Source: Methanolobus sp. (GTDB lineage: Archaea; Halobacteriota; Methanosarcinia; Methanosarcinales; Methanosarcinaceae). From it: a stretch of 54,002 nucleotides of DNA. A program made the translations under genes and the position numbers. The stretch spans positions 1 through 54,002 of the forward strand of contig NZ_JAUXNK010000052.1 of assembly GCF_030682845.1 (NCBI RefSeq), in the 5' to 3' direction. The notes below the pieces were generated by a model. The model had not been told where the DNA came from. It saw only the letters and a list, made by a program, of their open reading frames with translations, and ran no database searches. Shown piece by piece: positions 1-54,002 of the stretch (within the stretch, counting starts at the first letter, position 1; every line of letters begins with the position of its first letter).

Positions 1-431
1 TCGTCTATTATAGCCCACATAAGCTTCTTCCCGATACCTGGCAAAAGTTCTAGCATGTGCAGCCTGTTAGTGATCGGATGAGCATCGTTGAAAAACTTAA
101 CGAATCTTTCTTCCTCGCTCTTCACGTTCGCTTCCATAATGAATGGTAGTTCCAGCTGGGCGCCATGGCTGAGGTTAGTGTAGCCTATCCTGTGCTTCAC
201 ATGATCAATATCTTCCCTGTCACCCTCTCCTATATATACACGGGACTGTATAGTCGGATTTTTACCTTCCTTTGGTACCAGTTCCATCAATACGAAGTTC
301 TTTTCACCGATGGCCTGAACCACTGGTTTCTTCTGGTAGGGTGGTCTTTTGTCCTCATTGCTTCCATAGGGCAGGTAATCAAGGACCCACGCATACTCTT
401 CTTTTTCAGGTGGCTTTCCCTTAACTTGCAT
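1..431 (-). CDS. DUF655 family protein (3' end beyond window)
   Basis: The minus-strand frame is open from 431 to the window edge, so the C-terminus is missing. The N-terminus reads MQVKGKPPEKEEYAWVLDYL, and the last visible part contains LELLPGIGKKLMWAII, a helix-hairpin-helix DNA/RNA-binding motif. This matches archaeal DUF655 proteins, which are small, of unproven function, and usually lie between rpoF and ksgA. A GGAGGG site at 438-443 is 3 nt from an ATG at 434 and 6 nt from the ATG at 431; the second spacing is better. The gene lies 74 nt downstream of rpoF and probably shares its transcript, suggesting a translation or ribosome-assembly role by association only. Confidence 0.88.
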   Translation of the reverse strand, partial: MQVKGKPPEKEEYAWVLDYLPYGSNEDKRPPYQKKPVVQAIGEKNFVLMELVPKEGKNPTIQSRVYIGEGDREDIDHVKHRIGYTNLSHGAQLELPFIMEANVKSEEERFVKFFNDAHPITNRLHMLELLPGIGKKLMWAIID

Positions 432-505
432 CATATTCCCTCCGGCATACCCACTGCTGATGTTAAACTATCTCTCTTGAAAAAGAGGATGTATCGGATA
501 TAAAT

Positions 506-859
506 TTAATCCATTGCCCCTTCAACCATTTCCAGCATCGTGTCCAGTTCCGTATCACTTAAGGTGAACCTTTCTTTTGCATAGAGGGACCTGAGCTCAT
601 CCCTGGTCATTGGCATTATATCTGCTATCCTTATGGCAATCTCGGGCTTCATCTTTTCCAGTGCTGTGAGCTTGTTCACAAGATCTCTTGCCTTTTCAGG
701 AGATGTCTTTGCGAACGTATCTGCATGATTGATAGCCTTACGTAACTCATACCCCAGCTCTTCTTCATTTTGCAGGCGCTCTTCCATTATCTGGTGCAAA
801 ATACCTTTCACTTCGGAAAGGGTCAGCAACTCTTCGCTCAGAATTTCCTTAACAATCAT
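506..859 (-). CDS. rpoF: DNA-directed RNA polymerase subunit F (Rpb4 homologue)
   Basis: This 117-residue, acidic, all-helical protein is the archaeal Rpb4/RpoF family at its usual length. It starts MIVKEILSEELLTLSEVKGI and contains the HRDC-like C-terminal segment (MKPEIAIRIADIMPMTRDEL). RpoF pairs with RpoE to form the polymerase stalk, which binds emerging RNA and helps open-complex formation. It sits in the classical archaeal order L21e-rpoF-DUF655, 133 nt downstream of L21e. An AGAGTG stretch precedes the ATG. Long frames on the opposite strand are non-coding shadows. Confidence 0.95.
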   Translation of the reverse strand: MIVKEILSEELLTLSEVKGILHQIMEERLQNEEELGYELRKAINHADTFAKTSPEKARDLVNKLTALEKMKPEIAIRIADIMPMTRDELRSLYAKERFTLSDTELDTMLEMVEGAMD

Positions 860-992
860 TGATATACACTCTTTACTATTCTATCCTGTTCTCTTTGTGA
901 CATCAACTAAAATAATCCGATACATCTTCATTGTTGCCAACAAAGATATATCTGACGTTGTGTGCAAAGATCCAGTACAATACAGTATGTAC

Positions 993-1286
993 TTAGTACT
1001 TCTGTGGCTTAAGGTGCTGAGGAAGGGCTATGAGTTCCTTTGTAGCATTGCCATCCCTTATCTGGAGACGGTATGCGCGGCCGCGCTGACCCAAAACCTT
1101 GCCGGTCCTTCCCTGGAATCTTGGGTTTGGCATTCCCTTCTGTACGCTGGGGTCGATGTCGATGTGGACCATCTGTCCCTCTGCGAATTCCTGGATAGCC
1201 TTGCTAACAGGGGAAATTCCTCTTTCTCTTACACTCTTTTTCAGTTTGTAACGTGTACAGCATTTTTCACCGTGTGATGTTGGCAT
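993..1286 (-). CDS. rpl21e: 50S ribosomal protein L21e
   Basis: The 97-residue basic protein begins [20 protein letters not shown] and contains the L21e core ([21 protein letters not shown]), an SH3-like fold that binds 23S rRNA. Archaeal L21e is normally 95-100 residues. A strong GGAGGA site stands 5 nt upstream of the ATG (about 1292-1297). It heads the L21e-rpoF-DUF655 run and follows Pus10 with a 72-nt gap, so the whole minus block may be partly co-transcribed. Confidence 0.96.
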
Positions 1287-1358
1287 GATATTCCTCCATT
1301 GATTAACTTGATACGATCAATTCTATTCTAGTGATAAACCTTAACCCGGAAAACGCAT

Positions 1359-2651
1359 TCATATATCCACTTTGATGACATCGAGCTCAGTGACCCTGGC
1401 CTGTATTCCCAGCAGCCCTGTGAGGCTTGGCTGTGTCCTTCCTTCGTCACCGGATACCAGTTCTTTGACATATAGTCCGCCGCCACAGTGCACCTGCATG
1501 ATAGCGTACTCGTCCGTCAATTCTGTAAGCTGCATATCGTGCACGTTTCTCTTGCGCACCAGGTCCGCCCTTCTGTGGGACACGCGCTGTGGTGTCCTCT
1601 GTGATATCTCAGCTCCGACTAGACTGTCGATGGCAGATATGAGCATTTCCTTGGAAACTGGCTCTTTGAATGTAACTTTAAGGTTATAAACCTTATCCGC
1701 CTTTGATGCTTTAAGAGCCTCTATAACTTCCTTCTGCACCATCTGCAACCCCTGGACCTCTACCTTGCCCTGTGCAAAGGCATTGATCCTAGTTTCAAGC
1801 TCAGCCACATCAAAGGATCGTATTGGCGAGTTAAGCACTTCAACCACAAAGGGACGTCCGGTGCCGCCCATAAGCGCATCTATGTCTTCCCTTCCGGCCC
1901 CATGGAACGTTGTGTCACTGGCGCCTGTTACCTTCAGGATCTCTTCCCGTATCAGCTCATCCACTGATTCAGGGTACTGCTTGCCTGTAAAAGAGCACTT
2001 CTCGCATCCTCTGCCTCCGCAGTTCCTGCAGGGCCACCTGGTCTGTGGAATGCCCCTTACAAGTTTCCGGTACCTCCCCTGTATATAGATAGAACGCACC
2101 TGCAATCTGACCGTGTCTTCTGCAAGGTCAAGGGTCACAAGCACATCCGGTCTGTTGAACTCAACCTCTTTGCCGGTGAGTGCTGCTATGAGTTTCCCTA
2201 CTTCCCGGTTAAGCTCGGTCTTGAGCTGCTCTGCATAGGCTATCCCGCACTCGCTCCAGAGTATCTCTTCGTTCTCACCCAGCAGCCCGCTGACCTTTGT
2301 CCCGACAAGGAATGTAGAATACTCGAGCGTTCCTATGGCTTTTACAGCCCTGTCAGCCCAGGTGTCAAGATCACCATACAACCCCAGACACACCCAGCAT
2401 TTACTGTCATCCTCCTTGATTCCCAGTGTCTTCCTTGCGAAAGCGCTGCTTGGGGCAAGGTGCTTGAGGAGGGTATCATCACCCGAAGCTTTATGCAGCA
2501 GGTCCCCTTCCATGGCAAGGGCAAGCTTTACAGCCTTCCCTCTCTCTACATTGGTAAGTCCTGTGGATAGTTTTGCGAATTGCCTGCCCATGCAGTTATC
2601 ACAAATAGGTCCTTCATTGACAATTCGTTTAGCAGTTTCAAGTATGCTCAT
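1359..2651 (-). CDS. pus10: tRNA pseudouridine(54/55) synthase Pus10
   Basis: This 430-residue protein fits archaeal Pus10, which isomerises U54 and U55 in the tRNA T-loop. The N-terminus carries a CxxC pair (PICDNCMGRQF) and further Cys pairs (CWVC, and CRNCGGRGCEKC near residue 210), as expected for the zinc-binding accessory domain. The catalytic region GAGREDIDALMGGTGRPF lies near residues 252-269; Asp256 is the likely nucleophile by family alignment. The gene is 24 nt downstream of trmY, whose product methylates the pseudouridine that Pus10 makes at position 54. The ATG at 2651 begins MSILETAKRIVNEGPICDNC, typical for the family. Confidence 0.94.
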   Translation of the reverse strand: MSILETAKRIVNEGPICDNCMGRQFAKLSTGLTNVERGKAVKLALAMEGDLLHKASGDDTLLKHLAPSSAFARKTLGIKEDDSKCWVCLGLYGDLDTWADRAVKAIGTLEYSTFLVGTKVSGLLGENEEILWSECGIAYAEQLKTELNREVGKLIAALTGKEVEFNRPDVLVTLDLAEDTVRLQVRSIYIQGRYRKLVRGIPQTRWPCRNCGGRGCEKCSFTGKQYPESVDELIREEILKVTGASDTTFHGAGREDIDALMGGTGRPFVVEVLNSPIRSFDVAELETRINAFAQGKVEVQGLQMVQKEVIEALKASKADKVYNLKVTFKEPVSKEMLISAIDSLVGAEISQRTPQRVSHRRADLVRKRNVHDMQLTELTDEYAIMQVHCGGGLYVKELVSGDEGRTQPSLTGLLGIQARVTELDVIKVDI

Positions 2652-2675
2652 CCGATCACTCTCATTTTTTGTAAG

Positions 2676-3287
2676 TTATGCTTCCGTCTGGCTTTGTCCG
2701 ATCCTATCCAGCTCATTGAGGATAATGATTATGCAATGATCTGAATGTAGTGACAGAGGTCCGATGGACAAAGTCCCGGAAGATATCGTTTTGATCGCTA
2801 TTTCTTCCTCTTCTGTGACTCCCATATGGTCGCCCAGTATAAATACAGCATCATCAGGATAACTGCTGACATTTCTCATGTCTTCTCCGGTTTCATGCAG
2901 GTAGTATATGCGCCTGTTATTCTCTGCAAACTCAGCCAGCAGTTTCTTAAGCCCTCCACGGCGTATCCATACTCCGGGAGTGGATTGTGACTCGTATTCT
3001 GTGGCATCCTTCTCAAGTGCTTTTTTGATAAGGGAGCCACTGCTCCTCTCATCAGGGCTAAGATACCTGAGCTGCTCACCGTTAAAGCGTACGATCTTAC
3101 CGGGGTCGGGTTCGCCAAGCAGCACCAGATGTATGTTGACATCCCTTCTCATTCCATGGGACAGGAAAAGTGCTGAGTTGATACACCTGCAGAGTATGTC
3201 CATGCGTCCTGCCGCACCAGACAGGTCGTTCAATGAGAAATCACCTGTAGTGAGCGCCTTGTGCCCTATTATCACAAAATCCTTCAT
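2676..3287 (-). CDS. trmY: tRNA pseudouridine(54) N1-methyltransferase TrmY
   Basis: The 203-residue SPOUT-class protein (COG1901) begins MKDFVIIGHKALTTGDFSLN and has the characteristic segments HLVLLGEPDP and VFILGDHMGVTEEEE, the latter belonging to the SAM-binding trefoil knot. TrmY uses SAM to make N1-methylpseudouridine at tRNA position 54, the archaeal counterpart of ribothymidine. An AAGAGGT site lies about 6 nt before the ATG. The gene is immediately upstream of pus10, so consecutive enzymes of one modification pathway lie in one probable operon. It starts 37 nt after the helicase gene ends. Confidence 0.94.
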   Translation of the reverse strand: MKDFVIIGHKALTTGDFSLNDLSGAAGRMDILCRCINSALFLSHGMRRDVNIHLVLLGEPDPGKIVRFNGEQLRYLSPDERSSGSLIKKALEKDATEYESQSTPGVWIRRGGLKKLLAEFAENNRRIYYLHETGEDMRNVSSYPDDAVFILGDHMGVTEEEEIAIKTISSGTLSIGPLSLHSDHCIIIILNELDRIGQSQTEA

Positions 3288-3324
3288 GCTTGTACCTCTT
3301 TAGCTCGCTTTTCATGTTCCCTGA

Positions 3325-4629
3325 TCAGTTCTTTCCTTCCTTTAGCACGATCTTTGCAAGGGCGGCAGCTATCTTCCTGTAATCGGCACCTTCTCCAGCC
3401 AGCTTCCCGACCCACTCGTCATATCTTTCCAGGTTTCCTGTGCGGATGCTCGTTCTTACTTTTTCAGTGACCTGTGCTTCCCTGGCCTTTTCAGCATCCT
3501 TTATTGTAGGAAGTTCCTTCCTTATAATTTCGGTCTTCGTGTATCTCTGAATTGCTGTGATCTTACCAATCTCGTTCTTTGTGACAAAAGAGTATGCGAG
3601 CCCGGGCCTTCCGGCCCTTGCTGTCCTGCCTATCCTGTGAACATAGGTCTCTATCTCCAGGGGCAGGTCATAATTGAAGACCACTTCGATGTTCTCAATG
3701 TCGAGTCCTCTTGCAGCCACATCCGTGGCGACGAGTATACTGATATCTTCGTCCCGCAGTTTATCGACAGTGCGTTCCCTGAGGTTCTGCCTGATGTCTC
3801 CATGCAGGGCTTCCACCGAATGGCCATGTGACCTGAGCTTGACAAGCACTTTGTCGACTTCCTTCTTGGTATTACAGAACACAAGGGCTGACTGGATATT
3901 CTCCACATCTATCATGCGGTGAAGCACTTCTATTTTTGAACTTTCCTTGATCTCAAAGTAGAACTGTTCCACGCCGGGCACGGTCATCTCTTTTTTGGCC
4001 ACCTTTATGTGTTCGGGTTCGCGCATGTACTCGTCGGTCAGTTTCAGTATGGTCTTTGGCATGGTTGCGGAAAAGAGCAGTGTCTGCCTTTCCCTGGGGG
4101 TGAGTTCGAGCACCTTCTCGATATCTTCCCTGAATCCCATATTAAGCATCTCGTCTGCCTCGTCAAGGACCATGATCATGACACTATCCATATTGATGGC
4201 CCCACGCTGGATGTGGTCTATTACTCTTCCGGGTGTCCCGACAACTATCTGTGCGCCGCTTTCAAGTTCCTGCGTCTGCTGGCCCATGGCCCGCCCGCCG
4301 TAAATCGCTGTTATGCTCAGTCCCTCTGTCAGCAGGGCTATCTTCTTAAGTTCATCCGCTATCTGGACGGCCAGTTCCCTGGTAGGGCAGAGGACCATAG
4401 CTTGCAGGGCCCTCTTTTTTTTATCTACCATCTCCACAAGAGGTATTCCAAATGCTGCAGTCTTCCCTGTACCGGTCCGTGCCTGCCCGATGATGTCCTT
4501 TCCCTGCATTATCAGGGGGATGGCCTGTACCTGTATTTCCGTAGGCTCAATATAGCCCATCACTTTTATGCTTTTTAGCACCCCTTTGGTAAGGTTAAGG
4601 TCTTTGAATGTTGTTGATTCTGAGTCCAT
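3325..4629 (-). CDS. DEAD-box ATP-dependent RNA helicase
   Basis: This protein of about 434 residues has the full DEAD-box set in order: a Q-motif region (GYIEPTEIQVQAIP), Walker A ARTGTGKT, PTRELA, VLDEADEML, LLFSATMP, VATDVAARGLDI and HRIGRTARAG. It has a short C-terminal tail with no RGG repeats. Such archaeal helicases remodel structured RNA and are often cold-induced in methanogens; that role is inferred from relatives. The ATG at 4629 is preferred; a GTG at 4638 in the same frame would add three residues. It lies upstream of trmY and pus10, so a link to tRNA or rRNA maturation is plausible but unproven. Confidence 0.93.
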   Translation of the reverse strand: MDSESTTFKDLNLTKGVLKSIKVMGYIEPTEIQVQAIPLIMQGKDIIGQARTGTGKTAAFGIPLVEMVDKKKRALQAMVLCPTRELAVQIADELKKIALLTEGLSITAIYGGRAMGQQTQELESGAQIVVGTPGRVIDHIQRGAINMDSVMIMVLDEADEMLNMGFREDIEKVLELTPRERQTLLFSATMPKTILKLTDEYMREPEHIKVAKKEMTVPGVEQFYFEIKESSKIEVLHRMIDVENIQSALVFCNTKKEVDKVLVKLRSHGHSVEALHGDIRQNLRERTVDKLRDEDISILVATDVAARGLDIENIEVVFNYDLPLEIETYVHRIGRTARAGRPGLAYSFVTKNEIGKITAIQRYTKTEIIRKELPTIKDAEKAREAQVTEKVRTSIRTGNLERYDEWVGKLAGEGADYRKIAAALAKIVLKEGKN

Positions 4630-4715
4630 GATTGTCACTCTTGATTACAATATTATTACAATGATATTACAATTATCGATTATGTATTGATGCTGCTCTT
4701 GTAAGCAGCCTGATG

Positions 4716-6068
4716 TTAATTTTTGGACATGGCCGCATAATTTGCGGCTATGCTGTCTGCAGTCCTGGCAACTTCTGTCGCACTCCTGCCCAGTATCCTT
4801 ATCATGGGCTCCTTTCCCACGGCGCCTCTGTCAAAGATGATATCCGGCACGCATCCGTGCTTCTTTATCGCATCTGAAGTACCCCATTCGCCTGTATGTG
4901 TGATAATGGCATTCTCGGGCTCTTGCGCACGCTCAAAGGATGCAACCTTCAGTCCCATTCCTTTGCAGATGCTGATAATTTCGTAAGAGTACTTCATGTT
5001 CATAGCGGCCCTGAGATTTCCGTCATGTTCCATTGCTGCAAGGACTATGCGGGCAACGTGGCCACTTACACCAAAACCGACGTCTCCGACGGCTCTGGGC
5101 GAATCTTTGAGCTTTACTATCCTTCCGGCAACTGCTGCAACATCCTCTGTTCCCTTTGCATCGGGCAGGGCCATGGCTATGTTACATCCCACCTGGGGGA
5201 TCATTCTTGCAAAATACACGGAGCGGGAGATGATACTGACTGCTTCCTTCAAGTCTTCCGTAACTTCGTATGCTGTTGCATCTCTGCGGATCCCTGCAAG
5301 AGGATCTACCGGCCCGGCACCTTTGCCGACCGTCCGGCTGGCTATGATGGCCCTGACCACAAAATCCTTAGCTTTGCTGGCTGCTTCCACTATTGTCATT
5401 CCCTGTGCAAGGCCGCAGGTAAGAGCAGCGGCATAGGTACATCCTGAGCCATGCGTGCCACCCTTTACAAATTTTCCCGGGATGATTGTGAACCTGTCCT
5501 CTTTAGCCTCATAGATAACATCGGATGCGTCCAGGTGTCCGCCTGTGATTATCACTACTCTGACCCCTGTCCCGGCAATGATCCTGGCTGCCTGCTTTGC
5601 TTCCTCCACTGTCTTTATGATCGTGCCTGAAAGGGCCACTGCCTCATTGATGTTTGGAGTAACGACCTGGCTTATGGGCAGGAGTTCTTCTTTCAGTGTC
5701 CTGATCGCATCTTTCCTGAGAAGATCACCTCCGGCTTCCGCTGCCATTACGGGATCCACCACCAGCTTAAGCTCATACTTGCGGACCATGTCAGAAACCG
5801 TGGAAATAATGCTTGATGAGGACAACATGCCGGACTTGGCCCATTCCACCTGCATATCGGTGCATACTGCATCCACCTGGCTGGCAACCACTTCTGAGGG
5901 CAGGTCAAAGGCACTGAGTACGCCGGTAGTGTTTTGTGAGGTCACTGATGTAATGGCGCATGTTCCATGCAGCCCCAAGGCTGCGATGGTCTTTATGTCC
6001 GCTTCTATCCCTGCCCCTCCTCCGGAATCCGATCCTGCAATGGTCATTACAACAGTTGCCCTTCTCAT
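4716..6068 (-). CDS. thiDN: Bifunctional HMP(-P) kinase / thiamine-phosphate synthase (ThiD-ThiN)
   Basis: This 450-residue fusion has an N-terminal ThiD ribokinase-fold domain ([40 protein letters not shown] near residues 200-220). A C-terminal ThiN domain spans roughly residues 265-445 and contains [20 protein letters not shown]. ThiD phosphorylates hydroxymethylpyrimidine twice. Archaeal ThiN joins HMP-PP and thiazole phosphate into thiamine phosphate, replacing ThiE. An AAGGAGAAC site lies just upstream of the ATG. No TPP riboswitch was recognisable in the 255-nt divergent gap to the LSm gene. It is followed by the helicase gene 86 nt later. Confidence 0.95.
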
Positions 6069-6207
6069 TGGTATGTTCTCCTTATATAGGTTGTATTACA
6101 TTTACTTGTGTGCGGAGGTCATAAAGTCTTGTAAGTTAAATAGTAGTTGGTCATCTGAAATGGGCTGATGTTGCTATTTAATTGCTGAAACGATCTCCTT
6201 ACGATAC

Positions 6208-6256
6208 ATTTATATATTCCACTTGCAACAATGGGTCATCACAAGACCTATATATG
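6208..6256 (+). promoter_or_regulatory. Two TATA-like boxes upstream of LSm-L37e-purF
   Basis: ATTTATATATTCC (6208-6220) and CTATATATG (6248-6256) both resemble archaeal TATA boxes. Initiation about 25 nt downstream would give a leader of roughly 45-90 nt before the LSm ATG at 6324. The assignment rests on motif appearance only. Confidence 0.5.
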
Positions 6257-6263
6257 TACGTAA

Positions 6264-6542
<279 letters not shown>

Positions 6543-6633
6543 AACGAACGTAAGATATATGAACTAATAACCGTATCAGGGTAATCCACACGATTTGCGA
6601 TTATTTCCAACTTCAATTAAAAGGTGATTATAA

Positions 6634-6804
6634 ATGTCAAAAGGTACGCCCTCAATGGGTAAAAGGCAAAAGCGCACACATGCAAAGTGCAGACGCTGCG
6701 GTAGTGTTTCACTCAACATCCATACAAAACAATGTACTTGCTGTGGTTTCGGCAAGACCTCTCGCATGAGAAGTTACCAGTGGCAGGCAAAGTGCAAATA
6801 CTAA
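6634..6804 (+). CDS. rpl37e: 50S ribosomal protein L37e
   Basis: This 56-residue basic protein begins [20 protein letters not shown]. Its four-Cys zinc ribbon is made by CRRCG (residues 19-23) and CTCCG (34-38), and the tail [10 protein letters not shown] is typical. An AAGGTGAT site lies 6 nt upstream of the ATG. It sits directly after the LSm gene, as in most euryarchaea, and 33 nt before purF. Confidence 0.97.
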
Positions 6805-6837
6805 GCCTGACTTTTTTCTCTACCCGCCGGGGATAAA

Positions 6838-8256
6838 ATGCGTGAGGAATGCGGTGTTGTGGGTGTGGTAAAACACATGGTGGAATCACACCCGGTACCT
6901 GCTTCGCTTCAGATCTACTATGGTTTGTATGCATTGCAACATCGCGGACAGGAATCCTCGGGCATAACCGTTCATAACGGCAAGGACCCCATGACCATCA
7001 AGGGCATGGGGCTTGTTCCGGAAGTTTTTGATAAGAATGCCCTTCTTGAGCTTAAAGGCAGGGTAGGCATAGGCCATGTGCGCTATTCTACTTGTGGCGA
7101 CTCTATGTTAGAGAACTGCCAGCCATTCATTGTGAAATACAAAAGCGGTACTGTTGCTATAGCTCATAATGGCAATCTTGTCAATAGTAATGAACTGCGC
7201 AGGAAGCTTGAGTCTGAAGGGCATCTCTTCGTAGCAAGTTCGGATACCGAGGTCATAGCACATCTTCTCGTTAAAGAGCTTTTGAAATATGGCATTACTG
7301 AAGCTATTGGCAACGTAATGAAACAACTTAACGGCTCTTATTCTCTGGCTATTATGATCAACGACCTGCTGATGGCTGTGAGGGACCCCTATGGTTTCAA
7401 GCCATTGTGCATTGGCTCGATCGATTCCGGGTACGCTGTTGCATCGGAAAGTGTGGCTATTGATACGCTCAGCGGCAAGCTCATCAGGGATGTTAATCCG
7501 GGCGAGCTGGTCATTTTCCGGGATGGTGAAATCGAATCCCATCAGCTTTTCCGTGAAACAACTTCTGCTCATTGTGTTTTCGAATACGTCTATTTTGCGC
7601 GCCCTGATTCTATTATCGACGGGAAACTCGTTTACAAGGTAAGGGAGCGCATCGGCGAGAGGCTGGCAAAAGAGCATCCTGTGGATGCTGATATGGTATC
7701 TCCTGTGCCTGACTCAGGCATCACTTCGGCTATAGGTTATTCCCGTCATTCCAATATCATCTATGAAGAGAGTCTGATGAAGAACCGTTATATCGGAAGG
7801 ACTTTCATCCTGCCTGGCCAGGCAATGCGCGAAACTGCCGTGAGGCTTAAGATGAACACCATTGCAGAGAACATACGGGGCAGGAAGATAATCCTTATAG
7901 ATGACAGTATTGTCAGGGGCACTACCTCGCGTCGTATCATCGACATGATAAAGAACGCAGGTGCTACGGAAGTTCATGCGCGCATAGGGAGCCCTCCAAT
8001 AGTTGCGCCCTGTTATCTTGGCATAGACATGGCTTCAAGAGACGAGCTTATAGCTGCCCATAAAACAATAAAAGGCGTGGAAGCTGTCATTAATGCAGAT
8101 TCTCTGGGCTACCTGAGTATTGAGGGTCTTGTGGAGTCCATAGGGATAGATCGGGATGATCTCTGCCTGGGGTGTCTTACAGGTGCCTATCCGGTTGATA
8201 TCCCTGGAGAGAAGACCTGCCAGCGCAGGCAGCTAAAGCTGCATGAGTTCTCGTGA
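6838..8256 (+). CDS. purF: Amidophosphoribosyltransferase (glutamine PRPP amidotransferase)
   Basis: This 472-residue protein catalyses the first committed step of purine synthesis, glutamine + PRPP to phosphoribosylamine. The start MREECGVVGV places the Ntn-hydrolase nucleophile at Cys5, after a short propeptide to be removed. The PRPP-binding loop IILIDDSIVRGTTSRR lies near residues 346-361. Cysteines in AHCVFEYVYF, VAPCYLGIDM and LCLGCLTGAYP reproduce the four-Cys pattern of the B. subtilis-type [4Fe-4S] enzymes, suggesting oxygen sensitivity. It is the last gene of the LSm-L37e-purF run. Confidence 0.96.
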   Translation: MREECGVVGVVKHMVESHPVPASLQIYYGLYALQHRGQESSGITVHNGKDPMTIKGMGLVPEVFDKNALLELKGRVGIGHVRYSTCGDSMLENCQPFIVKYKSGTVAIAHNGNLVNSNELRRKLESEGHLFVASSDTEVIAHLLVKELLKYGITEAIGNVMKQLNGSYSLAIMINDLLMAVRDPYGFKPLCIGSIDSGYAVASESVAIDTLSGKLIRDVNPGELVIFRDGEIESHQLFRETTSAHCVFEYVYFARPDSIIDGKLVYKVRERIGERLAKEHPVDADMVSPVPDSGITSAIGYSRHSNIIYEESLMKNRYIGRTFILPGQAMRETAVRLKMNTIAENIRGRKIILIDDSIVRGTTSRRIIDMIKNAGATEVHARIGSPPIVAPCYLGIDMASRDELIAAHKTIKGVEAVINADSLGYLSIEGLVESIGIDRDDLCLGCLTGAYPVDIPGEKTCQRRQLKLHEFS

Positions 8257-8490
8257 AAGGGTTGGCAAAACTTGCTTCTTCAGCACTTTTTATGTCTGGT
8301 ATTTTACGGCAGTAACACTCTTTTATTTTAATGAGCCATAGGGCAAATAGTGCTGTCTCCTTTTTTGCAAACTGGTAGTTCATAAAACAATTTGGGTTTC
8401 ACATCAAAATGAATGTAAAATATGTACGCTCAGGCCCAAACAGTGCTATAAGTATTCTGATAAATATAAAAGTAATATGGAAAAGTAATA

Positions 8491-8565
8491 TGGGGCCGGG
8501 ATCGAGAATCGAACTCGAATCGTAGCCTCCACAGGGCCACAGGATAACCGCTACCCCACCCCGGC
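8491..8565 (-). tRNA. tRNA-His (GTG anticodon), CCA encoded
   Basis: The minus strand folds into a full cloverleaf. The acceptor GCCGGGG pairs with TCCCGGC, the anticodon stem GTGGCC/GGCTAC closes loop CTGTGGA (anticodon GTG), and the T-arm is TCGAG-TTCGATT-CTCGA. Discriminator C73, the His identity base, is followed by an encoded CCA (8493-8491). The DNA base 5' of G1 is T (8566), so the extra G-1 of tRNA-His is apparently not encoded. It stands alone between purF and a histidine-kinase gene, with 234 nt after purF that hold nothing recognisable. Confidence 0.95.
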
Positions 8566-8664
8566 ACGAGTAAGGTCTTTTGATTGAAAGCACCCCTTAG
8601 ACGTCCTTTTCTTAGATAAAGGTTTCCTTTGTAAGGGCCTTTCTTGCAGCAAAAAAGGGAATAG

Positions 8665-10947
8665 TTAGTGAACTAAGAGTTTCCTTTTAGCAGGCAGATC
8701 TGAAATACATTCCATCTCGTCGTCACTGATCGATAATGAGGTCTCCGTATAATGGTCACATTTCCTGAACTTTGCCCAGAATACACTGCCGTTACCTGCA
8801 GGATTATCTTCCACGCCGACCTCTCCTTCCATGATCTCTGCTATCCTTTTAACTATTGCAAGCCCAAGACCGGTCCCTTTAACACCTTTCTTATGCACCC
8901 GCTTGAAACGCTCGAACACCTGCGCCTTGAGCTCATCAGGTATGCCTTCTCCCTGATCAGTGACCTCTACTTTCCACTGGTAATTGGAATCAATGACATC
9001 TATAATGATATCTGTGTCTTCAGGACTATACTTTATAGCATTTGAGATGAAATTGGCAAATATTTCCTCAACTATCGGATTAACGAGCGAATGATAAGTC
9101 CCTGAAGCTCTCATCTCCACGTTCATCTGTTTATCAACGAGTTTTTGGTCGAACTGTTCAACAACATTTCTCAGGATAGTTCCTATGTCCATAATTTCAA
9201 GCTGTATATTCTCTACGGATTCCAGTTTTGCGAATTTGGCTGCTGTCTCTATCATTTCTATGAGCTTATCGTTGTTGCGTTTAATCCCGTCCACAAGTAC
9301 TTTCTGTTTGTCGCTGGCTTCAGTCTCAAATAACAGGTCGGAATATCCTTTGATGTTGCCTGCCGGGTTGAGCAGGTCATGTCTCATGATATCCGTGAAC
9401 AGGTCCTTGAGTTCGTTGGATTTGCGAAGCTCTTCCTCAAACTGCTTCCTCTCACTGATATCCATGGTTGTGCCTGCAAGTCTTAACGGCTCACCGGAAC
9501 CATTACGTTCTACCAGTTTTCCACGGGCAAGTATCCACCTCCATGAAGCGTTCCTCTTGTCATGCATCCTGAATTCAGATTCAAAGGAAAGGATCTCGTT
9601 TTTGAGGTGGAGTCCGATGTTCTCCATGAAACAGGGCAGGTCGTCAGGATGCATTAGTTTTTTCCAAGAATCAAAGCTTGGTTTTATATCTCTGGGTTCA
9701 TAGCCCAGCATCTCAGCCCACCTGTCATTATAGATAAGCTCGTTGTTTTTGATGTTCCAGTCCCACATGCCAAGGTCTGCACCCTTGAGGGCAAGTTCCA
9801 CCCTCTCCTGTGTTCTGCGGAGTATTTCCTCAACTTCTTTGCGCTTTGTGATATCGCGTACTATTGCCAGTGCGTAGTTGTTATTTTCGTGGGTCGTGAA
9901 TGTGACGTTCATTTCCACAGGAGCAACTGTGTTGTTCTTTCTGATTATGGTCCTGTCAATATCGAGGAAGCGGTTCCCGCATATGTCTCGTATGTCATGT
10001 TCCCAGAAGCGGCCGCAGAATATGCGTTCAAGTTTTTCTTTCTCCATACCAAGGAACTCATCTCTTGAATAGCCTAATTCGCTGCAGGCTGTTTCATTAA
10101 CGTCGATGATAACTTCCAGGCAGGGATCTATCACAAATATAAAGTCGTTAGATTCATTGATAAGATTCTTAAAAAGGCTGAGATTCTCAAGGAATAACTT
10201 GTGTTGCAGGAACATTCCCGTGAGCTCTGAGAGAATCTTCAGAGCCGGTAGTTGTTGCTTGTAGCCCGTACCATCGAATGACGGATTCTCGATAGCTATA
10301 AACCCGACAACATTCCTGTCTATTTCAGTCGGGACTATTATCAGGGAACTCACGCCTCTTGAATGCATTATTTCCATTTCCCTTGATGCGGCCTTAGGCA
10401 ATGATGCGCTCTCCAGTAGCAGCGGGTATGCGTTGTTCCTTATCTGCTCCATCAGCCATGGGAAATTTGACTCGCTGAGATTCTCGAACACAGCTTTTCT
10501 TTCCTGCAGGTTTGAAGCAGCCCATTTGTGGTGGATATTCAATGAGTTCCTGTTCTTACCGAGCATGACCAGGTAGTTGTATTCGGAACCGCAGAACATG
10601 CCCGTTCTCTGCAGTGTCTCATCAATAGCCCTGTCTACATCTTTGGGAGCGATGAACAGCGATATCAGGGAGGTGAGTGAACTCTCCATCTCAGAGTTCT
10701 GTTCCATCAGTCCCTCAACCCTCTTTTTCTCCTCATTCAGGTTACTTATTTTATTCTCCAGTTCTTTGTTCATCTTATCTATACGCGCACTTGCATAGAT
10801 AATAGCCCCAAATGTTGTAGCAATGAGTGCGGAACTGAAGACCATGACCGTTCTTTCTCCAGGCATTATGAAAGGTGACAGCATGATGGCTCCCAGCACA
10901 CATACTATCAAAAGGAACACACTATTCACAAGATTTGGTATTTTCAT
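8665..10947 (-). CDS. Membrane-anchored GAF/PAS sensor histidine kinase
   Basis: This 760-residue protein has two N-terminal membrane helices (about 5-27 and 33-55), a short coiled coil and a GAF-like domain (about 90-245). Two PAS domains follow (about 258-375 and 385-505, each ending in a PAC-like DITKRK or DISERK). The kinase core has a histidine box MRHDLLNPAG with phospho-acceptor His523, N-box FISNAIKYSPE and G-boxes DQGEGIPDE and [10 protein letters not shown]. The H-box HDLLNP is the form common in methanogen kinases. No response regulator is adjacent, so the partner is unknown. The 170-nt gap to the AAA gene is a divergent promoter region. Confidence 0.93.
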   Translation of the reverse strand: MKIPNLVNSVFLLIVCVLGAIMLSPFIMPGERTVMVFSSALIATTFGAIIYASARIDKMNKELENKISNLNEEKKRVEGLMEQNSEMESSLTSLISLFIAPKDVDRAIDETLQRTGMFCGSEYNYLVMLGKNRNSLNIHHKWAASNLQERKAVFENLSESNFPWLMEQIRNNAYPLLLESASLPKAASREMEIMHSRGVSSLIIVPTEIDRNVVGFIAIENPSFDGTGYKQQLPALKILSELTGMFLQHKLFLENLSLFKNLINESNDFIFVIDPCLEVIIDVNETACSELGYSRDEFLGMEKEKLERIFCGRFWEHDIRDICGNRFLDIDRTIIRKNNTVAPVEMNVTFTTHENNNYALAIVRDITKRKEVEEILRRTQERVELALKGADLGMWDWNIKNNELIYNDRWAEMLGYEPRDIKPSFDSWKKLMHPDDLPCFMENIGLHLKNEILSFESEFRMHDKRNASWRWILARGKLVERNGSGEPLRLAGTTMDISERKQFEEELRKSNELKDLFTDIMRHDLLNPAGNIKGYSDLLFETEASDKQKVLVDGIKRNNDKLIEMIETAAKFAKLESVENIQLEIMDIGTILRNVVEQFDQKLVDKQMNVEMRASGTYHSLVNPIVEEIFANFISNAIKYSPEDTDIIIDVIDSNYQWKVEVTDQGEGIPDELKAQVFERFKRVHKKGVKGTGLGLAIVKRIAEIMEGEVGVEDNPAGNGSVFWAKFRKCDHYTETSLSISDDEMECISDLPAKRKLLVH

Positions 10948-11117
10948 GTCTTGTTGCCCCGGAGGATATGCTGAAGAAAACTATTGTATATACTATTCTC
11001 TTTTATTATATTTAGTTATTAGTAATATGTGCCTTGTATATTCCGCATGGTCGAAAGGTTTAAGGGTTAATTTTAACTATTTAGCAAATTCAAATTACAT
11101 ATATAGCGCAGAAAGAG

Positions 11118-12245
11118 ATGGTATTCATAGTAAGGACTGTTCAGAAAACCAACCCTATAGTAAACAGGGACATTGTAGCGGAACCTGTGGAAAGCACAGC
11201 GGAGTACCTGGTTCTTGAGCCTGCGGGCTATCCGATGACCAGCATCCTGGAAGAGTATCCTGAAATAGAGGATTCCGGGCTATTCGAGCATTATGCCAGG
11301 GAGCAATGGAAAGGTGTCACCGCTACCAAAGGTGATTATCTATTCGATAAGCGCATGTACCCTGATTTTGCATATAAGGTGAAGGAAGTTGAACCGCCGG
11401 AGTCTGTCATTGGCCCTAATACCAGCATTATAGTGCGTGATATGGTGGATAGTACCGTTCCGAAGATCGAATTCAGAAGCAAGGTCAGTTTTGATGATGT
11501 AATAGGACAGTTCAGCGCACGCCAGAAGTGCAGGCTCATCGAGCGTTTTCTTGAGGAGCCGGAGAAGTTTGGTAAATGGGCTCCCCGGAACATACTTTTC
11601 TATGGTCCGTCAGGGACCGGCAAGACCATGTTCGCCAAGGCTATTGCAAATAAGGCACAGGTACCCATAATCCCTGTGAAGGCAACCGAGCTTATAGGTG
11701 AATTTGTAGGTGAGGGGGCCCGCCAGATACATCAGCTCTACGAGCGGGCGCAGGAAATGGCACCATGCATAATTTTTATAGATGAACTGGATGCCATCGC
11801 CCTTGACCGGAGAAATCAGGAGCTGCGTGGCGATGTGGCAGAGATAGTAAACGCCTTGCTTACTGAAATGGATGGGATCGTGGAGCGCCCGGGCATCTGC
11901 ACCATAGGGGCCACTAACAGGACAGATACGCTTGACCCTGCTGTGCGCAGCAGGTTTGAGGAAGAGATAGAATTCATACTGCCTAATGAGCAGGAACGTT
12001 ATCAGATACTGGAATCCAACATCGGTACCTTCCCTCTTGAAGTTGCCGACGTCGATCTGGGCTCCCTTGCTAAAATGACGGAAGGTCTTTCAGGACGTGA
12101 CCTTGTTGAGAAAGTTCTTAAAACCGCTCTGCATCGAGCTATTATCGATGACAGGGACAGTATTACCCAGGAAGATTTCGAGAATTCTATCAAGAAGATC
12201 AAGAGAGTTAATGAGGCCCTGAACCCTGAGAAGATGTACATTTAG
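11118..12245 (+). CDS. AAA+ ATPase, COG1223 family
   Basis: This 375-residue protein has one AAA module: Walker A GPSGTGKT (163-170), Walker B IIFIDELD (218-225), sensor-1 GATNRTD (Asn267) and arginine-finger candidates R277/R279 in DPAVRSRFEE. The roughly 120-residue N-terminus lacks a coiled coil and is unlike PAN or CDC48 N-domains. COG1223 proteins are widespread in methanogens and described only as predicted ATPases; a protein-remodelling role is inference. The next gene begins 38 nt downstream and may be co-transcribed. Confidence 0.9.
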   Translation: MVFIVRTVQKTNPIVNRDIVAEPVESTAEYLVLEPAGYPMTSILEEYPEIEDSGLFEHYAREQWKGVTATKGDYLFDKRMYPDFAYKVKEVEPPESVIGPNTSIIVRDMVDSTVPKIEFRSKVSFDDVIGQFSARQKCRLIERFLEEPEKFGKWAPRNILFYGPSGTGKTMFAKAIANKAQVPIIPVKATELIGEFVGEGARQIHQLYERAQEMAPCIIFIDELDAIALDRRNQELRGDVAEIVNALLTEMDGIVERPGICTIGATNRTDTLDPAVRSRFEEEIEFILPNEQERYQILESNIGTFPLEVADVDLGSLAKMTEGLSGRDLVEKVLKTALHRAIIDDRDSITQEDFENSIKKIKRVNEALNPEKMYI

Positions 12246-12283
12246 GGTCATCTTTTTAAATTTAGCTTCTATATCGTGTTTCC

Positions 12284-12550
12284 ATGACAGAGGTAAATGA
12301 ATCCGACAGGTTTGAATGCGTTATCGTAAACGTCTTTGATAAGGGCACATGGAAGGGTGTGGTCGTAGAAGAAGTCAGGTCCGGAGGGCGCGTCTATTTT
12401 GGAAGGACAAAATCTGAGGGCTTTGATCACCAGCCTGGTGATAGTTTGTATCTTGGCATCAAGCCCCTGACAAATCCGGTCGAGGACCGCACCATGGAAA
12501 TCATCCTGTATGATGCCGATGACAGGAAGCTGGACTGGACCTATCTCTGA
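12284..12550 (+). CDS. Conserved hypothetical small protein
   Basis: This 88-residue acidic protein begins MTEVNESDRFECVIVNVFDK. The predicted pattern is mostly beta (VVVEEVRSGGRVYFGRTKSE; PGDSLYLGIKPL), suggesting a small barrel. I do not recognise a characterised family. It is placed 38 nt after the AAA ATPase in the same direction and converges on rnz. It contains no membrane segment and no Cys cluster beyond one Cys near residue 12. Being real is supported by the clean start after a T-rich stretch and by a coherent charged composition. Confidence 0.7.
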   Translation: MTEVNESDRFECVIVNVFDKGTWKGVVVEEVRSGGRVYFGRTKSEGFDHQPGDSLYLGIKPLTNPVEDRTMEIILYDADDRKLDWTYL

Positions 12551-12614
12551 GTCCCTCCTCTTTTCATCTTCCTTTTTCTTTAACTGAACAAGAGCCATCA
12601 CTTAATAACTATCG

Positions 12615-13532
12615 TTATATTTCCCTGAACAACACTTCGGTTTCCATAAGGTCCTCTGCTACTGTGACATTCTCAAAGACCATTTTTGCCTCTTTAAGCA
12701 GGGGCTCCGTATTATCGGAATACCTGGAACTGATGTGCGTCAGTATGAGCTTTGATACGTTTGCTTCTTTCGCGAGGAGTGCTGCTTCTTCAGCGGTTGA
12801 ATGCATTGATTCCTTTGCCCATTCCTGCTGGTCATTTGCAAGTGTGGAATCATGGATAAGCAGGTCTGCACCGCGGCTTGCTTCCAGTATTGACTGGCAT
12901 GGCCTTGTATCTCCGCTGTATACGATCTTCCTGCCAGGGCGTGGATCTCCGACAACTTCTTGTGATGTGATGATCTTTCCGTTGATTTCAACAGTCTCCC
13001 CCTTGTGGAGTTTTGAGAACAGGGGTCCGGGCGGGACTCCAAGCTCAATGGCTTTATCACGATTGAACCGGCCGATACGCTCGTCCTCTATGAGCGCGTA
13101 TCCTATGCTGGGAACACTGTGCTGTGTCCTGATGGCATGGATGGAATAGCCGTCCCTTTTAATGATATCTCCTGGCTCCAGGTCAACTGCATCTATCTCA
13201 AAGCGTAGCTTGTAATAACCCAGAGCGCTGAGTATCCTTGCGAACTCATGCACATGGTGGGGCCCGTATATCCTGAGGGGCTCTGTCCTCCCGTGAAAGG
13301 ACATTGTCTGTATCAGTCCCGGTATCCCAAGTATATGGTCTGCATGGAAGTGAGTGATGAAAATAGAGCTCAGTGCTTTCATGCCTGTCTTTGCCCGCAT
13401 CATCTGCTGCTGAGCTCCCTCTCCGCAGTCAAACAGCATGAGCTCACCTTCACGGTTTATCATGATGGCTGAGGGGTTACGTTCGGGTGTGGGCAGGGAG
13501 CCACCGGTGCCAAGGAAAGTTACACGAAGCAT
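12615..13532 (-). CDS. rnz: Ribonuclease Z (tRNA 3' endonuclease)
   Basis: This 305-residue metallo-beta-lactamase protein begins MLRVTFLGTGGSLPTPERNP and has the zinc motif THFHADH (His61, His63, Asp65, His66). Downstream metal ligands lie in KIVYSGDTRPC and LTHISSRYS. RNase Z cuts tRNA precursors after the discriminator base, matching the lack of encoded CCA in tRNA-Ile and tRNA-Ala here. The length is that of short-form archaeal and bacterial enzymes. It is divergent from rps8e across a 227-nt gap. Confidence 0.96.
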   Translation of the reverse strand: MLRVTFLGTGGSLPTPERNPSAIMINREGELMLFDCGEGAQQQMMRAKTGMKALSSIFITHFHADHILGIPGLIQTMSFHGRTEPLRIYGPHHVHEFARILSALGYYKLRFEIDAVDLEPGDIIKRDGYSIHAIRTQHSVPSIGYALIEDERIGRFNRDKAIELGVPPGPLFSKLHKGETVEINGKIITSQEVVGDPRPGRKIVYSGDTRPCQSILEASRGADLLIHDSTLANDQQEWAKESMHSTAEEAALLAKEANVSKLILTHISSRYSDNTEPLLKEAKMVFENVTVAEDLMETEVLFREI

Positions 13533-13759
13533 GTACCTTTATTAAGTGCTATAGTTATTTATGAATTGCTTCTCATGATCATCAAACTGAACTGAGCATG
13601 AATCTCTGTTGTTCTCTTCCTTAAGTACTATTCCTTGCAGATGTTCCTCGCCATTCGAAAAGTTCATATAGAATCTTATTATTAATGATACGTCCATAAG
13701 TCATATTTTGACTATTGAATCACAATCAATTTCTCATACATTTATCCAGAGGATATATC

Positions 13760-14134
13760 ATGAAATGGCAAGGCAGATCCAGAAGAAGCTATACAGGTGC
13801 CAAGATTAAGGCATTCCGCAGCAAGAGAAAGCACGAATTAGGACGCGAATCAGCTGACACCCGCATAGCTGTGACCAAGAGAAAGAACGTTTCAACTACC
13901 GGCGGTAACAGAAAGGTAAGACTCATGCAGTGCGATGTCGTGAATGTCACCGACGCACAGGGCAGGACCCAGAAGACAACCATGACCACTGTGATTGGAA
14001 ATACCGCAAACGAACACTACGTCAGGCGTAACATCCTCACAAGAGGCTCAGTCGTTAAGACTGCTCTTGGTAATGCAAAGGTCACAAGCCGTCCCGGACA
14101 GGACGGAGTTGTCAACGCAGTACTGATCGAATAA
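13760..14134 (+). CDS. rps8e: 30S ribosomal protein S8e
   Basis: The 124-residue protein begins [20 protein letters not shown] and contains the S8e core ([33 protein letters not shown]). The ATG at 13760 is chosen because a GAGGA site lies about 7 nt upstream and homologues start MKWQGRS. A longer in-frame reading from a TTG at 13715 would add 15 unlikely residues. A T-rich tract (about 14143-14156) after the stop is a plausible archaeal terminator. Confidence 0.97.
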
Positions 14135-14164
14135 ACATAAACTTTTATTTTTTGTTCTGTTGCG

Positions 14165-14671
14165 ATGGGGTTTTTCCATATGGATGAAAATACACGTCAT
14201 ATACTCGAATGCCTGGAAGAGGATGCAAGGATGACATCTGAGCAGATAGCAGCCCTTACGGATCTTTCTACTGAAGAGGTAAGCAACAGAATTAAAGAAA
14301 TGGAAAACAACGGCGTCATCCGCAAGTACAAAACAGTAGTTGACTGGGATCTTGCGGGTGATGAGAACGTGTACGCAATCATCGAGCTCAAGGTAAGCCT
14401 GGAGCGCAGGCTTGGTTATCAGGCACTCGTGGAACGTCTCTACAAGTTCCCGGAAGTGCGCTCGGTCAGGTTGCTTTCAGGGCAGTATGACCTGTCTCTT
14501 ACAGTGGGCGGGCGTTCTATGAAAGAAGTCGCTTTCTTTGTAGCGGAGAAGATATCCACTCTTGACCAGGTACAGCACACTACGACTCATTTCGTGCTCA
14601 AGACCTACAAGGAGGACGGGATTATCCTCTATGAAGAGGATCGTGTCGCACGTTTGATTGTAACGCCTTAA
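14165..14671 (+). CDS. Lrp/AsnC-family transcriptional regulator
   Basis: The protein has 168 residues, or 163 if it starts at the second ATG (14180, MDENTRHILECLEEDARM), which matches relatives better. It has an N-terminal AsnC-type helix-turn-helix (about 10-60) followed by an RAM/AsnC ligand-binding domain (about 75-150). It lies 39 nt upstream of an aminotransferase gene in the same direction, a common pairing in methanogens, so regulation of that gene or of amino-acid metabolism is likely. The effector cannot be read from the sequence. Confidence 0.92.
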   Translation: MGFFHMDENTRHILECLEEDARMTSEQIAALTDLSTEEVSNRIKEMENNGVIRKYKTVVDWDLAGDENVYAIIELKVSLERRLGYQALVERLYKFPEVRSVRLLSGQYDLSLTVGGRSMKEVAFFVAEKISTLDQVQHTTTHFVLKTYKEDGIILYEEDRVARLIVTP

Positions 14672-14710
14672 AACTTTTAATAATACTATAGTCTGCAGGA
14701 AGTAATCCTA

Positions 14711-15886
14711 ATGAGAAAAGCATGCCGTCCCTCCCGGTTTGTTGCGGATGTAATGAAGAAGGTTCCTCCCTCCGGTATACGCCGCTATTTTGATCTTGCA
14801 TCAGAGATAGATGACGTTATATCACTTGGTGTGGGTGAGCCGGATTTCGTAACTCCGTGGCATATCAGGGAAGCATGCATCCATTCTCTCGAGTGCGGAG
14901 AGACTTCCTATACTTCCAATTATGGCCTCCTGGAACTTCGTGAAGAATTATCCCGGTTCTTTTCTGATAAATATGGTACTTCGTATAATCCGAATTCGGA
15001 GATCCTTGTAACTTCAGGCGTAAGCGAGGCACTGGATCTGGCCATACGCGCAATCACTAATCCGGGCGACGAGATACTGATCCCTCAACCCTCCTATGTT
15101 GCATATACTCCCTCAGTGATGTTTGCAGGAGGAGTGCCTTCCCCGGTGGACACCTGCCTGGAGAACGAGTTCAAACTGCATGCTGAAGATCTTGAGGCTG
15201 CTATCACTGATAAGACAAAGGCTTTGATTCTCAATTACCCCAACAACCCCACGGGTGCTACCATGGGCAGAAAAGACTTTGAGGCCATTGCCGATGTGGT
15301 TTCAGAGCATGACATCATGGTGATTTCCGATGAGGTCTATGACTGCCTCACCTACCATGGAAAGCATACCTGTTTTGCTTCACTTGATGGTATGCGTGAC
15401 AGGACGATCCTTCTCAATGGCTTTTCAAAGGCCTATGCAATGACTGGTTTCAGGATGGCCTATGCCATGGCGCCCCGTGAAGTGATCTCTTCCATGATGC
15501 TTATACACCAGTACTCCATGTTGTGCGCCCCTATCATGGGCCAGATAGGCGCTATAGAAGCCCTGCGCAACGGCACACATGAAATGGAGCGCATGGTTCG
15601 TGATTATGACCGCCGCCGCCACCTTATCGTAAACGGCCTCAACAAGATTGGTCTTGAGTGTTTCGAGCCAAGCGGGGCATTCTATGCTTTCCCGTCCGTG
15701 CAGAACACCGGGCTGACCTCAGAAGAGTTCGCTGAAAAGCTCCTCTTTGAACAGAAAGTGGTCACAATCCCTGGCAATGTCTTTGGTAAAGCCGGAGATG
15801 GCTTTTTGCGTTGTTCCTATGCAACTTCCAGGGAAGAGATAGAGGAAGCCCTGGCAAGGATAGGATCATTTGTGGATGGACTGTGA
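14711..15886 (+). CDS. PLP-dependent class I/II aminotransferase
   Basis: This 391-residue fold-type I aminotransferase has SLGVGEPDF at the N-terminus, NYPNNPTGA for cofactor binding, ISDEVYDCLTYHG, and the PLP-lysine segment NGFSKAYAMTGFRMAY. It resembles archaeal aspartate/aromatic aminotransferases; the exact amino donor cannot be decided from sequence. An AGGAAG site lies about 7 nt before the ATG. It follows the Lrp-type regulator by 39 nt and is probably co-transcribed with it. The 274-nt region after it is AT-rich and holds no gene. Confidence 0.94.
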   Translation: MRKACRPSRFVADVMKKVPPSGIRRYFDLASEIDDVISLGVGEPDFVTPWHIREACIHSLECGETSYTSNYGLLELREELSRFFSDKYGTSYNPNSEILVTSGVSEALDLAIRAITNPGDEILIPQPSYVAYTPSVMFAGGVPSPVDTCLENEFKLHAEDLEAAITDKTKALILNYPNNPTGATMGRKDFEAIADVVSEHDIMVISDEVYDCLTYHGKHTCFASLDGMRDRTILLNGFSKAYAMTGFRMAYAMAPREVISSMMLIHQYSMLCAPIMGQIGAIEALRNGTHEMERMVRDYDRRRHLIVNGLNKIGLECFEPSGAFYAFPSVQNTGLTSEEFAEKLLFEQKVVTIPGNVFGKAGDGFLRCSYATSREEIEEALARIGSFVDGL

Positions 15887-16160
15887 TCTTCCACTCAACT
15901 GTAATATGGTTCAATAGCAAGTGTTGAACGTATTCTAAAAACTCATTTTTGTCTTAATTAGTGAATATTTTGTCATATATCGGAGCACAAGAACTTTCTA
16001 TTTTCTGCAACAATATATTTTTATATGATGGCGCTCACCTTAAAAAGGTCAAATGTGTAACTCATTGTCTTGCATGAATATACATATGATCATATTCTAT
16101 ATTCGCATAATTACAACATCCGTATGCAGTTAATTATTTAAAGCAGTTTGGCTGAAAAAC

Positions 16161-18581
16161 ATGGTTGATATACTATTCCTCAATTGTGGTCCGGAATGTC
16201 CTACCGAAATCATGGGAAGGCTTGTTGATAATGGTTATTCTGCATCTCTGCTGTCTCTGTCCAGCACAGATGCATCAAAAGCAATTGCCACGCAAAAGCC
16301 CGATATTATAATTTGTTCCTGTATAAATGGAACTTCAGATGCTGTCTTAGGTCGTATCGAAGAGGTTCTGCATGAAATCCCTGCTGCTGTGCTGTTTATT
16401 ATTGCAGGATCTGATGAACGTTTTTTTGCATGGCTTGGCACGAAGCGTCTCACAAATTACATTAAAGAGCCATTCACAGGCAGTGAACTATCCCATGCGA
16501 TCAATCTTCTTATGAGATCTCATGATGCAGAACTTGCTTTAAGGGTGCAGGAGAGCAATTATCAGGGCCAGGTCGATAACTCCTCAAGCAGGTTCTCCCG
16601 GCATGAGGACGTAGCTCACGATGCAATCCTAAAGAGTGTTACAGAGGAATCTCTGAAGGAGGTTGAGGAGAGATTCCGTATGATCACAGAGAACATCGAT
16701 GATGTCATCTGGACAATGGACAGGGAAGGAAATTTCCTTTATGTGAGTCCTTCCCAAACAAAACTGACCGGATATTCTCCGCAAGAGGCAATGCAAAAAC
16801 CCTTGAGGGATAAGTTAACTTTTCAATCATTCCAAAAGGTAAATGACAAAATAAATGTGTTCTTTGCAGATATGCAACAGGGTATCATGTCTTATTCCGC
16901 GAGTATGCTGGAGCTGGAGCAATACCGAAAAGATGGCTCTACTGTGTGGATAGATGTGAATGTATCTCCTATTTTTGATGATGCAGGAAATTTTCAATTC
17001 TTCCTGGGGGTTTCTCGCAACATTAGCGAGCGTAAGCAGTTTGAGGCTGAACTGAAGAAACAAAAGCATGTGCTTGGAACCATATTCGAACATGCGCCTT
17101 TCGCCATGCTGCTGGTCAATAGTGAAGGCAGGGTTGAGAGCATTAATCATGCAGGTGTTGAAGCAGTAGGAAAACAAAAGGAAGACATTCTGGGCTCACT
17201 TGGAGGTGCCGCCTTCTCATGTGTAAACTCATTTAAGGAGGGGGGATGTGGTGCAAGTGAGGGGTGTACCGATTGTGCTGTCAGGAATACGTTCACAGAA
17301 ACCTTCAATACGGGGAGGGTTTTCCACAAGGTCGAAGGCAATCTCAATATTGCCATGGATGGTGAGATATCCACGCGTCATCTGTTGATATCCACTGCGC
17401 GCATTGGTTTGAATGGCGACACCAATGTAATGTTAAGCCTGGATGATATTACTGAGAGCAAGAAGGCGCAGATGGTCCTGCAGGAAAGTAAGGAGCGCCT
17501 GGCAATATTATATGAGAACATGCCTGGCGGGACGCTTATAATAGGTCAGGATTATGTGATAGAGGATGTAAATTCCCGGACATGTGAGCTCACAGGCTAT
17601 AAGCGAGAAGAACTTATAGGGCAACTTTGCGATATATTATGTCCCAAGGGTTCTTATTCAAAGAAATGTCCTATCTGGGAAGAAGGCATGGGATGCTTCC
17701 AGGGGATGGACACTACTATCAAGTGCAGTGACGGCAGAAGAAATCCTATCATTAAGAACGCAACAAAAATATCAATTGAAGGAAAGACTTACATTCTTGA
17801 GAATTTCCAGGACATTTCCGGACAGAAAGAGGCTGAAGAAGCGCTGAACAGTGCGAAGATGGCTGCTGAAACAGCCAGCAAGATAAAAAGTGAATTCCTT
17901 GCCAGTATGAGCCATGAACTCAGGACCCCGCTCAATGCGGTCATCGGCTACTCAGATATGCTGCTTGAGGGGGCATTTGGGGAAATTAATGGCCAACAAG
18001 GGCGGTCCCTTGGGCACATACTGGCTGGCGGGAAGCACCTTCTGGAAGTTATCAATGACATTCTTGACCTCTCAAAAGTAGAATCCGGAAAGATGGAGCT
18101 ACATTGTGAGGATTTCTATGTCCATGATTTGCTAAGGAATGTGGGAAACATCGTCTCCTTGCTGGCAAAAAAGAAAAACATCTCTTTCTCGATCTCTGTC
18201 CAGCCGGAATCTCTCTGTGTGAATGCGGACAAAGTGCGCATGAAACAGATATTATATAATCTTGTCAGCAATGCAATAAAATTCACACCGGAAGATGGGT
18301 ATGTGCGCATAGATGCATGCGAAAGGGATGGCATGCTGGAACTTTCTGTGAGTGACAATGGAATTGGCATCTCGGAAGATGACCAGAATAACCTGTTCGT
18401 GCCTTTTTCCCAGATATATTCAGATACATCCCGGCACTACGATGGAACAGGGCTCGGACTTTCTCTTGTAAAGAAGTTTGTTGAAATGCATGATGGCGAT
18501 ATTACCTTTGAGAGTGAAACTGGAAAAGGCACTACATTCACTATCAGGATCCCTTTGAAAAGGCAACCTTCAGTGATATGA
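16161..18581 (+). CDS. Soluble PAS histidine kinase with pseudo-receiver and Cys-rich PAS domains
   Basis: This 806-residue protein begins with a receiver-like domain (1-120) that lacks the phospho-acceptor Asp (KPDIIICSCINGTSD), so it is a pseudo-receiver. Three PAS domains follow, at about 170-290, 295-430 and 440-555. The second holds a Cys cluster (C353 to C374, including GCGASEGCTDCAVRN); the third holds CPKGSYSKKCPIWEEGMGC (about 495-513). The core has SMSHELRTPLN with phospho-acceptor His585, N-box NLVSNAIKFTPED and G-box DGTGLGLSLVKK. There is no membrane helix. Its stop overlaps the next start (ATGATG at 18578), implying translational coupling with a solute-binding fragment. Confidence 0.93.
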   Translation: MVDILFLNCGPECPTEIMGRLVDNGYSASLLSLSSTDASKAIATQKPDIIICSCINGTSDAVLGRIEEVLHEIPAAVLFIIAGSDERFFAWLGTKRLTNYIKEPFTGSELSHAINLLMRSHDAELALRVQESNYQGQVDNSSSRFSRHEDVAHDAILKSVTEESLKEVEERFRMITENIDDVIWTMDREGNFLYVSPSQTKLTGYSPQEAMQKPLRDKLTFQSFQKVNDKINVFFADMQQGIMSYSASMLELEQYRKDGSTVWIDVNVSPIFDDAGNFQFFLGVSRNISERKQFEAELKKQKHVLGTIFEHAPFAMLLVNSEGRVESINHAGVEAVGKQKEDILGSLGGAAFSCVNSFKEGGCGASEGCTDCAVRNTFTETFNTGRVFHKVEGNLNIAMDGEISTRHLLISTARIGLNGDTNVMLSLDDITESKKAQMVLQESKERLAILYENMPGGTLIIGQDYVIEDVNSRTCELTGYKREELIGQLCDILCPKGSYSKKCPIWEEGMGCFQGMDTTIKCSDGRRNPIIKNATKISIEGKTYILENFQDISGQKEAEEALNSAKMAAETASKIKSEFLASMSHELRTPLNAVIGYSDMLLEGAFGEINGQQGRSLGHILAGGKHLLEVINDILDLSKVESGKMELHCEDFYVHDLLRNVGNIVSLLAKKKNISFSISVQPESLCVNADKVRMKQILYNLVSNAIKFTPEDGYVRIDACERDGMLELSVSDNGIGISEDDQNNLFVPFSQIYSDTSRHYDGTGLGLSLVKKFVEMHDGDITFESETGKGTTFTIRIPLKRQPSVI

Positions 18582-18883
18582 TGTTCCTGGAGGAATACCG
18601 TATCGGGGTAATCACGGATAATATCGCGATCCAGTATCTACTCGATATTGGCGTGAATCAAAGTCCGGTCGTACCCGAAAGCAACGTATCCTCGATCATT
18701 GGTGCGCTTGATAACGGTGAAATCGATCTCTGGGCATGTCCTGAGACTGCCGGCAGGTACTTCACCGAACAGGCAACCGGCTGGGAGGAATATGTCTACA
18801 TGAATCCTGTACAGGCGAATCTGTACTATAAGACCACGTACTACAGGTTGGTCACAGGGAAGCCTGATAGACAACAATTATAG
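18578..18883 (+). pseudogene. Fragment of a periplasmic solute-binding (SBP_bac_3-like) domain
   Basis: This 101-residue frame overlaps the kinase stop by 4 nt. It reads like the middle of a family-3 solute-binding domain: EEYRIGVITDNIAIQYLL, then SSIIGALDNGEIDLWACPET and AGRYFTEQATGWEEYVYM. There is no signal peptide, no first lobe and no typical C-terminal end (it stops after TGKPDRQQL), while family members have more than 200 residues. It may be a decayed remnant or a small cytosolic accessory translated with the kinase. The 4-nt overlap favours real translation; the truncated fold favours a remnant. Confidence 0.6.
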
Positions 18884-18908
18884 GGGTTTTGCGTTATATA
18901 ACCTTATA

Positions 18909-19547
18909 ATGACATCTGAAGACAATATTAATGGGCCTGCCATTTCTGGGAAGTCCGCTACTTTCTGCACACTGACAGAAGATACAGGTTCTACCCGAAG
19001 AAGGGATGTTATTATTGTAGGACTGCTAATCATATTCATTCTGGCATGGTCAATTTTCCTGATATACTATCCTCCGGAAGAGATCGTAGGGCATTTGGGA
19101 GTGCATAACACCTATCTGGTTGTTTTCCTGCTGGCTGCCATAGGTGGTGTATCTGCTTTCACTTCAACGTCCTTCTACACAGCATTGGTCACAATATCAC
19201 TGGGAGGAGTTAATCCGGTATACCTCGCACTTTTTGCAAGTGTCGGACTTACATTTGGAGATATTGTATTCTATGTTGTCGGCAAAAAAGGAAAACAATG
19301 TGTTCCCTCAAAGTACGGAAAACATATAGGCCGTTTTTTTCAGTTTATAAAAGATAGTGGTGACAAGAACATAGTTTTGTTGATATTTGTTTACTCCTTA
19401 ACTCCACTTCCCAGCGATATACTGGCAGTTGCGCTGGCATTCGCGGGCTTTCCCCTTAAGAAAATGGTCCCTCCGTTACTTGTAGGAAACTTTGTACTTG
19501 TACTTATACTGGCGGAACTTGCGATATATGGCTATCAGTTATTCTGA
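18909..19547 (+). CDS. DedA/VTT-domain membrane protein
   Basis: This 212-residue protein has a polar N-terminus and about five hydrophobic segments (VIIVGLLIIFILAWSIFLIY at about 34-53, then around 70-90, 95-125, 150-180 and 185-210). The VTT/SNARE-associated core appears as TLGDIVFYVVGKKG-like text (actual: GLTFGDIVFYVVGKKG) and a proline-bearing segment VYSLTPLPSDILAVALAFAG. Relatives are implicated in lipid scrambling and membrane homeostasis; the role here is inference. It starts 25 nt after the solute-binding fragment and may be in the same transcript. Confidence 0.88.
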   Translation: MTSEDNINGPAISGKSATFCTLTEDTGSTRRRDVIIVGLLIIFILAWSIFLIYYPPEEIVGHLGVHNTYLVVFLLAAIGGVSAFTSTSFYTALVTISLGGVNPVYLALFASVGLTFGDIVFYVVGKKGKQCVPSKYGKHIGRFFQFIKDSGDKNIVLLIFVYSLTPLPSDILAVALAFAGFPLKKMVPPLLVGNFVLVLILAELAIYGYQLF

Positions 19548-19674
19548 AGATATGAAAAAAAGATGCTAAATCTTACTAGGGGGACCGCACAATGGATCAG
19601 TATTAGAAGGCGGCATGGACAGGAGATGGTCGGATCTCACAGTAGAGTTATCAAAAATGAGTGTTGTAAGTGAG

Positions 19675-19793
19675 CTGGCAGCGATCCGTAGTTCCCGAAG
19701 ACTCGCGTACTTCAGTACAATATGGAACGCTGGAGGACTTATCTTCTGTGTACGGAAAGGGTACAGGAATTGCCCCGCCGCTATGGCCGCCAG
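19675..19793 (-). rRNA. rrf: 5S ribosomal RNA, unlinked and slightly divergent
   Basis: On the minus strand the sequence opens CTGGCGGCCATAGCGGCGGG and ends GATCGCTGCCAG, closing an 8-bp helix I (19786-19793 with 19675-19682; one G-U). Conserved archaeal 5S blocks are recognisable: GGCGGCCATAGCGG, CCTGTACCC, ACACAGAAGATAAG, CCAGCGTTCC, GTACTG and GGGAAC. The length, about 119 nt, is normal. Two departures stand out: loop C has CCGTACAC instead of the usual CCGAACAC, and helix II pairs GGCGGG with TCCTCC, giving one C-T mismatch and a G-U. No 16S or 23S gene is in the window. Protein-like frames across it are artefacts. Confidence 0.87.
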
Positions 19794-20135
19794 ATTCACT
19801 TATAATAGCGATGAAGGGAAGGGAAAGCAAGGGAAGATAAAGCCGAGGTATGGACTGGAACTTAAATGGGTTCTTTCGCCACCTTGAATGGTCTTCCATT
19901 GAAATCATTGGTTAAATACTTTACCTTCGATGTTCTTTATCACATTATATCTAATGCTGGATAACTGTAATGCTTTTATTATTACTGCCGCTGGGGTATG
20001 GTTATAGCACTTGGAAGTTACAACTCATATAATATTATTGTAAATATTAATATATTATTCCAGTGGAAATGAGGGGGTCACTGCTTGCTAAATGAATCCT
20101 TTTTTTAAATAAATCTCCTGTTGAACTCGATTAAA
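19794..20135. other. AT-rich intergenic stretch before IS relic
   Basis: This region lies upstream of the 5S gene on the minus strand and left of the IS end. It is AT-rich (for example around 20030-20060), with TATA-like tracts that could drive the 5S gene. No coding frame or tRNA is convincing. Confidence 0.5.
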
Positions 20136-21544
20136 CCGCCTTTCCGCAGATGTACTTTTATTTTTGGTAATTTCCGTACAAACTTGTAAATAGAGGCACT
20201 TGATATTGAATAATTGGTTATTATGAACATTACCACTAGCTCTCTTGATCATCATGGCATAGTTTCCGGAATTTTTGATGAAGTGCTGCCCAAAGTTGGG
20301 CAGCACAAGCTAGCGCATTCGCAGGTATTGAAAGCCATGATCCTCAATAGTCTTGGCTTCACAGACAGCCGATTGTATATGTATCTCAATACTTTGAGAC
20401 TATTCCCATTGAAAGGCTTCTAGGTCCTGGAATCAGTGCATCTGCTCTCAATGATGATGTTCTGGGCCGGACACTTGATAGTATCCATGCTGCCGATCCA
20501 ACTCAACTCTTTATGAAAATCGCTTTAAAAGTGATGGAAAAGATCAACATCAAAATTCAGCTTCTTCACTGTGATACCACAAACTTCAGTGTTTACGGAG
20601 ATTATGAAGACAGTAGTAATGGATCTACAATTGAGATTACTTATGGTCATGCCAAAGACAAAAGAGATGATTTGAAACGATTTGGACTTGGAATGATCAC
20701 AAATCAGTGTGGTATCCCGTTATTCGCAAAGGCTTATTCAGGTAACACTTCAGACAAAGAGAGCATAATCAAAGCTATGAAAAGACTTACAGAAAACATA
20801 ACATTTCCTGATGATGTTTATTATATCGCTGACAATGCCCTGTATTCTGAGGATAACGTTAAATCAATGGGAAAAGGCATGAAGTGGATCACAAGAGTTT
20901 CTTCAACATTGAATCTTTCTACGGAGCTATTGAGTTCAAATCTGAAATTCATTACTGGAGAAGATTCCCGCTATTCTTTCCATGAGACTTTCGCGAATTA
21001 TGCCAATATAAAACAAAAATGGGTTGTTGTTCATTCTATTGAAATGCAGAAACGAAAGGATGTAACCTTTGAGAAGAAGATTGAAAAACACATGCATAAA
21101 GCTCAGAAGGAACTCAAACATCTTAAGAGCATAGATTTTGCGTGTGAGGATGCTGCAAGATCATTTGTAGAAAGGTGGAAGCAGGAAAATACTTACTGTT
21201 CACTGGAAAAAGTACAGATATCTGCAGTTTCCAAAAAGCAAAATGTCAAAAGAGGAAGACCTCGGAAAGATGAAAAAAATCATCACTTGCTATGTAATTG
21301 ATGTTCAAGTAGCCATGAATGAAGAATTCATACAACATGAAGCAGAATATCTCGGAAGATTCATTGTCGCTAGCAATGACCTGAATATTGGTGCTGAAAG
21401 GTATCACAGAAGTAAGAGTAAATATGGAGTCAAATGTCCAAATGCAGATTGCAAATATGGATCTGATCAAAGAAAAGATTATTAGGATAATGGGAAAGAG
21501 CTGTGAAAAATACTATTTCTAAGGAGACATCTGCAGAAAGTAGG
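20136..21544 (+). mobile_element. Decayed IS1634-type insertion sequence
   Basis: A broken transposase gene lies between two imperfect inverted ends: CCGCCTTTCCGCAGATGT (20136-20153) and the complement of CCTACTTTCTGCAGATGT (21527-21544), matching at 15 of 18 positions. The 1.4-kb span is shorter than intact IS1634-type elements, which fits internal deletion. No clear target duplication was found, so the true outer boundaries may lie a few bases further out. Its last 37 nt (21503-21539) recur at 22888-22924. Confidence 0.75.
20214..21485 (+). pseudogene. IS1634-family transposase, frameshifted and internally deleted
   Basis: The N-terminus (MNITTSSLDHHGIVSGIFDE) is the DUF4277 start of IS1634 transposases. 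It reaches a stop near 20423, and reading resumes in another frame (LLGPGISASALNDDVLGRTL, then LHCDTTNFSVYGDY). The central catalytic part, frame 20513-21301, keeps DTTNFSVYG, FGLGMITNQCGIPLFAKAYS and YYIADNALYSEDN. Another shift occurs near the A-run at about 21274, after which the third frame gives VQVAMNEEFIQHEAEYLGRF. The segment that should follow (the conserved YREKW-type C-terminal region) is missing. It is not expected to be active. Confidence 0.88.
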
Positions 21545-21729
21545 ATTCAATAATATTTATGGGAAAGGAAATTGGTGATAATAGGAAGAAATAAACATAT
21601 ATGGAATTCATTTGATTGAAACTTCGAAAAAATCGTGATGTAGATATATAATTTGCTATAAATACCAACTGTTTCCTAATACTAGTCGTTGATACATGAT
21701 TTTTCAATTGTTTAATGGATGTGTTGCAA

Positions 21730-22005
21730 ATGAAACAACCATTGCTTGATGTTGTGTTAATATCAGACAAAAGAACGAAAGTTCTTCTAATCTCAAAAGA
21801 CGGGCCTCAAGAGATGCAATACTTCCTATCTTCACTCAATACTACCAGGCAGACATTACTGCCTCAGATAAGGGTACTTGAAGATCATCACCTTGTTAAT
21901 CACTACAGAGATACTTATGAATTAACAACTATTGGAAAACCAGTAGTTGGAGAGATGGCTCCTCTTTTAGATACTACAAATACTGTATTCACCCATTGCC
22001 GTTAA
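21730..22005 (+). CDS. Truncated HTH regulator, paralogue of the next gene
   Basis: This frame of about 91 residues starts MKQPLLDVVLISDKRTKVLL and aligns throughout with the first 90 residues of the following gene (SDKRTKVLLISKDGPQEM versus SEKRKDVLLFLQDGPKEM; LLPQIRVLEDHHLV versus LLPQMKMLKESHLI). It contains only the winged helix and stops before the DUF1724/FilR1 domain. The frame extends five codons upstream to 21715. It may be a decayed duplicate or a short DNA-binding protein that could interfere with its full-length neighbour. The gap to the next start is 12 nt. Confidence 0.7.
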   Translation: MKQPLLDVVLISDKRTKVLLISKDGPQEMQYFLSSLNTTRQTLLPQIRVLEDHHLVNHYRDTYELTTIGKPVVGEMAPLLDTTNTVFTHCR

Positions 22006-22017
22006 AATGGAGAACAA

Positions 22018-22803
22018 ATGAAAAAGACAATTGTTGAAATGCTGCTTGCATCCGAGAAGAGGAAAGACGTACTGTTGTTCTTACAGGACGGGCCAAAGGA
22101 AATGGAAGCACTCCTCAAGTCACTGAACACGAGCAGAACAGGGTTACTTCCCCAAATGAAAATGCTGAAAGAAAGTCACCTTATATATCAACATAGAGAC
22201 ACTTATCAACTGACAACAATTGGAAAATTAATCACTGCAGAAATGACATCTTTCCTGCGTGCCGTTGAAATGTATGGTGGAAATTATGAATATTTAGGAA
22301 CCCACAACATAGATTTTATTCCGGCACATCTTTTAAAGAAATTACCGGAAATTGGCCTTTGCAATATAATTGAAAGCACTATGTTGGATATGTTTGATTC
22401 GGAAATTGATTTTATTGAAAAAGCCATGAAATCGAAATACTGGTTCCAGGTCACCTCAATACTAGATCCTTTATTTCACGAGTTTTATATGCAGATGATA
22501 GATAACAATGTAGATGTATCAATGGTCATAAATCCGCAAGTATACAATAAGTTCAAGCTAAATCATTATAATGACTTCAAAGAGATCATTGATACCAAAC
22601 TAATCTCACTTTACTTATACCCTAAAGATCTGGAGTTCGTATCATTTATTTTAGCTGATGAATGTATCAACTTGAAACTATTAACCCATAAAAATGAATA
22701 TGACCTGAAAAAGATGATCATTTGCAATCCGGCAACTGTTGAGTGGGGGAAAGAGTTATTCGAATATTACAGGAAGAAGTCCACACTTATAATTGAGATT
22801 TAG
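22018..22803 (+). CDS. Winged-helix regulator with DUF1724 (FilR1-like) domain
   Basis: The 261-residue protein has an N-terminal winged helix (about 1-85: MLLASEKRKDVLLFLQDGPK; LLPQMKMLKESHLIYQHRDT). A C-terminal DUF1724 domain of the methanogen FilR1 family follows (about 110-255). Such regulators are abundant in Methanosarcinales and some control quorum-related or methyltransferase genes; the target here is unknown. ATG 22018 follows a GGAG-containing leader (GGAGAACAA). It is flanked on both sides by IS remnants and preceded by a truncated paralogue, suggesting local duplication in the island. Confidence 0.88.
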   Translation: MKKTIVEMLLASEKRKDVLLFLQDGPKEMEALLKSLNTSRTGLLPQMKMLKESHLIYQHRDTYQLTTIGKLITAEMTSFLRAVEMYGGNYEYLGTHNIDFIPAHLLKKLPEIGLCNIIESTMLDMFDSEIDFIEKAMKSKYWFQVTSILDPLFHEFYMQMIDNNVDVSMVINPQVYNKFKLNHYNDFKEIIDTKLISLYLYPKDLEFVSFILADECINLKLLTHKNEYDLKKMIICNPATVEWGKELFEYYRKKSTLIIEI

Positions 22804-22929
22804 GCTCTGTAGAAAAACTGTATCTTAATTTGAACTACAAGAGTTCACAGAAAGGACAGAGGATCATAAGGACCATGGGAACAAACGGTGAAAAATACTA
22901 TTTCTAAGGAGACATCTGCGGAAAATCGG
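22804..22929 (+). mobile_element. Solo 3' end of the same IS type
   Basis: Positions 22888-22924 repeat the last 37 nt of the IS relic (21503-21539) with one mismatch and continue into ACATCTGCGGAAAATCGG (22912-22929). The frame upstream also matches: transposase-like ending RTMGTNGEKYYF here versus RIMGKSCEKYYF in the relic. Only about 100 nt of element remain. The left boundary is uncertain. Confidence 0.65.
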
Positions 22930-23066
22930 CTTTATAGAAGTCTTAGTATTATCCATGTACTTAATGCCACACATTAATGGTTATTTATTTCGTGGCTTGC
23001 GTTTGGGAAAAAATAAAAACGTTTTCTCCCTGCAAAAGTCTCAATATTCAACAGCAGGAAATCAAT

Positions 23067-23243
23067 TTACTTTTCTAACGTCAGTGATTTGCCACAGCAT
23101 TCGAATCCTGGATGTTCAGAATCTGTTTCTCCAGGTTTAAGGGATTCTTTACCTTCCTTGAGTACCTGCAGCTCAATTCCGCAAGTTTCGCACATGTAAG
23201 TCTCCCCTTTCTTCATATCATGGCATGAAAGTTTATCTACCAT
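23067..23243 (-). CDS. Desulforedoxin-like small zinc/iron-binding protein
   Basis: This 58-residue frame starts MVDKLSCHDMKKGETYMCET and has CxxCG at residues 18-22 (CETCG) and CCGKSL at 49-54. That four-Cys arrangement is the one in desulforedoxin and desulfoferrodoxin N-domains (mononuclear FeCys4 or Zn). The loop between the Cys pairs is longer than in classical desulforedoxin (an insert such as ESLKPGETDSEHPGFE). A strong GGAGG site stands 7 nt upstream of the ATG (about 23251-23256). A redox or structural-zinc role is inferred from the motif. Confidence 0.8.
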   Translation of the reverse strand: MVDKLSCHDMKKGETYMCETCGIELQVLKEGKESLKPGETDSEHPGFECCGKSLTLEK

Positions 23244-23672
23244 TAACTAACCTCCCTAGAGTAGAACGAAACAGCGGTATTAATAAGTATTGGATCACAC
23301 AGCAATTACTCTGTCTCAGACCTGTTTCTGTTTGCTTTTTTGGAGTTGTGGAAAAACTCTCAAAATCAGGTGCATGAGAGTGAAAAGAGAGATAAGTATA
23401 ACTCGATAAAACCATTCATCCTGCCTTCTGCAAATGGCTTACAATTTTGCCAATTATCAGAGTCACATGGATTTGTCAATTGATCTGCCTTTCCGCAGAT
23501 AGAAGTGTTCCATGTGGTTGCAACTATTGATATATACCTTCCGGGAGCATTCCTGCAGAGCCGGGATTAGATCTACTATGGACCCCCTAAACAGAAGATC
23601 ATTCCTTCCAATTGTATGGTCGCCGCTTTTATTTAAGCATTTATGTTAAGTAGTGAGTCTACTTTCACCTTC
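23244..23672. other. Intergenic region with an IS-end-like motif
   Basis: The 429-nt region between the desulforedoxin-like gene and the CheB-CheR gene is AT-rich. It contains CTGCCTTTCCGCAGAT at 23487-23502, matching the left-end motif of the IS relic. No tRNA or coding frame is convincing. Confidence 0.55.
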
Positions 23673-26669
23673 TTATTCTCTGGCTATACGCTCGGTGGTC
23701 GCAACTGAATACACGTTACCATCCGCATCAATCAATGGGGTAGCTGTTAGCCACACATCTATGATCCGGCCATCTTTGGTGATCCTTTTGGTCAGATAAG
23801 GTTTCAGGATCTCAGCCTTACTAAGCCTCTTCAATATTTCCAAAGCTTCTTCCTTTTTTTGTTCCACTATCATGCTGCTGATGTTCATGGTCAGTGCCTC
23901 TTCTTCGCTCCAACCGTATATCTTCTCAGCAATCGGATTCCATGCAAGGATGCGACCTCCCATATCATGTAGTGTTATAGCATCGTTCGAGTCATTCACA
24001 ACTGCAGCCAGGCGGCGCAGTTTTTCGGTTTGCTTCTGAAATGTGAGCACTACCCCTCCAATGGTATTCTTTATAGTGCGATAGGGTCGCATGTTTAGAG
24101 TGTACCACTCAGCGCCAGGGATGCGGACTTCAATTTCCATAGGATTAAGGGTGCTCAGCACAGCTTTTATGTCCGATATCAGGTATTTGTAGCCTTGCAG
24201 TTTTAAAACAACATGCTCAATAGGCCGTCCCACATCTGTCGGGATCAGATGCATTACCTTTTTGATATCAGGAGTGAAACTCTGGATACGTAATTGATTG
24301 TCCACAATAATAATGCCCATACCCGTGGAAGCCAGTATGTGGCTTATATCTTCACTGGATTCTGACAGTTCCGCTACCTTGGACTGCAGCTGAGCATTGA
24401 CAGTGGACAATTCCTCGTTGAGAGATTGCAGTTCTTCTCTGGAGGTTTCCAGTTCCTCATTTGTAGATTGCATTTCCTCGTTCATGGATTGCATCTCTTC
24501 ATTGGAAGATGTGAGCTCTTCGTTGGATATCTCCAGCTGTTCATTAGAATTTTTGAGATATTCCGCCATGGTCCTCAGTTCTTCTTTGAGGGCTGCAACG
24601 TCTTCTTCATCAACGTCCTGGATATCAGCAACAATCTTCCCTTTTTTGCTCTGCCGAAGCTCTGAAGGTTCATCAAAAGTTACCAGGAACAGTCTTTGGT
24701 CAAAGAGTTCTTCCACAGGTCGCAATGTCAGATCAATAGTGGTAAAGTCACCGTTGGTCTTGACCCGAAGTCCTGAACGGACTATCTGCTCTTTATTGAC
24801 AACTACCCTGCTCAGGGCTATGGTCAATTCCTGCTGCAATCCATCACGGGCCATCTTCAGGATGTTGTAACCTGGTTCACCAGGAGGGGCTTCGAGATAC
24901 ATGCCAGTACGCCCATGAAAATAGAGAATTGTGCCGTGTTCGTTTATCAGCACACCTGCCGGGGCGTAATGTTGCAGCAACTTCCTTTCAGTCAGTTCAC
25001 GCAGTTGGAGTTTGTTATCAACGGAAAGCTTACCGGAAGGTTTGTCAGGAGGCAGCCTGGATACACTTCTTCCCTGGGGGGACGGAAAAAGTTTTGCTAC
25101 CGGGTAGTTGTATTGATCATTAAATGCCTTGCTTTGATACAGTTTTGACTGTCGGTCCAGCGTGTCAAAAAGGTACGGGAACTCTCCAATGCTCTCTGAA
25201 GAGCCAAGCAGAAGAAACCCTCCCGTGTTCAAAGCATAATGGAACATAGGAATTACCTTGTTCTGTATTTCCTTGTCCATATAGATCAGCAGGTTACGAC
25301 AACTTATCAGGTCAAGTTTGGAGAATGGCGGATCTTTGATCACATCGTGTTCTGAAAAGAGGATCATATCACGGATATTTTTCTGGATGGTATAAGTGTT
25401 GAGTTCTGGATCATGAGTGAAAAAACGCTCCAGCCTTTCAGGTGTGATATCATCGGAGATACTGGCATTATATACGCCTTTGCGGGCTTGTTCGATAGTT
25501 CTGATGTCAATATCTGTGGCAAATACCTGTACTTTGAAAGTACGCTTCAATTTGCTCATGTGCTCCGCAAGCAAGATTCCGACGGAGTATGCCTCTTCAC
25601 CTGTAGAGCAACCTACCACCCAGATACGTATGGCTGTATTCGCAGACTTACCATCAAAGAGATGTGGGATCACTTGCTCCTCAAGAGAGTCAAATACCTT
25701 GGGATTGCGGAAAAAATTTGTGACATTGATAAGAAGGTCATGGAAGAGTGCCTTAATTTCCTCCGGTTTTTGCTGCAGATAATTCGCATACCCTTCTATA
25801 AGCTTGATGTCATTGACAGCCATGCGACGCCTTATACGACGATCTATTGTTTTCTGCTTATATTGGGAAAAGTCGTGTCCTGTCCGGGCGAGCAACTGAT
25901 TGAAGATTATCTTCATAGCTCTTTGGTCATTTGATAACGGATGGGCTTTTTCCCCAAATATATGGGATACATAATCACGGAGTTGAGCTGGCATCTCACC
26001 CGGTTTTAGGATATAATCCACCAGACCTGTATCGATAGCACTTAATGGCATGCCGTTGTATTCACTTGATTCAGGATCCTGTACCATTACCATACCGCCT
26101 TCAGCCTTGATAGCCCTCACCCCCTGTGTGCCATCATTGCCGGTGCCCGAGAGTAAAATGCCAATGGATCGCTCCTGCTGGTCCGAGGCCAGAGAGCGGA
26201 GGAAGAAATCGATCGGTGTACGATGGCCACGCACCTCTGCAGGCTCCACCAAATGCAGCATGCCCTCCATAATGATCATATCCATGTTGGGTGGAATGAC
26301 ATATACACAATCTGGCTTGACCGTCATCTCGTCCTTGACATCATAGACCTGCATCTTTGTATAACGACTGAGGATATCGGAAAGCATACTTTTGTAGTCG
26401 GGTGACATGTGCTGCACCAGGACAAAGGCCATGCCCATTTTGGTATCTGCGGGAATCGCTAAAAAGAATTCTTCGAAAGCACCCAGCCCGCCGGCCGACG
26501 CACCAATGCCTACAACGGGGAATTTCTCAGAGAGAGGAAGATCTACACTTTCAACTGAAGCGGGCTGGGCAATGACAGGTATTTCTGCTGTAGTATCTGC
26601 CTGTTCCTCTGTTGAGGATTGCGTTTTCTTTTTGCTTGTAACTTTCTTATTTGTAGCCGTAGTATTCAC
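23673..26669 (-). CDS. CheB-CheR-PAS fusion protein (methylesterase/methyltransferase sensor)
   Basis: The order is a polar leader (1-48), then CheB methylesterase (about 50-240) with the triad Ser58 (GIGASAGG), His87 (LVQHMSP) and Asp179 (GTGNDG). CheR follows (about 245-530), with SAM motif VVGCSTGEEAYSVG and KLDLISCRNLLIYM. Next come a PAS-like region (about 570-690), a long Ser/Glu/Asn-rich coiled coil (about 690-775, repeated NEEMQS/NEELET units) and two C-terminal PAS domains (about 780-890, 890-998). There is no kinase core. Free-standing CheB and CheR adjust chemoreceptor methylation, but no receptor or Che gene is nearby. Such fusions often work with two-component kinases; this is inference. 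The 998-residue frame is intact. Confidence 0.93.
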   Translation of the reverse strand: MNTTATNKKVTSKKKTQSSTEEQADTTAEIPVIAQPASVESVDLPLSEKFPVVGIGASAGGLGAFEEFFLAIPADTKMGMAFVLVQHMSPDYKSMLSDILSRYTKMQVYDVKDEMTVKPDCVYVIPPNMDMIIMEGMLHLVEPAEVRGHRTPIDFFLRSLASDQQERSIGILLSGTGNDGTQGVRAIKAEGGMVMVQDPESSEYNGMPLSAIDTGLVDYILKPGEMPAQLRDYVSHIFGEKAHPLSNDQRAMKIIFNQLLARTGHDFSQYKQKTIDRRIRRRMAVNDIKLIEGYANYLQQKPEEIKALFHDLLINVTNFFRNPKVFDSLEEQVIPHLFDGKSANTAIRIWVVGCSTGEEAYSVGILLAEHMSKLKRTFKVQVFATDIDIRTIEQARKGVYNASISDDITPERLERFFTHDPELNTYTIQKNIRDMILFSEHDVIKDPPFSKLDLISCRNLLIYMDKEIQNKVIPMFHYALNTGGFLLLGSSESIGEFPYLFDTLDRQSKLYQSKAFNDQYNYPVAKLFPSPQGRSVSRLPPDKPSGKLSVDNKLQLRELTERKLLQHYAPAGVLINEHGTILYFHGRTGMYLEAPPGEPGYNILKMARDGLQQELTIALSRVVVNKEQIVRSGLRVKTNGDFTTIDLTLRPVEELFDQRLFLVTFDEPSELRQSKKGKIVADIQDVDEEDVAALKEELRTMAEYLKNSNEQLEISNEELTSSNEEMQSMNEEMQSTNEELETSREELQSLNEELSTVNAQLQSKVAELSESSEDISHILASTGMGIIIVDNQLRIQSFTPDIKKVMHLIPTDVGRPIEHVVLKLQGYKYLISDIKAVLSTLNPMEIEVRIPGAEWYTLNMRPYRTIKNTIGGVVLTFQKQTEKLRRLAAVVNDSNDAITLHDMGGRILAWNPIAEKIYGWSEEEALTMNISSMIVEQKKEEALEILKRLSKAEILKPYLTKRITKDGRIIDVWLTATPLIDADGNVYSVATTERIARE

Positions 26670-26780
26670 ACACCTTCAATGATTTTCAGAGCGAATGCAA
26701 CTCGCGAGCAATATGGACGTCAGTGTTATTATGATACTATTTACTGGCTTCCTATTTAGTAATCTTGTTTATCTTTCTTA

Positions 26781-27146
26781 TATTCCGCAGATGTCTTCAA
26801 AAAACAGATATTTCCTTTTGACCCGGACCTTTGCATACTTACTACAATATTTGCCCTGATAAATGCTATTATCTGTGAGACTGTCGGAAAAGGTGATTCT
26901 TATGGAAATTAAAAATAATTATCGCAACAATAGCCAAGAAAACACCAATTCCAATTTTCTTCAAAGTAGTTATTGATACTGATTCTATAATTGTTCATGA
27001 CTATTTAACGCTGCGCGTATAGCAGAAATTGTCTTGTTCGGGACTTTTCCGACAGTCTCATCTGTACTGTTATTATCACTAATAGTCGATAAATACCTGC
27101 AATCCAGATAATTCCGAAAATTCTCAAGATATCTGCGGAAAGTCGG
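26781..27146. mobile_element. IS-end pair enclosing a nested MITE
   Basis: TATTCCGCAGATGTCTT (26781-26797) and the opposing AAGATATCTGCGGAAAGTCG (27126-27145) are inverted copies of the IS1634-type end motif. They delimit about 365 nt without a transposase. A second element with different ends lies inside (26876-27060). This looks like an older deleted element into which a MITE later inserted. Confidence 0.55.
26876..27060. mobile_element. 185-bp MITE with perfect 17-bp terminal inverted repeats
   Basis: TGAGACTGTCGGAAAAG (26876-26892) is the exact reverse complement of CTTTTCCGACAGTCTCA (27044-27060). TCTG flanks both outer edges (26872-26875 and 27061-27064), consistent with a 4-bp target duplication; ATCTG is an alternative 5-bp reading. 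The interior is AT-rich and non-coding. No matching transposase is in the window, so it would depend on one elsewhere. Confidence 0.85.
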
Positions 27147-27243
27147 ATTAAATAGAAGTATTAATAATTTATAGGAAGTTTATTAAATTTTCACATTTTG
27201 TTCTGTGTCATCTATTTTCTAGAAAAGGCGAATAGTCCCTGAA

Positions 27244-28332
27244 TTATAAATATTCTTCATGAAACATCCTGGCCATAAGCAATGCATAGGATAGCAGAAG
27301 AGGCCCCATTATGATGCCCAGCAGTCCGAACAGGTTGAGGCCGATTATAACTCCGATGATGGACACCAGAGGATGCAGCTGGCCTACTTTCTTGTTTATA
27401 GCAGGGCGTATGAGGTTATCCACCGAGCTCAGGATCATGCCTCCTGCAAACACTCCTGCCGCACTGATATAGTCCTGCTGCAACAACTGGATGATGGTTG
27501 CAGGAACCCAGATAATGGGAGGGCCCAGTGCCGGGATGAATGACAGTATTAAAGTAACGAATCCCCAAAGGAAGGCACCTTCCAGTCCAAAGATCAAAAA
27601 TGTAATAGTGAGAAGTCCCCCTTGAATCACTGCAATAACGCCGGAACTTACAAGGATAGTCCTTACCATAGACCTGAATTCACTTAAGATTTCCATGGTA
27701 TTCCTTTCATTGAAGGGCACTGCGTTATGCAGGCTACGGACGAAGTGTGACTTTTCGCCAATAAACATATAGAATAATACAAAGTACATTATAATGAATT
27801 CGATAAGCCTTTTGCCTGCACTATGGACCGCACTTATAAGCATCTCACTTAGCAAGCTGGCAACGCTTGACGCCAGCTCTATTATTCTTTCCTGTATGCT
27901 GATGTCCGATGGCACCATATCTCGGATGAGGTGTATGGCAATAATACTGTTAGTTTCCAGCAAGGACAGAATGCTTGCTATGTCCCCTACATTCGCCATT
28001 AGATCCTGTACCTCCAGGATTATGATTGTGAAGAGTATATATAGTGGTACGAGGACTACTAAGGCAGTGATGATAATTACCAGTACTGCCGCCAGGCTGG
28101 ATCTCATTCCAAGCCTGTTAATAAATAAAATGTATAGGGGCCTGAAAACAACATATAATATGAATGCACCGAAAAACGCGTTAATATAAGGATATAGTGC
28201 ATAGGCGAGTACTACCGCCAGTATTACCAGGAAAATAGATGACAGTGTTCTCTCGTAAGAGTGTCCTATCTGTTCTCTGGAATCCTCTGTATTAACCAAT
28301 TCCTTCATAGGACCTTTGTGGTTTTTGTTCAC
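27244..28332 (-). CDS. AI-2E family transporter, second of a tandem pair
   Basis: This 362-residue integral membrane protein has the AI-2E/UPF0118 pattern: paired N-terminal helices, a central amphipathic region, then ALGPPIIWVPATIIQLLQ and NLFGLLGIIMGPLLLSYALL near the C-terminus. About eight membrane segments are visible. Relatives export small molecules or ions such as autoinducer-2 or sodium; the substrate is not readable here. Its start overlaps the stop of the upstream paralogue by 4 nt (28329-28332), so the two are translationally coupled. Confidence 0.9.
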   Translation of the reverse strand: MNKNHKGPMKELVNTEDSREQIGHSYERTLSSIFLVILAVVLAYALYPYINAFFGAFILYVVFRPLYILFINRLGMRSSLAAVLVIIITALVVLVPLYILFTIIILEVQDLMANVGDIASILSLLETNSIIAIHLIRDMVPSDISIQERIIELASSVASLLSEMLISAVHSAGKRLIEFIIMYFVLFYMFIGEKSHFVRSLHNAVPFNERNTMEILSEFRSMVRTILVSSGVIAVIQGGLLTITFLIFGLEGAFLWGFVTLILSFIPALGPPIIWVPATIIQLLQQDYISAAGVFAGGMILSSVDNLIRPAINKKVGQLHPLVSIIGVIIGLNLFGLLGIIMGPLLLSYALLMARMFHEEYL

Positions 28333-29399
28333 TTTTCTTGAATAGTAGCGTTTTTGACTTGCTCATAGTGCCCATTCTCCTGCCGGAAAAGATACTCGTC
28401 ATGGAACATTGCCGTCACAAGCAGTACGTATGAAATAAGGAGAGGTCCGATGATAATCCCCAGCAGCCCGAAAAGCTTCAGACCTGTAATGACTCCTACG
28501 AGAGTTACCAGGGGATGAATCTTTCCGACTCTCTTTTGGACAAAGGGCCTGAGAACTTCATCCACAAGGGTGTGGAGAATTCCTCCTATTAGCACCCCGA
28601 CTGCAGTGAACATGTCACCCTGCATTATTTGTAATGCCAGTGTGGGCACCCATATGATTGGTGGCCCTACAACCGGAAGGAAAGCGAGTAACATTGTCAC
28701 GAATCCCCAGAGAAAAGCACCTTCAATGCCAAGGAGAAGGAATGTTACCGTGAGTATGGTTCCCTGTAGGATGGCAATTATTCCAGTGCTTACAAGGATG
28801 GTCCTCACAAGGGAAGTGAACTGTTCCAGTAATCTATTTGTGTTCTTTTTGTTAAAAGGTATGGCGTTTCGAAGGCTCTGTGCAAATGCAGACCTGTCTC
28901 CCACCAGCAGATAGAAGAGTACGAAGTACATTATAATGAATTCGATGAGCCTTTGGCCGATAGTGGATATGGCTCCCACAGCCATGATACTAATTGAATT
29001 GGCCAGACTTGCTATGATTCCCATCAATCTCTCCATCAGGTCTAGTTCCAAGGGCAGTATATTGTTGCTGATGTGATCTATATACTGTATCATCGACCCA
29101 ATGGAAGAATATATTCCGTTGATGTCTTCAAGCACAACCTGTATCTGCAAAAAAACGATGGCTATAAGAATATAGACGGGTATCAGGATGACCAGGATGG
29201 AGATGAAGATCACTGCAAGTGCAGATACCCCTGGTTTAATGTTAATTCTGGTCAAGAACCTGTAAAGAGGTTTGAACACTGCGTAAAGTATGAATGCACC
29301 GAAGAAGGCGCTGATATATGGAAACAATGCGTAAGCAAGCACAATTACCAACAGCACAAGTATCGTCAGTGCCTGCCACATCTTGCTAGAGTGTTCCAT
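28329..29399 (-). CDS. AI-2E family transporter, first of a tandem pair
   Basis: This 356-residue paralogue of the following gene shares many segments (IEFIIMYFVLFY, VRTILVS, GAFLWGFVTM, KLFGLLGIIIGPLLISYVLL). Hydrophobic pairs near residues 10-50 and 60-90, a cytosolic-looking middle and C-terminal helices fit the AI-2E family. The two products could form a hetero-oligomer, which the 4-nt overlap supports; this is inference. ATG 29399 begins MEHSSKMWQALTILVLLVIV. It is transcribed away from the long intergenic region 29400-30054. Confidence 0.9.
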   Translation of the reverse strand: MEHSSKMWQALTILVLLVIVLAYALFPYISAFFGAFILYAVFKPLYRFLTRINIKPGVSALAVIFISILVILIPVYILIAIVFLQIQVVLEDINGIYSSIGSMIQYIDHISNNILPLELDLMERLMGIIASLANSISIMAVGAISTIGQRLIEFIIMYFVLFYLLVGDRSAFAQSLRNAIPFNKKNTNRLLEQFTSLVRTILVSTGIIAILQGTILTVTFLLLGIEGAFLWGFVTMLLAFLPVVGPPIIWVPTLALQIMQGDMFTAVGVLIGGILHTLVDEVLRPFVQKRVGKIHPLVTLVGVITGLKLFGLLGIIIGPLLISYVLLVTAMFHDEYLFRQENGHYEQVKNATIQEK

Positions 29400-30054
29400 A
29401 TATCTCAGATTCTTGCTGATGATATATAATATGTTATATCTGTGAGGTCTTGATAGTTCCTTAGCGTATGATGCCTGTAAAGTGTACTATGGGTGTCTGT
29501 GTGTGATGTGTATGGTTGCACGAGTTTAATGATGTGGATGAGTCGTAGGAAAGGTATGAAAGGTATGAAATGTATGAATAGTATGATTGGATGGTAATTC
29601 CTGCCTGCTGCCTATCTGTCATGCGTTCAGGGCATTGTTCTTGTTTTATCTGCATCATTATTGCATGCTCTCATTATCATCATCGTGATTATATTGTGCA
29701 GTGCAGATATATTTATATATCACAAAGGTATATTGAAATTTGTACTCACATGAGCTGAGTGTAAATATGGCCGGATCATACGCCTGAATTAAGCAGCAGG
29801 TGATTTCGCCGGATGGTGCCAGTCGGTGGTACGATATGCAATCATCAAAAAGCTGAAAATAAATGGTTTGTTTGCAAAAGGAACGTGGGCATCTACAATC
29901 CTCTCTCAAAAACGTATACCACGTTCCACTTCAGCTTTAAGGCGCAAAAGTATAGGCAAGGTCCGGTTTATCTATCGTTCTAACTGTTTTAGCTGGCCTT
30001 CCTAATCCTTTAAATAGTACTCCTCACAGAAACTAATCCGGAGTAGAATCATAT
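29400..30054. other. Long intergenic region with repeats and a possible RNA gene
   Basis: This 655-nt region separates the AI-2E pair from the RDD gene. An irregular 9-11-nt repeat of GGTATGAAA-like units lies at about 29548-29582. A strong TATA-like TTTATATATC lies at about 29709-29718. A large inverted repeat lies at about 29880-29929, and a TATA-like CTTTAAATAGT before the RDD gene at about 30009-30019. Minus-strand frames here have no domain or RBS support. Confidence 0.5.
29740..29930 (+). ncRNA. Candidate structured RNA (unassigned)
   Basis: Downstream of the TATA-like box (29709-29718), a stem GTGCCA/TGGTAC with a 5-nt loop is followed by a larger hairpin. The larger hairpin has perfect 9-bp arms GGAACGTGG and CCACGTTCC (about 29880-29929). 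Spacing from the box would put a start near 29740. I do not recognise RNase P, SRP or a known riboswitch. Stems this size can arise by chance, so confidence is low. Confidence 0.3.
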
Positions 30055-30591
30055 ATGTACTGCGAAAAATGCGGCACCTACAATCCTGATGATACTGCAA
30101 TTTGCCTCAATTGCAGTGCCTATATCCCGACAACGCCTCAATATGCAGGTTTCTGGAAAAGGCTTCTGGCAGCTATATTCGATACTTTCCTTGTAGCTGT
30201 GATCGGAGGTCCCATATCTATTATCCTGGGTATCATTCTTGGAAGTGTCGCCGGAAGCTTTGTGGGCGTTCTGGGCAACGATTATTTCTTCCCGGCACTC
30301 TTCTCTACAATGTTCTTTTTCATAGCAGGCATCTTCCTTGTTTTGAGGTGGCTTTACTTTGCTATCATGGAAAGCTCATCACATCAGGCAACCTTTGGAA
30401 AGGAACTTATGGGTATAAGGGTCACTGACATGAATGGACGAAGGATCTCTTTCTGGAGGGCTACTCTCAGGCATTTCGCAAAGATACTCTCTGCCATGGT
30501 CTATTATCTGGGTTACCTCATGATAGGCTTCACCCGAAAAAAGCAGGGATTACATGACCTGATAGCTGGTTGTCTTGTAATCAATAAGTGA
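30055..30591 (+). CDS. Zinc-ribbon RDD-family membrane protein
   Basis: This 178-residue protein begins MYCEKCGTYNPDDTAICLNC, a CxxC-x12-CxxC zinc ribbon. An RDD domain follows (about 32-175), with the first motif GFWKRLLAAIFDTFL (Arg-Asp) and three membrane segments. The later HDLIAGCLVINK is the typical RDD end. Such zinc ribbon-RDD proteins are common in archaea; the function is unknown. A GGAG site lies about 10 nt before the ATG. It converges with the wHTH regulator downstream. Confidence 0.9.
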   Translation: MYCEKCGTYNPDDTAICLNCSAYIPTTPQYAGFWKRLLAAIFDTFLVAVIGGPISIILGIILGSVAGSFVGVLGNDYFFPALFSTMFFFIAGIFLVLRWLYFAIMESSSHQATFGKELMGIRVTDMNGRRISFWRATLRHFAKILSAMVYYLGYLMIGFTRKKQGLHDLIAGCLVINK

Positions 30592-30627
30592 TGATGGTGA
30601 TGAATTTAAATTGCTGATCCAGATGTG

Positions 30628-31002
30628 TCATTCTCCAAGCAGTTCCCTGTCAAAATTCTCTATAAGGTCGCTCATTTTCTGGTACCACTCGTCTATTGTT
30701 CCCTTGATCATCTTCTTTACCTGCGCGGGTTCAATAGCTGCATACTCGTAATAATATCCACCAATATCTATTGATCTGGTTTCCCTGTAAACAAGGCCTG
30801 AAGCTGTGAGATTCTGCAAAGAGCGATAAGCTGTGCTACGCTCTCTTCCAAGCAGCTGGCCAAGTTGTTCCGCGGTCATAGGGCCACTTTCAAGTAATTT
30901 TTTGTAAGTGCTGATGTCAAGTTCTTTCAGGCCAAGTACGCATTTCGCCATATCTTCGCATTTACATTCCGCTCTCATCATTTCAGGGATCGAACTTGCC
31001 AT
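30628..31002 (-). CDS. TrmB-like winged-helix transcriptional regulator
   Basis: The 124-residue protein begins MASSIPEMMRAECKCEDMAK. It has a winged helix (about 30-85: AEQLGQLLGRERSTAYRSLQ) and a C-terminal helix suited to dimerisation. ATG 31002 is chosen for its AGAGGG site about 9 nt upstream; an in-frame extension to 31098 would add 32 unlikely residues. A Cys pair (C13, C15) plus C22 sits in the N-terminus. It is divergent from the DUF5591 gene, so control of that gene is possible. Confidence 0.85.
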   Translation of the reverse strand: MASSIPEMMRAECKCEDMAKCVLGLKELDISTYKKLLESGPMTAEQLGQLLGRERSTAYRSLQNLTASGLVYRETRSIDIGGYYYEYAAIEPAQVKKMIKGTIDEWYQKMSDLIENFDRELLGE

Positions 31003-31098
31003 AATGATATGCCCTCTTAAATAAAATCTATCTCGTGCAAGATCCTTGTTGGATCGCAAGTGTATGTTTTGCACAAAACCGTATAGTGTTTGCGTCAC

Positions 31099-31110
31099 TT
31101 ATATATATAG
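31099..31110 (+). promoter_or_regulatory. TATA box for the DUF5591 gene
   Basis: TTATATATATAG is centred about 28 nt before the first in-frame start (TTG 31132). Typical archaeal spacing would place the transcription start at or just before that codon, implying a leaderless mRNA. Confidence 0.6.
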
Positions 31111-31131
31111 TTTCCCTGATATTGCTATTCC

Positions 31132-31815
31132 TTGACACCAATTATACCTGAGAACGAGCGTTCGAACATACCGCTGGATACAGAGGAGCTGATCTATCAT
31201 CCGGACATGATACGCGCCAATGAATGGGTGCTCACCGAGTACAAGCCTCCTGTAAGGGATATATGTATCTTCGTACCGTGTTCTAAGAAAAAGCCATATC
31301 ATGAAAGCCCCTCGCATAAGATATTTGACAGAATCATATTCAGCCTCCTTAAACCTGAAGATGTTCATGTCGTCGTATTCGGAACATGTGGCCTCACTCC
31401 CCGGGAAATAGATACTGAATATCCTTTCATGGATTACCAGTTCATCATGGGCAAATGCAATGTTGCAAAGGTGAAGCGTGATTTCCTGAAAATGGAAAGT
31501 GAACGTCTTGCAGCATATCTTGAGAAAACACGCGACACCTATAAGCACCGTATTGCTTACTGCATCGGGGATTTCAGGAAAGCGATGGACATAGCGCTTC
31601 AAATGACTGATGTTCAGGTAACTATCGTTCCCAAGGAGGAGACTATAGCCCAAAACCTGCAGCCTCAGCGTAAATTCATATATGGAAGCCTTAACCAGAA
31701 AAAGTATCTCAAAGACTTCTATGATGCAATAGCTTCAGCAACCGATAAGCCCTCTCTGGATGTTGATCTTGATGATGGGGAATGTGCTGAGGATGATGAT
31801 TGGTTCCGTCTCTGA
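31132..31815 (+). CDS. Stand-alone DUF5591 protein with the ArcS signature
   Basis: In this 227-residue protein, residues 49-62 read PCSKKKPYHESPSH, an exact fit to PCX3KPYX2SXSH, the hallmark of archaeosine synthase ArcS. ArcS attaches lysine to preQ0 in tRNA together with the radical SAM protein RaSEA. Full ArcS also has TGT-like and PUA domains; none are present. The C-terminus is acidic (about 205-227). The start is uncertain: TTG 31132 may be leaderless, with ATG 31207 (MIRANEW) as the alternative. It may be a minimal ArcS or a paralogue with another substrate. The next gene is convergent. Confidence 0.88.
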   Translation: MTPIIPENERSNIPLDTEELIYHPDMIRANEWVLTEYKPPVRDICIFVPCSKKKPYHESPSHKIFDRIIFSLLKPEDVHVVVFGTCGLTPREIDTEYPFMDYQFIMGKCNVAKVKRDFLKMESERLAAYLEKTRDTYKHRIAYCIGDFRKAMDIALQMTDVQVTIVPKEETIAQNLQPQRKFIYGSLNQKKYLKDFYDAIASATDKPSLDVDLDDGECAEDDDWFRL

Positions 31816-31858
31816 GCAGGACCGGAAAAGAAAAAGAATGTGGCAGTAATGCCACTTT

Positions 31859-32587
31859 TCATTCAAGGTATGGGGATTGTGCAAGTACGGACATTCCATT
31901 GTCTGATATATTGAGCACGCGAACTTCATTTATGGTGCCTGAACCTCTCATCTTCATGATATATATCGATCTCTGGAGGTTGTTGCCTGCGATTATGCGT
32001 CCAAGCTTGATAACAGAATCCGCGCCATATTCCACCATGTTGTCAAGGTTGTACATAGCTCCCACCGTTATGACCGAAGTCACCTGGTGCTTGCGGAACA
32101 CGCTGAATACATCATCGATAAGTGTTCTTAACTTGTAGTTGGACTCGATAGCAAGGAAGAGCGCTTCTATGGAATCGATGAAAATGCGGGTGGGTTTGAT
32201 CTCCTCTATCTTGCTTTCTACAAGCTTCTTAAAGCTCTTGATAAGCTCTGATGGTGCGATCTCCACACTTTTTTGAAGGCGAAGGCTTGGGTCCGTAATG
32301 TCCACAAAGGTGAGTTTTCCCTGCCTGACGTACTCTTCGAGGTCCCAGTTAAAAGAGGTCTGCATCTCCCTTACAATGGATTTTGACTCTTCGGAAGTGA
32401 TAATGCACATTACATTCTCACCCCTCTTTGCTCCTTCAACAATGAATTGTGTTCCAAAGATAGTCTTACCTGTACCGGATTCTCCCGAGATGACATTTGC
32501 AGTTCCCACGAAGTATCCTCCGCGGAGCATTTCATCCAATCCCGGTATTCCCGTCCCTATTCTCTCTGATAGATATGCCTCTGACAC
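31859..32587 (-). CDS. RAD55/KaiC-like ATPase
   Basis: This RecA-fold protein of about 242 residues has Walker A GESGTGKT (SGESGTGKTIFGTQFIVEGA), the KaiC-type GIPGLDEMLRGGYF start and a Walker B region TRIFIDSIEALFLA. It has a single domain, unlike double-domain KaiC. In archaea such proteins are often linked to signalling or taxis complexes; no partner is adjacent. GTG 32587 is preferred because AGGTGG lies 5 nt upstream; a GTG at 32596 would add three residues. It is divergent from hmgA. Confidence 0.9.
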   Translation of the reverse strand: MSEAYLSERIGTGIPGLDEMLRGGYFVGTANVISGESGTGKTIFGTQFIVEGAKRGENVMCIITSEESKSIVREMQTSFNWDLEEYVRQGKLTFVDITDPSLRLQKSVEIAPSELIKSFKKLVESKIEEIKPTRIFIDSIEALFLAIESNYKLRTLIDDVFSVFRKHQVTSVITVGAMYNLDNMVEYGADSVIKLGRIIAGNNLQRSIYIMKMRGSGTINEVRVLNISDNGMSVLAQSPYLE

Positions 32588-32914
32588 GTATACCACCTAT
32601 GATATCTAAGTAGTTTTGATCTTATTCCCAAACTCAATAAATGTACTTTGTTTTAATAAAAGGCTACTTATACCTTATTGAGGTGAATGGTACCCTTTGC
32701 TCTAATCCCGATGAATTGAGCATTAGTTTATTATGTTATCCTAATATAAAAAAGCGCGTATTTTATTTATGAGCATTTGCAGTCTGCTTTCCGACATGTG
32801 AGAAGACCTGTCTTTAAAAGCGTGAACTATTTGTATTATCGCAGTCAATCCTCTGTGCTTACCAAAGGGACCTGCTACGGCCTATGGAACTTGCTCGTTC
32901 TTCAGGAGATGGAC
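32588..32914. other. Divergent promoter region, RAD55-like gene and hmgA
   Basis: This 327-nt gap contains A/T-rich tracts suited to promoters in both directions, including CTTTAAAAGCG at about 32813-32823, about 95 nt before hmgA. A frame in hmgA register runs back to 32777 but has no homology to the enzyme N-terminus. Confidence 0.5.
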
Positions 32915-34159
32915 ATGACATTAAGAGATGATTCAAATGAAAATGAAAGGGAGCTTCTTGCAAAGGTTATCAAAGGCGAGATTCCTTATCACAGGATAGA
33001 TTCACTGACGGACAAAGAGACAGCGGTCAGGATAAGGCGATCTGCAGTTGAAAGGTCTTATGGTGTGGAGCTTGAACACATCAGGGCATGTTCCCTTGAT
33101 CTTGAAGATGCAACAAAGCGCAACATAGAGAATATGATAGGTGCTATTCAGGTGCCGCTGGGTGTTGCAGGTCCGTTAAAAGTAAAAGGAGAGTTTGCCG
33201 AAGGTTCCTACCATATCCCGTTGGCTACGACGGAAGGCGCCCTTGTTGCAAGCGTGAACAGGGGATGTTCTGTCATAACAGGCTCCGGTGGTTCAAATGT
33301 GCGCATATTCCAGGATGTGATGACAAGAGCCCCTGTATTCAAACTTGATAATGTGGTCAGGGCAAGGGAATTTGCAGACTGGGTCAAAGATCCCGAGGTA
33401 TTTTCCAGGATGAAGGACAAGGCATCACAGACGACCCGCTTCGGAGAACTTATCGGAGTTGAGCCGTACGTTACAGGGAATACTGTCTATCTCCGTTTTT
33501 CATATGACACTAAGGATGCCATGGGTATGAACATGGTGACTATAGCCACAGAAGCCCTGACAGTACTTATCGGGGATGAGTTTGGAGCGATTCCTATCTC
33601 ACTTTCAGGTAATATGTGTACTGATAAGAAGCCGGCTTCAATAAACACCATTCTGGGAAGGGGGAAAACCGTTGCTGCAGATGTCGTGATCCCGAAAGGC
33701 CTGGTGGAGGAGCGCCTGAAATGTAAGCCTGAGACAATGGTGGATGTAAACTACAGGAAGAACCTGCTTGGTTCTGCACGTGCCGGTGCACTTGGATATA
33801 ACGCACATGCTGCAAATATAATTGCTGCAATGTTCATCGCTTGCGGGCAGGATGCAGCTCATGTGGTGGAAGGAAGTACTGCCATTACGACGATGGAACT
33901 GACAAAATATGATGACCTTTATTGTTCGGTGACCATTCCGGCCCTTGCTGTGGGTACGGTCGGAGGGGGAACAGGCCTCGGGCCGCAAGGCGACTGCCTG
34001 AAACTGCTTGGCGTGAAAGGTTCAGGAACCCCGCCGGGCACAAACTCAAAGAAACTGGCTGAGATTGTGGCTGTAGCTGTGCTGGCAGGAGAGATATCCC
34101 TAATAGGCGCCCAGGCTGCCGGACATCTTGCCAGGGCACACGCGGAACTTGGACGCTAA
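32915..34159 (+). CDS. hmgA: 3-hydroxy-3-methylglutaryl-CoA reductase
   Basis: This 414-residue class I HMG-CoA reductase makes mevalonate for archaeal isoprenoid lipids. Motifs include IPLATTEGALVASVNRGCS, DAMGMNMVTIATEAL, the Lys-bearing GNMCTDKKPA, and GTVGGGTGLGPQ near the C-terminus (NADPH side). The catalytic His region LAR-AHAELG ends the protein. AGGAG (32904-32908) sits 6 nt before ATG 32915 but abuts ATG 32909, so 32915 is the preferred start. Confidence 0.96.
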   Translation: MTLRDDSNENERELLAKVIKGEIPYHRIDSLTDKETAVRIRRSAVERSYGVELEHIRACSLDLEDATKRNIENMIGAIQVPLGVAGPLKVKGEFAEGSYHIPLATTEGALVASVNRGCSVITGSGGSNVRIFQDVMTRAPVFKLDNVVRAREFADWVKDPEVFSRMKDKASQTTRFGELIGVEPYVTGNTVYLRFSYDTKDAMGMNMVTIATEALTVLIGDEFGAIPISLSGNMCTDKKPASINTILGRGKTVAADVVIPKGLVEERLKCKPETMVDVNYRKNLLGSARAGALGYNAHAANIIAAMFIACGQDAAHVVEGSTAITTMELTKYDDLYCSVTIPALAVGTVGGGTGLGPQGDCLKLLGVKGSGTPPGTNSKKLAEIVAVAVLAGEISLIGAQAAGHLARAHAELGR

Positions 34160-34189
34160 GGAATTTTGCTGAAAATGGAATTACCATTT

Positions 34190-34396
34190 TCAACATTTAT
34201 CCCGGGCTTTTCTCAGAAGGTCCGAGCATTCGCTCATTTTCTGTTCTGCCTGCAGGATATCATCAGCCAGCTCTGTATAGCCGGCATCCCGTACTTTTAC
34301 CGACCATTCCTTGAAACTCTTGCTATGGCTTTCATTATGCTCGACCCAGTGTTCAAGAAGATGTGCCAGTTTTGATCTGTTTATGTCTTTTGTCAT
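34190..34396 (-). CDS. Small conserved methanogen protein (DUF8180-like)
   Basis: The 68-residue helical protein begins MTKDINRSKLAHLLEHWVEH and continues NESHSKSFKEWSVKVRDAGY. This HWVEHNESH-type segment, rich in His, recurs in a small family of archaeal proteins of unknown role; the DUF number is recalled, not searched. A GAGGCGG site lies about 5 nt before the ATG. It converges with hmgA (30-nt gap) and lies 52 nt after the aconitase-family gene on the same strand. His-rich helices might bind metal, which is inference. Confidence 0.78.
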   Translation of the reverse strand: MTKDINRSKLAHLLEHWVEHNESHSKSFKEWSVKVRDAGYTELADDILQAEQKMSECSDLLRKARDKC

Positions 34397-34448
34397 TTAT
34401 CCGCCTCACATGTTCTGACTTGTGATAATGGTATATGGAAATACAGTT

Positions 34449-35690
34449 CTAAATGTCTGCCGGGCTGGTTATCTCTCCGGTTAGCGCTGATGCGGCGGCT
34501 GTAGCCGGGGAGGCAAGATAGATGAATCCGCCCGTACCCATCCTGCCTTTAAAGTTCCGGTTGGCTGTCGATATGCATACCTCTCCTTTGGCAATGACCC
34601 CCATGTGTCCTCCAAGGCAGGGTCCACATCCGGGTGTGCCGATTGTCGCTCCAGACTCAAGGAGTGTCTCTATGATGCCTTTACGGACAGCTTCAAGGAA
34701 CACCTCTCTTGATGCAGGGATGACAAGCGTCCTGACAGCCACCTTTTCTCCTTTGAGGATATTCGCTGCTGCTTCAAGGTCTTCCAGCCGGCCGTTGGTG
34801 CAGGTTCCGATAAATGCCTGGTCGATCCTGGTGGCGGGCAGCTCTGAGATATTGCATACATTATCGACATTATGCGGGCATGCGACCTGCGGTTCCAGAG
34901 TACCTGCATCAAAATGGTACTCCTGTGAATAATGCGCATCCTCGTCCGCATATACGGGTTCATAGCTTCCCTGAGAACGCTCCTTAAGGTACTCAAAGGT
35001 TGTTCTATCAGGCGGGACTATCCCTGCCTTTGCTCCCATTTCTATTGCCATGTTACAAAGAGTCATCCGGCCTGAGATGGAAAGATTTTCTATCGTGCTT
35101 CCATAGAACTCTGCGGCTTTATAGGTAGCTCCTGCCACCCCCAGGGTTTTGATTATCTTGAGTGTGAGGTCCTTTGCATGGGTGTGTTTTCCCAGTTTTC
35201 CATCTGCCATTATCCTGATGCTCTCCGGAACCCTGAACCAGAGTTTACCTGTGGCGAATATCTCTGCCATGTCCGTAGCTCCCACTCCTGTACCGAAGGC
35301 TCCGAAGGCTCCGTAGGTGCATGAATGGGAATCGGCTCCTACTATGAGCTTTCCGGGCAGTGCAAATCCTTTCTCAGGAAGCAGCTGGTGGCAGATGCCT
35401 TCTCCTGTGTCATAGAAATTCTTTATTTCCTGTTCCTTCACCCATTCCCGGATGTCCTTGTGCAAGGCAGCAGTGGTGTCGGTGTTTGCAGGGGTGAGAT
35501 GATCAAAGGGGATCACGATCTTTTCCGGATTCCATACATTCTTGATCTCCATTTCCCTGAAAGATTTTACGGCAAGTATGCTTGTCCCATCATGAGCCAT
35601 GGCACAGTCTACATCCGCTATGACAAAATCATTCTCTTTGGCATGTTTTCCTGCTGCACGGCTGAATATCTTCTCACTGATAGTGCTCAA
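34449..35690 (-). CDS. 3-isopropylmalate dehydratase / homoaconitase large subunit
   Basis: This 413-residue aconitase-fold protein lacks the swivel domain, as in two-subunit LeuCD or AksDE enzymes. [4Fe-4S] ligands are in [12 protein letters not shown] and [14 protein letters not shown]; substrate-side motifs include [19 protein letters not shown]. LeuC (leucine) and AksD (coenzyme B and 2-oxosuberate) cannot be separated here by eye. The start is a TTG with GGAG 8 nt upstream (35690); no ATG is better. The small subunit gene is not in the window. Confidence 0.93.
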
Positions 35691-35887
35691 AAAAATAACT
35701 CCATTTCTTGCAGTTCATCTGCTGTAGTTTATGGTGTTATGAGACAGGCTATCCCGATATAAAATCTGCGATTGAATTACCTGTCGGTGAAGAAAATAAA
35801 TGGGTTTGGAAGTTAAAAATATGTTTTGCTGCTTTCTGCAGTGTGCTGATAGCAGGTAAGCAGTCAATCTTTGATCTTGTTTATGCT

Positions 35888-36262
35888 TCAGGTGAGACTT
35901 TTAAGTCTCTCGATGTTCTCAAGCACTGATCTGCTCTGATATAGGACTTTCTCTTCGATGCTGCCAATTATTTCTTCAAGAGGTGTGATCAGCCTGTATA
36001 GCTTAACCGGCCTGCCTTTACCTTCGTTTTTCTTTTCTTCTCTGATCTCAACCCAGTTGTTATCTCTAAGGAATCTCATGGCAATACTGACTTCAGGCTG
36101 ACGCAGATCTGAAGTTGCTTCTATTTCACGGGAAGTTATTTCATCCCCGCTCGCCAGGGTCGCAATAGTCAGTGCAACAGGTCTGTTCATATCCAGTTTC
36201 CTGAGCAACTCGACCATTTCGTACTCCTTTTCATTCATGTTACGGGGTTTTTTTTCTCTCAT
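35888..36262 (-). CDS. Winged-helix transcriptional regulator
   Basis: This 124-residue basic protein begins MREKKPRNMNEKEYEMVELL. It has a winged helix (about 30-90: ITSREIEATSDLRQPEVSIA; FLRDNNWVEIREEKKNEGKG) and a C-terminal coiled dimerisation helix. A GGTGAT site lies about 6 nt before the ATG. A perfect 9+2+9 palindrome lies 80-100 nt upstream (36342-36361) and is a candidate autoregulatory operator. The target genes are unknown; the downstream leuC-like gene is 197 nt away. Confidence 0.86.
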   Translation of the reverse strand: MREKKPRNMNEKEYEMVELLRKLDMNRPVALTIATLASGDEITSREIEATSDLRQPEVSIAMRFLRDNNWVEIREEKKNEGKGRPVKLYRLITPLEEIIGSIEEKVLYQSRSVLENIERLKSLT

Positions 36263-36341
36263 GCAATATCACCAAATAATTTTCAGTTTCGTTTTATCTT
36301 TAAGTCTGAATGGCCACCAGAACATTTTCCTTCACTGTGTG

Positions 36342-36361
36342 GATCAGACAACTGTCTGATC
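36342..36361. promoter_or_regulatory. Perfect inverted repeat, candidate operator
   Basis: GATCAGACA-AC-TGTCTGATC has perfect 9-bp arms with a 2-nt centre, sized for a dimeric winged-helix protein. It lies 80 nt upstream of the regulator gene 35888-36262 in a 415-nt region (36263-36677) that otherwise shows only AT-rich sequence. Confidence 0.55.
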
Positions 36362-36677
36362 AGCAGTTTACACATCATTTATACCTGATCTTGATGCGTT
36401 GCAAGTTCACAACTATTATAAGTATTTATTATATATTAATCCATATTACAACAAAATAGTGAGTCCGCAACGTATATTTCATACAATAGATTATTTGGTG
36501 TAGTAATGCCTATATAAATAGTATATAATCAATTCTGGAAATAGATTATTCAAACCAATCATTCAAAATAGAAGTGCCCAATATCAATACGGCATCGGAA
36601 TAAAATAGTGATAGTTATGTGTCAGTTCGAGATATGAAAGCTGGCGCAATAGGTAGCAAAAGCCCTAAAAATCAGAA

Positions 36678-36751
36678 TGGGCCCGCTGAGATTCGAACTC
36701 AGGACCTCACGGTTATCAGCCGTGCGCTCCACCGAGCTAAGCTACGGGCCC
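36678..36751 (-). tRNA. tRNA-Ile (GAT anticodon)
   Basis: The cloverleaf is complete: acceptor GGGCCCG/CGGGCCC, D-arm GCTT-AGCTCGGTG-GAGC, anticodon arm CACGG-CTGATAA-CCGTG (anticodon GAT), T-arm CTGAG-TTCGAAT-CTCAG, discriminator A. CCA is not encoded. It has 74 nt and no intron. An overlapping protein-like frame is spurious. Confidence 0.97.
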
Positions 36752-36937
36752 ACTTGCATATTTTATTGCTCCTGAATAATTGTGTTATTCAAGCGACACT
36801 CCAAATACGCATACAGGTACTTTAATATTTCGCTCTGCTCCATCTCTCCCCCTTATATTATTTTACGACGTATGGCTTTGCGGGTCACTCCCAGCGATAA
36901 CTTTATTTGGTATAATACCTGTATGAGGTCAATTACT

Positions 36938-37009
36938 GGGCTGGTAGATCAGGGGAAGATCGCTACCTTGGCATGGTAGAGGCCTCGGGTTCAATTCCCG
37001 ACCAGTCCA
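36938..37009 (+). tRNA. tRNA-Ala (GGC anticodon)
   Basis: The 72-nt cloverleaf has acceptor GGGCTGG/CCAGTCC with the G3-U70 wobble that marks alanine identity. The D-arm is GATC-AGGGGAA-GATC, the anticodon arm CTACC-TTGGCAT-GGTAG (anticodon GGC) and the T-arm TCGGG-TTCAATT-CCCGA. The discriminator is A; CCA is not encoded. A TATA-like TTTATTTGG lies about 35 nt upstream. Confidence 0.97.
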
Positions 37010-37102
37010 CTCAAATATCCCCAATAGTCTTTAAAGTACGCTATTGGCAGTTTCATATTTTCTCATTCCCTGTGTAAGTTGCATAATATTTTTCTGAACT
37101 TT

Positions 37103-40100
37103 CTACACATCTTGGAGTTGTTCTGCCAGCAGGTCATACTGTTTTTCCAGTTCAGGCATAATAGCTGCAATATCTTCCAATTTACCCATGTTGCTCGCTT
37201 TCTCCATCTGGGAAGCGACATCGTTCAGGGCCATGCCTCCAAGGTTTGCCGAAGCACCTTTGATCTTATGTGCATACGCGCTGACTCCGGATACTTCTCC
37301 CTTTTCAATTGTTTCCCTTAGTTCATAGACATGCTTTGGCATATCTTTCAGGAAAATTGCAATCAATCTCCTGGCAAGGTCTTCATCACCCATTATCCTT
37401 TCAAAGAGGGCTTCTTTGTCAAATACCAGTGGTTTTGCAGGCGCATCCTTGTCAGTGTGGGATAATGTGCCCTCATTTCCTTCTCTCTGTATTGTTGCAA
37501 GCCATTTATCCAGTACCCTTTTCAGGGTCTCCATGGAAACAGGCTTTGAAATGTAATCGTCCATGCCGGATCCTATAAACTGCTCCCTGTCTCCCTTCAT
37601 GGCATGTGCTGTCATTGCGATTATCGGAATTTCCTGATCCAGAACTGCTGATCCCGGCTCTCGGATGAGCCTTGTAGCTTCCAGACCATCCATTTCAGGC
37701 ATCTGCACATCCATGAGCACAAGATCATAAGGGATCATTTCCAGGGCTTTCAATGCTTCGGCACCATTGGCCACAGTATCTACACGAAGGCCCAGTTTTT
37801 TCAGCATGCTCTGGGCTACTTTCTGATTGACGATGTTGTCCTCAGCCAGCAGTATCCTTACATTTTTGATTTTCTGCATGGAAGTAGCATGCTCGTTAAC
37901 AGAAGAATGTGATTTCTGTCTCCCTTTATCCATAGTAAGTATAGTTGATAACTCATTAAAAAGGCTCGATTGCCTTACAGGCTTTGTAAGATATGCTTCG
38001 AAGTGGTCCTTCTCGAACTGCCTGGAAACGGACCGCTGCCCCATAGATGAAAGCATTATAAGACAAGTACTTTCAAGTTTTTCATCCGACTTTATGATCC
38101 TTGCAAGGGTCAGTCCATCCATTCCCGGCATATGCATGTCCAGGATTGCTACATGGAATGGTTCACGATCATCATGTGCTCTGTAAAGAGCCTGCAGTGC
38201 CGTGGGACCGTCCATAGTTTCCACTGGATTCGTACCCCACGAAGATAGCTGAGCGATAAGTATCTCCCGGTTTGTGGCGTTATCATCTACAACGAGTATG
38301 CGCGCACTTTGGATATCTGCTGGTAGGATCTTTTTCCTTTCACAGTCTGGTTGCTTGGCAAAGCAGGCTGTGAACCATAATTCTGAACCTTTGCCCTCCT
38401 CACTTTTTATCCCTATCTCTCCCCCCATCAGCTCCACAAGCTGTTTGGAGATAGCCAGGCCAAGTCCGGTACCACCATATTGACGCGTCGTGGAAGCATC
38501 CACCTGGTAGAACTGGTTAAAAAGAAGATCTATCTTATCTTCTGGAATACCTATTCCGGTATCCTTTACAGAAAACCGCAAGAGGACCTCTGTGCTGGTT
38601 TCGGATTCCAGGGTCACCCGTACGACCACTTCACCATGATGCGTGAACTTAATAGCATTGCCAGTCAGATTAGTCAATACCTGCTGCAAACGTCCGGTGT
38701 CACCCCTTATATAAGCAGGCGCATTCGGCTCGGCCGCACAGATGAATTCCAGCCCTTTATCGTGTGCCCTTATGGATAGCATGGCAGCAAAGCTATCCAG
38801 TACATTGTGCAGATCAAAATCCAGCACCTCCAGCTCTAGCTTGCCTGCCTCTATCTTTGAGAAGTCCAGTATGTCATTGATTATCTCGAGCAGTGCCTCT
38901 CCGCTTGCCTGCACCGTTTCAACATAATGTCGTTGCTCCTCATTCAGCTCTGTGTCAAGAAGCAGACCTGTCATGCCGATCACACCGTTCATGGGTGTGC
39001 GTATCTCATGGGACATGTTGGCCAGGAACTCACTTTTGGTTCTGGTGGCCTCCTCTGCTTTGATCAAGGTTTTGTCAAGTTCCTTGTTTTTTATTTCCAC
39101 TTCTTCAGCGTATGCAAGAAGCTTTTCTTCTGCTAACTTGCGCTCGGTAATATCCTGCACCATGCCGACAGAGCGAACAACCATCCCATTTTGGTCTCGT
39201 TCATGAATGCACTTTTGTTGAACGTAGCGTACTTCTCCTGTATGCCTGCGGACAACACGATGTTCAATCTCATACATATATTCTTTTTCTTGCAGAGAGG
39301 TGGAATAGGCAGCATCCACCATAGCATGGTCCTCAGGGTGGACCGCATCAAGGAAGGACTCGTATGTGACATCTAACTCCTGTGGTTCCAGTCCGAATAT
39401 GCGATATACTTCGTCAGACCATATTATACGGTTTTCAATTACATCAAATACCCAGCTTCCTACATGTGCTATCTCCTGGGATCTTGCCAGGAACGCCTCG
39501 CTCTCTCGCAGGGCTTCCTCGGCACGTCTGCGTTCTGTGATGTCGCGGAATGACCACACGCGTCCAACAATATCCTCGCCGATTTTTTGGGGCTGGGAGT
39601 ATCTTTCAAAGATACGCCCATCTGAAAAATCAATATGGTCAAAACTGGATGCTTCCGGCCGTGCATATAAGTCCATTACCTTGGATACGAACATATCCGG
39701 ATCAGAAAGTTGTGATATAATTGCTTTTAGTACAGTGGTATCATCATGGTTGGTAAGAAGTTCTTCAGGAATCTGCCACATCTTGGCAAATTTTCGATTC
39801 CATTGTGTTATCCTTCCTTCTCTGTTCACTATCAGGATGCCATGTGCTGTTGATTCGAGTGATGCGTTGAGCAGGGATATCGAATATTTAAGTTGATCAT
39901 CAGCAAGTTTGCGCTCGGTGATGTCCCGGCTCACTCCCAGAATGCCAACAAATGCACCTTGTTCATTATAGATGCCTGAGATCGTAGCTTCTGTCCAGAC
40001 AGTTGAACCGTCCCTGCAAGGCTGTTCAAGCTCAATACGGTTTGCTGGGAAGCTTTTTCCTTCTTGGATCGCTTCCTTAACTAATCTAATTCCTTCCAGG

Positions 40101-41122
40101 TAGTGTTGTAGGGAAACAGGAGTTAACAACTCCGAAGGTCGTTGTTTTAGTACTTCTTCCGGTGTATATCCACGGAGCTTCTGGACAGACGGACTGATAT
40201 ATGTGAACCTGCCATCTATGTCCATTGTCCATATAACGTCCGTGGAATTATCTGCCAGAAGACGGTGTCTTTCTTCGCTTTCTTTTAATAGCTGTTCGGA
40301 GCGCTTGCGTTCAGTAATATCGCGTACAGCTGCTACACGAACCGGGCTTCCAGAATGCATCAGGTTGTAAGCTTCAATTTCGAGTGGCACTATCATTCCA
40401 TCTTTTCTTATCCCTCGAACTTCATAAGGTTTTGCAATACTCTTTCTCATCTGCTGCTTTACAATATCAATATCATCAGGATGGATGGCCAATGATAGGA
40501 CATTCTTTCCCAGAATTTCCTCTTGCGTGTATCCTATGATGCGGGTCAGAGCCTCATTAACTTCAAGGGCTATACCATTATCATGAACGATTATACCCTC
40601 AAAGGTCACATCTGAAAGTAAACGATATCTTTCCTCGCTCTGAGCCAACTCATTTTCAATTCGTTTGCGATCATTAATGTCTATAGAGTATTCTATAATG
40701 CTTTCAAGATCTCCATTATCATCGAAGATGGGGTAGGCATTTACCTCCACATATACCGGCCTTCCCTCAGAGTCAAGGTGGATGTGTTCTGCCTTTGCAG
40801 GCTTTCCGGTCTGCCTGATCTCTTCCATTGGGCATGGATGTTCTGAGTCACAACAAGGTTCAGACAGTCCGTGGCTTGCCTCGTAGCACTTGCTGTTAAG
40901 GGTAATATTGTAATGGGAAGTGGCAAAGGAGTTTGCAAGTCTTATGTTATGGTCGCTGGCATCGATGATCATAAAAGGATGGGTAAGTGCATCCAGAAGT
41001 GGGGTAAGAAATCCAGACTGGCTGCTTGGGAAGTCTCCAGTGCCTGATTCCTCTGATCGCTCCTCGTATTTTGCTACTATATAGAGGTCTTTTTGATCAT
41101 GCGGTTGTGATCTCTTTTTCAT
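37103..41122 (-). CDS. BarA-like hybrid histidine kinase (5 PAS, HK, 2 REC, Hpt)
   Basis: This 1339-residue soluble protein has five PAS domains: about 38-160, 161-282, 283-410, 411-535 and 536-665. The first is Cys-rich, with [13 protein letters not shown] and HPCPMEEI. The kinase core has [12 protein letters not shown] with phospho-acceptor His705, N-box [12 protein letters not shown] and G-box [12 protein letters not shown]. Two receivers carry phospho-acceptors Asp995 ([12 protein letters not shown]) and Asp1138 ([13 protein letters not shown]), and the Hpt has His1285 ([15 protein letters not shown]). The layout is that of bacterial tripartite kinases, suggesting ancient transfer. A full phosphorelay is present in cis, but no output regulator is adjacent. 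Confidence 0.94.
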
Positions 41123-41441
41123 ATGCTTCCTTCCTGCTCATTTGATTCATGAACAGAGTTTTTTGATGAATAGGGATGACATTTGCACACTTTCACAATC
41201 CTGATTGTACTTATTATCTAGGCCGTTATATATAATTTGTCAGTGCCTTTTGTGTTCAAATGTTGCTATAACTCTGTTGGCATGTAGGTTCTTGCATATA
41301 TCTAATTAATATTTTGTAGAATCAATTGAATTAATTTATATGCATGTACAGTTTTGAGAGATGCGTTAATGATAAGTTAATATTGCAACTGGAGGGTATG
41401 GCAATATAGTGGATATTTCAATAATATGTTCAGGTGATTCG
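41123..41441. other. Divergent intergenic region
   Basis: The 319-nt AT-rich gap between the hybrid kinase and the FKBP gene has TATA-like tracts (about 41229-41240 and 41297-41312) but no gene or hairpin that I can support. Confidence 0.5.
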
Positions 41442-41963
41442 ATGAAGAAGTACACATTATTCATTTTGCTGTGTCTGGTATTTGCAAGCGGATGCATGTC
41501 CCAGAACACTGTGGAGCAGGGTGATCATATTGCCGTCGATTATATTGGCAGGTTTGAGAATGGAAGTGTCTTTGATACTTCCCTGGAGCAGGTAGCGGTC
41601 GATTCGGGGTTATACAGCCCCTCAAGGAACTATGGGCCTTTGAGTTTTGTTGCAGGCCAAGGCCAGATGATCGAAGGATTTGACGAGGCTGTGATTGGCA
41701 TGTATGTGGGTGAAGAAAAAACAGTTACTATTCCACCGGAGAAAGCTTATGGGAATTATTCTCGGGAATTATTGCTCCAAGTCCCTTCCGAGGATTTTGA
41801 TAATGCAAATATAACTCCAGTGATAGGGGAGCAGGTCAACTACATGTGGAGGACTTGTACGATAGTGGATGTTGCTGACGGGAATGTCACTCTTGACTGT
41901 AATCATCAGCTTGCAGGGGAGACACTTGTCTTTACGATACAAATTGTTTCCATAGGTGAGTGA
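41442..41963 (+). CDS. FKBP-type peptidyl-prolyl isomerase, lipoprotein
   Basis: The 173-residue protein has a signal sequence MKKYTLFILLCLVFASGC with a lipobox (ASGC, Cys18), so it is predicted to be exported and lipid-anchored. The FKBP/SlyD core follows: IAVDYIGRFENGSVFDTS, GQMIEGFDEAVIGMYVGEEK and TVTIPPEKAYGNY, with an IF-type insert after it. It should assist folding of extracytoplasmic proteins. AGGTGA lies 4 nt before the ATG. A GTG (41956) inside its end could start the next gene by overlap. Confidence 0.93.
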   Translation: MKKYTLFILLCLVFASGCMSQNTVEQGDHIAVDYIGRFENGSVFDTSLEQVAVDSGLYSPSRNYGPLSFVAGQGQMIEGFDEAVIGMYVGEEKTVTIPPEKAYGNYSRELLLQVPSEDFDNANITPVIGEQVNYMWRTCTIVDVADGNVTLDCNHQLAGETLVFTIQIVSIGE

Positions 41964-41982
41964 TTTTCAGGCAGGTATTTGC

Positions 41983-42369
41983 ATGGAAAAGGAAGAGAAG
42001 GTCGTAGTTGTCCTGCTTGCAATGGTATTCCTTTCCCTTTCGATAGTGTATGTAACATTTTTCACTGGTGATAGTCCGGATGTGGCTGAATTCTCAGCCA
42101 TGTCCGGGACAGGTGAAAGGGTTTTCCTGGAAGGTAGCATCGTTACTAAACGCTTTACTTATACTGGTAATCATCTTCTGATGACAGTTGATTCCGGTTC
42201 AGGGCCTGTTAAGGTTTTCATTCCGTCCGGAAATGGTGCAAAGGATATCGGTTCAATGGTAAATGAGGATGATGTTGTGCGTATTCTCGGGACTGTTGAA
42301 GAGTATAAGGGTGAGGTTGAGATAGTCGTTCAGCACAAAAATGATGTTGTTCTTGTCAAAAACGCCTGA
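41983..42369 (+). CDS. Membrane-anchored OB-fold protein
   Basis: This protein of about 128 residues has an N-terminal membrane helix (about 6-26) and an OB-fold-like domain (about 45-125) with beta strands such as VFLEGSIVTKRFTYTGNHLL and VRILGTVEEYKGEVEIVVQH. The latter resembles tRNA-anti/OB nucleic-acid-binding proteins. ATG 41983 is preferred; a GTG at 41956 would overlap the FKBP stop. It is probably co-transcribed with the FKBP gene. The ligand is unknown. Confidence 0.83.
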   Translation: MEKEEKVVVVLLAMVFLSLSIVYVTFFTGDSPDVAEFSAMSGTGERVFLEGSIVTKRFTYTGNHLLMTVDSGSGPVKVFIPSGNGAKDIGSMVNEDDVVRILGTVEEYKGEVEIVVQHKNDVVLVKNA

Positions 42370-42431
42370 CCGCTTTAAACAAAATGAATTAATCGCTAAA
42401 GATTTAAACGAACACTGCGTCATAAACAAGC

Positions 42432-43592
42432 ATGAAGGCCTGTATAATGTGTGGAGGCGAGGGGACCAGGCTGCGTCCTTTAACATTTGAAAGACCAAAG
42501 CCGAGTATACCAATACTCAATAAACCCTCTGTTGTACATCTAATTGAGCATCTCTCCAAAGAGGGCTTCAATACCATTGTCATTACTCTCGGGTATATGG
42601 CGGAGAACATAGAAGAGCAGTTAGGGGACGGACGTATCTTCGGGGTACATATCGATTATGTATATGAGAAAGATAAACTGGGCACCGCAGGCGGGGTAAA
42701 GAACGCTGAGAAGTATCTCAAAGATGAGCCTTTCCTCGTGCTTGGCGGAGATCACGTATTGAACCTTAATCTCAGAGAGATGTACCGTTTTCATGAAATC
42801 AATGATTCCCTTGTGACCATTGGGCTCCTTTCCATAGACGATCCCCGGGAATTCGGTATCGCAGACATGGATGTGAATAACAGGATAAGAAGATTCCTGG
42901 AGAAACCCGGACCCGGGGAGATATTCAGTAATCTTGCAAGCACTGGTATATACATGTGCGACCCGGAAATATTCGACTGGATACCTGCAAACACAAAATA
43001 CGACTTTGCCAAAGACCTTTTCCCAGCAATGCTTACAAAGAACTACAAAATTAATGGTATACTCGCGCGCGGTAAATGGACTGATGTGGGAAATGCCTCC
43101 GCTTACAGGCAGGCTCAGAGGTGGATGCTGGAAGCTTTGCCAGGTACTACTATTGTCGGGCATTTCAGCAGCAAGGATGCTCGTCTGACAGGGCCGCTCC
43201 AGTTAGGGAATAATGTCTCGGTTGGCTCCAACTCTGCGATTGTAGGCCCTGTGGTGATAGGCGAGAACACAAGGATTGGTGATAATGTGCTCATAGGGCC
43301 TTATACTACCATCGGTTCCAATTGCGTTATCAATGACGGATCAAGGATACTGTCCTCATATATCTTCAACAATATTACCATTGGCAGTAATTGTAATGTA
43401 TCGGGCTCGATAATTGATAACGGGGCACAAGTGTCTGAGAATTCCTGTCTTGAGAATGGTACCGTCATCGGGCCGAATGTTGTCATAGGGAACAACACGA
43501 CGGTGCATTCCAATACAAAGATATGGCCTGACATAATAATACCTAGTGGCACAAGTGTAAAAAATGATATGATCAATGAATCCTATATTTAA
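42432..43592 (+). CDS. Sugar-phosphate nucleotidyltransferase with left-handed beta-helix
   Basis: The 386-residue protein begins MKACIMCGGEGTRLRPLTFE. Its NTP-transferase domain (about 1-230) has a GGEGTRLRP-type signature and GGDHVL metal site. A hexapeptide-repeat domain follows (about 250-375; IGENTRIGDNVLIGPYTTIG). It resembles mannose-1-phosphate guanylyltransferase and glucose-1-phosphate thymidylyltransferase families; the nucleotide is not decidable. A TATA-like TTTAAA lies about 25-30 nt upstream, hinting at a leaderless mRNA. It is followed by an UPF0104 protein, so a cell-surface glycan role is likely. Confidence 0.92.
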   Translation: MKACIMCGGEGTRLRPLTFERPKPSIPILNKPSVVHLIEHLSKEGFNTIVITLGYMAENIEEQLGDGRIFGVHIDYVYEKDKLGTAGGVKNAEKYLKDEPFLVLGGDHVLNLNLREMYRFHEINDSLVTIGLLSIDDPREFGIADMDVNNRIRRFLEKPGPGEIFSNLASTGIYMCDPEIFDWIPANTKYDFAKDLFPAMLTKNYKINGILARGKWTDVGNASAYRQAQRWMLEALPGTTIVGHFSSKDARLTGPLQLGNNVSVGSNSAIVGPVVIGENTRIGDNVLIGPYTTIGSNCVINDGSRILSSYIFNNITIGSNCNVSGSIIDNGAQVSENSCLENGTVIGPNVVIGNNTTVHSNTKIWPDIIIPSGTSVKNDMINESYI

Positions 43593-43634
43593 GCACACTT
43601 TGTTTGCCTCATTTTTCATTTCAGGTCTGATCGC

Positions 43635-44666
43635 ATGAACAAGCTGAAGAAATGGCTTATAGTCTCATTACTCATAAGCCTGGTATCGGGAATTGTTGTC
43701 TTAATTCTTACATTTGACACCGGTACCATTCATGGCTTATTGAGCATAAGGCCGGAGTATATAGTCGCAGCAGCCTGCATACATTTTTTGTCATATCTTG
43801 TATGGGGTATGCGGCTTCGTGGTATGTGCAAGACACTTGGTTATAAAATAAGCAATGCAAGGTCTTTTCAGATAGTTACCTCAAGTACCTTTGCAGCATC
43901 GGTCACTCCCTCCTCCATGGGCGGGGAGCCTGTCAGGATACACCTTCTTCATATTGACAGGATGCCTCTTGGGAAAGCATCTGCAGTAGTACTTGGTGAA
44001 AGACTGCTTGATGGAATCATCATACTGTCCCTTGCACCTTTTTCACTCTATGTTCTTAGGGGTGTAATGGAAGATCCGGGTATTGATGCACTGCTCATTA
44101 CAGCAGAATTCTTTTTACTGGGGGTTCTCGTGCTGGTGCTATATGCAGTATGGAAACCGGAGGCTACAAGGAGAATGACAATGTTCTTTGTAAAACGGAT
44201 AGCTCCTTTTGTTGGTGCCGGGACTGATGCACGGCTTGAGAATATTATCTCAAAAGTGGACTATGAGCTTGAGAATTTCCATGACAGCATCTTCTTATTT
44301 ATGAAAAAGGAAAAGCGCAAAGGTCTTTTGTATGGTGTGTTGAATACTTTCCTCTTCTGGGGTGTAGAATTCTCCATGCTGTATGTCATACTCATCGGCC
44401 TGAATCAATATCCAAATCCACTGGTTGTTATTGCCTCCCAGGTGCTTATGGTGCTCCTTATGGCAATACCTGCAACTCCCGGGGCAAGTGGTATTGCAGA
44501 GTTTGGCGCAACCACTATATTTTCTGTTTTTGTAAGCTCCTCTCTTCTGGGTATAACTGTTGTCGTATGGAGGGCGCTGACCTTTTACATGAATCTCTTA
44601 GTTGGCGGTTTTGTCAGCTTCCGGATACTAAAGGACACGGAAATGATGAAGAAGCTCCTGCGATGA
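43635..44666 (+). CDS. UPF0104 / lysylphosphatidylglycerol synthase-TM family protein
   Basis: This 343-residue protein has about eight membrane segments. Family marks include SSTFAASVTPSSMGGEPVRI and MAIPATPGASGIAEFGATTI. In archaea, members are proposed flippases or glycolipid partners of glycosylation genes; the preceding nucleotidyltransferase supports this, but it is inference. An AGGTC site lies about 8 nt before the ATG. It converges with the radical SAM gene, separated by 4 nt. Confidence 0.91.
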   Translation: MNKLKKWLIVSLLISLVSGIVVLILTFDTGTIHGLLSIRPEYIVAAACIHFLSYLVWGMRLRGMCKTLGYKISNARSFQIVTSSTFAASVTPSSMGGEPVRIHLLHIDRMPLGKASAVVLGERLLDGIIILSLAPFSLYVLRGVMEDPGIDALLITAEFFLLGVLVLVLYAVWKPEATRRMTMFFVKRIAPFVGAGTDARLENIISKVDYELENFHDSIFLFMKKEKRKGLLYGVLNTFLFWGVEFSMLYVILIGLNQYPNPLVVIASQVLMVLLMAIPATPGASGIAEFGATTIFSVFVSSSLLGITVVVWRALTFYMNLLVGGFVSFRILKDTEMMKKLLR

Positions 44667-44670
44667 GGCC

Positions 44671-46389
44671 TTATTTCTGGCTGAATATAAGATAGTCCTT
44701 TAAAACCTCTGCATTATTTAGTTTCATCTGGTCTGTCCTTTTCAAAAAATCCTCTATGCCTGAGAAAGGCGTCATGCTTTTTATTGCCACGGCCTGATTC
44801 TTTCCAAGGCCCGGTAATTCCCTGATTAGTGAGGCGGGCGCTGTATTGATGTCAAGGGGGAAAGGCACTCCTGTTATCGAGCGATGTCCGTGTCCGGTTA
44901 CAACCACATCGATGAACTCACCAAGTGGCATCTGTGCAGGGATACCTGCAAGCAGCGGGTATGAGCCGATCTGTCTTGCAAAACCTATATTCCCGTCATT
45001 GACCTCACACAGGACTTCTTTCAGAACAGTTCCCAAGGGTACGAGTTTCCTGAGCATTGGCAGATCGATGTCTTTTCTTATATTTTCTTTGTAATTCAGG
45101 AACACTCGCTTGTTCTTTGTAACAAGCTCATCATTGCCGTACATCTCAGTTCCCGGGAAGGCCATGACCTGTCTGATATTTATCCTTCTTAAAAGAAGAT
45201 CTGCATCAAGCACTTTCCTGAGAAAATCCTGATTTAACTGGAATGTCTTTTTGGTTTCGCCTTTAAGGCCATGCACAAAGTTGAGCCCCGGAAGCAGTTC
45301 AGGCATCCCGTTGACTCCTCGTGCTCTTCCGACTTCATTGATCATGCGGATGGCTTCGAATACTTCTTCAGGCATGGCCTTAAGGTCATTGGCCCGGATA
45401 ACTTCCGGGTCGGCACTTTCCATTCCCAGAGCGGCAACGTCTCCTGGGGTATGGTATTGTACGATGGTTTTGAATATCTCCCTGCACTGTTCAGGATATG
45501 AGGATATAGTGGCAGGGTTGGCGTTGTCCATGTGCAGGACCCGTAGTTCGGGAGCTACTATGCGAATGCCTCGGTAGAGCGATAGCAGCACTTCGGGGTC
45601 CGGTTGCAGGATATCGCTTCCTGTATCCCTTGCGTGGTAGCTGAGTATGTCCGGCTGGCGTCCTATTCTGAAAAACCGGGCTCCATGGTCGTATAGTCTC
45701 GCAACCTCCTGGATAACCTCATCCACGGGCCTGTAGTCCGAGGCCCCGTAGAACGGCTCCGTGCAAAAAGAACAATGTACTTTGCGCCCGCATCCTCTGT
45801 ATGTCTCCAGCTCGCAAACTACGTTGGGATAATCCGGATGCTTCTTTATTATGAAAGCACCTTTTGTACTCCATCTTCCTATCTCTTTGACACTCCTGAA
45901 CCGGTGGATACAGTTATCCACATCTCTCATAGTGCTGCTGTTCTCAAGAATGTCGAACACAAATGCTTCTATATCTGCCTGTGAGGCATGGACGTTCTCT
46001 GCCTGTATGCCGAGTGAGCGGGCAGTTTTCCCTCCTTCGTAACTAAATCCAAGTCTTATGGGTCCTCCCAGGACTTTCAGTCCAGGAGATGCGCTGAAAA
46101 TGCTTTCAATTTCTCCCGGGCTGATAGGTGTTGACCGGAGATATTTACCTGGAACTGTCATCCCGGCTACGATGATAACAATATCAGCTTTTTTTATCAA
46201 TTCCTCTGCAGTATGAGGGTCTGCCCTGACAGAATCGATAGTAAAATAATGGATCTCTTCTTCTTCGAACTTTCTTTCCCTTAGTGCTCCTGCTATGTAT
46301 CTAATATATGGGGAGATGTAGGGAGGAACTCCGAAGCATGCAGGTTCGTCCACATACCCGTCAATGATCATTGCGTTGTTAATCGTCAT
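44671..46389 (-). CDS. Radical SAM protein, COG1031 family
   Basis: This protein of about 572 residues has an N-terminal B12-binding-like region (about 1-190) and a radical SAM core. The Fe-S cysteines are in YRGCGRKVHCSFCTEPFYG, spaced C-x5-C-x2-C rather than the usual CxxxCxxC. A C-terminal helix-hairpin-helix ends the protein (about 515-560: NTAPASLIRELPGLGKNQAV). The HhH suggests nucleic acid as substrate or partner. ATG 46389 (MTINNAMIID) is chosen for its AGGGA site; a TTG at 46419 would add ten residues. The substrate is unknown. Confidence 0.9.
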   Translation of the reverse strand: MTINNAMIIDGYVDEPACFGVPPYISPYIRYIAGALRERKFEEEEIHYFTIDSVRADPHTAEELIKKADIVIIVAGMTVPGKYLRSTPISPGEIESIFSASPGLKVLGGPIRLGFSYEGGKTARSLGIQAENVHASQADIEAFVFDILENSSTMRDVDNCIHRFRSVKEIGRWSTKGAFIIKKHPDYPNVVCELETYRGCGRKVHCSFCTEPFYGASDYRPVDEVIQEVARLYDHGARFFRIGRQPDILSYHARDTGSDILQPDPEVLLSLYRGIRIVAPELRVLHMDNANPATISSYPEQCREIFKTIVQYHTPGDVAALGMESADPEVIRANDLKAMPEEVFEAIRMINEVGRARGVNGMPELLPGLNFVHGLKGETKKTFQLNQDFLRKVLDADLLLRRINIRQVMAFPGTEMYGNDELVTKNKRVFLNYKENIRKDIDLPMLRKLVPLGTVLKEVLCEVNDGNIGFARQIGSYPLLAGIPAQMPLGEFIDVVVTGHGHRSITGVPFPLDINTAPASLIRELPGLGKNQAVAIKSMTPFSGIEDFLKRTDQMKLNNAEVLKDYLIFSQK

Positions 46390-46915
46390 AATTCCCTGCG
46401 GATAATTGAATAGGCTCAAAGAGTACGGTTGATTATCTATATTATAATATCTATTTTCTGCAAGAGTGCATGGTACAAACTTTTACTTACTTTTACTCAT
46501 GATGTCTGCACGTTTATTTGATTTGAGAAGATAACTCCGTATCTTCTAAGTTTGTCTAAACTATAGCTTGTGACCTTACTTCCAGGTAAGTATTAGATGA
46601 GCATTTGATTCAATTTCTCGCTCATGCTCTTATTTCCCTTTTGCGCCCGAACAGCATGGGTATGGTCAGTTTCTTACTCCTTATGCCATGTATGCTTATT
46701 TCATACTTGGTGTGATGACTTCATACAGTGATATTCTGTGATTAAATGTATGTATATTTCTTAACAAGCTTGCAGTAAGGCAGTCATGATGTGTATGATT
46801 TCATTTGATGGAACGTGTATGAACTATTATGGCTCTCAAGGGCGCACACTTGTTATATATCCCCTTTTCTATTATACTATAGTAGTTTACATGGCATTCA
46901 AACAGAGGTTTTCCA
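46390..46915. other. Divergent intergenic region upstream of ilvD
   Basis: The 526-nt region contains a perfect 8-bp hairpin AGAAGATA-ACTCCG-TATCTTCT (46526-46547). Near ilvD there is a TATA-like TTATATATCC (about 46853-46862) with AGAGGT before the ATG. There is no supported gene. Confidence 0.55.
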
Positions 46916-48577
46916 ATGAGAAGTGACAAGACCAAAAAAGGATTCGAGCGTGCGCCAAACCGCTCACTTTTGAAAGCTACCGGGCTGACAGATTCTGAAA
47001 TGGAAAAACCGTTCATAGCGGTTGTCAACTCCTGGAATGAGCTGATCCCCGGGCATATCCATCTAGATAAGGTCGCAGAGGCTGTAAAGGCTGGGATAAG
47101 GACTGCAGGTGGCGTTCCTTTTGAGTTCCATACTATTGGTATATGCGACGGGATAGCCATGGGCCATGAAGGAATGAGGTATTCCCTCCCAAGCCGCGAA
47201 GCCATCGAAGACTCTATTGAGCTTGTTCTTCAGGGACACCAGCTTGATGGCATGGTAATGATAACCGCATGTGACAAGATAACCCCTGGCCATCTTATGG
47301 CATCAGGCAACCTGAACATCCCTACTATAGTTGTGACAGGCGGGCCCATGATGCCGGGTTACGTTGACGATGAATATCGGGACCTTATTTCCGTCTTTGA
47401 AGGGGTGGGCGAGTGCCAGGCATTAAAAGTTTCCGAGAAGCAGTTGAAACTTCTGGAGGATTGTTCCTGTTCCGGTGCCGGCTCCTGTGCGGGCATGTAC
47501 ACAGCCAATACAATGGCCTGCATGACCGAGGCTCTTGGGCTAAGTCTGCCAGGATGTGCCACAACTCATGCTGTTGATGCCAAGAAGATACGCATTGCAA
47601 AAGAATCCGGCGAACGCATTGTTTCCATGATTCACGAAAACCTCACGTCGCGGAAGATGGTTACCATCGAATCATTCGAGAATGCTATCATGGTGGACCT
47701 GGCAATAGGCGGCAGCACCAACACTACTCTGCATCTGCCTGCTATTGCACACGCCTTTGGTCTTAGTCTGACGCTTGATAACTTTGACAGGCTGAGCAGG
47801 ACCACGCCACACATAATATCTCTCAAGCCGGGCGGAGTATACTATATGATCGATTTCGAGCGTGCAGGGGGCATACAGGCTATCATGCAGCGCCTTAAGT
47901 CAAAACTGCATCTTGACCAGATGACGGTCAACGGCAAAACGATCGGCCAGAATCTGGATGAGTTCCCGATAATAAATCCCAAGCTCAACGCACAGGTCAT
48001 AAGTACGCTTGAAGCGCCCATTCATAAGGAAGGCGGTATTGCAGTTCTCAAAGGCAGTCTTGCTCCGGATGGTTCCGTTGTCAAGCAGGCAGCAGTGAGT
48101 CCCAAGATGCTCCGGCACAGTGGCCCTGCACGTGTCTTTAACAGCGAGGAGGATGCAATGCAGGCTATCCTCAAAGGTAACATAGTATCAGGTGATGTTG
48201 TTATCATCAGATACGAAGGTCCCAAAGGTGGTCCCGGGATGCGCGAGATGCTTTCCCCCACATCGGCCATAGCAGGCATGGGCCTGATCGAGTCTGTTGC
48301 CCTGATAACTGATGGCAGGTTCTCGGGAGGCACAAGGGGACCATGTATAGGGCATGTTTCCCCTGAGGCGCAGGAGGGGGGGCCCATAGGTCTTGTAGAA
48401 GAGGGAGACATCATCGAGATCGACATCCCCGGAAGGAAACTGGACCTTAGGGTAACTCCGGAGGAACTTGCCAGGCGCAAAACCACCTTCGTCTCTCTGG
48501 AAAAGCCCGTGACCGGCTACCTTGCAAGATACAGGAAATTTGTAAGTTCCGCAAGTAAAGGCGCTATAATAGAATGA
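46916..48577 (+). CDS. ilvD: Dihydroxy-acid dehydratase
   Basis: This 553-residue IlvD/Edd family protein makes the 2-oxo acids of valine and isoleucine synthesis. Fe-S and active-site marks include [33 protein letters not shown] and [19 protein letters not shown]. The length is normal. Start ATG 46916 follows an AGAGGT site. A G/C hairpin with a T-run follows its stop, indicating a monocistronic unit. The leuC/hacA-like gene of the same branched-chain area is 11 kb away. Confidence 0.96.
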
Positions 48578-48581
48578 GCAT

Positions 48582-48601
48582 GAAGGGCCCCATGGCCCCT
48601 C
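48582..48601 (+). terminator. Hairpin terminator after ilvD
   Basis: GAAGGGCC-CCAT-GGCCCCTC forms an 8-bp stem with one A-C mismatch, followed by T-rich DNA at about 48619-48626. It starts 5 nt after the ilvD stop. Confidence 0.6.
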
Positions 48602-48700
48602 TGTTCATCATCCTGTCATTTTTTAAAGAATACTAAATCCCTTTTGTTTCTGCATCGTCTGCGACCGTGTGCAACAACTATTTTAAAGTATGTCTACAAA

Positions 48701-48883
48701 ATGAGCTTTATGGAAAGAACAGGTTTATGTTCTATTTGCGGCAGGCCGTCTGGTATGTATACGTGCATGCTTTGCGGATGGCTTGTCTGCGCTAAATGTT
48801 ATGACCACTCGCGAAGCGTGTGCGTGAGGTGTCTGATGATGCCAGCATCCTCTCCGAGCTTCACAGAACAGACTCACTTCTGA
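48701..48883 (+). CDS. Small Cys-rich zinc-binding protein
   Basis: The 60-residue protein begins MSFMERTGLCSICGRPSGMY. It has four Cys pairs or singles (CSIC, CMLC, CAKC, CVRC), consistent with a two-zinc treble-clef or double zinc-ribbon fold. A start at ATG 48710 is also possible. It resembles small archaeal zinc proteins with unknown partners. It converges with the next gene (gap of 4 nt). Confidence 0.8.
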   Translation: MSFMERTGLCSICGRPSGMYTCMLCGWLVCAKCYDHSRSVCVRCLMMPASSPSFTEQTHF

Positions 48884-48887
48884 AAAC

Positions 48888-50291
48888 TCATGGACGTATG
48901 AGGTACTGGTTCCCGCTATCTGCATTGAGTTTTAATACTCCTGCTGAAACGAGTTCGCTTATCTTTGCTTCGATCTCATCTTCGGTGAACTGTTTTGAAA
49001 TCAGGCTCTTTATGATCTCTTTTTTCACCTTTGCACCACGTGGCATGTACATTAGTATATTGCCCTCGAGCTTGCCAGGTTTCGCATTGTTTTGTGCGGA
49101 CTGCCTGGGTTGCTGCTGCACCTGTGGCATCGCGGCAGGCTGAGTTTCCATGAACGGTAAAGACTGTACTTTTTCCTGCACATCCGGTATCAGGGGTGCA
49201 ATGAATGGAAGCATCTTTTCTGTTTTAAGGGGCTCAGATATCTCATGCAGCCTGAACAGGGGCTGTCTTAAGTCTCCCTGAGGTGCTGTCTCGCTTTGGG
49301 TATCAAAGGATGGCATGGCTGGTACCATCTGTCCCATATCTCCTGACATTTTGAACTCCGGCATCACCATCCGAGCCTCCTGTTCTGCCATAGCTTGAGG
49401 TTTGAATTCCGGCATAACAAAGGATTGTTCACTTACTGGCTTTGCCTGTTGCTCGAAAACTGGCATTACCGAAGCTGGCTCACCTGCCGTAACGGAATGC
49501 TGATTGAAAGCCGGCATTACCGGAACCGGCTCACTTATCGGAATAAATTGCTGTTTAAAAGCCGGCATAATGGGAGTTGTGTCGCTGGCAGGAGTAACTT
49601 GTTGCGTTAGCTCCGGGGCCATTGGAATTGATCCGTTTGAATTTATACCCTTTTGCTTGAATTCTGATATTATCGGAGGGACTTCAGGCTCTGCATTTTC
49701 AAGCGGTGCCTGCGCAAAAGTATATTCCGGCTGATTTAAATCCGCGAAAACTGCCGACTGGTCAAATACAGGCTCTTCGGGGGAATTTTGTGCGATATCA
49801 TAGATCATCGTTCCATTAAATGCCTTTCCGGGTGTTGTTTCAGAACTCGTGAATTGTATTTCCTTTTTCTCAAGCTCTATGATCTCTGCTGGGGCATCCG
49901 GTACAACAGTGCACGACGGAGCAATGCTTTTCTCGCTTATAGGAATTATTATTGGCCCAATATCGCCACCAATGTTGCGTGCAAGGGGTCTGCCTTTGTA
50001 TGCTATTAATGAATCCGATGGCAACATGCCTGAAGGTGGTTCCGGATCCAGGTTAAGGGTGATTCTTCCTGTCAGGTGTTTCTCAAATTCAGTAAGTTTT
50101 AAGAATAGATCATCTACGTTTTCCTTGAGTATTGTGAAATCGCGCACCCATGGTTTATTGCTGGTGTCAGGTGTATCTTCAAGCGTTTCAAGCTCTCTTT
50201 CCACCAGTTTTCTGATGAACAGGCTTTTGTTCTCTATCCTGTCAAGCTTTTCGAAAAGCTCATCAGACATACTAATAGTCAGGCGTTTCAT
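48888..50291 (-). CDS. RHH protein with 17-residue repeats and C-terminal winged helix
   Basis: This 467-residue protein has an N-terminal ribbon-helix-helix (1-45: MKRLTISMSDELFEKLDRIE), a coiled segment (about 55-75) and a long disordered Pro/Glu/Gln-rich middle (about 80-390). A C-terminal winged-helix-like domain follows (about 405-467: PRGAKVKKEIIKSLISKQFT; AGVLKLNADSGNQYLIRP). Six MP-x-F motifs recur in the middle, five steps being 51 or 48 nt apart. Two DNA-binding folds joined by a repeat linker suggest DNA bridging or recruitment; this is inference. It is not a known characterised family to me. Confidence 0.85.
   Translation of the reverse strand: MKRLTISMSDELFEKLDRIENKSLFIRKLVERELETLEDTPDTSNKPWVRDFTILKENVDDLFLKLTEFEKHLTGRITLNLDPEPPSGMLPSDSLIAYKGRPLARNIGGDIGPIIIPISEKSIAPSCTVVPDAPAEIIELEKKEIQFTSSETTPGKAFNGTMIYDIAQNSPEEPVFDQSAVFADLNQPEYTFAQAPLENAEPEVPPIISEFKQKGINSNGSIPMAPELTQQVTPASDTTPIMPAFKQQFIPISEPVPVMPAFNQHSVTAGEPASVMPVFEQQAKPVSEQSFVMPEFKPQAMAEQEARMVMPEFKMSGDMGQMVPAMPSFDTQSETAPQGDLRQPLFRLHEISEPLKTEKMLPFIAPLIPDVQEKVQSLPFMETQPAAMPQVQQQPRQSAQNNAKPGKLEGNILMYMPRGAKVKKEIIKSLISKQFTEDEIEAKISELVSAGVLKLNADSGNQYLIRP
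49300..49622 (-). repeat. 51-nt tandem repeats encoding MPxF units
   Basis: Met codons of the MPAF, MPAF, MPVF, MPEF, MPEF and MPSF motifs lie at 49568, 49517, 49466, 49415, 49364 and 49316. There are four exact 51-nt steps and one of 48. Intervening residues vary. A related unit (MAPELTQQ) precedes at 49622, 54 nt earlier. Confidence 0.85.
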
Positions 50292-50484
50292 TGCAATCTC
50301 TCAGGGTGTTACATGTATGTAGATCATATTTGTGTATGAAATCTCATACATATATACTTAATGGAAATATATTTCAGGAGAAGTGAATTAGCAACCTATC
50401 CAGAGAAGTATATATAAAAAAATGTATACAAAAAAAGAGATGCAATTTAATATCAATATATTACATTATGTACAAACCCGCCAC

Positions 50485-51249
50485 TTACATATTCTTCTTA
50501 CACAGGGGACAGGCTTTCCCCTTGGTTGTCTGGATGAAGGAATGCTTAGGAGCAATACACTTGCATAGCGGACAGATATCATTGGTCTTGAATATCTTCT
50601 CAACGGCCTGCAGGTCTGCCTCATAGATGTGTGTGTCCCAGCCGGTAGCTATAAGGGATTCTATTTCATAAGGAAGATTTTGCTCTTTGAAGACTTTTTT
50701 AACCCCTTCCACAATTGCAGGTATGTTGGCAGGGAACCCCCCGAAAGCATCCCATGATCGATAGAGGATGTACAGTCGGGCCTGTTTTTCATCAAGGAGC
50801 TCTATCTTGTAGGCTATCCAGCAGGGCTGATCCTCAAATTTGGGGATGTGGATCTCGTTTTCCCAAAGCACGCCCACATGCCTCCTGGAACCGGGGCGCA
50901 GGTTTGCGACATTGGCACTCAGGGTATTATAAGCCGTTTCCCCATACCTGAAAAGTTGTTTTGCATAGCAGTAATCAAATTTCCTTTTGTCATCCTCGGG
51001 GAGCGAAATATACCATTCTGCATACTCTTCAGTCAATTCTTCCTTATATTTCTTAATAAGGTTCTCGCCGAAAGGAACTGCCTGATTGACCTGGTTGTTG
51101 TTCACGTCCTCAATATATATGGTCGCATGAACCCTTTTTGTCGTTGTTTTGTAATCCGGCTTGTGTTCCTCACCTTTCTTATATATCTCATATATAAGTT
51201 GTGACCATGCAGAAGAAATGCTTTTTGCCTTTATCAGTACAGCTTCCAT
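50485..51249 (-). CDS. Archaeal thymidylate synthase with C-terminal zinc ribbon
   Basis: The 254-residue protein has the archaeal ThyA layout. Catalytic Cys143 is in EDQPCWIAYKIE, followed by RSWDAFGGFPAN (164-175) for dUMP binding and DTHIYEAD (205-212). The C-terminus carries CPLCKC (226-231) and CPLCK (247-251), a zinc ribbon not found in bacterial enzymes. It would methylate dUMP using a folate-like carbon carrier, probably a methanopterin derivative in this group. ATG 51249 has an AAGGAATG stretch upstream. Its own transcript is likely: the gaps are 193 nt and 151 nt. Confidence 0.86.
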   Translation of the reverse strand: MEAVLIKAKSISSAWSQLIYEIYKKGEEHKPDYKTTTKRVHATIYIEDVNNNQVNQAVPFGENLIKKYKEELTEEYAEWYISLPEDDKRKFDYCYAKQLFRYGETAYNTLSANVANLRPGSRRHVGVLWENEIHIPKFEDQPCWIAYKIELLDEKQARLYILYRSWDAFGGFPANIPAIVEGVKKVFKEQNLPYEIESLIATGWDTHIYEADLQAVEKIFKTNDICPLCKCIAPKHSFIQTTKGKACPLCKKNM

Positions 51250-51400
51250 TTTAATCATTCCTTGTAGCGGGCTTGCCACGCAATACGGAACCGGAGGTCA
51301 TCTTAAAAGTTGGTTCTCAGATTGAAAATGTTTTCCGGGTTAATATAATTATCATTATTTGTTTTTTTCATTGATGGCATGGGGGATGTGGTCGATACCC

Positions 51401-52276
51401 TTACAAGGGAGCAACATGTGCTTCTTTCTGTTTTACATGTGCTTCATTCCTGCTCACAAGCGCACTGGCAAGCATGATGGCCTTGGTGTAGTGCCCCCCT
51501 ACCCTGGAAGTGTCCACAAACACGTATCTGTCCATAAGTACTGGCGCTCCCATGCCGTCCCCGCCCCCGAGAAAGACGAGTGTCCTGAAGATAAGGTTCC
51601 CGGAGATGCCGTCCGGTGCGAGGATGAAATTCGCTTCCTTTATAGCATCCTCGATAAGGATCGTATAGTGTTTTGCATTTATGCCTGCTTCCCTTATCCT
51701 GTTCACGATGAAGTCTCCTTCGGCAAGGGTCTGGTCAACGCGCGGGTCCCTCCCCAGATCCCCCATTCTTCCACCTGAAAGCACGCCCACCACAGGTTCG
51801 ATTCCAAACCTGCGTATATGTTCAACTCCGAGGTGTATAAATGCTATCTTATCCGCCAGGTCGTTCCCTTCATCAATACCTACGGGTGCTATGAAGAACG
51901 GTTTCCCGTAGCTGGTCTTTAACAGTGCAATCCGGTGCAGTTTATCCTGGCTGAGCACTTTCTTGAGATGAGCGAGTGTCCCTGAGGCTTTTGCAGTGCC
52001 TCTGACTGCAGCATCGACATATCCTGATCTTAAAAGGTCGCCCAGCACTTTCTCCGGTTCGTTCGTGCCTATGATCTCAAGGTCCGTTCCAATTGCCTCT
52101 ATCTCTTTCTTGTCCCCTGCAAGAACCACGTGGGCATAGCCTGCATCATGGGCATCCTTTGCGCTTTTTAGCATCTTTGGGGTCGGGTCTCTTACTCCTA
52201 TGGCGACCCGCGCTTTATTCTGTAATGCTCTTTGCTCTATGATCTCAAGCAGGTCTTCAGTGTTTTTTGGTCCCAT
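51401..52276 (-). CDS. mtxX: Methanogenesis marker protein 4 (MtxX)
   Basis: This 291-residue protein is found in methanogens as marker protein 4 and was once described as a putative methyltransferase subunit X. Key segments are [20 protein letters not shown] and [20 protein letters not shown], plus [20 protein letters not shown]; the fold is related to phosphate acetyl/butyryl-transferases. ATG 52276 ([10 protein letters not shown]) with a GGTAGGT stretch upstream is preferred; a start at 52318 is possible. It supports assignment to a methanogen. Confidence 0.92.
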
Positions 52277-52368
52277 GTCTAGATACCTACCATTAGTGAT
52301 ATCAATCAGAACAGACAAAGATGTGCAAACCTTAATTACTTTTCCTGGATATCGGGTAATGATCGTTT

Positions 52369-53862
52369 ATGACTATGCAGATGGAATGGGCAGAAAAATA
52401 CCGGCCACGGACACTTGCTGACGTCGTGGGCCATAAGAAATCGATAGAGGAGCTGCGTAAATGGGGTGACAGCTGGGCTCATGGTACGCCTGATGTGAAA
52501 GCTGTGATCCTTCATGGACAGGCAGGTATCGGTAAGACTTCTTCCGCCCACGCCATGGCAGCAGATTATGACTGGGAGGTCATCGAGCTCAACGCGAGTG
52601 ACCAGAGGACTGCCAGTGTGATAGAGAAGGTCGCAGGTTCAGCTTCTCAGATGCGTACTCTCACCGGCATGTCCGGAAAGAGGCTCATTATCCTTGATGA
52701 AGCAGATAACCTTCACGGCACCAGTGATCGCGGAGGTGCACGTGCGATAATCGATGTGATAAAGAATACCAGCCAGCCGATCATACTGATAGCCAATGAC
52801 ATTTACGGGATATCTTCCTCTGTGCGTGCACTCTGCCTGGAGATCAAGTTCCCTGCAATACAGGCGCGTTCCATGATACCTGCACTTAAGGAGATTGCCA
52901 GGAACGAAGGACTTATGTGCGGCATCGGAGCCTTAGAAAAGATTGCTGAGAATGCGGACGGGGATTTTAGAAGTGCTGTCAATGACCTGCAGGCTGCAGC
53001 CATCGGTCGCACAGAGGTCCATCTTGAGGATATATCCACCGCCCAGCGAGACAATAAGGAGTCTGTCTTCAAAGTGATAGGGAAGATATTCAAGGGCAAA
53101 AGCGTCAAGGCTGCCCTGGAAGCCAGCTACAGTCTTGATGAAACTCCTGAGGATCTTATCCAGTGGATAGATGAGAACCTGCCTAGCCAATATACGGGCA
53201 AGGATGAGCAAAAACTGACTCCTGACATTGTGCAGGCCTATGCTTATCTCTCGCGGGCCGACAGGTTCCTTGGACGCGTACGCAAAAGACAGAACTATCG
53301 GCTGTGGCGATATGCCAGTGTACTTATGACAGGTGGTACCGTTGTATCAAAGTCACGCCTGAGGGGTGGTTTTGAGAAATATCAATCTCCTTCCCTGTGG
53401 AGGAAAATGGGGCAGATCCGTTCCCGGCGTAACATGAGGGACAATATTGCTTCCAAGATAGGGGCGCATAGTCATGAGTCCATGCGTTACTCCCGCACCG
53501 AGCTCTCCCGTGTATATTCCCGTCTGCTGGAGGATGATGATTATGCACCGGCTGTGGTTGCAAAGCTTGATCTTGATCAGGATGAACTGGCTCATATCAT
53601 GGGTAATAAGAAACTGACAAAGAGGTTGCAGGATATTTACGACCGTTCCAGGGAACTGCGTCCTGGGCCGGAATCAGCTCCTGCTTTTTTCACCCCTCCG
53701 GCTGAGAGGGTGAAAGTTCTCAAAAAGGGACCGGACCAGACCAGCCTGGATTCCCTTGCAATTGCTGAAGCCGCTGTTCAGAATACTAATTCCGGCAGCG
53801 AGGGCAATTCCAGCAGGAAGTCTGTCCAAAGAAAACCCCAAAAGACGCTCTTTGATTTTTAA
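52369..53862 (+). CDS. rfcL: Replication factor C large subunit
   Basis: The 497-residue clamp-loader ATPase begins [20 protein letters not shown]. Walker A is [11 protein letters not shown] (49-59), Walker [10 protein letters not shown] (about 107-115). The C-terminus has the PCNA-binding PIP box QKTLFDF (491-497). It loads PCNA with the small subunit, encoded elsewhere. ATG 52375 (MEWAEKYRP-like from codon 5) is an alternative start. It is divergent from mtxX (92-nt gap). Confidence 0.95.
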
Positions 53863-54002
53863 CCCAAGTTTGACAGTTTTCACTCCTTGACTAAGAATGT
53901 ATTTTTTTCAACCCAAAATTTTCGTTTTTTTGTCAGGAAAACCTATTTGACAGTTTAAACAAATTGATGCAAAATTCTGCGATTTCATCCATTTTTGCCT
54001 TA
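53863..54002. other. AT-rich tail with short direct repeats
   Basis: TTTGACAGTTT occurs at 53869-53879 and 53946-53956, and AACCCAA at 53861 and again near 53909. T-runs follow the rfcL stop, compatible with a terminator. It could be the edge of a repeat or mobile element cut by the window. Confidence 0.4.

Follow-up and report, generated by a model that had tools for sequence, protein, structure and literature searches.

The window examined here, a 54,002-nucleotide stretch of the genome of a Methanolobus species, carries a 5S rRNA gene that stands outside any rRNA operon, at the same place as an unlinked 5S gene in a sister species. On comparative grounds we consider it fairly likely that this gene is an inherited accessory 5S copy, probably still transcribed, that has come under relaxed constraint and entered early decay in this lineage. 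Alignment to the operons of the sister genome reveals the locus as an operon tail, made up of a BRE/TATA promoter-like element, a ruined tRNA-Cys, and a 5S gene with its precursor stem (Table 1).

Table 1. Features of the unlinked 5S locus and its surroundings, in window coordinates.
Feature	Position	Strand	Evidence or remark
VTT/DedA-like membrane protein gene, conserved downstream neighbor	18909..19547	+	PF09335, 31.3 bits, just under the cut-off
5S precursor stem, 3' strand CTCACTTA	19667..19674	-	Identical to operonic flank
Unlinked 5S rRNA gene	19673..19794	-	RF00001 5S_rRNA (cmscan), 82.0 bits, E 5.7e-16, model 1-120, full length
5S position 75, U for C	19720..19720	-	Variable among relatives: C 34, T 10, G 3
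5S position 61 (helix II), U for G	19734..19734	-	C.U mismatch with position 18
5S position 43 (loop C), U for A	19752..19752	-	A in each of the 47 other distinct 5S sequences of the alignment
5S precursor stem, 5' strand TAAGTGAA	19795..19802	-	Pairs with CTCACTTA, which overlaps the 5S 3' end
tRNA-Cys remnant	19840..19886	-	Anticodon arm deleted, T arm mutated; aligned to the intact operonic tRNA-Cys of G026
Operon-spacer homologous block (23S processing stem to tRNA-Cys)	19896..19932	-	95% identity to operon, alignment, stem fold; upstream limit of homology
BRE/TATA promoter-like element AGGTAAAGTATTTAA	19912..19926	-	Same element ~44-48 nt before operonic tRNA-Cys across the genus
IS1634-family transposase fragment	20513..21301	+	NF033559, 177.6 bits; starts ~0.5 kb upstream of the 5S

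An unlinked 5S gene in an assembly without its rRNA operons

The full-length covariance model match bore out the claim, made in a preliminary description of the sequence, of a complete 5S gene on the minus strand; the ends given there (19675 to 19793) were 1 to 2 nt off. The score of 82.0 bits, against a gathering score of 38, falls inside the range of the operonic 5S genes of the genus (76.6 to 92.6) and so is in itself no mark of a pseudogene. As had also been claimed, neither 16S nor 23S rRNA was found by Rfam scan within the window. No 23S gene lies within 3 kb upstream of the 5S, the end of the contig is not the cause, and the corresponding locus of the sister genome likewise lacks a 23S; the unlinked position is real. 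A chance match is excluded by the score, by synteny with an unlinked 5S in the complete sister genome, and by the homology of the flanks to an rRNA operon. The placement of the gene among IS debris holds on one side, where a broken IS1634-family transposase gene lies upstream; on the other side the VTT/DedA-like gene is intact.

The genome is represented by a 2.87-Mb archaeal assembly in 110 contigs, which we compared with relatives from 26 species of one genus and with a phylum sample of 393 genomes that includes its own. The proposed covariance model search of window and genome recovered the window gene as the only 5S over threshold in the assembly, and the 16S and 23S models found neither rRNA in it. 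When the three rRNA models and the operon tail of the sister genome were searched against the whole genome, operonic 5S was detected only as 30 nt at two contig ends. Each of these contigs, C93 and C81, includes just the final 30 nt of an operonic-type 5S before it breaks off, and their terminal 141 bases are identical to each other. Since both stop at this point, at least two rRNA operons have been collapsed and lost from the assembly. The single-5S state of this genome is thus an assembly gap and not biology, and the unlinked 5S is extra to operon-linked copies in its own genome. The 30 nt match the operonic 5S of the sister genome and do not reach the three sites at which the window copy differs from it. 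The 141-base assembly overlap was also considered as an argument that the operonic and unlinked 5S must differ; it was rejected, as the longest possible shared stretch (about 130 to 139 nt) is shorter than 141. A scan of a wider collection of genome contigs for CCGTACACAGAAGATAAG gave one match, in a Roizmanbacteria record, with no 5S at that spot. Where an assembly has lost its rRNA operons, its sole 5S may turn out to be a degenerate additional gene, which is unfit to serve as the 5S of the species.

A cassette shared with a sister species

The nearest relative at the 5S locus, G026, is a complete genome in a single contig of 3,072,769 bases. It has four 5S genes, three following a 23S and a tRNA-Cys (L081 to L083) and one without a 23S (L084). 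The last is collinear with the window: downstream in both lies the same DedA-like gene (protein 91% identical), and the AI-2E permeases on the opposite flank also correspond. The four G026 genes share one sequence, from which the window copy departs at three sites. Because the sister species shares the cassette at the same place, the comparison indicates that it was copied before the two species split and is not a recent break-off. The reading of the gene as an operon copy in decay, one of two offered in the preliminary description, comes close; the other, a specialized second 5S, is without positive support.

The surroundings have changed since. About 7 kb (approximately 20135 to 27146) between the 5S and the permeases is absent from the G026 locus, as judged from the synteny break. 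This insertion carries the IS1634 transposase fragment, two FilR1/HVO_A0261-type regulators, and a CheB-CheR-PAS protein. On the downstream side, a 101-aa open reading frame (18578 to 18883) is the remnant of a 669-aa gene that is intact in G026 (L123:8083-10092) and has here suffered an internal deletion of ~1.2 kb.

The operon tails L081 to L083 have the same promoter element, order, and 5S and represent the direct source of the cassette; unlike the window locus, they retain an intact tRNA-Cys and an upstream 23S. Homology to the operon starts immediately after the 23S processing stem's 3' strand, runs through GGTAAAGTATTTAACC, and ends at the 5S precursor stem. ARAGORN detected the tRNA-Cys in the operon and no tRNA at the unlinked loci. 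The precursor stem, complementary in relatives, forms 7 of 9 pairs here and 9 of 9 in many operons. Origin and structure of the cassette are established by these alignments.

The element GGTAAAGTATTTAA lies 44 to 48 nt 5' of tRNA-Cys in operons of the genus and is absent from the 23S-5S spacers that have no tRNA-Cys (L040, L087, and L091). It has the look of an archaeal BRE and TATA box. In Methanolobus psychrophilus, BRE/TATA elements are found ~19 to 22 nt from mapped starts; in that transcription start site study, 5S appears only as a blot control (PMC5378194). Among 107,974 positions of the window, a matrix built from the operons of other species gave its highest score to this site, a good rank that common descent alone would yield. 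The stronger argument is therefore that the promoter block was kept while the adjacent remnant and leader changed.

Unequal conservation within the cassette

Between the unlinked loci of the window and G026, the promoter block differs at 1 of 30 positions, the 5S at 3 of 122, the tRNA remnant plus leader at 21 of 74, and the upstream sequence at 20 of 209 (5S versus remnant, P = 1e-7; promoter versus remnant, P = 0.003; 5S versus upstream, P = 0.013). The tRNA remnant has thus changed far more than the promoter block and the 5S on either side of it. When the operon serves as outgroup and represents the ancestral state, all three 5S changes fall on the window lineage and none on that of G026. 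At half the upstream divergence, zero changes in G026 would be unlikely without constraint or gene conversion (P = 0.003), while three on the window branch are compatible with neutral drift (Poisson P = 0.16).

Such drift is what would be seen in a dead pseudogene, a cassette no longer transcribed in this species whose 5S is drifting freely. The locus has features of this kind: the truncated neighboring gene and the insertion upstream, a tRNA remnant with more derived changes than in G026 (13 versus 7), and 5S changes of which two of three lie at an invariant site and a paired site. We nevertheless consider a dead pseudogene unlikely, given that on the same branch the 5S changed far less than the remnant (3/122 versus 13/74, P = 0.0003), that the promoter element is unchanged from the operon version, and that the precursor stem remains mostly paired.

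Substitutions at conserved 5S sites

The altered loop C and the C-T mismatch in helix II noted in the preliminary description are both present. Loop C contains CCGTACAC, so that GUAC stands in place of the GAAC conserved in the working copies of relatives. In the phylum sample, a 24-base pattern with U43 occurred only in this genome (0 of the 392 others), and the version with A occurred in 124. The helix II pair 18-61, a C.U mismatch here, covaries in relatives (C-G, 39; A-U, 5; U-G, 2; U-A, 1). The gene thus departs from a conserved loop C with GAAC and intact helices. Judged by descent and score it is a 5S; its GUAC loop and C.U pair give it a weaker claim to be a fully working one.

RNA folding predicts a drop in helix II pairing probability from 0.85 to 0.09, caused by G61U alone; such predictions, made for 5S in isolation, are unreliable (helix II values of ≤0.08 are obtained for 4 of 45 relatives as well) and serve as supporting evidence only. 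A43U may favor a register-shifted 5-bp hairpin, UGUAC/GUACA. The two changes should impair folding and assembly, so the product would probably compete poorly for a place in the 50S subunit and the gene would be at an early stage of decay.

The same variants could belong to an ordinary 5S if they were species-wide and present, perhaps through gene conversion, in the operonic copies missing from the assembly. The visible operonic sequence is confined to the last 30 nt and covers none of the three sites, and the uniformity of the G026 copies illustrates that homogenization can occur. We judge this very unlikely all the same: every relative has A43, no other genome sampled has the U version, and an operonic gene would bear a cost from a C.U mismatch in a helix II pair that covaries.

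It is highly improbable that adaptation explains the loop C and helix II changes and that they mark a specialized second 5S, one that yields a distinct ribosome or a regulatory RNA. The gene does have its own promoter-like element and a maintained position, and A43U makes the register-shifted hairpin possible; the variant, however, occurs in no second species, the orthologous copy of G026 is identical to the operonic copies there, and a broken pair and a lost invariant base resemble loss. We give hardly any credence to the related claim that transcripts of the unlinked gene are built into some of the ribosomes and that the altered loop C and helix II make the 50S of those ribosomes functionally distinct; if true, this would be natural archaeal 5S heterogeneity beyond sequence noise. 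A sequencing or assembly error at the variant sites, conceivable in a fragmented assembly with collapsed rRNA operons, has a negligible chance of being the explanation, the flanks being unique and diverging consistently from G026, and a chimera with operon reads being expected to make the sequence more, not less, like the operonic one.

Unlinked and tandem 5S units in other genomes

A 23S lies upstream of every 5S in eight complete or near-complete genomes of the genus (G001, G002, G004, G005, G007, G008, G020, and G024). Another species, G013, has an unlinked 5S (L063/L124; C41:78973-79094) that is likewise single and without an adjacent 23S (the examined 906 bases upstream contain none); a promoter-like GGTAAACTATTTAT and a decayed tRNA-Cys-like stretch come before it. 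In contrast to the window copy, it lies at an unrelated genomic place and is identical to the operonic copies of its own genome. This cassette of G013 (G013:C41) occupies L124:8967-9106. G013 and G008 were rejected as exact empty sites for the window cassette: kinase, DedA-like, and permease genes adjoin there without a 5S, but the DedA-like gene is inverted.

Operon tails elsewhere have similar parts. In the spacers of L081 to L083 and L033 to L077, a tRNA-Cys with a promoter-like element of its own separates 23S from 5S; in some euryarchaea, unlike this genus, tRNA-Cys lies downstream of the 5S (PMC8339473). At L038 (G003:C39) and L044 (G004), a single 23S is followed by tandem 5S genes; in G003 the second of these, behind the 23S-5S pair, has a promoter-like element and tRNA-Cys of its own and so repeats the promoter-tRNA-Cys-5S unit. 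In G036, a second 5S-like sequence follows an rRNA operon (L091:3499-3620); its 5' half is unrelated sequence, making it half pseudogene. The operon tail may be separately transcribed, and it seems to behave as a self-contained module, duplicated from time to time.

Older literature already describes extra 5S genes of methanogens that are not linked to the operons. Methanococcus vannielii has such a gene outside its rRNA operons, beside tRNA-type sequence, as in the window; the window differs in having a 5S that has diverged at conserved sites and, as its tRNA-type sequence, the ruins of the tRNA-Cys that belongs to the operon itself. No specific account of additional 5S genes in the methanogens studied here came up in our literature searches. 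TACK archaea and Thermoplasma have unlinked rRNA genes, with 5S transcribed away from 16S and 23S (PMC8339473). There the unlinked 5S is the only arrangement, whereas the window 5S is an extra copy in genomes with linked operons.

Proposed history of the locus

The accessory-copy reading that we favor would run as follows. An operon tail consisting of promoter, tRNA-Cys, and 5S was copied elsewhere before the split from G026. The TATA/BRE element would start a short transcript ~100 nt upstream of the 5S, which the precursor stem would allow to be trimmed. The product may once have been a supplementary 5S, interchangeable with the operonic one, and selection or gene conversion would have held the gene near the operonic sequence, as appears still to be the case in G026. 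In the window's species this constraint now seems relaxed, leaving a gene in early decay whose variant 5S probably competes poorly for the 50S subunit. Origin, structure, and relative conservation of the cassette follow from alignment; we infer that the gene is transcribed and its product processed and incorporated.

The locus illustrates how a stray 5S can arise and last, as a cassette that was copied elsewhere and survives the loss of its tRNA. At the same site, one copy equals the operon (G026) and the other is drifting (the window), a small natural experiment on the uniformity of duplicate rRNA genes.

Follow-up and report, generated by a model that had tools for sequence, protein, structure and literature searches.

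A predicted ribbon-helix-helix/winged-helix protein with a repeat-built linker at the mtx locus of Methanolobus and related archaea

What might be the role of a protein that carries two DNA-binding-type folds, one on each side of an extended disordered linker with a 17-residue rhythm? This question arises from a gene found in a 54,002-nucleotide window, i.e. the whole stretch of Methanolobus DNA that was analysed. The first-pass annotation of that window described a ribbon-helix-helix (RHH) protein joined by repeats to a winged helix, and proposed that it bridges DNA or multivalently binds a partner. The ends of the protein are constrained, the position of its gene in the genome is fixed, the 17-residue-repeat linker varies between species, and the promoter carries a conserved inverted repeat. 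We lean, tentatively and at somewhat less than an even chance, towards a locus-specific regulator derived from a compact RHH-coil-winged-helix protein of 165-200 residues located at the end of the mtx cluster, a group of MtrA/MtrH-like methyltransferase genes.

Table 1. Features of the gene, its product and the candidate DNA sites, with positions in the window.
Feature	Position	Strand	Basis
Whole gene: RHH - coil - repeat linker - winged helix, 467 aa, ATG start	48888..50291	-	ORF and homologues
RHH-like N-terminal domain, residues 1-38, starts MKRLTISMSDELF	50178..50291	-	RHH_1, hhalign, dN/dS
Long helix/coil, predicted, residues 52-76	50064..50138	-	AlphaFold
Disordered linker, residues 77-402	49086..50063	-	pLDDT mostly <50; dN/dS
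Six MPxF motifs, 17-residue rhythm, residues 242-329	49305..49568	-	Motif count, cross-species core consensus
Winged helix, C-terminal, residues 403-467	48891..49085	-	pLDDT 92-94; Rpa2 fold match; dN/dS
Candidate operator GTATGA-N4-TCATAC	50334..50349	.	Upstream sequence comparison, half-site density
Five-half-site cluster, radical-SAM gene/ilvD interval, possible second target	46690..46822	.	Suggestive

The gene is single-copy in its own genome, as the sole further match of a protein search has an E value of 0.22, and family libraries assigned no family to the whole protein. Both end domains are under strong purifying selection, with dN/dS values of 0.00-0.31 for residues 1-75 and 0.02-0.17 for the winged helix in eight pairs of Methanolobus species, which include the orthologue L012 of genome G025. 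The corresponding values for the linker are 0.21-0.52, with an uncertain alignment across the repeats.

The C-terminal domain is solidly predicted to be a winged helix. Its AlphaFold model comprises three helices and a beta wing (H405-414, E421-423, H424-430, H437-450, E454-458 and E461-466), and in a fold search 199 of 1,000 aligned chains reached Z scores of 8 or more. The top matches are entries for the winged helix of P. abyssi Rpa2, with Z scores of 10.5, 10.1 and 10.0, the best of them having an rmsd of 1.8 over 62 aligned residues at 18% identity. As unrelated winged helices, including those of MCM5, RNA polymerase III, BlaI, MecI and Z-alpha, score within about 1 Z of that match, the fold alone leaves the function undecided. 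Foldseek yielded a best E value of 0.027 and no match below 0.001, and a PDB profile search with this domain gave weak matches to a GCN4 construct, Rpa2 (E 0.64) and trigger factor.

Helix 3 is the usual DNA-reading helix of winged helices. Among 18 members of the family this recognition helix is mostly acidic and variable, with a net charge between -5 and +1, and the helix 2 region of 18 members has a net charge of +1 to +5. The conserved stretch of the domain runs from helix 1 to helix 2, with an invariant K, and is basic around GAKVKK. Given the Rpa2-like fold and the mostly acidic recognition helix, docking of a protein appears more likely than binding of a second DNA. According to PMC11686378, the winged helix of P. 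abyssi Rpa2 binds partners and is similarly a short domain behind a disordered segment; the interface delineated there is not the stretch conserved in our family, which counts against partner docking. Rpa2 also differs by its architecture, in which an OB fold precedes the winged helix, whereas disorder precedes it here, and the sequence match is weak. Family libraries gave no OB-fold match in the 467-residue protein. That the protein is an ordinary transcription factor, the RHH and winged-helix domains of which both contact DNA at one promoter, would agree with the closely scoring BlaI, MecI and Z-alpha folds and with the conserved basic stretch, but we deem it quite improbable in view of the mostly acidic recognition helix and of the fact that both the best fold match and the weak profile match point to a partner-binding winged helix. 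The PCNA- or polymerase-like surfaces initially evoked as partners found no support, the only links detected being the resemblance to the Rpa2 fold and the presence of rfcL nearby.

The N-terminal domain is weakly detectable as an RHH domain, from profile matches that are weak but in register. Pfam RHH_1 (PF01402) matches 9 of 14 N-termini with a best E value of 0.0026; the 467-residue member scores 15.3 bits, below the curated cut-off of 20.5, and scans of whole proteins gave no match to the RHH_1/CopG superfamily. In a single hhalign comparison involving 14 domains, the N-terminal strand-helix was in register with NikR-like RHH_1 domains of relatives (probability 71%, P 3.7e-5), while the C-terminal domain used as a control gave 0.6% and P 0.1. 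The alignment was made without duplicates and without L143, which has a stop codon and is in the wrong frame; the off-register L140 was also dropped for this comparison, the score of which falls to 24% (P 8.6e-4) when the off-register row is retained. Modelled alone as a single chain with AlphaFold, the N-terminal domain consists of helices 5-38 and 49-76 without a strand (pLDDT 69), and the full model has a helical N-terminus and a coil (helix 52-76) with middling confidence. A fold search with the strandless model returned no chain, and a PDB profile search with the domain gave weak matches, NikR and ParD being far down the list. The initial proposal of two DNA-binding-type folds is thus upheld by a predicted structure for the winged helix, and by sequence alone for the RHH domain, the strand of which is missing from the AlphaFold model. 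NikR, whose C-terminal domain binds nickel, and other CopG-type proteins resemble our protein in the register of the strand-helix, but the latter falls below the RHH_1 cut-off and has a winged helix in place of the nickel-binding domain.

A protein search revealed matches in 31 of 60 genomes, including that of origin and covering all 27 of the genus. The C-domain profile identified members in 59 of 111 genomes of the family (27/27 in the genus), in 60 of 237 of the class and in 38 of 392 genomes drawn from the phylum, the latter all in the same family, with one match per genome except for G134, which has two. The protein is limited to part of the Methanosarcinaceae and one more distant genome; no member was found for g11, g10, g5 and g9 among the genomes listed without a C-domain match, a statement that covers the listed genomes, with 32 and 157 further non-matching ones lying outside. 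None of the full-length relatives lacks the RHH or the winged-helix domain (the contig-cut L016, L021, L022, L036, L039, L042, L110 and L124 being left aside), and in L117 the two ends are in two ORFs. Lengths range from 165 residues in a protein without repeats to about 700, with 0 to about 20 motifs, and compact orthologues of 165-204 residues have no repeat linker. Genome G134, which belongs to another family, has a 165-residue ORF of the RHH-coil-winged-helix type that follows mtxH by 10 bp and matches the two profiles (A2 6e-11, A3 5.5e-12). It is thus probable that the compact two-ended form came first and that the long linker was added later.

The gene order is rfcL / mtxX - (mtxA - mtxH, or a thymidylate-synthase-like ORF) - RHH/winged-helix gene / ilvD, where we take mtxA and mtxH to be such genes from their MtrA- and MtrH-like sequences. 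In all 15 Methanolobus loci compared, as well as in g25, the immediate upstream neighbour is the thymidylate-synthase-like ORF; in the other genera it is mtxH. One or the other is thus found in every locus where the neighbour is visible, which leaves aside L110, L123, L124 and L129, where the contig ends upstream; in L122 the two genes are separated by an ORF on the opposite strand. The usual neighbour on the other side is ilvD, with L056, L059 and L133 differing. PMC3087415 reports MtxX in all methanogens, with an unknown function, and notes that in some of them its gene forms a unit with mtxA and mtxH.

In the window, the thymidylate-synthase-like ORF (50485-51279, minus strand) has a Cys-rich tail; it matches Pfam at E 8e-10 and scores 77.7 bits, below the cut-off, with the methanogen thymidylate synthase model. 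In Methanolobus and g25 it occupies the place held by mtxA-mtxH in other genera. Between the gene and ilvD, a 79-residue zinc-finger-like ORF (48644-48883, plus strand) with weak HIT/B-box matches is retained in some Methanolobus and g4 genomes. Proximity to the replication origin was considered and rejected, as positions are scattered in one-contig genomes. One such record (L057 1, G028 C1:1) begins exactly at the start codon of the orthologue.

An inverted repeat next to a TATA-like stretch is common to the upstream regions of the gene. In the window this repeat lies directly downstream of that stretch and 43 bp ahead of the start codon (Table 1). The pattern GTATGAN{3,7}KCATAC precedes the gene in 14 of the 16 genomes tested, belonging to three genera (11/13 Methanolobus, 2/2 g4 and 1/1 g23), with a one-base variant in G025 and G002; G036, G030 and G037, also scanned, do not have the gene. 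G091, G031, G028, G073 and G033 carry the gene without the exact site upstream, and the RHH strand residues are the same in G091 and G031 despite its absence. Site-bearing genomes contain 1-10 strand-wise matches to the pattern, with no genome-wide excess over the reversed control, which gives similar numbers. Among 14 distant matches, from 12 regions chosen from a longer genome-wide list, 12 fall within ORFs. The local matches, by contrast, are intergenic, and further ones lie between the radical-SAM gene and ilvD in G000, G026 and G016, and between a 93-residue ORF and rfcL in G001 and G025. The own promoter has 13.3 half-sites per kb, with two or more in 15/15 regions, compared with 7.9 per kb before ilvD and 3.8 per kb elsewhere in intergenic DNA; the latter is enriched too, though less, relative to a Markov expectation of 1.2-1.6, in counts from species that are not independent. 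No enrichment of a wider-spaced half-site pair was detected in the window. The own-promoter site is well supported as a putative footprint, and the ilvD site is a suggestive, possible second target; the RHH/winged-helix protein may bind either of them.

These data also bear on the two-ended DNA bridge, or chromosome organiser, of the initial proposal, in which the RHH and winged-helix domains would hold separate DNA segments, with the linker setting the reach and the repeats conferring multivalence. Such a function would agree with the layout, in which a DNA-binding-type fold stands on either side of an extended disordered linker, with the very basic helix 2 region and with a second intergenic site within about 4 kb in G000, G026, G016, G001 and G025, but the mostly acidic and variable recognition helix, the Rpa2-like fold, the compact orthologues devoid of linker, and the local nature of the candidate site leave the bridge unsupported, and we regard it as distinctly unlikely. 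As the RHH and winged-helix domains at the mtx locus are constant and the linker is variable, a local autoregulator is favoured over a chromosome bridge. RHH proteins often autoregulate in antitoxin and partition modules, and some of the sites cluster near the gene, as would befit a ParD- or SegB-like protein; nevertheless, no toxin or ParA-like gene was recognised among the syntenic neighbours and the core-genome position is fixed, making that assignment very improbable. In the local autoregulator that we favour, the RHH domain would dimerise, and the dimer would bind the inverted repeat adjoining the TATA-like stretch on its downstream side and repress its own gene, perhaps acting upstream of ilvD as well. 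More speculatively, the winged helix may bind not DNA but a putative partner protein; the linker repeats might provide a long reach and many equal docking points, such that a single promoter-bound dimer could gather several copies of the partner.

The six MPxF motifs, which the first-pass annotation had described as almost perfectly periodic, are indeed found at residues 242, 259, 276, 293, 310 and 326 (spacings 17, 17, 17, 17 and 16), and six were reached in 0 of 20,000 shuffles of residues 77-400, the mean being 0.125. At a lag of 17 residues the identity is 0.35; the remaining lags between 8 and 29 give about 0.02-0.12. The 51-nt DNA repeats of the annotation are real but degenerate, as autocorrelation peaks at a lag of 51 nt (identity of 0.50 against a background of about 0.25); Tandem Repeats Finder did not list them. 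In the 23 Methanolobus proteins whose two ends share an ORF, the strongest period of the linker is 17 (20 proteins) or 34 (3 proteins). Thus, the motif count varies between relatives and the spacing, at 17 or its double, is conserved, which supports a selected, repeated motif. From 234 units in 27 ORFs we derived the core FxMP[ED][LF]KPPE, the non-anchor positions of which are conserved at 0.63 (F at -2), 0.59 (K), 0.59 (P), 0.65 (P) and 0.60 (E), the four anchor positions being fixed by the search pattern and their conservation carrying no weight. Position +10 is nearly free (top residue 0.18), and the spacers are homogenised within species and differ between species.

Related motifs in other genera have periods of 16-18, and two g25 proteins have a period of 31. 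The G073 orthologue (L112 4264-6195) harbours a separate, unrelated 18-residue linker repeat (DPLDSPLISDSVISPSLP-like), other, repeat-free g3 proteins have a single SFPELKIPPELL-like copy, and g6 and g8 proteins have no repeat motif. The G015 orthologue (L019 383-2151) is divided into two ORFs inside the repeats, by a slippage frameshift or an assembly error. The repeats might be a mere by-product of slippage and homogenisation, with any flexible spacer sufficing and the motif having no partner. Freely varying copy numbers, repeat-free orthologues, the other periods (18 in G073 and 31 in two genomes of g25), homogenised units and the split G015 gene are in line with this possibility. We nonetheless hold it to be rather unlikely: period 17 is maintained in 23/23 Methanolobus proteins despite their differing spacers, the related core recurs in other genera, down to the single copy of the repeat-free g3 proteins, linker dN/dS is below 1 in 8/8 pairs, and the repeat has no match in other sense-strand proteins of the six genomes searched. 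Because core and period are conserved, working docking motifs are moderately favoured over a constrained spacer, and we read the linker as an elaboration that arose late under selection and may be multivalent. A bolder and unlikely version is a repeat-built multivalent tether of species-tuned length, in which a promoter-bound RHH dimer with up to about twenty equal docking motifs per chain and two winged helices would resemble a small transcriptional scaffold or condensate, gathering at the mtx locus either a partner or further copies of itself.

Archaeal proteins with disordered regions made of amino-acid tandem repeats and containing candidate linear motifs are known from Borg elements, as described in PMC9879509; the present repeats share these traits but belong to a single orthologous gene whose position in the chromosome is fixed, with a genus-wide period, and are degenerate rather than perfect. 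A C-terminal domain appended to an archaeal RHH protein likewise has a precedent. PMC7439475 describes CdrL, a Halobacteria RHH regulator of cdrS-ftsZ2 that binds a single promoter region, and that differs from our protein by a double zinc ribbon end, an ftsZ2 neighbourhood and a distribution confined to Halobacteria. Instead, the 467-residue protein has a cysteine-free winged-helix C-domain and a 17-residue-repeat linker, and its neighbours are mtx genes or the thymidylate-synthase-like ORF and mostly ilvD. The kind of protein is thus known from CdrL, and we know of no precedent for its architecture, its locus or its repeat linker; a search of the open-licence literature on RHH proteins of Methanolobus and Methanosarcina and on mtx found nothing on it. 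In one family, the mtx cluster thereby gains a candidate regulator that is conserved alongside it. Between their fixed ends, the orthologues offer a natural series of lengths (165 to about 700 residues) and repeat numbers (0 to about 20), and the role of a repeat linker in an archaeal DNA-binding protein is therefore directly testable.

Elsewhere in the window, a tandem GTATGAAAG-like array (29545-29586) is built from the same hexamer as the candidate operator and was considered as a target; downstream of it, on the minus strand, lie two similar membrane-protein-like ORFs (27244-29399).
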